Shown one piece after another: positions 1-64,000 of a stretch of 64,000 nucleotides of DNA. This stretch comes from Cristatella mucedo (lineage: Eukaryota; Bryozoa; Phylactolaemata; Cristatellidae). Numbering within the stretch: position 1 is the first letter of the stretch; every line of letters starts with the position of its first letter. The stretch spans positions 205,001 to 269,000 of the forward strand of contig WPIO01000144.1 of NCBI GenBank assembly GCA_009760855.2, in the 5' to 3' direction. Under the pieces are notes generated by a model. It had not been told where the DNA came from, made no database searches, and was given only the letters and a program-made list of their open reading frames with translations. The position numbers were made by a program, and so were the translations under genes.

Positions 1-3000
1 AAGCACGCGCGGGTACGGATGCAGGTGCGGTTTTATTTTCAATATAAGTATCTAAAAATTAATATCAGTGGTTATGTAGCCGAGTTTATGGGTACTAGCC
101 TATTCCCGCTAGTGCGCACCTGCTATTTACGCCGGCCTGGGTCGCTACACAGGGCGCTCCTGGCAACAGTGGCGCGAGGGTGATCGTCCGAGTATATAAA
201 ACTTTATAGAACACACACGCACGCACTAAACAAAGGTAAACTAGAAAATTCTACCGGGAGAATCCTACACACAACAATCAGTAGGGGCGCGAGATGAAGC
301 CGCAAGTGGGTGCAAACGTTTCAGTTGTTCAATCGGCTTCCGGAGTCCCAACGTCAAACCGGCTCCGTTCCAAGAGTACAAGCTTACACCGTCAAAGATC
401 CGGCTAGCTGCGTCAGTTCTTGAACTGTCGAGTCAACGCCTACCCAGTAGAGAGGTTCCACCGAAAAGGGTCGAGCACGCCGACCCAAGGTCTGGTTCTC
501 GGGCCTCTGGGAGCCGACCCCGGAATTTGCCCTTCCTCGGCTAGGCGACGCCCAGCTCGACATAGCAATCTTCAGTAGCTCCATTTACACTGTGGCTGCA
601 CAGCTGCAGAGCTTGCGGGTTTATTTGCACGGGGATCGAAAGCACGCTCTCTGAAGCATATTTGACTTCAGCCAAACCAGAGCGATAGCAGGGGCAGAAG
701 CATATGGTAGGACACGTGGCCAGATTAGATGCAATTTCAGAGAGTCAGACGTGATGCGGGGCAAAGCGATGGAAAATAAGACAACGAGTGACGGGAGTTA
801 AATTCGACGTTCTCTCTGCTTGAACGGCGAGCCAGTGTAGCTCCCAGAGGCTTATACTGATTTTTGTATTGCGTGAATTCAAGACTTTTCCTAAGTGAAT
901 ACAGCACTTCACACACGCCGCAAAGCATTGATTCGTCCGAGGAACTGCGGCCAAACTGTGGGAACAGTTTTTCGTCTTCCCTCTGACTATTAATACATCA
1001 TCGAGCTGTGTAATTTCGAATATAATTGCATCTCTTCCTACGTCCCTATAAACAGAAGCCACTTAAAATTCGCTGGCCGTCGATGACCAATAAGGAAGAG
1101 AGTCAGCGAAATTCCCATATATGAATGCGTGCTAAAAAACCCTTCCCATAGTAGAAAGTAAAAATTAAATTTAGATTGATTTTAAAATGACTAATATCCT
1201 GTCCAGAACGTTCTTAATAACCTTTGACTTAAGTAATTTTCGGTTTCCAGCTGGCGCTGATCAATGGGTGATGAGCTTGCATGAAGACAGATGTGACTAA
1301 ACAGATTCGGGTTTCCAGTTGAAGGTTAAATTTCATTATAATTTCATAAGATTTTGATCAATTTTTTCTATAGCAACATTATTATAAGCTATTTTGAAAT
1401 TTTCCATTAGTCTTCTTTTGTGAGTTTCCTATGCTAAGAAAGAACTACAGAATTCCCAATCAATAAGACTGGCTTAACAGCTAGGTTTGCAGACATTGAT
1501 TCACCGTGAATTCCTCCGCAGTTTAGGCTAATAAAGCATGATATGCATGGAAGCAGTCATCTCGCCTTTGCTCTCATACAGTTGAAACCTTTGGTGAACT
1601 GGGCCTTCATTTTGCATGCGCAGAAAGTCGAGAATTCCCTTTGAGGCGTCTGTCAACACTAACATTGACTTTGCATTGTTCATGTCGTTCCTTAAGGCGC
1701 ATCTGTTCCGCTCAGCTTCCTCATCGCCCCAGTGAACCTGTCTCTCTTTTTTTATCTCGTCTGCGGTGCGGCGCTTTCACGTGTGCGCATGATTCGTGGC
1801 GCATGTTTCACTAACAAACTCGGGAAAGCAGCAAAATAGTCTCATAGCAGTTTTCAATTCAAGCTTTGCGACATTTATTTAAATCTGTAACCCATGCCGT
1901 CTCTAGGAAATGCATTGCTTTGGTAGTATTCCCCCATCGACACTATAGTCGTAATGCAGCACTCGTTGAAATCCTGGTCAGCAACAGAATGCACTCTAAC
2001 GTGCCAACAGCAATGCAATCATCTCAAACGTTCCACGAGCATTGCTGCCATCTCGAACACGAGAGCTCGCCGCCTGCGGACTCGCTTCGCTGAGTCACAG
2101 CTGACAACGCTGCGCCATCTTGGCGCGCATGATGGAAGGATGTCATCTTTCCGCGTGGTGATGCAAGGGTAAATTTGCTCGCTTTAATTGGCAGAGATTA
2201 CCGCAGATGGCTGCAATGATCTCAAAGATCCCGCTAGCATAACGATAATCTCAAGCGTCCTGAGGGCGTCGTGGTTGGTTGGAAAGAAGTAGATAAATCT
2301 CCAACATTAGAAAGCTTAGTTTTGTACTTTGGCATATAGAGTGAAAAACTAAAATCGCAATCTACAAAATATCCCACGAATGCATTTTGTGGCGAAACTG
2401 GATTCGCTTAATTAGGTTAAGTTGATAGAGGACTAGACAGAACGCTAAAGCTAATCTGTAACTTTAATTAGAATTGTAACTGCCAAAGTATTTTCTGGAG
2501 TTGTTGTAAGCTGGACCGGTTGGCTGGCCCCGTCTGATTTGGCAGCGGTTTGACAAACGAGAAACAACGACTCAATAAATAGGCATGGATAAATTATGCT
2601 TTTGTACTTACAGTATACTCAGATTCAGCTTAATCTTTGACGATTGGCATTAGGAAAACGTGGGCTACATGCTGACCACTTATAAATGCATCGCATAGTA
2701 GCACAGCTGCAACTCCATTCAAATAGCGGCTGCTTGGAAGTTGCAGCACAGCAACTAAAACTCCGATGTATTTGGAAGACACGGGTTCCTCTTCAGCTGT
2801 CTTGCTGGAGTTCATTAGGTGGAAGGCTGTGATTTCAAGTAGAGCCCAATAACTTGATCCCTGTTCGCTGGCCGATCAACTGCTAGTTTTCTCTTTATTC
2901 TTAACCTGGAGCTATGTTTTCACTTTTTTGGTCTTTACCAATCTGGTGTGGGGGCTGGCTTGTTAGACAAGCTTTCTTAGCGTGCGAATAAAGTTAGGAG

Positions 3001-3418
3001 ATAGCCAGATATATCATGTCTCCTGTAAAAACTTCTATTCGTTCGCTGTCAATATAACAGATGGCTTGTGTATATTGCCTAGCGTTACATAACCCTAAAG
3101 CGTGCTGCTGTGCAGCATGCAACGAAAGTTATCAAGGCATTCGGAGATCTTAATGCGCAGGCGCTGGACTAAGCTTTCGCGCTAGGGCGTAGCTAATCCA
3201 TAGGCCTCTGCGCAGGGCTTCCGAAGGAAACTTTCGTCGCATGCAAATAAATTAAGGCCCAGATCTCCAAATATTTAAATTTATAGCATTCCATTATAAC
3301 TTGTGTAACTCACGGCTTTCGGGTACTCCGGCCTAAGTAATCAATCGTTAACAGTTGGCGTAACACTTCTTTTGAAGTACCCGAACCATATTATGCATGC
3401 TGAGAGTGTGCATATCTA
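1..3418. other. Region without recognised gene
   Basis: I see no convincing gene, tRNA, SINE or LINE piece here. ORFs are short (up to about 105 codons) and overlap on both strands. A 66-codon minus-strand frame at 384-584 has varied, soluble-protein-like composition but no clear splice sites, so I do not call it. Confidence 0.5.
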
Positions 3419-3492
3419 CAATATATATATATATATATATATATATGCAATATATATATATATATATATATGCAATATATATATATATATAC
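3419..3492. repeat. (AT)n microsatellite
   Basis: Three AT runs are separated by short GCAA-containing spacers. ORFs across it are Tyr-Ile alternations and are not genes. Confidence 0.95.
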
Positions 3493-4119
3493 ATAATATG
3501 CATATTAACAATGTGCATATGGTCACTCTTCCTTTACAGTACAATTAAAGTGCCTAGAGAGGCATTCAGTTATTCAAGGATGCTAAACAAACGCATTACT
3601 GTTATTATTATTATCAGCAGTGGCAAACTTTTGAGAAGGAGTCTAAAAACGAGCATAACCATTTGAATATCACCCAGTGAATGACTCCTAGTATTTGTTG
3701 GCAAAGGAAGTGATCATCGACCAATATTATCAATTTTATCAATGTAACTTTTTCATATTTAGGGTGAGGCCATTTTTTTATAATTTCATCCCACCAATTT
3801 ACTTATGCACTATTTAAGTGGAGAGATTCTTGCATCTCATTGTTACAGCTGTATCAAATTGAGAAAAACGTAAAATTGTTATACCGCCTTAAGCTTGTTT
3901 ATGCAAAAGTACAAAACGTGCCTCCCAGTAGCTTTACATCAAGGACCGGATAGTAGACATGGCTTGAAAAATATTTTACCGCAAAAATTCCCAGGAAACT
4001 GACTTAAAATGGTTATACAATTTGGCAAGAACACGTTGAAATATAAAATACTTTTTTATTTGAGGTCGAGTAGTTCTTCTGATGCAATCTTCATAGGTTT
4101 GTACTCCGGCCGTTGCACT
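3493..4119. other. AT-rich DNA without recognised feature
   Basis: Only short frames and a small TTA/TTAT run near 3,603 are visible. No repeat family was recognised. Confidence 0.5.
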
Positions 4120-5050
4120 CTTTAGGACACCCAAAGCGTGTGGCTAGATTGGAAGACTTTGTTCTTCTAATAAGATAAATAATAAATAAATAGTAATATA
4201 ATTCTGATAGGCCGTACTTTTGCATGACCGTCACTGTGTGCTCGAAATTTAGGTGTTGTCTTAGAAAGCTGCCAACATTTTGAAAGCTTACTTAAGAAGA
4301 CTGCTTCTACAGTTAGCCATCACGTCCGATTACTATCTATGATTAGGAACTGTTGTCCACTTTATCTATCAAAACTTTTACCTAGCTCCCCGGATCTGTC
4401 TCAGCAAGATTGTTGCAGTTCCGCTTTGGCTGGGCTACCAAAAAAGCCACTAGGCCGCTGCAGCTGATGATGAATGTGGTTGCAAGGGCGGCCAACTAGT
4501 TCCAGAGTTTTGTGTCTCCTTTGCGGAAAGAGATTCGATGTTTGTCGGTTGATCATCGGATACAGAGCAAAGGTTCTTACGCTGACCCACAAGGCCCAGG
4601 CCATGGCTTGGCTCCTCCATACCGAGCTGAACTGCTGCAACAGTTTCAGCTTCCTCATGCTCACAAGGTTTGGCCTACGTATATTAAATTAGCCGTTTCA
4701 TTTCTTCGCTTAAAGACCATTGGCGGCAGAAGCTTTAGTTCTGCAGATTCTAGAGTATGAAACTCACTTCCACGATACTTACGCAACAACAATTAGTCTC
4801 CTGCTGCATACTTGCTGCCGGCTACGGCACATCCTTTCCAGCCGTCCTGAGCTGTTACTTGCATATTACTCACTACCTCAACTGCTCTTCCGACTCTGCT
4901 ATGCTTCCCACATTCTCTTTGTTTCGTGAGATGAATTCTTCTGTAAATGCGTACTAAAAGTCGCTCATGCTGTGGGCGTGCTATAAAAATTTCTCCTGCG
5001 TAACACCCACATAGTCGTTGTGACTTAGTAGACTTACGGACGGTAATACG
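4120..5050 (+). mobile_element. LINE family 2, 5'-truncated and decayed 3' part
   Basis: This is the C-terminal part of a CR1/L2-like reverse transcriptase plus its 3' end. Frames broken by indels match the better copy at 41.2-41.9 kb on the minus strand: a region like SRLDYCNSLLAGLPKK, then RIQSKVLTLTHKA and HGLAPSYLAELL-like blocks. It ends with the family 2 terminus near 5,000-5,045 (GTAACACCCACATAGTC and an acquired ACGGACGG motif). It matches 54,090-54,400 at its left part. It is inactive. Confidence 0.75.
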
Positions 5051-5059
5051 TGCAAAATA

Positions 5060-5221
5060 CAGCTGATTGAACAGTCTCTTTTGTATAGCGACAGAAGAGC
5101 CTTGACGGCTATCGCCACCGCTTGAAGTGGCAATAAAGGATTGTCCACCTCAGGATTCGAACGCACGACCTCCGGCCGAGGTCGTGAAAAGCAACCGCTT
5201 TACCTAGTGCCATCACGGCTC
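5060..5221 (-). mobile_element. SINE type II (tRNA-derived)
   Basis: Read on the minus strand it starts with a tRNA-like head (GGCACTAGGTAAAGCGG, later GTTCGAATCCTG as a B-box-like block). The family body follows: GGTGGCGATAGCC, CTTCTGTCGCTATACAAAAG and ATCAGCT. The same body recurs at 14.4, 23.3, 32.1, 36.4, 57.2 and 62.8 kb. Confidence 0.8.
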
Positions 5222-5337
5222 ACAAACATCCATACATACACACATACATGCCTACATACATACATACATACATGCACACACACACACATATTTACTTACA
5301 TATGTACGTACATACACACACATGCATACACTCATGC

Positions 5338-5371
<34 letters not shown>

Positions 5372-5508
5372 TCATATATACATAAATACATACATATATG
5401 CCTACACCCATAAACACACACATACGCACACACACACGCACACACACACACACACACACACGCACACACACGCACACACACACACGCACACACACACACA
5501 TACATAAA
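5222..5508. repeat. Compound (CATA)n/(CA)n/(AT)n microsatellite
   Basis: CATA repeats pass into AT and then CA/CG-interrupted repeats, directly next to the 5' (tRNA-head) end of the SINE at 5,060-5,221. Thr-His and Val-Cys ORFs here are translations of the repeat. Confidence 0.95.
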
Positions 5509-5624
5509 TTTATGTTATGCAGCCTCCCACCCTGCAACCTCCGTTAGGGGCACATTCTTGTCGTACTGCGTGTGGTACTAATAAGTTGATCTTACATCCT
5601 GCTTTTTTATTACTATATTGATAT

Positions 5625-5712
5625 GCTCCCTTTGCAGCAAATTTAAAGCGCCTGAAGGGATTGATTTCTCTGAAGGCTCTTTATCAAGTGCGTTATTATT
5701 ATTATTATTATG
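5625..5712 (+). mobile_element. LINE family 1 3'-terminal tail
   Basis: A short relic of the family 1 end: TTTGCAGCAAATTTAAAGCG, a degenerate hairpin, CTTTATCAAGTGCGTTATT and an (ATT)n tail. Confidence 0.8.
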
Positions 5713-6496
5713 CTGTTTTATATTGTTTAAGGTTCGACGCTAAGGCAACCGGATTACTTAACCTTATAGTTATTTGATCGCAAGAAATCGTCACTCTTAT
5801 CTCCTAGAGATGACAGCTAGCGATGATTTGTGGCAGCTCCCGAGTGGGGGGGGGGGTCGCGCAGTTATCAGAAAAATCCTACCGGAAGGTAGCAAGCGGT
5901 TCTTTAGCTAGCTGCTAGAAAAAGCGACAGATCATTAATATGAACCAACTCGAATTAATGCAAAGGGTGAACCAAAATGGTGGCTCAAAAGAGGTCAGAC
6001 TCGTAACAACAAAGTGAGCTCGTTTGACGTCAATATTGCTTCTTTTTATTCTATAGTTATCGCCACGAATTAAGTGCATCGCGAATACCAGCCCCGCCTC
6101 CTTCGATGTCCACTCCGCCGGAGGTCACTTACAACAAGCAGTCTAAGCGCTCGCCCAGTGTACCCATAGCGCGTTTGACACCTGCTCGGGGCCACGAAGC
6201 TAGCAGCCGCACTGACCAGAGCCCGGTGCGGCGCGGCAGTAGAGCGTGCTACTCGCACGACGCGAGAGCCAAGCGGGCACTGGCTAAGCTTCACCTCTTC
6301 CTGCGAGCCCTCGGTGAGCCGCTGTCACGTCTACAACCTACACCTGTAACTGCCAACTTAGCTGAACTGCATTTGCCATCGCGACTGTAGCAGAGATGCA
6401 AGGAGAACAAAATCGTGGCCTAAAATTGGGCATTCACGCGTATAGCGAACGTGGACAAAGTCTTCCGCCGGTCGCAGTATTAATGACCCGCAGCCT
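5713..6496. other. Unassigned region, partly GC-rich
   Basis: A G run near 5,847 and CpG-rich DNA from about 6,080 to 6,400 are visible. Overlapping ORFs on both strands (94 codons plus, 74 codons minus) look like GC-rich shadows. No splice structure could be supported. Confidence 0.4.
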
Positions 6497-6637
6497 TAGC
6501 TGACTTAACAGCCTCATTTTCATGGCGGCAGAGGAGCCTTCATAGCTATTTCCTCACGCACTGCAGGACTTGAACTCACGACCCGGGTTGTGCCGAGCTA
6601 GCACCTTACGTCCTGAACTAAGACCAGGGGCCAATGG
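6497..6637 (-). mobile_element. SINE type II, decayed
   Basis: The minus strand shows the tRNA-like head, a degenerate B box near GTGAGTTCAAGTCCTGC, and the family body with a GCCGCCATGAAAATGAGGCT-like segment ending in TTAAGTCAGCT. It is more diverged than the copies at 14.4 and 23.3 kb. Confidence 0.65.
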
Positions 6638-9264
6638 CCTTAAAGTTGGTCCCTGATTTTGAACTGGAGACCGCCGACGGCATAGCGGCAATGCGTTGGC
6701 ACTTGAGCGGCACAATATTTATTTATGTAACTGGATCCAAGCACGACGCGGCCGCTGTGCACTCGTGACGAGAGATTCTCGACCGGGCCGAAACAAGCAG
6801 GCGAGCTTCTCTGCAAGTCAGCGAGCCATTTGGCTGAGCCTTCAGCTGCATGAAGCTTTAACAAGTCCGCCTCAAGTCGCGCGTCGTGACGCTAGAGAAC
6901 GCGCGCTTGCAAAGGCGCACGATTTTGTTTATAAACTCCACCTCAATCACTTCGTGTTTAGTCGGGAAGGCCTAAAGGCAGCGAGTTATAGAAGTCGTGT
7001 AGAGATGTCGCAAATTCATGGAGCAGCTTCGGTGAGGTATTCCATATACAACCAAACTCAAAGCCTTGCAGTGTTACTTTTATATATATATATATATATA
7101 TATTATAATTATATATCATAGAATTGTTTTATAATATTTATATTTATAAATGGACTTAAGAAGATCGCTGGAGCACATACCACCAGAAACGCCTATTGGG
7201 TTACTGCTAGCATCAAATCCAGTTTTGTTCTTTCAATCAGATAAGTGCTGTATCGCCGCAGAACTGCAGCTATCACGCCTAAGCAAGACGGTGGGTGTTC
7301 AAGTAGGATTAAGTGACCGATAGACGGTATCACTACGTACCAAAGGAGCCCGGGGAATTCGAAGAAAGACGCCACCTAAATCCTGGCAGGGTTGGTATAC
7401 GCTCAAACAGTGTTGACTCTGCGTAGAGGTTTGCCGTTAGCTGCTGGATTTTAAGTTTAGCTCCAAGTTTGAAAAAAGTTCTGAAACTACTCGCTGCAGC
7501 ATTTTTTACAGGAGCGGCAGTGAGGAGGCAGCTGAGTTGAAGGCGCCGCTGGCGAGTAGTCCAACATGATGCTACCTTGAGCGTGACGCCTTTTTTGGCC
7601 TTTTACGCCTAGCTGAAAAGCCCGAGATAAAGTTTGATTCGCCGAATAACTACCCACCGCCGTCTGGGCAAGCAGTCGCCGTAGCAATCGCCGATTCCAG
7701 CATTGGCGCTCGAACGCCACGCTGAAGCGATCCAGGCTGCCAGGCGGCCGCCCGAGCGACTGTACAAAACGCGCTTTCGCGCCAGCCGACAGACATCCCC
7801 GATGCGGGAGCGCGAGATCGCACGAGACGCCAGCGCTTCGCCGTTCCGGGCTGCATTAGAGACGCGCGTTCACGCGGACGCTGCAGCGGGCCAGCGCGCG
7901 ATCGCTCGACCGGGCGCAAACCGGTCGCAGCTGCCCAGCCTCCGACTCGAACGCGCTAAACCTCGTCAACCAATCGCCGCCATGTTTATTGCAACGGCCC
8001 ATAAACCGACAGCAGCGAAATAAACTCCGCTGGGCCATAAACTGGCAGCGGTGGGAATAGCCAGACCGTAAAAGGCCACCGGCCCTACGCTATTAATAGC
8101 AAAGCCTTAGATCAGCCACAAGATGAAGAGAAAGCGACAGGGGAAATGCTGCACACGTCGCCGCCCAGAATGACTGACGAAGTGTCGCTTTGTATCCCGG
8201 TTTATAAGGTATTGGTCATTGGCTACGACACGTACCTGATGATAATGACGCATGAAAAGCTCAACGATCTCAAGCGACTTGTCATTAAGAAGGCAATATT
8301 TAAAGTTAAAAAAGTAAGTTAACTTAAATATACTATCTCCTCGGGTCCTCAAACGAGAAGGCAGACGATGCCCGAAGCTCACGGGACTGTCGACAAACAC
8401 GTCAGTGCAGTAAGAGCTAGAGAAAAGAAAGAGAAAGTCTTAATTTATTTATTAATTAAAAATAAAACTTAAATTCCCAAAATTAACTGTCGAACGTAGG
8501 TTTCGAAATGCAGCGCGCTGCATGTATTGCCCATGCAGCGCGCTGGCGGTCGTAGACTTTCTTTGCTTGTTTTTTAACTGCGCCGGTTGCGATGTAGCAG
8601 GCAAGCGGACCTGGCCTCTGAAGAGCTTGAATAGAAGTATAGGCACTAGTAATTAATGATGCTCTGACAATAGGAACGTGAGCCCAGGTTGGACGACAAG
8701 ACATTATCTTAATACGTGTTTTTCTATATCTGAGAGCTCCGCGTGTAACGGTGCACGGCAGAAGCTTCCTCGGTTGGCATAGTCTCCACTCGCTGTAGAA
8801 CGACATTTATTCAAAGCAACAGCCGAGGATCTCTCCAGACAGCTCGTTGCATGCAAACCGCCACCGGGTGGCTACCATATTACACCCGCACAGCGTATAA
8901 CAATTAGAACGACTCTCGCTGCTACGCACGCAGCGAGCGATGCACGAACTCAACCCGCGAAACGCCACCAATGAAGCCTACTTATTACTGGCGCCATGTG
9001 GCCCGGCAAAGGCAAATTAGCGGCGTTAAGAGGCTGCAATCGAGTGGCTTTCTCTGACCACGTGACTTTCGTCTACTGACCAATGAAATAGACATCAAAC
9101 CAGCTGGCGAGGATAGAAAGCTCCAGCAGCCAGGATTTAGAGCCAATCGGTTTATCTGGGACCGCACTGATCCGTTTGTTTAATGCTCTCATCTGGAATG
9201 CCTGACTTGGGTCGAGTCTCTGCATTTGGCTCGGCTCGGTCTCGCTGAAGCCTTCGATTGGGCA
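6638..9264. other. Unassigned region with CpG-rich blocks
   Basis: Contains a short (AT)n run at 7,079-7,105 and CpG-rich blocks at about 7,640-8,000. ORFs up to 141 codons overlap on both strands and none has recognisable motifs or good splice partners. A promoter role for the CpG-rich block is possible but not shown. Confidence 0.4.
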
Positions 9265-9832
9265 TTGCTAAAATCTCCGGGCTTCTTTAGACAAGGATAC
9301 CGCGTCAAAGTTGGACCATGCATTTGTGACATCCCGTCTTGACTTCTGCAACTCACTGCTTGCTGGCCTACCGGCATGTGCAATCAGGCGATTACAGCAG
9401 GTGCAAAACTCCGCAGCTATAGGCTTGTCTGTCGTGAGCGTCGCAGCTGCCACATCGCACCACTTCTCGCCCACCTGTACTGGCTACCAGTCAAGCAACG
9501 CACCGACTTCAAGGTTTTATTGCTAACTTTTAAGTCACTTCATTCTTTGGCTCCAGCCTATCTCTCGGATACTATACTATACTATACTATACTCCCCCAC
9601 CAGGCCAAGCATCGTACAACCCATTTTTTTGAATCCAACAGTTTACCACTAACCACACTTGCATGCTGACCCTGTGCATGTTACCCTTTACCATGTTATT
9701 CATGTTGTTAATCAACCATGATATTACTCACCATTCAATCGCGTTTCCCTTTGCAGCAAATTTAAAGTGCCTACAAAAAGATTAAGTTCTCTGATGGTGC
9801 TTTATCAAGTGCATTATTATTATTATTATTAA
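9265..9832 (+). mobile_element. LINE family 1, 5'-truncated 3' end
   Basis: Encodes the RT-C-terminal region (TSRLDFCNSLLAGLPACAIR, then YWLPVKQRTDFKVLLLTFKS with frameshifts). It contains an ATACT expansion at 9,569-9,593 and ends in GCACTTTAAATTTGCTGC-type sequence on the complement, then an (ATT)n tail at 9,816-9,831. It is a dead copy. Confidence 0.85.
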
Positions 9833-10654
9833 CTGATTTATTTGACTTCGTGAGCGCACTTCGTCTCGCCGGAGCTTCACTGGCACTTCATTGAGACGGT
9901 TAAAATCGTGTCTCAAAGGGAACTTGCACCTTTTTCTAGTGCTGAATACATTCATGTAAGAAGTTATTTAAGTACGCTATCCCTGGGGATATGTGCTCGG
10001 TCCTGTTCTTTTCGTAATCTATACCTTCCCTCCTGCTGATTTAATTACCAAGCTCAATCAATGCTAATATTTTAATGTCAGTGGAAAACACCTGGACATT
10101 TTTTTTTATTTTTTGCTGACTTCGATTATGATGTCAGAATCTGCTAATTTCATTTCAGCATATATTACTGATATTCTCAGTCGCAAGTCAGATCACTTTA
10201 TCATTTATCAAGATAATAATGCTCACTTAACAATAATTTAACCAGTAACACAAGGAAATTGGACCGTGCCCTTAAAATAGGCTCTTTCGCAATATCGCCC
10301 CCAAATAATCGCACCCACTCAGTGCGCCGTGTTTCAAGCTATCTTACACTACATAAATACATTAGCACTACCGTCAAGCATATACACTTCAAGCCATTTA
10401 TCATAGCGTGGATTCTGGCTCGCTTAGACAATGCTACCACAGCCATTCCGGTCAACGCATTTGCGATATCCATTCTAATCTTCTGTAACTCGCACGTCGC
10501 AGATCTGTCTTCCTACCTTTCCAATAACACGCTTGCAGTTGCGGCTAACATTGACAGCCAGGAAGTATCTGTATAAACGTCACACCCGTCTGTCGAATGA
10601 CAATACTTCTCACTAACTTAAACTGGCCATCCATCAAGCAACGTATCATAACAA
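9833..10654. other. Unassigned region with faint LINE traces
   Basis: A 105-codon plus-strand frame at 10,259-10,576 retains weak family 1 RT similarity in spacing and wording (KIGS.AISP near 10,275, then LILIFCNSHVADLS). I read it as a strongly decayed LINE relic rather than a gene. Confidence 0.4.
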
Positions 10655-11275
10655 CACTTATAATTATAATAACCTTGACATTCCGAGCTCAGAGAACACA
10701 ATCTCTTTCAAGCCACTTGACATTTGCTGCAAAGGAAGCACGATTGAATGGTTAGTGGTAGCATGCTCAATAAACAACACGAATAGCAATATTAGGGGTG
10801 ACATGCACAGGACCAGCATGTAAATATGGTTATTGGAAGCATGCACAGTGTCAGCACGCATAAGGACATGAATGACGAATCACACCAGCCCTCTAAATTC
10901 CGCGAAAAATAGATACGCTTGTATTTTTATTTTAACAGTGGTCAAGTTAGAGGGCGTCGTGACGCTTGTCGTAAGCCAATTCCAGGATTTAGGAGCATAC
11001 AAACTAAAGGCCTGACCTCCAAAAGATTTGAGCCTCCTACGGGGTATAGATAAACGATTAGATTCCCAAATGCCAGAGATATGATAGTTAGTCCGGTGGG
11101 GGAGTAGATCTGATAGGTAAGCTGGAGCCCAAGAATAAAGAGACCTAACAGTGAGTGACAAAACCTTGAAGTCAATGCGTTGCTTTACTTGGAACCAGTG
11201 CAGGTCGGCGAGAAGTGGTGTGATGTGGCAATTGCGACACTCACGACAGACAAGTCTAAGGACGGTACCTAAATC
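10655..11275 (-). mobile_element. LINE family 1, 3' end fragment
   Basis: On the minus strand this encodes SLYSWAPAYLSDLLPHRTNY followed by the NLKSFGGQAFS and APKSWNWL blocks of the family 1 C-terminus. It then has the untranslated end with an AGTGGCTTGAAAGAGATTGT-like terminus near 10,700. Frames are broken. Confidence 0.8.
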
Positions 11276-11279
11276 TTTT

Positions 11280-11612
11280 TTGAGGACTAAAGTCTTAAGG
11301 CGCTGAACGAGTCATTCAGCTGCTGCACTCCGGCTCTCCTAATTATGTACGCAACAACTACTCTCCTGCTGCCGACTGTGGCTCAGCCTTTTCAGCGGTC
11401 CCGTGCTGCTACTTCTATGCTACTCACTGCCTCAACTGCTCTCGTGACTCTGCTATGCTTCCCACTTTCTCTTTGCTGTGTGAGATGAAGTTTTGTGGCT
11501 ATCGAATGCATACCGAAAACCGATAAGGCTGTGCGTGCTCTATACAATATTCTCCTGCGTAACACCCACATAGTCTTTGTGGCTTTGCGGAGTTACAGAC
11601 GGAGATACATAC
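11280..11612 (+). mobile_element. LINE family 2 3' terminus
   Basis: The family 2 tail runs from the GAACGAGTCATTCAGCTGCT block to CACCCACATAGTCTTTGTGG and ends in GTTACAGACGGAGATACATA. The same block is at 59.7-60.03 kb and, inverted, at 36.85-37.08 and 41.2 kb. A CATA repeat follows directly and may have grown from the element's tail. Confidence 0.8.
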
Positions 11613-11742
11613 ATACATAAATACATACATTCATACATACATACATGCATACATACATACATGCATACATGCATGCATACATACATTCATACATGCATGC
11701 GTGCATGCATGCATGTATACATACATAATACACATAATACAT
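11609..11742. repeat. (CATA)n microsatellite
   Basis: CATA/CATG repeats at the 3' end of the family 2 LINE tail, and at the left boundary of duplicated module A. Confidence 0.95.
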
Positions 11743-11754
11743 AATACACATATG

Positions 11755-12200
11755 AGTTTATCCGGTGTGCCACGAATCGTTCCAGTGTGTCTTTGATAGC
11801 AATGATAGAAGAGAGAGTTGGCGGAAGTTGCTCAAACACTTTTGATCTAGTGTTGCTTTCTTGAGTAGTAGCCTGACTACGGCCTTTCTGAGAGGTTGCT
11901 GGGACACGACCTGAGGCTAACGGCCTATGAATGATGCTAGTTTTGCGTGGCAGCACCAGATTAGTGCATTTTAGAAGCAGGACAGTGGGAATAGGGTTCA
12001 AAGGACGTGTCGTCTTTTTGTATTCGGATTTGAACTTTAGGATGAGGTCACTATTGACCTCCTTGAATGTAAACTTTGAGGTGCTGCAAGGAATTGAGGG
12101 ACGGAATTCCTGAGGTTTTAATTTCGGTTTACTGAACTCAAATCCAACGTCGTCCACAGTCTCTGGCGCAGTCTCACTTTTGACGACGACCAATCGCAAA
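11755..12200 (-). mobile_element. LINE family 1 RT N-terminal fragment (module A)
   Basis: On the minus strand it encodes the start of the RT region: KFTFKEVNSD, then a KKTTRPLNPIPTVLLLKCTN block, the usual beginning of the palm in CR1/L2 RTs. A frameshift follows before RSQATTQE, where the intact frame reads like VVRLLLKKATLGQKSLSNFR. It is repeated at 21,010-21,470 (minus) and 27,560-28,015 (plus). Confidence 0.8.
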
Positions 12201-12391
12201 CACTACATGCTAGACGCTATTCACGACCGTGTGAACCTGAGAGGAAGCAGCTGCTGGCCGCGGTAATCGCAAAAGCGCGGTGAAAATGTGCCCAGGTCGA
12301 CGAGAGCGACATTGTCTGCTAGTTCGACGAGGTCCAGCTTGTCGGAGAGGGCACACTGTAAGATGAAAATCGCGAAGTTGGCTCCGACTGT

Positions 12392-12517
12392 CAGCTCGCA
12401 TTGGGCACGCTGGCGACCGCTCGTTACGTCAGTCAGCTCGCATTGGGCACGCTGGCGACAGCTCGTTACGTCAGTCAGCTCGCATTGGGTACCTGGACGA
12501 CAGCTCGTTACGACGCG
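12392..12517. repeat. 42-bp minisatellite, 3 copies (module A)
   Basis: Units start at 12,392, 12,434 and 12,476. Each begins CAGCTCGCATTGGG and the first two end with CGTTACGTCAGT. The octamer TTACGTCA (TGACGTAA on the minus strand, CRE/ATF-like) lies at 12,424-12,431 and 12,466-12,473; the last unit has TTACGACG instead. As 42 is a multiple of three, ORFs stay open across it on both strands. Confidence 0.95.
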
Positions 12518-13310
12518 GCAGGAAATGCACGCGGAAAGATCGAGAAAATCGTACGAGTTCGTGTTCAGTCTCGTGGTGAGTCCGCCACGCGATCGAGCTG
12601 CAATGTTAAGAGTCGCGAAAGGATTAGGCACGGGTCGAGGGTCGCCGAGGAACGAGCGAGACAGAGACCGCTTGCAGTGGCTGCGGCGAATGACGTTGCA
12701 CTGTGGGTCGGCACGTTGAGATTTCACAAGGCAACAAGTGACGCCGGTAACTGTGAACTGTTCGACGCCATTGTTGGCGGTCGCTGCAGCGCTATGGTCG
12801 TCGGACTCTGACGCGACTCGCATTCAATGCGCACCTGCAGAGACGCAAAACACCGACGTCCTTCTAATCGTGTCGTCTCTTCGAGAGCCAACGTGTAACT
12901 GCGGCGAATGACGTGGGCGAACTGGCCTTTCAGCTTACTTAAGCCGCCGGCGGCGGCGGCTTCGATTGCACAAGATTGCACGAGATTGGGTAGCGGCTCG
13001 TGGGCTCGCGATGGCGGCGCGACGAAGAGCGAAGATCCCACAAGCGAGTCGTGGCTTTGTTAGCGACGGCTGTATTATATGATATAGCAGCCGTCGTGTG
13101 TGCTGATCCGGAGCACGTGGTGTCAAGACAGAAGAGAGCGGATAGCTTGCGTACAGGCCGACGCACAGGCAGAAAGCGAAATGCCGGCAGGGAACGCGTC
13201 ACGTGCCGGCATGGAGCGTTCCCGTTGGGCGAACGGAATGTCTCTGGGGGGGCGGAACCACGTGACGGTAAGGACACGCCCACAATTGCACTAGCTCCGC
13301 CTCATCGGGG
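12518..13310. other. Module spacer downstream of Ly6 gene A
   Basis: CpG-rich DNA between the minisatellite and the Ly6 poly(A) signal. Overlapping ORFs on both strands (200 codons minus at 12,221-12,823; 143 codons plus at 12,288-12,719) persist in the other copies mainly because the copies are young. In B the 200-codon frame is cut by a stop. I do not call them genes. Confidence 0.5.
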
Positions 13311-13330
13311 CGGATAACGCTCGCCCACTG

Positions 13331-13336
13331 TTTATT
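13331..13336 (-). terminator. Poly(A) signal AATAAA of Ly6 gene A
   Basis: AATAAA on the minus strand, about 300 bases past the stop codon. The same hexamer in the same context is kept in copies B (22,266-22,271), C (26,759-26,764, plus strand) and D (about 30,948-30,953). Confidence 0.7.
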
Positions 13337-13437
13337 TGATTTTTTTCAGCGGCGAAACACTTAGCGACGGAATGCTGTGCGAGGCGCGCGGAGATTCGCG
13401 CGCCTCGCATCCTGCCATCTTAGCATTTGGCGGCGTC

Positions 13438-13464
<27 letters not shown>
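13438..13464. repeat. (GA)n in the Ly6 A 3' UTR
   Basis: A short GA/CT tract between the stop codon and the poly(A) signal. It is present at the same place in all four copies but its length varies strongly (about 90 bases in C, about 115 impure bases in D). Confidence 0.9.
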
Positions 13465-13468
<4 letters not shown>

Positions 13469-13636
13469 CTCCGTGCGAATATATTTCGGCGTCAGCGCGC
13501 AAGCGCACAAGAGAGCAAAACCGTGCTCCTCCAGCCGAGCCCCGAGCCGCCGTCCCGCGACCCGAGAGGTCCGCGCGCGCGCGAGGTTCGGCCTGACGCC
13601 CGGCTGACGCGCGATCGGGACGGATCATGGACGCCT

Positions 13637-15113
13637 CTAGCGGAGCATGGCCGCCGCGACGGCGGAGAGCACCATAGCGACGGTCGAGCGAGCGCCGACG
13701 ACGGCCGAGTTGCACTTGTCACCAGAGCAGAAGCACGTTGTGACCTTGACCCCAGTGCCGCTGAAGATGTCGCCGACGGTGGTGCATCCGGTCGCAATCG
13801 TGAACAGCGAGCACGCCCTGACCGTGACGGTGGTCGTGTCTCCTGAGGTGCGCAAAAGTGAGCGAGGCCGTGACGGCGAGCTAAGCTCCTTTCGACACGG
13901 CGAATGAGCACGCGACAGTCGAGTGCCCCGAAATGCACCAGAAGTGGCAGCTTCCGCCCGCCCTCCCGCCCGCCCGCATAGTGGCCCAGAGAAGCTAGGG
14001 CGGCTGCGGCTGCGGAGGCGGACTCACCGAGCAAGGCCGTGCTTGTGGTCACTTTAGAGCAGACACCGGTGGAGCACGACGCCGACAGCGAGCTCGACGA
14101 AAACGGGTCGGCGCAGTCAGAGCTGACCAGGTCGGTGCACTGGTAGCAGTCTCCGGAGGCTGAAGCGCGGAAGGCGTGGCGCGAGTCGCGGCGGCGAGCG
14201 AGCAAGCAAGTGGGCGTGCGTGAGAGCGACAGCCATGATCGCCGCTGCTAGGATTTCATCATGCAGGCCTCATTGAACGGCCAGGACCGTTTCAAGCCTG
14301 CGAGAGCCCTCAAATCTTGTCTAGGAATAGAGCGATTGGCCCACAAATTGGATAAGAAAACCTCGCTTTCGAATGCAATCCAACTAATCCCTTTCCCTTA
14401 GATGGCGAGCCCTCATGGCACACTAAGCAAGGCGTTTGCTTTCACGACCTTGGTCCCGAGGTCGTGGATTAGATTCCGGCTGTGGGCAATCTGCAAGCGG
14501 TGGTGATAGCCTTCGAGGTTCTTCTGTCGCTATACAAAAGAGGCCGTTTAATCAGCTTGGATTTCTTTTTAGTTTAGCCGCCTGCCGTCATCCACAGCGG
14601 CCCTGTCTCATTGGCTGTTGGACTTTGGACGTCACGTGGCTCGGTAACCAAAGTAGGCGCTAGCGTCCATCGCTGCTGTCGATTCCGACGCGGCCATTTC
14701 TCCCAGCCCCAGAGTAGTCCGCCGCGTTTACGAAATGCCCTGACAACCAATTTCAGTTTCCCTTTGAAGCGCTGAATGAAGTCGGCAGCGTGCCACCTCG
14801 CCGTTCTAACGCTGCTCGCCAGCTGCAGCGGCCAGCCCTTGAGACTAGCATAGAGCCTAGCAGTAACGCTCTGTAAGACGACGGTGGTGCGTGCGACGCA
14901 GCAAGCTAGACCTGCGACGACGTCTGCGTCGCGGGTTCTCGCTCGTCCCTCACTATCGCCGAGTCAATGGCGGCGACGGGGTACTGGCGCTGCCACGCCG
15001 CACAGCCGCCGAGGCCACCTGCGCGAGAGCGTAGCTTTACCTTGCTGGACGGCCAGTGCAAAGGCTAGCAGTAGGGCTAGCCGCGGAGTGGCTGATGCGA
15101 GGACGGTGGCCAT
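13637..15113 (-). CDS. Ly6/three-finger GPI-anchored protein, copy A (3 exons)
   Basis: Predicted secreted, membrane-tethered Ly6/uPAR-domain protein of 136 residues. Exons are 15,113-15,041, 14,159-14,028 and 13,842-13,637. Introns are GT-AG and both interrupt the frame in phase 1; total coding length is 411 bases including stop TAG. Exon 1 encodes a signal peptide (MATVLASATPRLALLLAFAL, residues 1-20, cut likely near 24). The start has a favourable context (AAG before, G after). The mature domain has ten cysteines at 29, 32, 40, 53, 58, 79, 88, 105, 107 and 112. It includes CYQCTD, DCADPF and TTCFCSGDKCNSA, the CxxC start and CxC...CN end of the family. Residues 122-136 are hydrophobic and Ala-rich, a GPI-attachment signal. 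Invertebrate relatives include Quiver- and CD59-like proteins; the ligand is unknown. Intron 1 holds a SINE. Confidence 0.88.
14415..14575 (+). mobile_element. SINE type II in intron 1 of Ly6 A
   Basis: tRNA-like head GGCACACTAAGCAAGGCG, then GGTGGTGATAGCCTTCGAGG, CTATACAAAAGAGG and TTTAATCAGCTT. The same insertion sits at the same place in copies B and D, so it predates the duplication. Confidence 0.85.
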
Positions 15114-15500
15114 CTTGCGTCAGCCGAAGCGCCTAGGCGAGCGGTATTATTGCGAGTGCCGGCCTGAAGCACGGGTGAGCTTACATGAGTGGCGAGAGAC
15201 AGCGAGAGGCCACAGCTGCTGCCTAGCGTTCGTACAATGACCCATTGTACATCAGCGTTGAGTAAACGCCTCGCAACCCTGAAGGTAAAAAGCTACCATA
15301 CAAAAGAAACCATGGCAATTATTCGGATTAAGGTCACAGGAGTGCTTAGGAGAACAACTGGTCGAAATAGCCAATGAATCGAGTAGTCTTCCTACCAGTG
15401 TGAATGTTAGCAGCTTGCCGAAATCAGTTCTGAAAGTTGGAATGGTCGCAAGCATTCCCTTAGCTCAGGTTAAAGCCTGAGTGATTAATTTCGCCTAACA
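15114..15500 (-). promoter_or_regulatory. Probable upstream region of Ly6 A
   Basis: The sequence 5' of the exon 1 start codon is conserved in B and D. CpG-rich DNA spans the exon 1 area. No TATA box stands out at a convincing distance. The promoter role is inferred from position only. Confidence 0.3.
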
Positions 15501-15539
15501 CTTGTGTGCGAAAGATCAGGGCTATACCTCATTATTTGT

Positions 15540-15760
15540 TGAATCATTGAATCCTAATCCAAAAATGCTGATGTCAGCGACTAACCGTTTCCTTAACAGC
15601 TCCCAGGTCAGCTCCTTTCGCAGTGATCCTTGTGACTTTCGAGCCGATCGCTTCGGTAGCTTCTTTGTCAACCAGATCAACAAGATCGGAGAGTCCATCA
15701 CTAAGGTAGTACTAACATCTCTTGAATCCTGCCCCTAAGTTCTTCAAAATGTAATATTAT
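15540..15760 (+). mobile_element. LINE linker/RT-start fragment (module A)
   Basis: The frame reads MSATNRFLNSSQVSSFRSD, then an FGSFFVNQINKIGESITKVV block ending at TAA. This resembles the FAxFFxxKIxxIR segment found between endonuclease and RT in CR1/L2-like ORF2 proteins. It is repeated at 24.5 and 33.3 kb. It is a fragment, not a gene. Confidence 0.65.
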
Positions 15761-17859
15761 TTTCATTATCATTGCTTTTCTTATGCCTGACATCGGAGCT
15801 AAGGCTTTGAGATTTTTGTTTCGAGTTTTTAGATTTTAGATTTAGATTTCGTATTTAAGCTTTTGATTCTTGACCTGGGTGGGTAACAAAGCAAATATTG
15901 CAGAGTTGATCCTAAGGCAGTGCTACAAACGCGCTGCATCTGCTGCTGAGCTGCTGTTCTCGAGCCACAAACAGCTCTATGGGAACACTGTCTGTCCTTG
16001 CTGGCAAGTGAAAGATACACGTGACGTCTTTTGACCTCGTTTCGGAGCTTCGCAAATGTAAATTCGGTATCAAAGCACTCACGAACACTTAGATTGAGGA
16101 GAAATAGAGGCAGCAATTCAGAACACGCTTGCCTCGACGTAGAAATGAAATTGTCAGGACCATTGAACTATACACCGGTACACTACCCATAGAGAAACTC
16201 CCTGCTTGGCTGGAATGCTAGGGTACAACTTATTACATCCCTCATTACATGTCCGGAGGGCAACTGACGACTTATTGCTCAGTATGCTGCCTTACTATAG
16301 ACGAATAGATCGAGCTCAAAAAAATCGGTATAACTAATTCGAATGCTTCGAGAGAACATGTGTTTGTGAAAGTTCTTAGCTGGCGGCTGAGCTTGGCGCA
16401 GCGTGACGTGGGCAGCGTTCTCCTCTCCTTGAAATCATACCTGGCCGATGCATACGAGTTTGACAGGGCAAGCTACGTCGCCTCTTACCCGGTCACTCCA
16501 TTTACCGCCACCACGAAAACATCCCTCAGCCTCACAGAACCCGTCGCCGGCAGCTTTGGTTATGGTGCCACCGTCGTTGCCTGGCACATCGTCTGCCATT
16601 GCTGTTGCAGCTTCTGATTGCTTCCGTCGCCCTCCCCTGCTGTCCGTCCATCTTGTACCATCCCCACACACCACAGCCGCACTCTATCATCCGGGCTAGC
16701 TAGTTCGGCTAGCAAAGCCTCACGAAGCAGCATGGAGTCATCGTTGGTGGGCGGTGCCATGAAATAGTAGACCCACCAGGAGCCGTCGCTAGCCGATCCG
16801 ATTCGCTCTCTTCCAGCATTGTATATACTCTGTCTGTTACCTCCACTGTGGCATGTATTTCTGACATGTTCAAATGGATGGCAGCAAACCTTTGAAGTGT
16901 AATGGAGCTAAGACTCACTAACTGGGGTCAAACCGAAAGCTATTTCCTAATAGGAAACTCTAACCTTCAAACTAGCTGGGCTCAGCACATCTCTTGCAGC
17001 CTGTGTGCAGAGTCTGTGTGTCCACTTCAAACATAACTTTTCAATGCATATGTGAACATCAACTCAACATTATAAAGCTGACTTATTTTAACCAAGACCA
17101 TACTGATAAAAAGAATTTCTTGTTCGGATTATAACTGTGCAGCCATGTTGATCATTAAAATCACGTTGAAACTTCTGTAACCCACTAATTTCTGAGCTTC
17201 TTTCCTGCAAAATAAGACAATTTAACAAAAAACTCTGCAACTAGGCTTTTCTGACTCGAGCATCGGAACTAAAGCATCGCATAGATTCTCCAGACCTGCA
17301 CTTCATTCCACCGAACAGTTCATATTATTCAAGATTGCTTCGCTAATCTGTGCGTCCCTCTATTTTCTTCCTTTGGCAGATATATCCAAAGTGCTTACAC
17401 ACCAGTATTGCGAGTGCAGCACAATCTCTGCCTCGAGCACCGCTGCACCCTTATTGCCTCGAGCACTGCTGCACCCTTGAGTGCCTCAAGAACCGCTGGA
17501 GCACCTGCCAGCAAACGAAAAGTGCCTTCGGCGCATCTCCTGCCTGGGCCCGGGCGCCCCGTAGCAACTGACTGCCTGTTGCACGAATTCTGCTTATATG
17601 CCGCCAATCCCCCGTATGATTAGGCAACTAGTTCCTGCTCATTACAATTCATTATCCGTGACTCTTATTTCAGCAGTTGTAATGAAGCAGGTGTAGAACA
17701 TCAATGGTCCTGTACAGCCGAAGAGAGCTATCCCAGAGGCATTAAGCAGAACTGCCTATCCATCGCTTCAGGTGACCTCTATCTGTGGACTGAGAGGTCG
17801 CATATTATGGCTCTCGTCGCTTGGTTGTGAAGATTTTCAAATTCCCTTTAGAATGGTCC
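15761..17859. other. Module A sequence without recognised gene
   Basis: Conserved in B, D and partly C because of the duplication. Frames at 16,360-16,760 shift between copies, so they are not under coding constraint. Near 17,420-17,480 an imperfect CGAGCAC(C/T)GCTGCACCCTT duplication is visible. D keeps about 210 bases of RT (34.49-34.70 kb) missing at 17,055, and lacks about 330 bases seen at 15,830-16,150. Confidence 0.5.
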
Positions 17860-20800
17860 GTCGACATATATTCCCCCGAAGCCCGTAAATCGCTATCAAG
17901 CAATGTAACGTCAGAGACACTGGAACGGGTCGTGGCAGACCTGCTGAACTCATATATCGAAACCTCACACCTGGTTAGTAATTTCCAGTCTGGCTTTCTT
18001 CGAGCTAATCACTCCACAGAGTCAGCATTGCTTAGGGTATACAACGACCTACTTAGGAATGCAGACATGGCTAGAGTGTCTCTACAGTTGTACAGCCTCT
18101 TTTCAAACATATCCTGATTTGAAGCAAAGCTTTCAAGTCTTCACAACAAGTAAGTAGAAATTAAGGTTGTTTGTGCATGATTGTGGATCTCAGCATGGTA
18201 TCGTATTATCATTATCTAGCTTGGGATGAATAACTGAGGATCTGTATCTGTGATTTATGCATGAAATAGGTTTGTTGGCCAATCTATTTGATTATCAGCC
18301 CTAACACAGATATAATGGAAAGTATAGAGTGCTGGCTGGTTGGTATATAACGGTTTTTGTAAAGGTCATTAGCAAAGGGTTGGCTTGTTGGGCTAGGCCA
18401 TGCAAAATGTGCTCTGAATAAGTTTTCTCTATGACATTCTTCCATTTGGCAATGCTTTTTACCACTCATGTTTAATTAACTAATGATTGGTGAGATTGCT
18501 TAGTACTTAAGCTAAATGCTGCTACATCTTGACAACGTATACTGACCTTAAAGTAGAAATGAGTCATCATCTTAGCTAGGCCGATGTGAAGCTAATTTGC
18601 TCAATGGATAACTTGAGTAATTTTGTTAAGCTTTATTCAGTCATCATGCCCAGGTCACGGTGCCTTTATGAAGTCAAACAGGTCATTTTCGGTCTGCTTA
18701 GAGAATAATATAGCATTGAAACTGGTGCATGCATCCGTGGCATCCCTACTGGACCTGTGGAAATCTCTACTTCCGGGTCTTCCTGCCTCCGCAAAATTAA
18801 GTTTCCAGTGTTATGCAACTGTGCAGCTGGGCTTGTCTTTTGTAAAAGTTGCAACTTCAATATTACAACCACTTCACAAAGATCTTTAACGGCTCCCCTT
18901 GATTTCAATACTCGCCTTGAGGTCTAGTAGTTCTCTTGCTCTCAGCGATCTATGGAAACTACTTTTCTTATCGGGTTAGGCATTCCGACTTAACTTGTTA
19001 GCTGTGCCTCGAATCAACATCAAATCCTTTGGCGACAGAGAATCCATTTTCGAAACTCCCAAAGCCCGGAACTTACAACCAACTGCCCTAACACACTAAC
19101 ATTTAGAAGGTCGCTCACTTTTAGGTCTCTTCATTCTATGGCTCCAGCCTATCTTTCAGATATACTACCCCATCAGGCTAAGCATCGTACCACCCGCTTC
19201 TCGGAATCCAACAGTCTGGAAATACCTCATACGAACCTTAAATCCTTTGGAGACCGTGCATTTAGCTCGTATGCTCCCAAAGCCTGGAACTCCCTCCCGA
19301 CCTGCGTCAGAACATCCCATGACCTGACCACATTTAAAAGAAACTTAAAAACACCTATTTAGGACAGCATTTAGTGGGTCCCTGTGATTCGTCCTTGATG
19401 TGCTTATGCGTGCTAACACTGTGCATGCTGCCACTAACCACATTTGCATGCTGACCCTGTACATGTCACACCTTGCCATATTATTCATTTCGTTTGTTTT
19501 TCAAGCATGATTTTACTTACTATTCTATTGCATATCACTTTGCAGCAAATGTAAAGCGCCTAGAAAGAGATTAGGTTCTCTGAGGGCACTTTATCAAGTG
19601 CAATATTATTATTATTATTGTTATTACTTGTTTTGATTGATCTTTCGGTGGCCTTTGATACCATCGATCACAGAGTTCTTCTGGAGAGCCTCTCATCTTG
19701 CCTGGGCATCACTGGCACTGATCTGCAATCGTTCAGGTCCTATCTCAGTGGCAGAATCCATAGTATCGACGTGAACGGACAAAGATCATCTGAAGTACCT
19801 CTGAAATATGGAGTACCTCAGGGCTCCGTGCTAAGTCCGGTTCTTTTCATGGTTCATACTCTCCCTCTTGCTGATATGAATGCAAACACAATCTAGACTT
19901 TCACTTCTATTCGGATGACACTCAGTTGTACCTTGACTATGATCCCTCCCAGCCTTCGAGCACCTCAAATTCTTTCAACTCACTTGCTGCATGCATAGAT
20001 GACATCGGCACATGGATGGTAGCAAATTTTCTAAAACTAAGCGATGATAAAACTAACGTACTAGTTATGGGCAAACCCAATGTGATTCATAAATTGGAAA
20101 GGCTGACGCTCAAAATTGGCTCTGCCAGCATATCTCCTGTTGAATTAGCTCGGAATCTAGGCGTCATATTCCAAAGCGACCTCTTGTTAGATGACCATAT
20201 CAGCTCCACAGTCAAATCTGCCTATTTTCATCATCATAACATTGCTAAAATTTAGGCTTGTTTAGATAAGGATACCACGTCCAAATTGGTCCATGCATTC
20301 GTGATATCCCGTCTCAACTTCTGCAACTCACTGCTTACTGGCCTACCAGCATGTGCAATCAAGCGATTGCAGCCTGTGCAAAACTCAGTAGCTAGGCTTG
20401 TCTGTCGTGAGCGCAGCAGTTGCCACATCACACCACTTCTCGCCGACCTGCACTGGCTACCAGTCAAGCAACGGATCGACTTCAAGGTTTTCTCGCTCAC
20501 TTTTTGGTCACTTCATTCTTTGGCTCCAGCCTATCTCACAGATCTACTACCCCACCAGGTCATGCATCGTACCACCCGCTTTTCGGAATCCAGCAGTTTA
20601 CCAATACCTCCTACAAACCTCAAATCCTTTGGAGACCGTTCATTTAGTTTGCATGCTTCCAAAGCCTGGAAATTCCTCCCGACCTGCATCAGAACATCCC
20701 CTGACTTGACAGCATTTAAAAAGAACTTGAAAACACAGCTATTAGAACAGCATTTAGTGGATCCCTGTGATTCGCCTTTAACGTGCTTATGCGTGCTGAC

Positions 20801-20995
20801 ACTGCATGCTGCCACTAACCACATTTGCATGCTGACCCTGTGCATGTCACCCCTAACCATGTTATTCAAGTTGTTTGTTTATCAAGCATGATATTACTCA
20901 CCATTCACTCGCATTTCCATTTGCAGCAAATGTAAAGCACCTAGCAAGAGATTGAGTTCTTCGAAGGCGCTTTATCAAGTGCATTACTATTAATA
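17860..20995 (+). mobile_element. LINE family 1 copy, interrupted by a nested LINE
   Basis: Spans the RT palm to the 3' tail. Blocks: ETLERVVADLLNSYIE, SNFQSGF, then after the 18,086-19,616 insertion [44 protein letters not shown] (catalytic DD; Ser in place of the Ala seen at 63.6 kb), LARNLGVIFQSD and HWLPVKQRIDFKV. It is dead: a one-base deletion near 19,875 leads to a stop at 19,894, and another stop TAG lies at 20,253. A copy with the same lesions lies inverted at 28,020-29,655. The tail near 20,960-20,995 is GCGCTTTATCAAGTGCATTA plus degenerate ATT. Confidence 0.9.
18086..19616 (+). mobile_element. Nested insertion ending in a LINE family 1 3' end
   Basis: Interrupts the RT frame between MARVSL and VLIDLSVAFD. 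Arm C gives the empty site. The last 500 bases (about 19,110-19,616) are a 5'-truncated family 1 end: MAPAYLSDILPHQAKHRTTR, NLKSFGDRAFS, CAGCAAATGTAAAGCGCC, hairpin and an (ATT)n tail. At most a 2-3 base target duplication (TAC) is seen. The first kilobase (18,100-19,100) is unrecognised. Confidence 0.75.
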
Positions 20996-21009
20996 CTATT
21001 AAATACATA

Positions 21010-21470
21010 TAATATACACCGTATGAGTTTATCCAGTGTGCAACGACTGGTTCCAGTATCTTTGATTGCAATGGTAGAAGAGAAAGTGGGCGGAAGTTGC
21101 TCAAGCTCTTTTGACCTAGTGTTGCTTTCTTGAGTAGTAGCCTGACTACGGCCTTTCTGAGAGGTTGCTGGGACACGACCTGGGGCTAAAGGCCTATGAA
21201 TGATGCTAGTTTTGCGTGGCAGCACCAGATTAGTGCATTTTAGAAGCAGGACAGTGGGAATAGGGTTCAAAGAACGTGTCGTCTTTTTGTATTCGGATTT
21301 GAACTTTATGATGAAGTCACTATTGACCTCCTTGAATGTAAACTTTGAGGTGCTGCAAGGAATTGAGGGACGGAATTCCTGAGGTTTTAATTTCGGTTTA
21401 CTGAACTCAAATCCAACGTCATCCACAGTCTCTGGCGCAGTCTCACTTTTGACGACGACCAATCGCAAAC
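21010..21470 (-). mobile_element. LINE family 1 RT N-terminal fragment (module B)
   Basis: Near-identical to 11,755-12,200: KFTFKEVNSD, SEYKKTT, LNPIPTVLLLKCTN, and in another frame KKATLGQKSLSNFRPLSLL. It is broken by a frameshift between these blocks. Confidence 0.8.
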
Positions 21471-21660
21471 GCTACATGCTAGACGCTATTCACGACCGTG
21501 TGAACCTGAGAGGAAGCAGCTGCTGGCCGCGGTAATCGCAAAAGCGCGGTGAAAATGTGGCCAGGTCGACGAGAGCGACATTGTCTGCTAGTTCGACGAG
21601 GTCCAGCTTGTCGGAGAGGGCACACTGTAAGATGAAAATCGCGAAGTTGGCTCTGACTGT

Positions 21661-21785
21661 CAGCTCGCATTGGGCACGCTGGCGACCGCTCGTTACGTCA
21701 GTCAGCTCGCATTGGGCACGCTGGCGACCGCTCGTTACGTCAGTCAGCTCGCATTGGGCACGCTGGCGACCACTCGTTACGACGC
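21661..21785. repeat. 42-bp minisatellite, 3 copies (module B)
   Basis: Units start at 21,661, 21,703 and 21,745. TTACGTCA lies at 21,693-21,700 and 21,735-21,742. Confidence 0.95.
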
Positions 21786-22265
21786 GGCAGGAAATGCACG
21801 CGGAAAGATCGAGAAAATCGAAAGATTTCGTGTTCAGTCTCGTGGTGAGTCCGCCACGCGATCGAGCTGCAATGTTAAGAGTCGCGAAAGGATTAGGCAC
21901 GGGTCAAGGGTCGCCGAGGAACGAGCGAGACAGAGACCGTTTGCAGTGGCTGCGGCGAATGACGTTGCACTGCGGGTCGGCACGTTGAGATTTCACAAGG
22001 CAACAAGTGACGCCGGTAACTGTGAACTGTTCGACGCCATTGTTGGCGGTCGCTGCAGCGCTACGGTCGTTGGACTCTGACGCGACTCGCATTCAATGCG
22101 CACCTGCAGAGACGCAAAACACCGACGTCCTTCTAATCGTGTCGTCCCTTCGAGAGCCAACGTGTAACTGCGGCGAATGACGTGGGCGAACTGGCCCTTC
22201 AGCTGACTGCCGCGGCGTCGATTGCACGAGCCCGCCTCATCGACACGGACAACGCTCGCAGGCTG

Positions 22266-22271
22266 TTTATT
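22266..22271 (-). terminator. Poly(A) signal AATAAA of Ly6 gene B
   Basis: Minus-strand AATAAA about 295 bases past the stop codon, in the same context as in copy A. A short GA tract (22,381-22,398) lies between stop and signal. Confidence 0.7.
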
Positions 22272-22564
22272 TAACTTTTTCAGCGGCGAAGTGCTTGCCG
22301 ACAGAATGCCGTGCGAGATGAGCGGAGATTCGCGAAGGTGTCAGTTCGGCAGCGGGTGCTCGTTGCATTTGGCGGCGTCAAAAGAGAGAGAGAGAGAAGG
22401 AGTGAGATAGAGCCATTCGTGTGAATACATTTCGGCGTCAGTGAGAGTAAGCACACAAGAGAGCGAACCCGTGCTTCTGCAGCCGAGCCTAGCCGCTGTT
22501 CCGCGACCCGAAGACTCTCGGGACCGCTGGGGAACCTCCGGCGGCAGCGGCGACGCGAGCTCCT

Positions 22565-24043
22565 CTAGCGGAGCATTGCTGCTGCCGCCGCGACGGCGGA
22601 CAGCACCAGAGCGGCGGTCGATCGAGCGCCGACGACGGCCGAGTTGCACTTGTCCCCGGAGCAAAAGCACGTGGTGATTTTGATTCCGTTGCCGCTGCTG
22701 ATGTCGCCGACGGTGGTGCAATTGGTTGCCACCGAAATCGGCGAGCACAACCTGGCCGTGACGGTGGTCGTGCTTCCTGAGGCGCAGGAAAGCGAGCGAG
22801 GCCGTGACATCGAGCTACACCCCTTTCGACGTGGTGAATGAGCGCGCGACAGACGAGTGCCCTGAAATGCGCCGGAAGTGGCGACTCGCTCCCGCCCGCC
22901 CTGATAGCAGCCCAAAGAAGCGGCGGCGGCGGCGGCTGCGGAGGCGTACTCACCGAGCAAGGCCGTGCTTGTGGAAACTTTAGAGCAAATCCCGGAAGGA
23001 CATGACGTCGACAGCGAGCTCGACGAAAACGGCTCGCCGCAGCCACTGGTCACGCTGGTGCACGCGTAGCAGTCTCCGGCGGCTGCTAAGCGGAAGACGT
23101 GGCGCGAGTCGCGTCGGCGAGCGAATCGCGGCGGCGAACGAGCGAGCGAGCGACAGCCTTGATTGACGCTGCTTGCTAGGATTTCATCATTCGCGCCTCC
23201 TTGAACGGCCACGGCCGTTTCAAGCCTGCGAGAGCCCTCAAATCTCGTCTAGCAATGGAACAATTGGCCCACGAATTTGATAAGAAAACCTCGTTTTCGA
23301 ATGAAATCCAACTAATCCCTTTCCCTTAGGTGGCGAACCGCCATGGCACACTGAGCAAGGCGGTTGCTTTTACGAAGTTGGTCCCGAGGTCATGGGTTAG
23401 ATTCCGGATGTGGGCAATCTGCAAGCGGTGGTGATAGCCTTCGAGGTTCTCCTGTCGCTATACAAAAGAGGCCGTTTAATTAGCTTGGATTTTCTTTTTA
23501 GTTTAGCCGTCTGCCATCATCCGCAGCGGCCCTATCTCATTGGCTGTCGGACTTGGACGTCACGTGGCTTGGTAACCAAAGTAGGCGCTAGCGTCCATCG
23601 CTGCTGTCGATTCCGACGCGGCCATTTCTCCCAGCCCCCAGCCCCAGAGTAGCCCGCCGCGTTTATGAAACGCGCTGACAACCAATTTCAGTTTCCCTTT
23701 GGAGCGCTGAATGCAGTCGACAGCGCGCCGCCTCGCCGCACTAAGCTCGCAGCTGCAGTGGCGAGCCCTTGAGCCTAGCGTAGAGCCTAGCAGTAACGCT
23801 CGATAAGACGACGGCATTGCCTGCGACGCAGCAAGCTAGACCTGCGACGACGTCTGCGTCGCCGGCTCTCGCTCGTTCCTCACTATCGACGAGTCAATGG
23901 CGGCGACGGGGTACTGGCGCTGCCACGCCGCACAGCCGCCGAGGCCACCTGCGCGAGAGCGTAGCTTTACCTTGCTGGACGGCCAGTGCAAAGGCTAGCA
24001 GTAGGGCTAGCCGCGGAGTGGCTGATGCGAGGACGGTGGCCAT
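22565..24043 (-). CDS. Ly6/three-finger GPI-anchored protein, copy B (3 exons)
   Basis: Paralogue of copy A, 137 residues. Exons are 24,043-23,971, 23,082-22,954 and 22,776-22,565. Both introns are GT-AG and phase 1; coding length is 414 bases. The signal-peptide exon is identical to A. The mature domain keeps ten cysteines (29, 32, 39, 52, 57, 78, 87, 104, 106, 111) but differs at many loop positions: CYACTSVTSGCGEPF against CYQCTDLVSSDCADPF, and RLCSPISVATNC against RACSLFTIATGC. The end TTCFCSGDKCNSAVVGARS and the Ala-rich GPI tail are kept, with two extra Ala. Intron 2 is 177 bases, a multiple of three and free of stops, so its retention would add 59 residues in frame. Confidence 0.88.
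23339..23492 (+). mobile_element. SINE type II in intron 1 of Ly6 B
   Basis: Same insertion as in copy A, about 8% different by eye over 160 bases. Confidence 0.85.
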
Positions 24044-24479
24044 CTTGCGTCAGCCGAAGTGCCTAGGCGAGCGGTAACGTTGCGAGTGCCGGCCTGAAGC
24101 ACGGGCGAGCTTATTTGAGTGGTGACTACCGCGAGAGGCCACATCTGCTGCCTAGCAATCGTGCAATGACCCATTATACGTCAGTGTTGCGTAAACGCCT
24201 CGCTAGCGTAAAGGTAAACAGCTACGTTCAAAAGAAACCATGGCAATTATTCAGACAATGGTCTTGGCAGTGCTAAGGAGAACAATTGGTTTACAGAACT
24301 AATGAATCGATTCGTTTTCCTACCAGTTTAAATGCTAGCAGCTTGCCGAAACCAGGATTGAAAGTTACAAGGGACGCAAGCGTTCACTTAGCTCGGGCGG
24401 AATCGTGAGCGATCGATTTCGCCTGACACTTTTTTGCGAACGCTCAGGGCTATACCTCATTTATTGTTGAATCACTGAT

Positions 24480-24700
24480 GCCCAATCCAAAAATTAGTGA
24501 TGTCCACGACTAACCGATTCCTTAACAGCTCCCAGGTCAGCTCCTTTCGCAGTGATCCTTGTGACTTTCGAGCCGATCGCTTCGGTAGCTTCTTTGTCAT
24601 CCAGATCAACAAGATCGGAGAGTCCATCACTAAGGTAGTACTAACATCTCTTGAATCCTGCCCCTAAGTTCTTCAAAATGTAATATTATTTTCATTATCA
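24480..24700 (+). mobile_element. LINE linker/RT-start fragment (module B)
   Basis: Matches 15,540-15,760, with an indel near 24,495 and FGSFFVIQINKIGESITKVV. A dead fragment. Confidence 0.6.
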
Positions 24701-26090
24701 TTGCTTATATTATGCCTGACATCGGAGTGAGGGCTTTAAGATTTTTGTTTCGAGTTTTTAGATATTAGATTTAGATTTCGTATTTAAGCTTTTGATTCAT
24801 GACCTGGGTGGGTAACAAAGCAAATATTGCAGAGTTGATCCTAAGGCAGTGCTACAAACGCGCTGCATCTGCTGCTGAGCTGCTGTTCTCGAGCCACAAA
24901 CAGCTCTATGGGAACACTGTCTGTCCTTGCTGGCAAGTGAAAGATACACGTGACGTCTTTTGACCTCGTTTCGGAGCTTCGCAAATGTAAATTCGGTACC
25001 AAAGCACTCACGAACACTAAGGTTGAGGAGAAATAGAGGCAGCAATTCAGAAAACGCTTGCCTCGACGTAGAAATGAAATTGTCAGGACCATTGAACTAT
25101 ACACCGGTACACTACCCATAGAGAAACTCCCTGCTTGGCTGGAATGCTAGGGTACAACTTATTACATCCCTCATTACATGTCCGTAGCGCAACTGACGAC
25201 TTATTGCTCGGTATGCTGCCTTACTAAAGACGAATAGATCGAGCTCAAAAAAATCGGTATAACTAATTCGAATGCTTCGAGAGAACATGTGTTTGTGAAA
25301 GTTCTTAGCTGGCGGCTGAGCTTGGCGCAGCGTGAGGTCGGCAGCGTTCTCCTCTCCTTTAAATCGTGCCTGGCCGATGCATACGAGGTTGACAGGGCAA
25401 GCTACGTCGCCTCTTACTGGATACCGCCACCACGGAAGCGTCCCTCCGCCTCACAGCACTCACCCGTCGCAGGCCGCTTTGGCTATAATACCACCGTGTC
25501 GCCTGACACATCGTCTGCCATTGCTGATGCCGCTTCTGATCGCTTCCGTCGCCCCCCCCCCCTGCTGTCCGTCCATCTTGTACCGTCCACACACACCACA
25601 GCCACACTCTATCATCCGGGCTAGCTACTTCGGCTAACAAAGCCTCACGAAGCAGCATAGAGTCATCGTTGGTGGGCGGTGCCATGAAATAGTAGACCCA
25701 CCAGGAGCCGTCGCTAGCCGATCCGATTCGCTCTCTTCCAGCATTGTATACACTCTTTCTGTTACCTCTATTGTGGCATGTATTTCTGACATGTTCAAAT
25801 GGATGGCAGCAAACCTTTGAAGTGGAATGGAGCTAAGACTCACTAACTGGGGTCAAACCGAAAGCTATTTCCTAATAGGAAACTCTAACCTTCAAACTAG
25901 CTGGGCTCAGACAGCACATCTCTTGCAGCCTGTGTGCGGAGGCCTTGTGTCCATTTCAAACATAACTTTTCAATTCATATTTAAACATCAACTCAACATT
26001 GTAAAACTGACCGCTTTTCAATGACAAAACTGATAAAAATATTTCTTGTTCAGATTATAACTGTGCAGCCATATTGATCATTGACATAAC
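24701..26090. other. Module B sequence without recognised gene
   Basis: Parallel to 15,761-17,160 in module A. A C run near 25,553 is polymorphic between copies. Frames differ from those of A, so no coding constraint is evident. Confidence 0.5.
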
Positions 26091-26199
26091 GTTTCCACTT
26101 CCGCCGCATTTCGGGGCACTCGTCTGTCGCGCGCTCATTCGCCATGTAGAAAGCAGTTTATCTCGATGCCATGGCCTCGCTCGCTTTCGTGCGCCTCAG

Positions 26200-26411
26200 C
26201 AAGCACGACCACCCTCACGGTCAGGGCGTGCTCGCCGATTTCGGTGGCGACGAATTGCACCACCGTCGGCGACATCAGCAGCGGCAATGGAATCAAAGTC
26301 ACCACGTGCTTCTGCTCCGGCGACAAGTGCAACTCGGCCGTCGTCGGCGCTCGATCGACCGCCGCTCTGGTGCTGTCCGCCGTCGCGGCGGCAGCAGCAA
26401 TGCTCCACTAG
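26200..26411 (+). pseudogene. Ly6 copy C, last exon only
   Basis: A complete exon 3 (212 bases) on the plus strand with its AG acceptor at 26,198-26,199, all five exon 3 cysteines, TTCFCSGDKCNSAVVGARS, the Ala-rich tail and stop TAG. The upstream intron is cut at about 26,092, where module B sequence begins, so exons 1 and 2 are absent. A long CT tract (26,560-26,647) and AATAAA (26,759-26,764) follow. It could be used only if spliced from another first exon. Confidence 0.8.
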
Positions 26412-26553
26412 AGGAGCTCGTGCCGCCGCTGCCGACGGAGCGTCCCGAGAGTGTTCGGGTCGCGGAACAGCAGCTCGGCTCGGCTGCAGAAGCACGGGTT
26501 CGCTCTCTTGTGTGCTTGCTCGCGCTGACGCCGAAATGTATTCGCTCGAAGGG

Positions 26554-26559
<6 letters not shown>

Positions 26560-26632
<73 letters not shown>

Positions 26633-26647
26633 TCTCTCTCTCTCTCT
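26560..26647. repeat. (CT)n tract in the Ly6 C 3' UTR
   Basis: An almost pure CT run of about 88 bases, the longest pure form of the tract shared by the four Ly6 copies. Ser-Leu and Arg-Glu ORFs over it are artefacts. Confidence 0.95.
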
Positions 26648-27243
26648 TTTGACGCCGCCAAATGCAACGAGCACTCGCTGCCGAACTGACACCTTCGCGA
26701 ATCTCCGCTCACCTCGCACGGCATTCTGTCGGCAAGCACTTCGCCGCTGAAAAAGTTAAATAAACAGCCTGCGAGCGTTGTCCGTGTCGATGAGGCGGGC
26801 TCGTGCAATCGACGCCGCGGCAGTCAGCTGAAGGGCCAGTTCGCCCGCGTCATTCGCCGCAGTTACACGTCGGCTCTCGAAGAGACGACACGATTAGAAG
26901 GACGTCGGTGTATTGCGTCTCTGCAGGTGCGCATTGAATGCGAGTCGCGTCAGAGTCCAACGACCGTAGCGCTGCAGCGACGGCCAACAATGGCGTCGAA
27001 CAATTCACAGTTACCGGCGTCACTTGTTGCCTTTTGAAATCTCAACGTGCCGACCCGCAGTGCAACGTCATTCGCCGCAGCCACTGCAAGCGGTCTCTGT
27101 CTCGCTCGTTCCTCGGCGACCCTCGACCCGTGCCTAATCCTTTCGCGACTCTTAACATTGCAGCTCGATCGCGTGGCGAACTCACCACGAGACTGAACAC
27201 GAACTCGTACGATTTTCTCGATCTTTCCGCGTGCATTTCCTGC

Positions 27244-27371
27244 CGCGTCGTAACGAGCTGTCGTCCAGCGTGCCCAATGCGAGCTGACTGACGTAACGAG
27301 CTGTCGTCCAGCGTGCCCAATGCGAGCTGACTGACGTAACGAGCGGTCGCCAGCGTGCCCAATGCGAGCTG
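27244..27371. repeat. 42/43-bp minisatellite, 3 copies (arm C)
   Basis: Inverse orientation relative to A, B and D. One unit is 43 bases because of an extra T (TCGTCCAGCG in place of TCGCCAGCG). Confidence 0.9.
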
Positions 27372-27559
27372 ACAGTCGGAGCCAACTTCGCGATTTTCAT
27401 CTTACAGTGTGCCCTCTCCGGCAAGCTGGACCTCGTCGAACTAGCAGACAATGTCGCTCTCGTCGACCTGGGCACATTTTCACCGCGCTTTTGCGATTAC
27501 CGCGACCAGCAGCTGCTTCCTCTCAGGTTCACACGGTCGTGAATAGCGTCTAGCCTGTA

Positions 27560-28015
27560 GCGTTTGCGATTGGTCGTCGTCAAAAGTGAGACTGCGCCAG
27601 AGACTGTGGACGACGTCGGATTTGAGTTCAGTAAACCGAAATTAAACCCTCAGGAATTCCGTCCCTCAATTCCTTGCAGCACCTCAAAGTTTACATTCAA
27701 GGAGGTCAATAGTGACTTCATCATAAAGTTCAAATCCGAATACAAAAAGACGACACGTTCTTTGAACCCTATTCCCACTGTCCTGCTTCTAAAATGCACT
27801 AATCTGCTGCTGCCACGCAAAAACTAACATCATTCATAGGCCGTTAGCCCCAGGTCGTGTCCCAGCAACCTCTCAGAAAGGCCGTAGTCAGGCTACTACT
27901 CAAGAAAGCAACACTAGGTCAAAAGAGCTTGAGCAACTTCCGCCCACTTTCTCTTCTACCATTGCAATCAAAGATACTGGAACCAGTCGTTGCACACTGG
28001 ATAAACTCATACGGT
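27560..28015 (+). mobile_element. LINE family 1 RT N-terminal fragment (arm C)
   Basis: Inverted counterpart of 21,010-21,470. Blocks KFTFKEVNSD, LNPIPTVLLLKCTN and, in another frame, KKATLGQKSLSNFRPLSLL. Confidence 0.8.
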
Positions 28016-28019
28016 GTAT

Positions 28020-29655
28020 ATATGTATTTAATAGTATTAATAGTAATGCACTTGATAAAGCGCCTTCGAAGAACTCAATCTCTTGCTAGGTGCTTTACAT
28101 TTGCTGCAAATGGAAATGCGAGTGAATGGTGAGTAATATCATGCTTGATAAACAAACAACTTGAATAACATGGTTAGGGGTGACATGCACAGGGTCAGCA
28201 TGCAAATGTGGTTAGTGGCAGCATGCAGTGTCAGCACGCATAAGCACGTTAAAGGCGAATCACAGGGATCCACTAAATGCTGTTCTAATAGCTGTGTTTT
28301 CAAGTTCTTTTTAAATGCTGTCAAGTCAGGGGATGTTCTGATGCAGGTCGGGAGGAATTTCCAGGCTTTGGAAGCATGCAAACTAAATGAACGGTCTCCA
28401 AAGGATTTGAGGTTTGTAGGAGGTATTGGTAAACTGCTGGATTCCGAAAAGCGGGTGGTACGATGCATGACCTGGTGGGGTAGTAGATCTGTGAGATAGG
28501 CTGGAGCCAAAGAATGAAGTGACCAAAAAGTGAGCGAGAAAACCTTGAAGTCGATCCGTTGCTTGACTGGTAGCCAGTGCAGGTCGGCGAGAAGTGGTGT
28601 GATGTGGCAACTGCTGCGCTCACGACAGACAAGCCTAGCTACTGAGTTTTGCACAGGCTGCAATCGCTTGATTGCACATGCTGGTAGGCCAGTAAGCAGT
28701 GAGTTGCAGAAGTTGAGACGGGATATCACGAATGCATGGACCAATTTGGACGTGGTATCCTTATCTAAACAAGCCTAAATTTTAGCAATGTTATGATGAT
28801 GAAAATAGGCAGATTTGACTGTGGAGCTGATATGGTCATCTAACAAGAGGTCGCTTTGGAATATGACGCCTAGATTCCGAGCTAATTCAACAGGAGATAT
28901 GCTGGCAGAGCCAATTTTGAGCGTCAGCCTTTCCAATTTATGAATCACATTGGGTTTGCCCATAACTAGTACGTTAGTTTTATCATCGCTTAGTTTTAGA
29001 AAATTTTCTGCCATCCATGAGCCGATGTCATCTATGCATGCAGCAAGTGAGTTGAGTGAATTTGAGGTGCTCGAAGGCTGGGAGGGATCATAGTCAAGGT
29101 ACAACTGAGTGTCATCCGAATAGAAGTGAAAGTCTAGATTGTGTTTGCATTCATATCAGCAAGAGGGAGAGTATGAACCATGAAAAGAACCGGACTTAGC
29201 ACGGAGCCCTGAGGTACTCCATATTTCAGAGGTACTTCAGATGATCTTTGTCCGTTCACGTCGATACTATGGATTCTGCCACTGAGATAGGACCTGAACG
29301 ATTGCAGAGCAGTGCCAGTGATGCCCAGGCGAGATGAGAGGCTCTCCAGAAGAACTCTGTAATCGATGGTATCAAAGGCTGCCGAAAGATCATTCAAAAC
29401 AAGTAGAGACACTCTAGCCATGTCTGCATTCCTAAGTAGGTCGTTGTATACCCTAAGCAATGCTGACTCTGTGGAGTGATTAGCTCGAAGAAAGCCAGAC
29501 TGGAAATTACTAACAAGGTGTGAGGTTTCGATATATGAGTTCAGCAGGTCTGCCACGACCCGTTCCAGTGTCTCTGACGTTACATTGCTTGATAGTGATT
29601 TACGGGTTCGGGGAGAATATTTGTCGACGGACCTTTCTAAAGGGAATTTGAAAAT
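28020..29655 (-). mobile_element. LINE family 1 copy, uninterrupted (arm C)
   Basis: Inverted counterpart of the LINE at 17.86-20.995 kb without the nested insert. The frame 29,667-29,134 runs unbroken from ETLERVVADLLNSYIE through VLNDLSAAFDTIDYRVLLES to [14 protein letters not shown]. It carries the same one-base deletion after ADMNA and the same TAG before ACLDKD as the A-side copy, so the pair arose by DNA duplication and not by two insertions. Confidence 0.9.
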
Positions 29656-30297
29656 CTTCACAACCAAGCGACGAGAGCCATAATATACGACCTCTCAGAC
29701 CACAGATAGAGGTCACCTGAAGCGATGGAGAGGCAGTTCTGCGTAATGCCTCTGGGATAGCTCTCTTCGGCTGTACTGGACCATTGATGTTCTACACCTG
29801 CTTTATTGCAACTGCTGAAATAGGAGTCACGGATTATGAATTTTAATGAGCAGGAACTGGTTGCCTAATCATACGGGGATTGGCGGCATACAAGCAGAAT
29901 TCGTGCAACAGGCAGTCAGTTGTTAAGGGGCGCCCGGGCCCAGGCAGGAGATGCGCCGAAGGCAGTTTTCGTTTGCTGGCAGGTGCTCGAGCGGTGCTCG
30001 AGGCAATAAGGGTGCAGCGGTGCTCGAGGCAGAAATTATGCTGCACCCGCAATACTGCTGTGTGAGCACTTTGGATAAATCTGCCAAAGGAAGAAAATAG
30101 AGGGACGCACAGATTAGCGAAGCAATCTTGAATTATATGAAAATGTGCCTAATGGTAATCACAAAAAGGTAATCGCAAAAGCGCGGTGAAAATGTGCCCA
30201 GGTCGACGAGAGCGACATTGTCTGCTAGTTCGACGAAGTCCAGCTTGCCGGAGAGGGCACACTGTAAGATGAAAATCGCGAAGTTGGCTCCGACTGT

Positions 30298-30466
30298 CAG
30301 CTCGCATTGGGCACGCTGGCGACCGCTCGTTACGTCAGTCAGCTCGCATTGGGCACGCTGGCGACCGCTCGTTACGTCAGTCAGCTCGCATTGGGCACGC
30401 TGGCGACCGCTCGTTACGTCAGTCAGCTCGCATTGGGCACGCTGGACGACAGCTCGTTACGACGCG
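30298..30466. repeat. 42-bp minisatellite, 4 copies (module D)
   Basis: Units start at 30,298, 30,340, 30,382 and 30,424. TTACGTCA lies at 30,330, 30,372 and 30,414. It has one more unit than A or B. Confidence 0.95.
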
Positions 30467-31052
30467 GCAGGAAATGCACGCGGAAAGATCGAGAAAATCG
30501 TACGAGTTCGTGTTCAGTCTCGTGGTGAGTCCGCCACGCGATCGAGCTGCAATGTTAAGAGTCGCGAAAGGATTAGGCACGGGTCAAGGGTCGCGGAGGA
30601 ACGAGCGAGACAGAGACCGCTTGCAGTGGCTGCGGCGAATGACGTTGCACTGCGGGTCGGCACTTTGAGATTTCAAAAGGCAACAAGTGACACCGGTAAC
30701 TGTGAACTGTTCGACGCCATTGTTGGCCGTCGCTGCAGCGCTACGGTCGTTGGACTCTGACGCGACTCGCATTCAATGCGCACCTGCAGAGACGCAATAC
30801 ACCGACGTCCTTCTAATCGTGTCGTCTCTTCGAGAGCCGACGTGTAACGGCGGCGAATGACGCGGGCGAACTGGCCCTTCAGCTGACTGCCGCGGCGTCG
30901 ATTGCACGAGCCCGCCTCATCGACACGGACAACGCTCGCAGGCTGTTTATTTAACTTTTTCAGTGGCGAAGTGCTTGCCGACGAAATGTTGTGCGAGGTG
31001 AGCGCAGGCGCCATCTCAGCAGCGGGTGTTCGTTGCAATTGGCGGCGTCAAA

Positions 31053-31111
31053 AGATAGAGAGAGAGGGAGACACAGAGAGGGACAGAGAGAGACGGAGAG
31101 AGAGAGAGAGT

Positions 31112-31143
<32 letters not shown>

Positions 31144-31170
31144 AAGAGAACGAGAGAGAGAAAGAGAGAG
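31053..31170. repeat. Impure (GA)n in the Ly6 D 3' UTR
   Basis: GA repeats with ACA interruptions, at the same position as the tracts of the other copies. Confidence 0.9.
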
Positions 31171-31322
31171 TCCTACGTGCGAATACATTTTGGCGTCAGC
31201 GCGAGCAAGCACACAAGAGAGCGAACCCGTGCTTCTTCGGCCTAGCCGAGCCGCTGTCCCACGACCCGAAGACTCTCGGGACCGCTCGGGACGCTCCATC
31301 GGCAGCGGTGGCACGAGCTCCT

Positions 31323-32847
31323 CTAGCGGAGCGTCGCTGCTGCCGCCGTGACGGCGGACAGCACCAGAGCGGCTGCCGAGCGAGCGCTGATGGTGGTCGA
31401 GCGAGCGCTGACGACGGTCGATCGAGCGCCGACGACGGCCGAGTTGCACTTGTCGCCGGAGCAGAAGCACGTGGTGACTTTGATTCCGTTGCCGCTGCTA
31501 ATGTCGCCGACGGTGGTGCAATTGGTTGCCACCGAAATCGGCGAGCACGCCCTGACCGTGAGGATGGTCGTGCTTCCTGAGGCGCACGAAAGCGAGCGAG
31601 GCCGTGACATCGAGCTACACCCCTTTCGACGTGGCGAATGAGCGCGCGACAGACGAGTGCCCTGAAATGCGCCGGAAGTGGCGACTCGCTCCCGCTCGCA
31701 AGGATAGCGGCCCAAAGAAGCTACGGCGGCGGCGGCTGCGGAGGCGTACTCACCGAGCAAGGCCGTGCTTGTAACCACTGTAGAGCAGACACCGGAAGGA
31801 CATGACGTCGACAGCGAGCTCGACGAAAACGGCTCGCCGCAGCCACTGGTCACGCTGGTGCACGCGTAGCAGTCTCCGGCGGCTGCTAAGCGGAAGACGT
31901 GGCGCGAGTCGCGTCGGCGAGCGAATCGCGGCGGCGAACGAGCAAGCGAGCGACAGCCTTGATTGACGATGCTTACTAGGATTTCATCATGCGCGCCTCG
32001 TTGAACGGCCAGGGTCGTTTCAAGCCTGCGAGAGCCCTCAAATCTCGTCTAGCAATGGAACAATTGGCCCACGAATTTGATAAGAAAACCTCGCTGTCGG
32101 ATGCAATCCAACTAATCCCTTTCCCTTAGATGGCGAACCGCCATGGCACACTCAGCAAGACAGTTGCTTTTACAAAGTCGGTCCGAGGTCGTGAGTTAAA
32201 TTCCGGCTGTGGGCAATCTGAAAGCGGTGGTGATAGCCTTCGAGGTTCTTCTGCCGCTATACAAAAGAGGCCGTTTAATCAGCTTGGATTTCTTTTTAGT
32301 TTAGCCGCCTGCCATCATCCGCAGCGGCCCTGTCTCATTGGTTGTTTGACTTGGACGTCATGTGGCTTGGTAACCAAAGTAGGCGCTAGCGTCCATCGCT
32401 GCTGTCGATTCCGACACGGCCATTTCTCCCAGCCCCCAGCCCCAGAGTAGCCCGCCGCGTTTACGAAACGCCCTGACAACCAATTTCAGTTTCCCTTTGG
32501 AGAGCTGAATGAAGTCGGCAGCGCGCCGCCTCGCCGTACTAGCGCTGCTCGCCAGCTGCAGCGGCCAGCCCTTGAGCCTAGCGTAGAGCCTAGCAGTAAC
32601 GCTCGGTAAGACGACGATGGTGCGTGCGACGCAGCAAGCTACACCTGCGACGACGTCTGCGTCGCGGGTTCTCGCTCGTCCCTCACTATCGCCGAGTCAA
32701 TGGCGGCGACGGGGTACTGGCGCTGCCACGCCGCACAGCCGCCGAGGCCACCTGTGCGAGAGCGTAGCTTTACCCCTGCTGGACGGCCAGTGCAAAGGCT
32801 AGCAGTAGGGCTAGCCGCGGAGTGGCTGATGCGAGGACGGTGGCCAT
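31323..32847 (-). pseudogene. Ly6/three-finger protein, copy D (frameshifted)
   Basis: Three exons are visible: 32,847-32,774, 31,882-31,754 and 31,576-31,323. Exon 1 encodes the same signal peptide as A and B, but one extra base at the donor (CAGCAGGG before GTAAAG instead of CAGCAAG) makes it 74 bases. The first intron is then phase 2 while exon 2 needs phase 1. The shifted frame runs through exon 2 and stops early in exon 3. Exons 2 and 3 themselves are intact, with ten cysteines. Exon 3 has a 14-codon insertion after GARS, in which RST-type units repeat before the Ala-rich tail. Intron 2 is 177 bases and open in frame. It is probably a recent pseudogene, unless another donor is used. Confidence 0.75.
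32138..32292 (+). mobile_element. SINE type II in intron 1 of Ly6 D
   Basis: Same insertion as in copies A and B (GGTGGTGATAGCCTTCGAGG, CTATACAAAAGAGG, TTTAATCAGCTT). Confidence 0.85.
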
Positions 32848-33279
32848 CTTGCGTCAGCCGAAGTGCCTAGGCGAGCGGCATTTTTGCGAGTGCCGGCCTG
32901 AAGCACGGGCGAGCTTACATGAGCGGTGAGATACTGCGTGAGGCCAAAGCTGCTGCATAACCTTCGTACAATGACCCATTCTACGTCAGCGTTCAGTAAA
33001 CGCCTCGCTGGCGTAAAGGTAAACAGCTACCGTTCAAAAGAAACCATTGCAATTATTCAGACAATGGTCTTGGCAGTGCTAAGGAGAACAATTGGTTTAC
33101 AGAACTAATGAATCGATTCGTTTTCCTACCCGTGTAAATGCTAGCAGCTTGCCGAAACCAGGTCTGAAGGTTACAAGGGACGCAAGCATTCACTTAGCTC
33201 GGGCGGAATCCTGAGCGATCAATTTTGCCTGACACTTTTTGTGAGCGCTCAGGGCTATACCTCATTTAGTGTTGACTCA

Positions 33280-33500
33280 CTGATGCCCAATCCAAAAATG
33301 CTGATGTCAGCGACTAACCGTTTCCTTAACAGCTACCAGATCAGCTCCTTACGCAGTGATCCTTGTGACTTTCGAGCCGATCGCTTTGGTAGCTTCTTTG
33401 TCAACCAGATCAACAAGATCGGAGAGTCCATCACTAAGGTAGTACTAACATCTCTTGAATCCTGCCCCTAAGTTCTTCAAAATGTAATATTATTTTCATT
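33280..33500 (+). mobile_element. LINE linker/RT-start fragment (module D)
   Basis: Matches 15,540-15,760: MSATNRFLNSYQISSLRSD and FGSFFVNQINKIGESITKVV, ending at the same TAA. Confidence 0.65.
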
Positions 33501-34489
33501 ATCATTGCTTATATTATGCCTGACATCGGAGTGAGGGCTTTAAGATTTTTTGTTTCGAGTTTTGAACCATTTCGAGTTCAGGACCATTGAACTATACACC
33601 GGTACACTACCCATAGAGAAACTCCCTGCTTGGCTGGAATGCTAGGGTACAACTTATTACATCCCTCATTACATGTCCGGAGCGAAACTGACGACTTATT
33701 GCTCGGTATGCTGCCTTACTAAAGACGAATAGATCGAGGTCACAAAAATCGGTACAATTAATTCGAATGCTTCGAGAGAACATGTGTTTGTGAAAGTTCT
33801 TAGCTGGCGGCTGAGCTCGGGCGCAGCGTGTTGTCGGCAGCGTTCTCCTCTCTTTGAATTCATGCCTGGCCGATGCATACGAGGTTGACAGGGCAAGCTA
33901 CGTCGCCTCTTACCCGGTCACTCCATTTACCAGCACCACGAAAACATCCCTCCGCCTCACAGAACCCGTCGCCGGCAGCTTTGGTTATGGTGCCACCGTC
34001 GTCGCCTGGCACATCGTCTGCCATTGCTGCTACAGCTTCTGATCGCTTCCCTCGCCCCCCCCCCCCTGCTGTCCGTCCATCTTGTACCATCTCCACACAC
34101 CACAGCCGCACTCTATCATCCGCGCTAGCTATTTCGGCTAACAAAGCCTCACGAAAGAGATTGGAGTCATCGTTGGTGGGCTGTGCCATGAAATAGTAGA
34201 CCCACCAGGAGCCGTCGCTAGCCGATCCAATTCGCTCTCCTCCAGCATTGTATATACTCTGTCTGTTACCTCCACTGTGGCATGTATTTCTGACATGTTC
34301 AAATGGATGGCAGCAAACCTTTTAAGTGGAATGAAGCTAAGACTCACTAACTGGGGGCAAACCAAGAGCTATTCTCCAATAAGAAACTCTAACCCTCAAA
34401 CTAACTGGGCTCAGACAGCATATCTCTTGTAGCCTCTGCGAGCAGTCTGTGTGTCCACTTCAAACAGAACTTTTCAATTCATATGCAAA

Positions 34490-34705
34490 CGTCACTAACA
34501 TATTAAATATGTCATTAGCCTTAGGTCATAACCCAGTAATTTTCAAAAAAGGATGTAGCCAGGCCACTACTCAAGAAAGCAACAATAGACCAAGAGAACT
34601 TGAGCAACTTCCGCCCAGCATCCCTTCTACCGTCCTTATCAAAATCACTGGAAAGTGTCATGGCAGACCGGCTGAACTCATATTTTGAAACTTCAAACCT
34701 CAACT
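34490..34705 (+). mobile_element. LINE RT palm remnant kept only in module D
   Basis: With frameshifts it reads as an RT N-terminal region: TNILNMSLALGHNPVIFKK, then KKATIDQENLSNFRP-like in another frame and DRLNSYFETSNL. Modules A and B join directly across this point (17,055 and 25,990). Confidence 0.65.
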
Positions 34706-35549
34706 CAATATTGTAAAACTGACTACTTTTCACCTAGAAAAAACTGATAATAAGTATTTTTTGTTCAGATTATAACTGCGCAGCCAAGTTGATCATTGAC
34801 ATCACGCTTAAACTTTTGTAACACACTATTTGCTGAGCTTCTTTCCTGCAAAAGAAGACAATTTAACGCAAAATTCTGCAGCTAGGTTTTTCTGGCTCGA
34901 GCATCGCAACTAAAGCGTCGCATAATTTCTCCAGACCTGCACTTCTTCCCTCCAAGCAGTCCATATAATTCAAGATTGCTTCGCTAATCTGTGCGTCCCT
35001 CTATTTTCTTCCTTTGGCAGATTTATCCAAAGCGCTTACACAGCAGTATTGCGAGTGCAGCACAATCTCTGCCTCGAGCACCGCTGCACCCTTATTGCCT
35101 CGAGCACTGCTGCACCCTTGAGTGCCTCAAGAACCGCTGGAGCACCAGCCAGCAAACGAAAACTGCCTTCGGCGCATCTCCTGCCTGGGCCCGGGCGCCC
35201 CGTAACAACTGACTGCCTGTTGCACGAATTCTGCTTGTGTATGCCGCCAATCCCCCGTATGATTAGGCAACTAGTTCCTGCTCATTAAAATTCATTATCC
35301 GTGACTCTTATTTCAGCAGTTGTAATGAAGCAGGTGTAGAACATCAATGGTCCTGTACAGCCGAAGAGAGCTATCCCAGAGGCATTAAGCAGAACTGCCT
35401 ATCCATCGCTTCACGTGACCTTTATCTGCGGACTGAGAGGTCGCGCATATTATGGCTCTAGTCGCTTGCTTGTGAAGATTTTCGAATTCCCTTAAGAATG
35501 GTCCGTCGACAAATATTCTCCCCGGAGCCCGTTAATCGCTATCAAACAA

Positions 35550-35774
35550 TGTGACGTCATCTTCCGGTTTGACAAAATTCCAAAAAGAAACAAAAAACAA
35601 CGTGCTCCTCAAAAGCCTGCACACTGTGCGATTAAAGTGTCCTTCGTGCAAAGGAGAATAATAAATTTTTCACTTCCTGACTCAACGATCGACATGCTTA
35701 CTTTTTAGCGTACGAAAAAACTCGTGGGAGGAAGCTAGGTTCGCTAGTGCACACGGAAAACAACCTCTATTTGG
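35550..35774. other. Sequence right of module D
   Basis: Short unassigned DNA beyond the duplication boundary. No gene seen. Confidence 0.4.
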
Positions 35775-35872
35775 GCGCTTCACATATGCTTCAGGGCTGG
35801 AGCCCATGACCTCGGCCAGACTTTGGTCGTGCCGAGCACCTCAACCACGGGGCCAAACCAGCTCTGTATATT
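35775..35872 (-). mobile_element. SINE type I, partial
   Basis: On the minus strand: GGTTTGGCCCCGTGGTTGAG (A-box-like), GCACGACCAAAGTCTGGCC and CATGGGCTCCAGCCC (B-box-like), ending in GAAGCATATGTGAAGCGCC. Confidence 0.7.
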
Positions 35873-36059
35873 TTGCTGCCAAGAGTGGTAGCTACTAAGT
35901 ACTCGCATTCTGGACGGCAAGTAAACCGACAGAAGACGGTGTGCAGCAGGAACGGAAAACAATCTGCGACAGAATATAGAGCCAAATGCGATGCAGGGGT
36001 AAAGCTAGAATAAATAAGCTGAAATGCCCGAATATAAGATAAGCATAAAAAAATTCGGC

Positions 36060-36215
36060 CTTGGTTTAGCCCAGAGGTCAAGGTGCTCGCCTTAAATGAA
36101 TGCAGTCAAGGTGAATGTATTTGAGACCAAGGTCATAGGATTGAGCTCTGCGGCACATGTGAATCGCCTAGATAGAGATAAAAGTTTCCAGGATGCTATC
36201 CAAATACAAGACACA
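36060..36215 (+). mobile_element. SINE type I
   Basis: tRNA-like head TTGGTTTAGCCCAGAGGTCA, internal GGATTGAGCTCTGCGGCACA, then the LINE-like tail CGCCTAGATAGAGATAAAAG and CTATCCAAATACAAG. Confidence 0.7.
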
Positions 36216-36439
36216 ATTTTTTAAGTAAAGTGCCTGCCAAGTGATGCCACTGCATTACTTTTATTTTTCCTTGTTATTTTTCAGCAGTTCAGCTTCTCGA
36301 CGGCCCTTTGACCTCTTAAGAACTTCAAAAGATTGTTACTCGTGACACTTTACCCATAACAAAGGCAGCCACTATATTACCACACTTCCGCCGCTTGGAA
36401 ACGGCCAGATCAGACACCAAAGTATACCTATGAGCATGA

Positions 36440-36605
36440 TGGCACACTAGGTAAGGCGGTTGATTTCACGATCTCGTTCCCAAGGTTTTGGGTTCGTTTC
36501 CTGCGGTGGGCGATCCTTTATCGCCACAGCAAGAACTGGTGAAAGCCGCGAAGTCTCTTCTGTCGCTATACAAAATGAGGTTGTTTAATCAGCTAGGACA
36601 TAATT
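36440..36605 (+). mobile_element. SINE type II
   Basis: Head GGCACACTAGGTAAGGCGG, GGGTTCGTTTCCTGCGGTGG (B-box-like), CTTCTGTCGCTATACAAAAT and TTTAATCAGCTA. Confidence 0.8.
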
Positions 36606-36849
36606 CTTATACCAGCCCACCAATAGCCATTACACAATTTTTTGATTAAATAGATTAAATATAAAAATAGAAATATGCTCGCAGGTGAGGCGACGCGGCG
36701 CGGCTGCCGGAAGTAGGCGAGTCCAGTTGCCTGCGCTCAGACACTCGGGCTCTGTGGCAGCGAAGCTTTTGTGTTAACAATTTGCAGGAAATTCTCCGCC
36801 ACCGCTCAGCCTGGGACATAGCGAACAATTTAATCCGCTCTAGCCTTCG

Positions 36850-37075
36850 AAATAAGCCGAGCGGACAGAGCGGACTAGAAGAGCAGACAGAGACCCAGCA
36901 AAGCAGACACGAGCGGACTGAGCGTGCGAGCAGAATGAGACCTTATGTAATGTAACGCATCTCCGTCTGTAACTCCACAAAGCCACAAATACTATGTGGG
37001 CGTTACACGGGAGAGTTTTTTTTATTGCGCACTCGCAGCCTAAGCGGCTTTCAATACGCATTCATTAGTCCTAGC
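36850..37075 (-). mobile_element. LINE family 2 3' terminus
   Basis: Minus-strand match to the family 2 end (GAATGCGTATTGAAAGCCGC, GTAACGCCCACATAGTATTT, GAGTTACAGACGGAGAT). The left part is replaced by a (GAGCGGACTGA)-like degenerate repeat. Confidence 0.75.
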
Positions 37076-37499
37076 TCCCTGCTTCTCGCTAGCAACCTAA
37101 GAGCGCGAGCAACCTAAGGCACGCACTCTCGCGCTGCTATTTCGTCTCCAGCGTCTTGACGACGGAAGTGCGAAGATTTGCTATTTGGCATCGACTTCAC
37201 GAATAGTCCACGGCAAGCACCCGGCATGGACGTGGTTGCCTTCATAAGTTGGGCCTCCCGAACGCGTCAACGCGTCCGATTGAATTCAGATGGAGCGCCT
37301 TGTCGACCGTTGTTTACACGCCGCGTTGCCGGGTTCACACGCACGCGTACAGCGGTCACTCTGTCGGGCGTTCGTCGAATGCGTTCGCGAAATCATTCCT
37401 TGAGCTATTGACTGAGACATCGTTACAGTGTCTCACTGCGCCAGTCGCCAGTTCAAAGCAGTGCGACCGTAATTGATATAAAGCGTGCCTGTTAAAACG

Positions 37500-46503
<9,004 letters not shown>

Positions 46504-47009
46504 CTGCAAATGGGGAGAGCAGCATGCTGATAACAATCTACAACGCACCATGAAGATCACTTTTAAAGGCCACGAAGTACTTGTGTGAACTTTCAAAGAC
46601 ACGTTAAAGCATCTCCAGATCCCACATCGCATTCGACTGACATTGGCAGAGACAGTCTGAAAGCTCACTATCATTTCTAATTTTTTCCGAGAGGGAAGCA
46701 GTCGTTATTTTATATGACACCAACTTACTGTATTCATTAATTTTAACATGAAAGCTCAGGAAAGGTTACGCAAAACGCTATTTTTTTTTAATTCAGAACA
46801 CCCGAAGGTTATGTCAATTGCAGTAATTGCAGAAAACTTCTTTCCTTGAATGAGAAGCTACAACTGGACCTCTTGTTTTCCGGATCAGAGGATCACTAGC
46901 AATTGGTTTCCCAAGTCTAAAGTCATTCATATTAGGACTCTAATGCTGCTACTTATGATTTCTATTGCATTCGGAAGTATCTGCTGCAGTCGGCCACCGC
47001 AAGAATAAT
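46504..47009. other. Region upstream of the first recognised membrane-protein exon
   Basis: The acceptor at 46,504 shows that more 5' exons must exist on the minus strand. None could be fixed with confidence in this stretch. Confidence 0.4.
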
Positions 47010-47255
47010 AACAATAATATTAATAATAATAACAAAGCTCTTGATAGAGCGCCCTCAGAGAACTCAATCTCTTTCTAGGCGCTTTACATTTGCTGCAAAG
47101 GTAAACACGATTGAATGATGAGTAATATCATGCTTGATAAACAATATGAATAACATGGTTAGTGGCAGCATGTACAGTGTCGGCACGCATAAGCACGTGA
47201 AGGACGAATCACAGGGACCCACTAAATGGTGTCCTAAATTGGTGTTTTTTTCAGA
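47010..47255 (-). mobile_element. LINE family 1 3' tail
   Basis: (AAT)n, GAGAACTCAATCTCTTTCTA, GCGCTTTACATTTGCTGCAA and the usual untranslated end to CACTAAATGGTGTCCTAAA. Confidence 0.85.
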
Positions 47256-47540
47256 GAGAGAGAGAGCAGCTGCGGCCTACTCTTGTATGTACAGCCATAC
47301 TGCCAGCTCTCCTGTTTCTAATTTACCAATCTTTGCCGCTCCACCTTAGGCGACACGCCTCTCTTCTTCTTGGCTGCACGAGCTCTACGAGCTGAGAGCT
47401 ATGGGTGCACAAAAGGCCGTTCGACGTTTGGTCGTGCTATATAACTCTCGCCACTGTAGCTATCAATTAATCCCACCGACTTCACGCCAATTTTTGGCCG
47501 ATTACAATAGTGGGATAATCCGGTAAACTTTATATCTTAC

Positions 47541-47747
47541 ATTTCGCTTCATTACTCTCCACATTAGTAACATTGGATTCGCCGACAAAAATGCATCCTT
47601 GCAACTAAAGAGGTCAGTCAAAAATGCATCATCCGTTGACTCCAAGCATTCCACCTGACTGAATCTAGCTATAAATCTCCATAACCGTATCCTTATTTCT
47701 CGCGGCAGTAAGGTTGATAGCGCTGTCATTAGTTGATGCAAGTGCAC
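47541..47747 (-). CDS. Possible internal exon (weak)
   Basis: A 207-base open frame of 69 codons on the minus strand lies between an AG acceptor (CTCCCAAAACAG) and a good donor (AAAT/GTAAGA). The translation is varied (ALSTLLPREIRIRLWRF, ECLESTDDAFLTDLFSC). Its phase 0 boundaries do not fit the phase 1 membrane-protein exons. A 69-codon frame can occur by chance. Confidence 0.15.
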
Positions 47748-48109
47748 CTGTTTTGGGAGCACTGGTCAGGCTAGTTTGATGGTTGCTGTGTCACGTAGCA
47801 TTTTTTTTAGCGAAACCGCAGTGAATAACGTGAGACATTACATCAACGCATTATGCATGCTTTTTTCATAGGTCAAATGTTGCAGAGGCTTAGTATTTAA
47901 TGTAGCCGAGATTATGTATGGACAAAAGATTGAGCGCAGTAACTTACACTTGTTAAGCTCCATAGCGGAGTCGGTTAATACTCGCATGCCTCCTCGCAGC
48001 ATTTGCTGTGTCCGGGTAGAGTATGGAAAATGGGTAAAAATTTCGAAGTTTTTGGTCGTTTGCCTAAATAAAGACAGACAAGTTATAAATGCCACTCACT
48101 GAGGCTACA

Positions 48110-48655
48110 CAACCACTCCGTGCTTGCTGGTCTACCGGCCTGTGCACTAAGGCGTTAACAGCCGGTGCAAAACTCTGCAGCTGGCATTGTCTGTCGTGAG
48201 CGCCGCAGTTGCCATAACACACCACTTCTCGCCAACCTGCACCGGCTCCCAGTGCAGCAAATCATCGACTTCAAGGTTTTTGTCACTACTTTTAGGTTCC
48301 TTTATTCTTTGGCTCGTGCCTACCTATCATATCTACTCCCCCAACAGGCTAAGAATCGTACCACCTACTTTTCGGAATGTGACTTTACCCATAACTCGTA
48401 CAAATCTCAAATCCTTTAGAGACCACGACTTTAGTTCGTCCTTTGTGTGCATATGCGTGCTGACACTGTTGCATGCTGCCACTAACCACACTCGCACACT
48501 GACCCTGTGCATGTCACCCCTAACCATGATGTTCATGTTGTTTATCAAGCATGCTACCACTAACCATTCTATCGTGCTTCCTTTGCGGCAAATTTAAAGT
48601 GACTAGAAAGAGATTAAGTTCTCCGAGGGCGCTATATCAAATCTATTATTATTAT
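48110..48655 (+). mobile_element. LINE family 1 3' end
   Basis: Frames with indels give CRERRSCHNTPLLANLHRLP, TTFRFLYSLARAYLSYLLPQ and NLKSFRD, then GTGACTAGAAAGAGATTAAG and ATTATTATTA. About 100 bases before the tail are deleted relative to the fuller copies. Confidence 0.8.
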
Positions 48656-50004
48656 GACTGTAATTTAAAGCTCTTATTTTTGCTATTAATAGGTTGAGAT
48701 TTGAATTGGCAAATGTGGGTAAGACGCCCGGGTATCGTGGCGGTTTTGACACCAGTGAGCTATAGTGGACATGTTCTGTTATTGCTATATAAAGTTCCTG
48801 TACGGTCGACCTATTTATAAGATCGGCATTTACCTGTTTATTGAATTGCTTGTGCGATGAACTGCGTTTCATAGTGCCGTCGTATTTTTATTGCTTGGGG
48901 TTCTCAGTTTCTTTTCCCCACGACACGACCGAGTCAAATGTCAGTCCTTTTTATCTTGCTTATGTCATATCTCCTGAAATATTGATCCGATCAACTTGAA
49001 ATTTAGACTGCAGGACTTTTTGAAATTACAAATCATTCCAGCAGTCTTTCTTGAATATAGGGCCTCAGTAGATAGGACTTATTTTGATCAAGAACTGGCA
49101 GTGTTGATCATGCTAAGCCACTATTTCAGTTACGGTTTCTGAAAATATCACAATAGTTATTTGACCAACGTATTTGATAAACGTCCTTAGGAATGTGCTT
49201 CAGAGTTATATGACGATAACCAGGGTAGCAAGGTCTTCTTTGTCATCACTTACATGCATGTACAGCTCTAGCTGTCTTCTCTGGCTGTTTGTCCAACAGT
49301 CGTACTGTGAGACTCATCAATTCTAAATTTTGGGAAAAAACACCTATCGATGTAAACTTTTGAGTAAAGGCCGGGCTTACCAGCCTTCACTTTATTTATT
49401 GCTCATATAGGCACCATTGGACAGCATGCATAAGCTGTGTCTGTCTCAAATGTCCTTAAATTTCGATCATGATGAAAGGCAGAAGTTTACATGTCGATTT
49501 GTTTCTTTTATTTTCCTAAATTAATAAAAACTTAAGTTAAGTGTCCTTAATCTTTTGAGGGTTTTTCATATTTTTAGAGTGACTGGTATTGAATCCGTTG
49601 GTTTGATGACATCTCAGCTATGTTTGGCTGAGATTCAGTGAAAAACATGACCTTGACTCTTACAGGTCTTCAGAAGGTCGATACGACAGCTAAGGTAACA
49701 TCGAACAATGGTTAATGTTACCCTTGTTGTTTTCGCCAATTTTCACGCCAATCGTTCCATTAGTCTTTGAGAAACAGCAATAAATGGCTCGTTGCGGAAG
49801 ATAAATCCCTTCGAGTGGGGGCATAGCTCCCAACTCTCGACCATTCCCACGAAGTCAGGTCCCGAGAAAGCAAAGTCCCTAGAAAGAGATTTAGTTAAAT
49901 TGGCTGCGCCATAAAAAGCATCCTAGTGTCACCATTTTTATTGATCTGTCGAAATGAAATGATCCAGGAGAGAGGTTACGCGAAGATAAATTCAAAAATC
50001 ATAT
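48656..50004. other. Region without recognised feature
   Basis: Unremarkable, mildly AT-rich DNA. A decayed tail motif CCCTAGAAAGAGATTTAGTT is at 49,876-49,897. No gene seen. Confidence 0.5.
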
Positions 50005-50185
50005 AACTTATTTGCACAGCGTCCTAACGGAGTACTGAATATCCATCCAGGCGCTTCATGTTCGCCGCAGGGCTCGAGGTCACGGGCTCGAGGTCACGGG
50101 CTCGAGCCCGTGACCTCGAGTGACCTCGGTCGCTAAAGGCGAGAGCACGTTAAGCCGCTAGCCAAACCGGAGCGGCACATGGAGT
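50005..50185 (-). mobile_element. SINE type I containing a palindrome
   Basis: On the minus strand: GGTTTGGCTAGCGGCTTAAC head and a CGACCGAGGTCACTCGAGGT segment, then tail GAAGCGCCTGGATGGATATT. The B-box region is expanded into a direct repeat and a 34-base palindrome at 50,087-50,120. Confidence 0.75.
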
Positions 50186-50544
50186 ACTGCAGCTTATGTC
50201 CGGTAATCCATTGACTATCTTTCAATCGATGGAGAAGTGTGGAAGCAGCGAGAACATTTACCTCTGGAGCCCATCTGCAGCCTATGCAGGCCCAGTGAGT
50301 GACGCTTAGATGACACCCGCGCGATGATTTTGACGACGAGACCCAGCTCTGGGAGCGTTTTGAGCTACCTTCACCTTTCAGTGTGTCAGTTGTTTTTCAA
50401 ATACTTCGCGTAGCATACGTTCGAGCCGCCAGAGAGCAGCCTGCCCGACCTTCTGGATTTGAATCGCGATGAGACTGAGCGTTGAGTCTTAATACGGGAA
50501 AATCTGTGCAACTAGGAGGCTGAAATGCAATTCATTTGTATTGC

Positions 50545-50692
50545 ACCCTGTGAGAACTTAATCTCTATCCATGTGCTTCACATGTGCCGCGGGGCTTGAG
50601 CCCACGACTTAGGTTATTAAAGGCAAGGGCTTGATTCTGCGGTCGTCCAAAGGCCTTAACCCCTGAGTCAAACCAGGGCGGTAATTACAAAG
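50545..50692 (-). mobile_element. SINE type I
   Basis: Minus-strand head CTGGTTTGACTCAGGGGTTA, GTCGTGGGCTCAAGCCCCGC (B-box-like), tail GGATAGAGATTAAGTTCTCA and GGGTGCAATACAAATG. Confidence 0.8.
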
Positions 50693-51289
50693 CTTTTCTT
50701 AAAAACTAATTCAGCAGGCAAAGCTCAGTAGTAGCTTCAAGGAATCTGAAATACGGCGTTCGTTCAGAACGGTTTTTGCTGAAATTACCACGCTAGCTCC
50801 AAGATCAAGCCTGGCTTACTTCAGTAACGGTGAATCTTCTAGAAGTTAGAGCATTCACAGGTTTGAGTATTTAAGAACTGCATGTGATGCCCCGTCAAAT
50901 CCTCTGCAACTCTATGCTGCTGGTGCTTCTATCTTTTCGTTAACATGCTTTAAGAACGAGCACAACGAGCCAGGACTAACATTTGTCTGTCGTGGACGTC
51001 TGAAGTGGATTAGCTGTCGCATAAACTAATTCTATCTAGCTTGAACTGGCTCCTCAGCTAGGATTGACTTAATTTTCTTGCCACATTCTTTAAGTTCCCT
51101 TTATTCTTTCTGTCCGGTTCATCTGTCTCAGATGATTACCAACCCTCTGAGCCTTGCCACCCATTATCCACTACTGTGGCACTTAGTTATTCACCTGGGG
51201 CTCTTATCAACGTCAGCATCTGACAGCATGTGGGCATGTTAAGCTGCCGATGTTCGAGTTACTCTCGTGTGAAAATTTGACTGCGAACT
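50693..51289. other. Region with faint LINE traces
   Basis: Near 50,980-51,100 the pattern TTTGTCTGTCGTGGACGTCT recalls the CRERSSCH codons of LINE family 1, but it is strongly decayed. No gene seen. Confidence 0.4.
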
Positions 51290-51395
51290 GTGAACCAGTA
51301 AAAACCTAGATAGAGATTGAGTTATCTGAGGGCGCTATATCAAATGCGTTATTATAATCTTTATTATTATTAGTAGTAGTAGTAGTAGTAGTATA
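51290..51395 (+). mobile_element. LINE family 1 3' tail with microsatellite
   Basis: AAAACCTAGATAGAGATTGA, GAGGGCGCTATATCAAATGC, then (ATT)n and (TAG)n. Confidence 0.75.
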
Positions 51396-53084
51396 AAGAC
51401 AGCGGACATTGATGCTCTGCCTAGCAAAACAGCTTCCCCAAGTCTTCCGCTTAATTATCTTCCCTTACTGCTAGAATAGGAAAAACTGCATAAGCTGATA
51501 TTTTAGAAAGTGTTTACTCAATACAAACCTCAATACAACTCAATACAAAACAGCCCTAGTTCTGTGTGGCTCCCGTAGGTCTTAAAACTTAAAAACGTAA
51601 GCTTGAAAAGGCACGCAGTAGACCAGGAAGTCGGCCAATAGATAGATATAAGAGAATTACGGCTATTCTTAGTAGTCTTGCATTTTAGTCTAGGGTGGTA
51701 ACATTTCTCGACTCAGGTTGTGTGTTCAAGCGTGTGCAGCTTGCAAAACAAATTGACCACTGCTAGCGGTGGTGACGATAGCCACTATGGCTTTTTCTGC
51801 CGATTGCATTACTTAAACTATAAAATCAGATTAAATGTAGTGTATTCATCTGGAGCTCTACAAAGTATCAAAGACTAATTAGGTGGAACGTATGAGATTT
51901 TCCTACAGCTTCCTCAAAGCCTAAGCGACTGTCGGTGCCAATGCGGTAGCCTACATAACCTTTGCTTTACTAACCCTGACCTGCAATCTAGGGTCAAGTC
52001 TAGATTCCACGAGACCGTCTTAATTTCTTACTAGATTATGTGAGTGTCGAACGACTTTTCAGATTATAATGACCGCATTCATATACCTTAAAAATATACA
52101 ATGTTTTTTTTAGCAGTAAAGCAAAAACAACGCCATGGCTAAGGATTTAGGTTTTAGAAAGCATGCCCGTACAATTTTTTTCATGGGTTTCGTACTTTGT
52201 GCTTTCCAAACTCTTTAGATGCTTCTCAATCACGATTCTGAATCAGAACAGATTGGCGTCATATATATTTCATTAGAAAGCTTTACCTCTCCCTTTTGGA
52301 TTTTCAATAGTTGAATTATCCTTCCAAATCGGAATATCCGTTAGAGCTGATGTATTCTGATAAGGAACAGATGAGTTAACTGCAAAATAAAACATGCATA
52401 CCATTCGAAGTCAAGAGCCTTAATAATGGCGCCGTCATAAAGCTGGAGGGACGGAATTAGCAAACTTAATGAGCTACGTAAAACATGGCTCCACCTGGAA
52501 TTAGAAATATATCGACGCTTCAAATCTATCAAGATTCAGTCATCGTTTTCGAGCTAATCATTCTGCTGTATTGGACTGTTGCAAGTGCTTGCAATGGCCT
52601 CCATCTCCGGTCCGCCGTTAATTTAGGTCTTTAGTCTCTCGGCTTGCTCTTCAGGATCTGTGGGATCTCTCGTTCCTAAAGCTATTGACATAAACAAGTC
52701 GTCCTTTACCGCCTCTTGTCTCACCTGGGCACCAGTGCCACTGCACTGCACTGCAATGGCTTGGTTCCTGTCTCAGTGAACAATTCTAAAGCATTGACGC
52801 CAACGGCAAAGTAATAATGCATCAACAGGATGCGGTGCCCCAAGAATCTATACTTTGGACCACATCTTCTTACCACGCGTACCCTCTTTCGTGTGCGTGT
52901 AGACGCCAATTCATACGGCTAGGCTATAGTAGATACGTATGTGACGTACAGCTGCACCTATTTTGTATCCCTCTACGCCCCCATCGCGTCAAATTCTCTC
53001 CGCTGCCATTTATCATGCGATGCCGACATTCGCTCTTGGAACAGCACTTTCTAAACAGACGCAAACCTTGCATGCTGAGAGGTG
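51396..53084. other. Region with decayed repeats only
   Basis: A degraded type II SINE-like stretch at 51,700-51,820 and a degraded family 2 end (minus) at 51,838-51,950. No gene recognised. Confidence 0.4.
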
Positions 53085-54420
53085 CCACTCACCAAATATT
53101 AACGGCTCGGCCGACAGGTTTATAGCCTCCTTCGCAGAAACAATTGCGCACTTTTTTCCTCCACAAAGCCCCACCGACTGTAGCAATCGTTATTTTGCAA
53201 CCTGCGACACCTTCCTTAACGGATTTTCTGAGGTCTCTGCAGGCAAAGTGGCTACCATAATAAAGTCTAGTAAAAAGAGCTCCTCTCCTGAAGACCCTGT
53301 AGATATGCCCTCTCTGAGGTCTTCATTGGAAGAAAAAATTAACCCAGCCATAACTTAGATTTGATTTTTGATGCTACTCTAAAAATGCGCTGTACCCAAG
53401 TATTTCAAATCGGCCACCGTTAGACCAGTGAGCGTAGATTAGATTCAAATGTCTTTGCAAATTATCGCCCAGTTTCCCTTCATCTCTTTCTGTCAATTTT
53501 TCTTTAAAAAATTGCCACTAAGGAGTTGGTAGTTCACAATAAAAAGATTAAATTTTCAGGGCAATATAGTCGGGGCTCAAGCGGCAGAGTTCCACTTAAA
53601 CTGCTCTCCGCCGTGTAACCCATGGCATCCTATGCACCAACGACTACGAGAATGTCGCTGTCGTAGCCCCGCTTGATCTATCTGCTACCTTCGAAACTAT
53701 CGATCACGACATCCTACTTGAACGATGGAGAACAACGATCTGTCTGGCAGACGAACCACTGGCTTGGTTCTAAACGTACTTTTCCGGTCGTGTTCAATCC
53801 GTAGTGAGAGAGTCAGGTCTCATCCAGCATACTAGTCATTTGACCCTCAGTTGACCTTTGCTGTTCTCCATTTTTACCGAGCAACTGGTTGAAGTGGTTC
53901 GGGCCCATCAAATAGGTCATCACTTTTATGCTGACACTACTCAGTATTTGTGATTTAAACCATCATGATCTGCTGCAGCGATTGACAAACTGAATGCTTT
54001 TCATTCTATGCAGACAGCTAATGCAAACATTCTATCCTGGACGATGGAAAATTTTAGCAAACTAAACTACAATATCAAACGGAATCGAAGCTCGTAGGGC
54101 ACCCCAAGCGCGTGGCTGGATTAGATGCTTTGCACTCCTAATAGGTGATGCTCTTGTGAGACTATAGCCGTGTGCTCGGAATCTAGATGTCGTCTTCGGC
54201 AGCTGCCTAAATTTTGAAAGCTTCCTTGAGAAGACTCCTTCTACAGCTAGCAATCACGTCCGATTCCTATCTAATATTAGGAACTGTCTTCCGCGGTGGC
54301 CTGCAAAACATTTAACTACCTCCATGGCTCTGTCTCGGCTAGATTACTGCTATTCCATTTTGGATGGACTACCAAGAAAAGCCACTGCAGCTAGTGAGTT
54401 TACAAATCCCGAAAGTTTGA
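53085..54420 (+). mobile_element. LINE family 2, RT region, decayed
   Basis: Frame pieces: DRFIASFAETIAHFFPPQSP (linker), TFLNGFSEVSAGKVATIIKS and KKSSSPEDPVDMPS. After 53,640 come VAPLDLSATFETIDHDILLE, TYFSGRVQSVVRESG, HHFYADT (the DD motif damaged) and the SRLDYCYSILDGLPRKA end. Multiple stops and shifts; dead. Confidence 0.8.
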
Positions 54421-54684
54421 CCGTGTGTTTCCTTAGCTGAAAGAGCTGGGATGGCTACCGTTTGATAAACAGTTCCGACTGACGTCGTGACATCCCCTGA
54501 TTTAATTTTTTTAAATAAGCTTGAAACGCACCCGTTCCTCACAGCATTTGCTGGGTTCTTGCAATTTTTTCTTTGTGTGCTCATGCGTGTGTACACTTTG
54601 TTTACTACTACTAATCATTTTGTTTATGTTGATACTGTTGGGCACTGTTGCCACTAACGCCAGGCTCCCTTTGCAGCATACGCT

Positions 54685-54830
54685 GCCGGGTTTGGTCGAG
54701 CGGTTAAGATGTTTGCCCCGACCAAGGTTTGGCTGGGGTCATGGGCTCGAGCCCTGAGGCTGAAGACGTGAAGCGGCTGAAGAGAGATTAGGTTCTCTTG
54801 GGGCGCTATACAAATGTATTATATTTTTTA
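54685..54830 (+). mobile_element. SINE type I, clear copy
   Basis: Head GTTTGGTCGAGCGGTTAAGA with an A box fitting TGGTCGAGCGG, B-box-like CATGGGCTCGAGCCC, then tail AAGAGAGATTAGGTTCTCTT, GGGGCGCTATACAAATGTAT and T run. The tail hairpin equals that of LINE family 1. Confidence 0.85.
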
Positions 54831-55414
54831 TGCGTAAAGTGTCTAGAATTAGATTAGGTTTTCTGAGAGTGCTTAAACAATATACTAATATTATCGTCAG
54901 ACTTGCCTTCGTATCATACGCTCTTCCGAATATGGCAGTCGGTTGTAGTCTAACCTATGGCAAATCTTTTGCAGACCTAGCCGACAGTTCGTTGGGAGCG
55001 GGGAAAATCCTTCCCCGACTGATGTTGTGACATACCCTTAGTTAAGGATCATTAAAAAAAAGCGAAGCGAACGCCCGGGGGGGGGAGGGCGCCCCACCTC
55101 TTCCTTAATGCATTAGCTGTATCCCTGTTAGGCGTCCTCTGAGTACTAATTGGTGCGGCAATGGTACAAGTTATCGTCAACCAATTGCCGTATTTGTATT
55201 CCACTGCCAACTTGACCGACAAAATTATGTAAAAAGAATGTAAACACGTACCTGCTTCTCATAGCATTTGCGTGAAGCCAGTGATTGTCCTTCGTGTGCT
55301 TATGAGTGCTAACACTGTGCATGCATCTACTAACCATATGATGCATGTCATGCATGCTGAAAATGTCCATGCAACCAGTAACCGCTCGTGCTTCCTTTAC
55401 AGCAGTATGTATTT

Positions 55415-56180
55415 TGTAAAACTAACTTACCTGTTATGGGCAAACCCAGTGTGATTCAGAGATTGGAAAGGCTGACGCTCAAAATTGGCTCTGCCAGCAT
55501 ATCTCCAGTTGAATCAGCTCGAAATCTAGGTGTCATATTCCAAAGCGACCTCTCGTTAGACGACCACATCAGCTCCACAGTCAAATCTGCCTATTTTCAG
55601 CTTCATAAGATTGCTAAAATTCGGGTTTGTTTAGATAAGGATACCACGTCTAAGTTGGTCCATGCATTCGTGACATCCCGTCTCGACTTCTGCAACTCAC
55701 TGCTCGCTGGCCTACCAGCATGTGCGATCAGGCGATTGCAGCTGATGCAAAACTCCACAGCTAGGCTTATCTAGGCTTATCTTTTATAGTCTAGAAATAC
55801 CTCGTACAAACCTTAAATCCTTTGGAGACCGTGCATTTAGCTCGTATGCTCCCACAGCCTGGAACTCCCTCCCGACCTGCATCAGAACATCCCCTGACCT
55901 GACCACATTCAAAAGAAACTTAAAAACATACCTATTTAGGACAGCATTTAGTGGGTCCTTGTGATTCGTCCTCGATGTGCTTATGCGTGCTGACACTGTT
56001 CATGCTGCCACTAACCACATTTGCATGCTGACCCTGTGCATTTCACCCCTAACCATGTCATTCATTTTGTTTGTTTATCAAGCATGATTTTACTCACCAT
56101 TCAATTGCATTTCCCTTTGCAGCAAATGTAAAGCGCCTAGAGAGAGATTAAGTTCTCTGAGGGCGCTTTATAATAATACT
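55415..56180 (+). mobile_element. LINE family 1, internal deletion copy
   Basis: Open frame to 55,774: LERLTLKIGSASISPVESAR, NLGVIFQSDLSLDDHISSTV and TSRLDFCNSLLAGLPACAIR. It then jumps by deletion (near 55,785, with a TAGGCTTATC duplication at the joint) to NLKSFGDRAFSSYAPTAWNS and the 3' end with hairpin and GGGCGCTTTATAATAATA tail. Confidence 0.85.
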
Positions 56181-56819
56181 TATTATTGTAACATTTATGT
56201 AATAATACTTATTACATAAAGCGAAAGAAAGAGAATGGAGTGCTCCATCATCCAACATTTGCGAAGTCTCACAAAGACCTTAAAGGTTTACTTCTACCTC
56301 ACTCACTCCGGCCTGCTCGTGCAACTGCTAGCACGTCAAAATCCTGGGAGCACGGAGTAGCTAACTGGATTTTGTATCTATGAAAGAAGTATTGCTTGCT
56401 AAGTTTTTTAGAAAGACGGACCTATCTGTACTAAGGCGTTAAGTAAGTGTCCCAAATTACGTTTTAAGACTGCTTAACGTATGCTCCCATTCAGTATGTA
56501 AAGTTGCCATCAGTTTCATATGCATGCTATATGTAAAATGCTCGTTTGTTTGGCTTTGCATTTACTCAAATATGCTGGACTGCACTCAGTCTCGTTTACG
56601 CAAACGAGTTCCTCTTCATTTTTATTAGGTAGTTTCACACTTTTAAAAACGGCACAGCCTTATTAGGTAGTTTCACACTTTTAAAAACGGCACAGCCTTA
56701 TGGTAACGGCGTAGAATATTAGGGCTGCGAGTTGCATCAATAAAGCGTGCGTCGCAGAATCGAGCCATTATTTCATCTAGTGACATTGGCCGTGGACCCG
56801 ATGCGTATTGTGTATTTGC
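56181..56819. other. Region with a small tandem duplication
   Basis: Holds the exact 38-base duplication at 56,622-56,697. No gene seen. Confidence 0.6.
56622..56697. repeat. Exact 38-bp tandem duplication
   Basis: Two identical units, starting TTATTAGGTAGTTTCACACT at 56,622 and at 56,660. Confidence 0.95.
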
Positions 56820-56948
56820 GTAATGATAATAATAATAATAATACACTTGATAAAGTGACCTCAGGAGAACTCAATCTCTTTCTAAGCGCTTTTCATTTGT
56901 TGCAAAGGAAACGCGATCGAATGGTGAGTGGTATCATGCTGGAATAAC
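56820..56948 (-). mobile_element. LINE family 1 3' tail
   Basis: (AAT)n, ACACTTGATAAAGTGACCTC, GAGAACTCAATCTCTTTCTA and TTTGTTGCAAAGGAAACGCG. Confidence 0.8.
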
Positions 56949-57174
56949 ATGCGTAACAGAGAATACCGCTAAAGTTCTGAGTAGCCCCAGGCAGCGCACT
57001 AGACCGTGCGAGAGAAGTGCAGATACGTGCTTCACGACCTGGCTATTCGGCTAAATGTTTAAGTATCTTTGCGCACTTAATTAAATGTTGCGTTCCTCGA
57101 TTTATCTGGACGCTGGTGCGTTTTGGAAGAACCTTATAAAATGACGGCAGAACGACGTCAGCATAAGCAATGCC

Positions 57175-57310
57175 AGCTGATTTAGCAGCCTCATTTGCAT
57201 ACCGATAGGGGAGCCTTTGACGACTATCACCGCCGCTTGCAAGTTGGCGATAATGGATTGCCCACTGCAATATTCGAACCCGCGACCTCGGTCGAGAAGA
57301 AGAGCGAGCT
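57175..57310 (-). mobile_element. SINE type II
   Basis: On the minus strand: CTCGACCGAGGTCGCGGGTT, TGCAGTGGGCAATCCATTAT, GGCGGTGATAGTCGTCAAAG and GCTGCTAAATCAGCTGG. Flanked by (AAT)n from 57,311. Confidence 0.8.
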
Positions 57311-57405
57311 ATTAATAATAATTAATTAATTATATTATTAAATTATTATTATTATTAATATTAAACTATTTAATTATTAATTAATTAATAATACTAATAC
57401 CTAAT
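57311..57405. repeat. (AAT/ATT)n AT-rich microsatellite
   Basis: TAATAATTAATTA-type repeats next to a type II SINE. Confidence 0.9.
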
Positions 57406-57604
57406 GTACCTTTTTGGGTTATCACGGCACGTTCTCGATCTTCACAAGGCGCTGCTCAGCTATTTTTCCCAAAAACCTCAAGTTTTAAACTGAAATGAAT
57501 CAGTCGAATGCATTTCGCTTGATTAGCGCTGACATTCTTCTACTCGCAACGATGGGGAAATTGCGCTACGGTTTGTGCCAAACCTGCGAATCCCTTTTTG
57601 TTAA

Positions 57605-57714
57605 GATCACTAACCATTCAATCGTGCTTCCTTTGCAGCAGATTAAAGTGCCCATAGAGATTTTGAGTAATCTAAGGGCGCTATATCAAATGCATTATTA
57701 TTATTATTATAAGT
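57605..57714 (+). mobile_element. LINE family 1 3' tail
   Basis: CACTAACCATTCAATCGTGC, TTTGCAGCAGATTAAAGTGC, hairpin remnant, GGGCGCTATATCAAATGCAT and (TTA)n. Confidence 0.8.
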
Positions 57715-58398
<684 letters not shown>

Positions 58399-58726
58399 AG
58401 AACGATCGCTGGTCAGCATGGGGCATGTAAATACTCCACACAACACTGTGCCAGCGGATCTTATTTCATCCCGTAAGCCGAAATGGTGTGTACCTAACGA
58501 CGGCTGGCTGGATGGCTCACTAACAAGTATACCATCAGTGAGAATGGCGATCAACGTACTCAAGTACCTTTACGACACGAAAGAGCCGGTAGATACAGCA
58601 AAAGCAGACCCCAGTTTACGACCATGGCGCGGTATCGGCGAGGTGGATTCAACAATGCTCGAGGCGTGTAACGCGCTCTTTCAATCTTCGGACAATGGTC
58701 GCGGAACGAAGCCGAAGCGCTGGCGT

Positions 58727-58856
58727 CTAAGACGCACGTCCGGCCAGCCCTAGTGGCAAGCGTTTCCTGCTCATGCATCCGGTCACTCCATAGTCTTGCC
58801 GCTGCCGCCGCCGCTGCCGCTGCTGCTGCTGCCGCTGCTGCTGCTGCTGCTGCTGC

Positions 58857-58914
<58 letters not shown>

Positions 58915-58991
58915 GCTGCTGCTGCTGCCGCTGCTGCTGCTGCTGCTACTGCTGCTGCTGCTGCCGCTGCTGCCGCTGCTGCTGCTGCTGC

Positions 58992-59055
<64 letters not shown>

Positions 59056-59090
59056 GCTGCTGCCGCTGCTGCCGCTGCTGCTGCTGCTGC

Positions 59091-59126
<36 letters not shown>

Positions 59127-59677
59127 GTACCAGGCGATTCCGAGAGCGTGCCGAGCATCGACGAATGGATGGGTGAGTTTCTCTTGGCAGCGACCAGTGG
59201 CTCGATTTGTGTGCGCCACTAGGAGGTTGAGACAGTGATTTCGAACGCTTCCGCTTTCGACTCCGACTGAGCCATCGAGCGGCTCAGTTGGAGTAGCACA
59301 GCAAACTGTCCATCGCCTGGAAAGCGAAGCTGGACCGCGGCGGCGAAGCTTTCGACGACGCGCCCACGGAGTAAGGGCTTCGCAATTCGCTAACTTTGAT
59401 AAGCTTTGCCGGGCAGCAGAGGTGAAGTAGGCGCGGAGCCGGCAAACGCCGCCGCAGCCGCAGCAGCCGCCGCCGCCGGCTTGCGTTCGCCGCCGCTTCT
59501 CCGGTTCACTGGCGACGGTACAGCTAAATGGCTGAGACTCGCGTCCCCCTGCAGCGAATAAGCCTGCGTTTGCAATGTATGCGTCGGCGAGCTGCTACTT
59601 CGTAACAAATTTGTAACAACTACTTGGCAGCCACTTCCTCTTCGACAGCGACGCTCGGGAATGTGTCTAAATCTCAA
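58727..59677 (-). other. Possible decayed or spliced coding region around a CAG tract
   Basis: One minus-strand frame over about 950 bases is broken only by TAG codons at 59,392-59,390, 59,221-59,219 and 58,948-58,946, and ends with TAG at 58,729-58,727. It reads protein-like outside the repeat: HTLQTQAYSLQGDASLSHLA, SRSMAQSESKAEAFEITVST, KRNSPIHSSMLGTLSESPGT, then a Gln/Arg tract from CAG repeats, then RQDYGVTGCMSRKRL. The sequence CCTCCTAG before TGG could be an acceptor. No homology recognised. A pseudogene, an unresolved exon set or chance in GC-rich DNA are all possible. Confidence 0.25.
58797..59124. repeat. Long (CTG)n/(CAG)n tract with CCG interruptions
   Basis: About 330 bases of CTG with regularly spaced CCG triplets and one CTA. 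Poly-Ala, poly-Leu and poly-Gln ORFs on both strands result from it. Confidence 0.95.
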
Positions 59678-59689
59678 TAAGCAACGAAC

Positions 59690-60035
59690 ATTTTTGAGAA
59701 CTAAAGTTTAAAAGAAGCTGAACGAGCCATTCAACTGTTGCACTTCGGCTATTCTAACTATGTACGCAACGACAGCTGCTCTCCTGCTGCCGACTATGGC
59801 TCATTCTTTCCACCTGTCCTGAGCTGCTACTTCTATGCTACTCACTACCTCAACTGCTCTCCCAACTCTGCTATGCTTCCCACTTTCTCTTTGTTGCGTG
59901 AGACGAAGTCTGTTGGCTACCGAATGCGCACTGAAAGTCGCTTAGGCTGTGAGTGGGCTATGTGAAACTCTCCAGCGTAACAACCACGCGGTCTTTATGG
60001 CTTTGCGGAGTTACAGACGGAGATAAATTACATTA
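59690..60035 (+). mobile_element. LINE family 2 3' terminus
   Basis: GAACGAGCCATTCAACTGTT, the block ending FRMRTESRLGCE-type (YRMRTESRLGCEWAM), GTAACAACCACGCGGTCTTT and GAGTTACAGACGGAGATAAA. Confidence 0.8.
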
Positions 60036-61400
60036 AATTATGCGGTGCAACAGTGAAATGGCAAATCCTCAACATTAAGATTGTAAACTTTTTCGCCACT
60101 AGCAGATGAATTCAGACTTTGTGTGTGACTTGATGTGTACACCTCTATGCTGCCGGCTTCTGCTCGGTCACTAGCGCATTGCTGCTAGCGCTCATTCTGT
60201 AAATGATTCAGGTGCCCATTCTCTAATTCACGTCACGCTCGTCTTTTCTCTAAAAGGCTCTGTCATATTCGGACTCGCTTGTTTCACTTTCATATATTTC
60301 CGTGCTATTCATTAAGAAAGACTATGCATCATTAGCTCCTGCGTCTAGATGTTGCTTTATTCTAATGTCCATCGCCTGCGTTCTCTGAGCGGTGCGCAGT
60401 ACCCGCATACCCGGGTATCCTTTTGTGGCTACGGCGTCTCTCAACGTAACCCTTTCCATACGACGATCGGCTCCCTGCCCAGCGTGCAATCTAGGTACTA
60501 TACGTTCGCTTGGTCAGATGAATCGGTCTTCGCAAAAACTGATCAGTCTTCGAAAGCTCCGACTATCTTTGTGCAGCCTGAGCATACTTCTGCTGAGAAC
60601 TCTGTAGAAAGATTAATTCTCGCTTATTTTTCTATTGATTCTTCGTCCTTTCATTCGTCGTTCCTTCGGACAGACAAATCTTGGCCCCATACTCCCCTGG
60701 CCCCACACTCCATTTTAATTAATTATAGCTTTATAAAGCTTTCCTTCTTTGTTTTCTTTCTTTCCTTCTTTGATCGTCTCGATCTGCGATCGCTTGAGGC
60801 GGATCTTTTGGATCTGTACGTTCAAACCTCTGGCCACGCTCGCTCCGCGGTCAAGCGCTCTTACTTGAAATGCGACACGAGATAAGGACGCTACGCCCAG
60901 CGGCGCGAGCTGGCATCCGGTGGTTTCGAGGCAGCTTCTCTGAGATTCCCCGCCGCTGGCTCAGATCGCTCGTCGGCTTTCTTTTTTCAATTTAAATCAC
61001 CCGTCGTCTCAGCTGCCTCAGCGTCACCTTTTATGCTGACGAAACACGGGTCTGTCTCGTTCTGTTGTTTGGCCTTGACCCGCCCACAAAGAAATGTGAA
61101 ACCTCCGTGTACTCGTCGCTGTTGAAGCTGGACTGTGGATGCTACCACTAATCAGTACATCTCTTAATCGGTCACTCACTTGCTGCGCCACCTTCTGATC
61201 GTCCTTCACGATGGCTTATTTTTTCTGTCTGGAAACTTGCACGAACTTCCGTAGACGGCGATAAAAACTCAATAAAAGCCGATGCATGCAGAAAGCCGAC
61301 GCACGAGGTCATTCGACCTCATGAGAGAATGCTTTTTATTATAAAACTATAGAAAATGGCTACTGGATAAATGCCGGAGGAGGAGGCTCAAATTCGGGGG
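60036..61400. other. Region without recognised gene
   Basis: A 178-codon plus-strand frame at 60,349-60,885 and pyrimidine-rich stretches are present. It shows no family motif and contains a TTCTTTC-rich low-complexity part. I treat it as unassigned. Confidence 0.4.
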
Positions 61401-61404
61401 TACC

Positions 61405-61757
61405 TAGCCTTAAAGCAGACCAACTGAGTTCTAAAATAGGTTATAAAGTTGCGCAGACGAGTACCCTCTTAACAGGGAGAACTCTTTAGAGGGAGATTAC
61501 AAATCACGCTTCTCGCTTAGAAAGAGAAACTTAAAGACATAATAAACGTCACTTTAACTTTTTACCTGCACTTAGATGAGAATGCAGATGAGTAAAACTA
61601 TTTGATTATGAAGTCGCTATAGATTACTCATTAAAATATACTGCGTTACTATTCATTTCAAGCCCAGTATTTTACTAACTGTAGTTGTGATTATTTAAAA
61701 GTGCCTCTGAAGTAATAGCTAGTTTGATATGCATTACGGCTGGCAATAAATGATACA
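61405..61757 (+). repeat. Direct repeat R, copy 1
   Basis: From AAAGCAGACCAACTGAGTTC to GGCAATAAATGATACA, repeated at 62,050-62,607. The copies differ by scattered substitutions and small indels. Confidence 0.85.
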
Positions 61758-62050
61758 CTACACCACTTCTCGCCACCCTGCACTGGCTACCAAGTCAAGA
61801 AGCGGATCGACTTCAAAGTTTTGTCGCTCACTTTCAGGTCACTTCATTCTTTGGCTCCAGCCTATCTCTCAGATCTACTCCCCCACCAGGCCAAGCATCG
61901 TACCACCTGCTTTTCCGAATCCAACAGTTTACCACTACCTCGTACAAACCTCAAATCCTTTGGAGACCGTGCATCTAGTTCGTATGCTCCCAAAGCCTGG
62001 AGCCCACTCCCGACTTGCGTCAGAACATCCCCTGACTTGACCACATTTAA
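61757..62050 (+). mobile_element. LINE family 1 C-terminal fragment
   Basis: TLHWLPSQEADRLQSFVAHF-type frames with a one-base shift, then SLHSLAPAYLSDLLPHQAKH, NLKSFGDRASS and RTSPDLTTF. It ends abruptly at the start of repeat copy 2, without the LINE tail. Confidence 0.8.
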
Positions 62051-62607
62051 AAGCAGACCAACTGAGTTCTAAAATACGCTAAAAAGTTTCGCAGACGAGT
62101 ACCGATGATAACCCTCTTATAAGAGAGAACTCTTTCGAGGGAGATTACAAAGCACGCTTCTCGCTTTGAATGAGAAACTTAACGACATAACAAAAGTCAC
62201 TTTAATAATAGTAATAATGCGCTTGATAAAGCGCCCTCAGAGAACTCAATCTCTCTCGGCGCTTTACATTTGCTGCAAAGGGAAATGCAATTGAATGTTG
62301 AGTAATATCATGCTTGATAAACAAACAACATGAATAACATGGTTAAGCGTGACATGCACAGGGTCAGCTTGCAAATGTGGTTAGTGGCAGCATGCACAGT
62401 GTCTTTAACCTTTTACCTGCACTTAGATGAGAATGCAGATGAGAAAGACTATTTGATTATGAAGTCGCTATAGATTACTCATTAAAATATCCCGTTACTA
62501 TTCCTTTCAAGCCCAGTATTTTACTAGCTGTAGTTTTGACGATATAAAAGGGCCTCTGAATTAATAGCTAGTTTGCGGGGCATTACGGCTGGCAATAAAC
62601 GATACAT
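62050..62607 (+). repeat. Direct repeat R, copy 2, split by a LINE tail
   Basis: Left part 62,050-62,202 and right part 62,403-62,607 together equal copy 1. Confidence 0.85.
62203..62402 (-). mobile_element. LINE family 1 3' tail inserted in repeat R
   Basis: (TAA)n, GCGCTTGATAAAGCGCCCTC, hairpin, GGCGCTTTACATTTGCTGCA, to GTGGCAGCATGCACAGTGT. It is flanked by CTTTAA on both sides, a probable 6-base target duplication. Copy 1 of R gives the empty site. Confidence 0.85.
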
Positions 62608-62764
62608 ACCCGGATGCGATACCCGGATGTGCACTCGCTTGCTTGTCGTGCGTACCGCATGATACCAAGCATGTCAATTAGCTTTGGCTATTACTTCTCT
62701 CGCAGCGAGTTTCACAGCGCTTAGATATTAAATCAATAATAATATAACATGTATATATTGCCCC

Positions 62765-62925
62765 TGGTTCGTAGCCTAGGTGTGCTCGCTTTTCACGACC
62801 TTGGTCGCGGGTTCAAGTGATGCATTGGGCGATCCCGTATTGCTCACTGAAAGTGGAGGTAATAGCTATAAGGCTCTTCTGCCGCTATATAAATCTGGCT
62901 CGTTAAATCAGCTTAATTAATTATT
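62765..62925 (+). mobile_element. SINE type II
   Basis: GGTTCGTAGCCTAGGTGTGC head, CGCGGGTTCAAGTGATGCAT (B-box-like), GGAGGTAATAGCTATAAGGC, CTTCTGCCGCTATATAAATC and GTTAAATCAGCTTAA. Confidence 0.75.
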
Positions 62926-63134
62926 CAATATTTATAGCGCTGCAATAGAAGTAAATTTATCTCTAGGAACTTTATATATTTTTATAAAAAAAAGCTCAAG
63001 AGATTTGGTTCTCTCATAGTGCTATACAAATCATTTATTAGTAATAATTGCGAGGTACGAGTCTTTGGGGCATTTCCACACGGTACGTATACCAAATTAA
63101 GGGACGAGAACATGTGAAGTGTATTTAGTACATT

Positions 63135-64000
63135 CTAAAATTCCTATCAAAGACACTGGAACGGGTTGTGGCGGACCAGCTGAACTCATTTATTGAAACT
63201 TCAAACCTTGCTAGTAAGTTCCATTCTGGCTTTAGAGCTAATCACTTCACAGAATCAGCATTGCTTTGTGTGTACAACGACCTACTTAGGAATTTAGACA
63301 TTGATAGAGTATCTAGGCTTGTTTTGCTTGATCTTTCGGCAGCTTTTGATAACATCGATCACCAAGTTCTTTTAGAGCGCCTCTCAACTCGCCTGAGCAT
63401 CACTGGCACTGCTCTGCAATGGTTCAGGTCCTATCTCAGTGGGAGAATCCAGAGTATTGACGTGAATTAAGGAAGACGATCTGGGGTACCTCTGAAATAT
63501 GGGGTACCTCAGGGCTCCGTACTAGGTCCGGTTCTTTTCACGGTTTATACTCTCCCTCTTGCTGATGTGATAGCCAAGCACAATCTAGGCTTTCACTTCT
63601 ATGCGGATGACACTCAGTTGTACCTTTGCTTTGATCCCTCCCAGCCTTCGAGCACCTCGAATTCTCTCAACTCACTTGCTGCATGCATTGATGACATCCG
63701 CACGTGAATGGCAGCAAATTTTCTTAAACTAACCGATGATAAAAACCAACTTATTAGTAATGGGCAAACCAAGTGTGATTCAGAAACTAGAAAGTCTGAC
63801 GCCCCACATTGGCTCTGCCAGCATATTTCCAGTTGAATCAGCTCAAAATCTAGGTGTCATATTCCAAAGTGACCTCTCATTAGACGACCACATCAGCTCC
63901 ACAATAAAATCTGCCTACTTTCAGCTACATAACATTGCTAAAATTCGGGCTTGTTTAGATAAGGATACCACGTCTAAGTTGGTCCATGCATTTGTGACAT
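63135..64000 (+). mobile_element. LINE family 1 RT, best-preserved palm, runs off the window
   Basis: Blocks in order: ETLERVVADQLNSFIETSNL-like start (63,155), ESALLCVYNDLLRN, LVLLDLSAAFDNIDHQVLLE, LQWFRSYLSGRIQSIDVN, a stop TAA (63,467), [36 protein letters not shown] with the catalytic YADD, a stop TGA (about 63,706), NFLKL, a frameshift, then NLGVIFQSDLSLDDHISST. It is inactive by these lesions but least decayed. The first half of the element is missing. Confidence 0.88.

Follow-up and report, generated by a model that had tools for sequence, protein, structure and literature searches.

Copies and gene models

The locus raises the question of whether its repeated, cysteine-rich coding pieces are split genes or debris, and what kind of protein they would encode. 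Two of the copies (A and B) are very probably ordinary three-exon genes for small secreted proteins that carry a single Quiver-type Ly6/uPAR (LU) domain, duplicated locally together with flanking retroelement sequence. The window, i.e. the whole stretch of DNA that was analysed, measures 64 kb and lies on a 985-kb contig; the genome totals 572 Mb. All four places named in the original prediction were located as given. Two of these four copies appear intact (A and B), whereas D is frame-shifted and C consists of exon 3. The copies and their parts are as follows:

13637-15113, minus strand: copy A, three-exon model with splice sites and frames
15041..15113, minus strand: A exon 1, start codon and predicted signal peptide, phase 1 end with GTAAAG donor
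14028..14159, minus strand: A exon 2, domain cysteines 1-5, phase 1 at both ends
13637..13842, minus strand: A exon 3, cysteines 6-10 (TTCFCSGDKCN), hydrophobic C-terminal tail and stop
13331..13336, minus strand: AATAAA of A, 301 nt past the stop
22565-24043, minus strand: copy B, three-exon model with splice sites and frames
23971..24043, minus strand: B exon 1, same sequence as in A
22954..23082, minus strand: B exon 2, from the splice model and profile match
22565..22776, minus strand: B exon 3, from the splice model and profile match
22266..22271, minus strand: AATAAA of B, 294 nt past the stop
26200-26411, plus strand: copy C, exon 3 only
26759..26764, plus strand: AATAAA of C, 348 nt past the stop
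32847-31323, minus strand: copy D, the same three exons, frame-shifted
32774..32847, minus strand: D exon 1, one extra base ahead of the donor
31754..31882, minus strand: D exon 2, from the splice model
31323..31576, minus strand: D exon 3, in-frame 42-nt insertion ahead of the tail
30946..30951, minus strand: AATAAA of D, 372 nt past the stop

For both A and B, the exact GT-AG structures of the original prediction were reproduced: each gene has two introns (2/2 GT-AG), both in phase 1, and the joined exons give open frames of 411 nt (136 amino acids) in A and 414 nt (137 amino acids) in B. Correct three-exon genes can thus be assembled from raw sequence by a reader working without tools. When A, B and D were aligned, the gaps in exons 2 and 3 were 3, 6 and 42 nt long, all multiples of three, and single-base gaps also occurred in the introns and flanks. 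A chance origin of the A and B models was rejected because of the profile match described below, the exon phases kept in the relatives and the three-fold exon gaps.

In copy D, the additional base ahead of the exon 1 donor throws canonical splicing out of frame and into an early stop, and this copy is probably a pseudogene. Copy C is probably a fragment: when the genome was searched in six frames with protein A, exon 3 was the one exon matched at that place. In all four copies the stop is followed, at a distance of 294-372 nt, by an AATAAA hexamer (strand background 0.61 per kb); these four occurrences were treated as a single observation because the copies are duplicates.

Protein features and family membership

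As predicted, the A and B proteins have a hydrophobic, signal peptide-like start, a ten-cysteine domain and a hydrophobic tail. The cysteine spacings (ten cysteines in each protein) are 2, 7 (6), 12, 4, 20, 8, 16, 1 and 4, followed by N, so that the series closes in CFCSGDKCN, and the tail after CN counts 23 residues in A and 25 in B. In vertebrate Ly6 proteins the eighth and ninth cysteines are adjacent, whereas one residue separates them in A and B. The ten domain cysteines all align among A, B and the paralogue E, a relative outside the window. In the part of A and B encoded by exon 1, 11 residues form a hydrophobic stretch (mean hydropathy 3.02), and the C-terminal tails peak at 2.41 (A), 2.36 (B) and 2.19 (E); judged by hydropathy, both ends of these three proteins fit a signal peptide and a GPI anchor.

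The profile search supported the predicted kinship with the Ly6/uPAR/Quiver proteins. Against Pfam QVR (PF17064, Quiver/Sleepless u-PAR/Ly-6-like domain; curated cut-off 27.3 bits), spliced A scored 37.0 bits (E = 7.3e-9) and spliced B 32.4 bits (E = 1.9e-7), with matches that span positions 2-86 of the 86 in the profile, i.e. the whole profile; the hydrophobic start and tail flank this ten-cysteine domain. With UPAR_LY6 (Pfam), A (24.3 bits) and B (16.5 bits) fell below the cut-off of 24.8, and a PDB sequence search with A at E up to 10 returned no match, and hence no solved relative.

LU genes typically have three exons, phase-1 introns of which one is placed at the loop 2 tip, a GPI signal in exon 3 and an arrangement in local clusters (PMC6600238). 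A and B share the three exons, the phase-1 introns, the exon 3 tail and the clustering; their second intron likewise falls at loop 2, between cysteines 5 and 6. From the plan as outlined there, A and B show no departure, while copy D as it stands does depart from it. Membership of A and B in the LU superfamily, Quiver type, is supported at the level of sequence because both exceed the curated QVR cut-off and follow the canonical gene plan.

The second intron also bears on how far the genes were hidden from single-frame ORF calling, as had been claimed. This holds in part: in B and D a single open frame runs from exon 2 through intron 2 (177 nt in each, free of stops when read in frame with the exons) into exon 3, so these two copies are only partly hidden. 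The same open frame would allow intron 2 of B and D to remain unspliced and to encode a 59-residue linker in single-frame proteins with a split domain. Such an arrangement is highly improbable, since intron 2 of A measures 185 nt and is not a multiple of three, the QVR score of B is 24.6 bits when intron 2 is read through and rises to 32.4 on splicing, and in the relatives E, F, G, H and I a splice is possible at the corresponding position of the domain. Structure prediction of the unspliced read-through frame of B gave a pLDDT of 29.4, too low to be informative about the fold.

Relatives elsewhere in the genome

The six-frame genome search with protein A (E up to 10) gave 20 matches: 10 in the cluster, 2 in relative E and 8 weaker ones. 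Relative E, on contig C659, is intact, and its exon 3 was found at 64% identity. Across the protein search 22 candidates were scored, and at least two places (the cluster and C659) have an exon 3 at about 60% or more. Seven outside loci (L021-L027, relatives E to K) were read, the two weakest places (C660:464905 and C430) being left out.

All three exons of E are present and in phase 1 throughout, with a GC-AG intron 1; its donor, GCATGT (L021 5884-5879), appears to be of the GC kind. A phase-1 exon 2 (AG before, GT after) joined to exon 3 was verified in E, F, G, H and I, and in K a phase-1 exon 2 fits with either of two donors. At locus J exon 3 was found and no exon 2. Exon 2 therefore fits phase 1 in 6 of the 6 outside loci that have it (seven read). 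When the spliced relatives E to I were scanned with QVR (K and J were left out), four of the five (F, G, H, I) lay above the cut-off, and E reached 26.5 bits, just short of 27.3.

A genome search with QVR (E up to 10) gave at least 50 exon-sized matches on at least 21 contigs, most of them weak; 5 of the 50 matches listed were marked above the cut-off, and among those listed four or more each lay on C111, C145, C44, C659 and C49. The exons of the window scored 17.7-18.4 bits unspliced in this search, and the control was detected in 0 of 14 genomes, the counts being lower bounds. The corresponding UPAR_LY6 search returned nothing at E up to 0.001, a null result that is uninformative because its control was likewise detected in 0 of 14 genomes. 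The cluster adds a local group to an LU gene set that seems to be sizeable in this animal. Spread across the genome as a transposon-borne gene was not favoured: the close copies found by the protein search, whose count is a lower bound, lie in the cluster and at one place on C659.

Divergence among the copies

Pairwise differences between the copies, measured over about 2.4 kb, are 13.1% (A-B), 12.8% (A-D) and 7.3% (B-D), and to call the family young, as the original prediction did, is fair for the cluster itself (7.3-13.1%). The differences of A from B and D are patchy along the sequence. A run of 170 bases that is identical in A and B covers exon 1 with flanking sequence, against at most 90 in 1000 shuffles, and the longest identical run between A and D is 123 bases, against a shuffle maximum of 80; for B and D the longest run (158) is within the shuffle range (maximum 161). 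Either conversion between the copies or constraint on the stretch would explain the long A-B and A-D identities.

For the LU domain, pairwise dN/dS over about 90 codons of this GC-rich gene was 0.60 (A-B), 1.19 (A-E) and 0.88 (B-E). In the signal exon the differences of E from A and B were mostly silent (0.19), and the silent and nonsilent changes in the tail numbered 5 and 2 (A-B), 2 and 6 (A-E) and 4 and 4 (B-E). On these estimates the values show weak constraint on the domain and not proven positive selection. Positive selection was not claimed despite the A-E value, because silent change may be damped in a GC-rich gene and because the A-B domain dN (0.18) is close to the raw divergence of intron 2 (17.5%).

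It is quite unlikely that all four copies are decaying pseudogenes, with the ancestral LU gene elsewhere (e.g. E on C659) and its debris placed here by local duplication and retroelements. The frame shift of D, the fragment C and the reverse-transcriptase sequence among the copies would suit such decay, as would the domain, in which amino-acid change nearly matches the silent pace (A-E), and the A-E and B-E tail counts; A and B nevertheless retain open frames, splice sites, ten cysteines, three-fold gaps and a polyadenylation signal, and their tails differ from each other mostly by silent changes. There is a small chance that the cluster represents a fast-diversifying family of surface-recognition proteins, in which conversion would keep the signal exon and flanks identical while the domain, its disulfide frame preserved, would change at roughly the silent rate, in the manner of reproductive or immune three-finger families. 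Should selection be shown to drive diversification of the domain, the cluster would offer a small natural test case for three-finger specificity.

Anchorage and comparison with known proteins

With A and B taken as ordinary LU genes, the signal peptide would send the chain into the secretory pathway, five disulfides would fold it as a three-finger domain and, to judge from the tail, the short hydrophobic segment after CN would be swapped for a GPI anchor. The fingers may then engage another protein on the cell surface; by analogy with known LU proteins, this partner would most likely be a receptor or channel.

The products could instead be released into a secretion, where they would act as soluble ligands of the three-finger kind: the tail is short and Ala-rich, that of relative I continues into a polar end (apart from A, B and E, tails were assessed only by eye), and LU proteins are known in both forms (PMC6600238). 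This is unlikely, since the hydrophobic stretch after CN in A, B and E would be unneeded in a soluble protein.

Drosophila Quiver/Sleepless uses its loop 2 to bind Shaker channels and nicotinic receptors (PMC4735452); that function is known for the Drosophila protein only, and for A and B every step beyond the sequence is a prediction. The CD59-like three-finger proteins of Schistosoma (PMC3812095) have ten conserved cysteines, in common with A and B, and potential GPI sites. Their cysteines 2 and 3, and 4 and 5, are two residues apart, whereas 7 or 6 residues, and 4, lie between them in A and B. The cluster is an ordinary find of low surprise, i.e. further members of a type of cell-surface protein that is common in animals.

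Flanking repeats and neighbouring sequence

The stretch with copy C (26095-26583) matches 22383-22881 of B in inverted orientation at 90.0%, and the adjoining 26620-29405 matches 19625-22412, also inverted, at 98.2%. A reverse-transcriptase sequence (PF00078, 29134-29694) lies beside or in this 98.2% inverted duplication. Upstream of exon 1, the stretch at 15589-15777 has nearly the same sequence in A and B, with runs of 106 and 82 bases, and D largely shares it (a run of 123); it may be a retroelement piece.

Two further repeats accompany the copies. A short dispersed repeat lies within intron 1 of A, B and D (14403-14571, 23344-23498 and 32144-32298) and recurs near 5061-5221 and 36437-36598; loci L023 and L025 contain it as well. 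Past the 3' end of each copy from A to D there is a tandem repeat with a unit of 42-43 bp, present 2.9 to 3.9 times:

12390-12512, 21659-21781, 27249-27373 and 30296-30461: 42-43-bp tandem repeat, open in several frames

At 37500-38930 on the minus strand there is an Ala-rich open frame of 476 residues, in which a Pfam scan at E up to 0.1 found nothing; a hydrophobic stretch was seen in it by eye, and the frame is perhaps an exon of a membrane protein.
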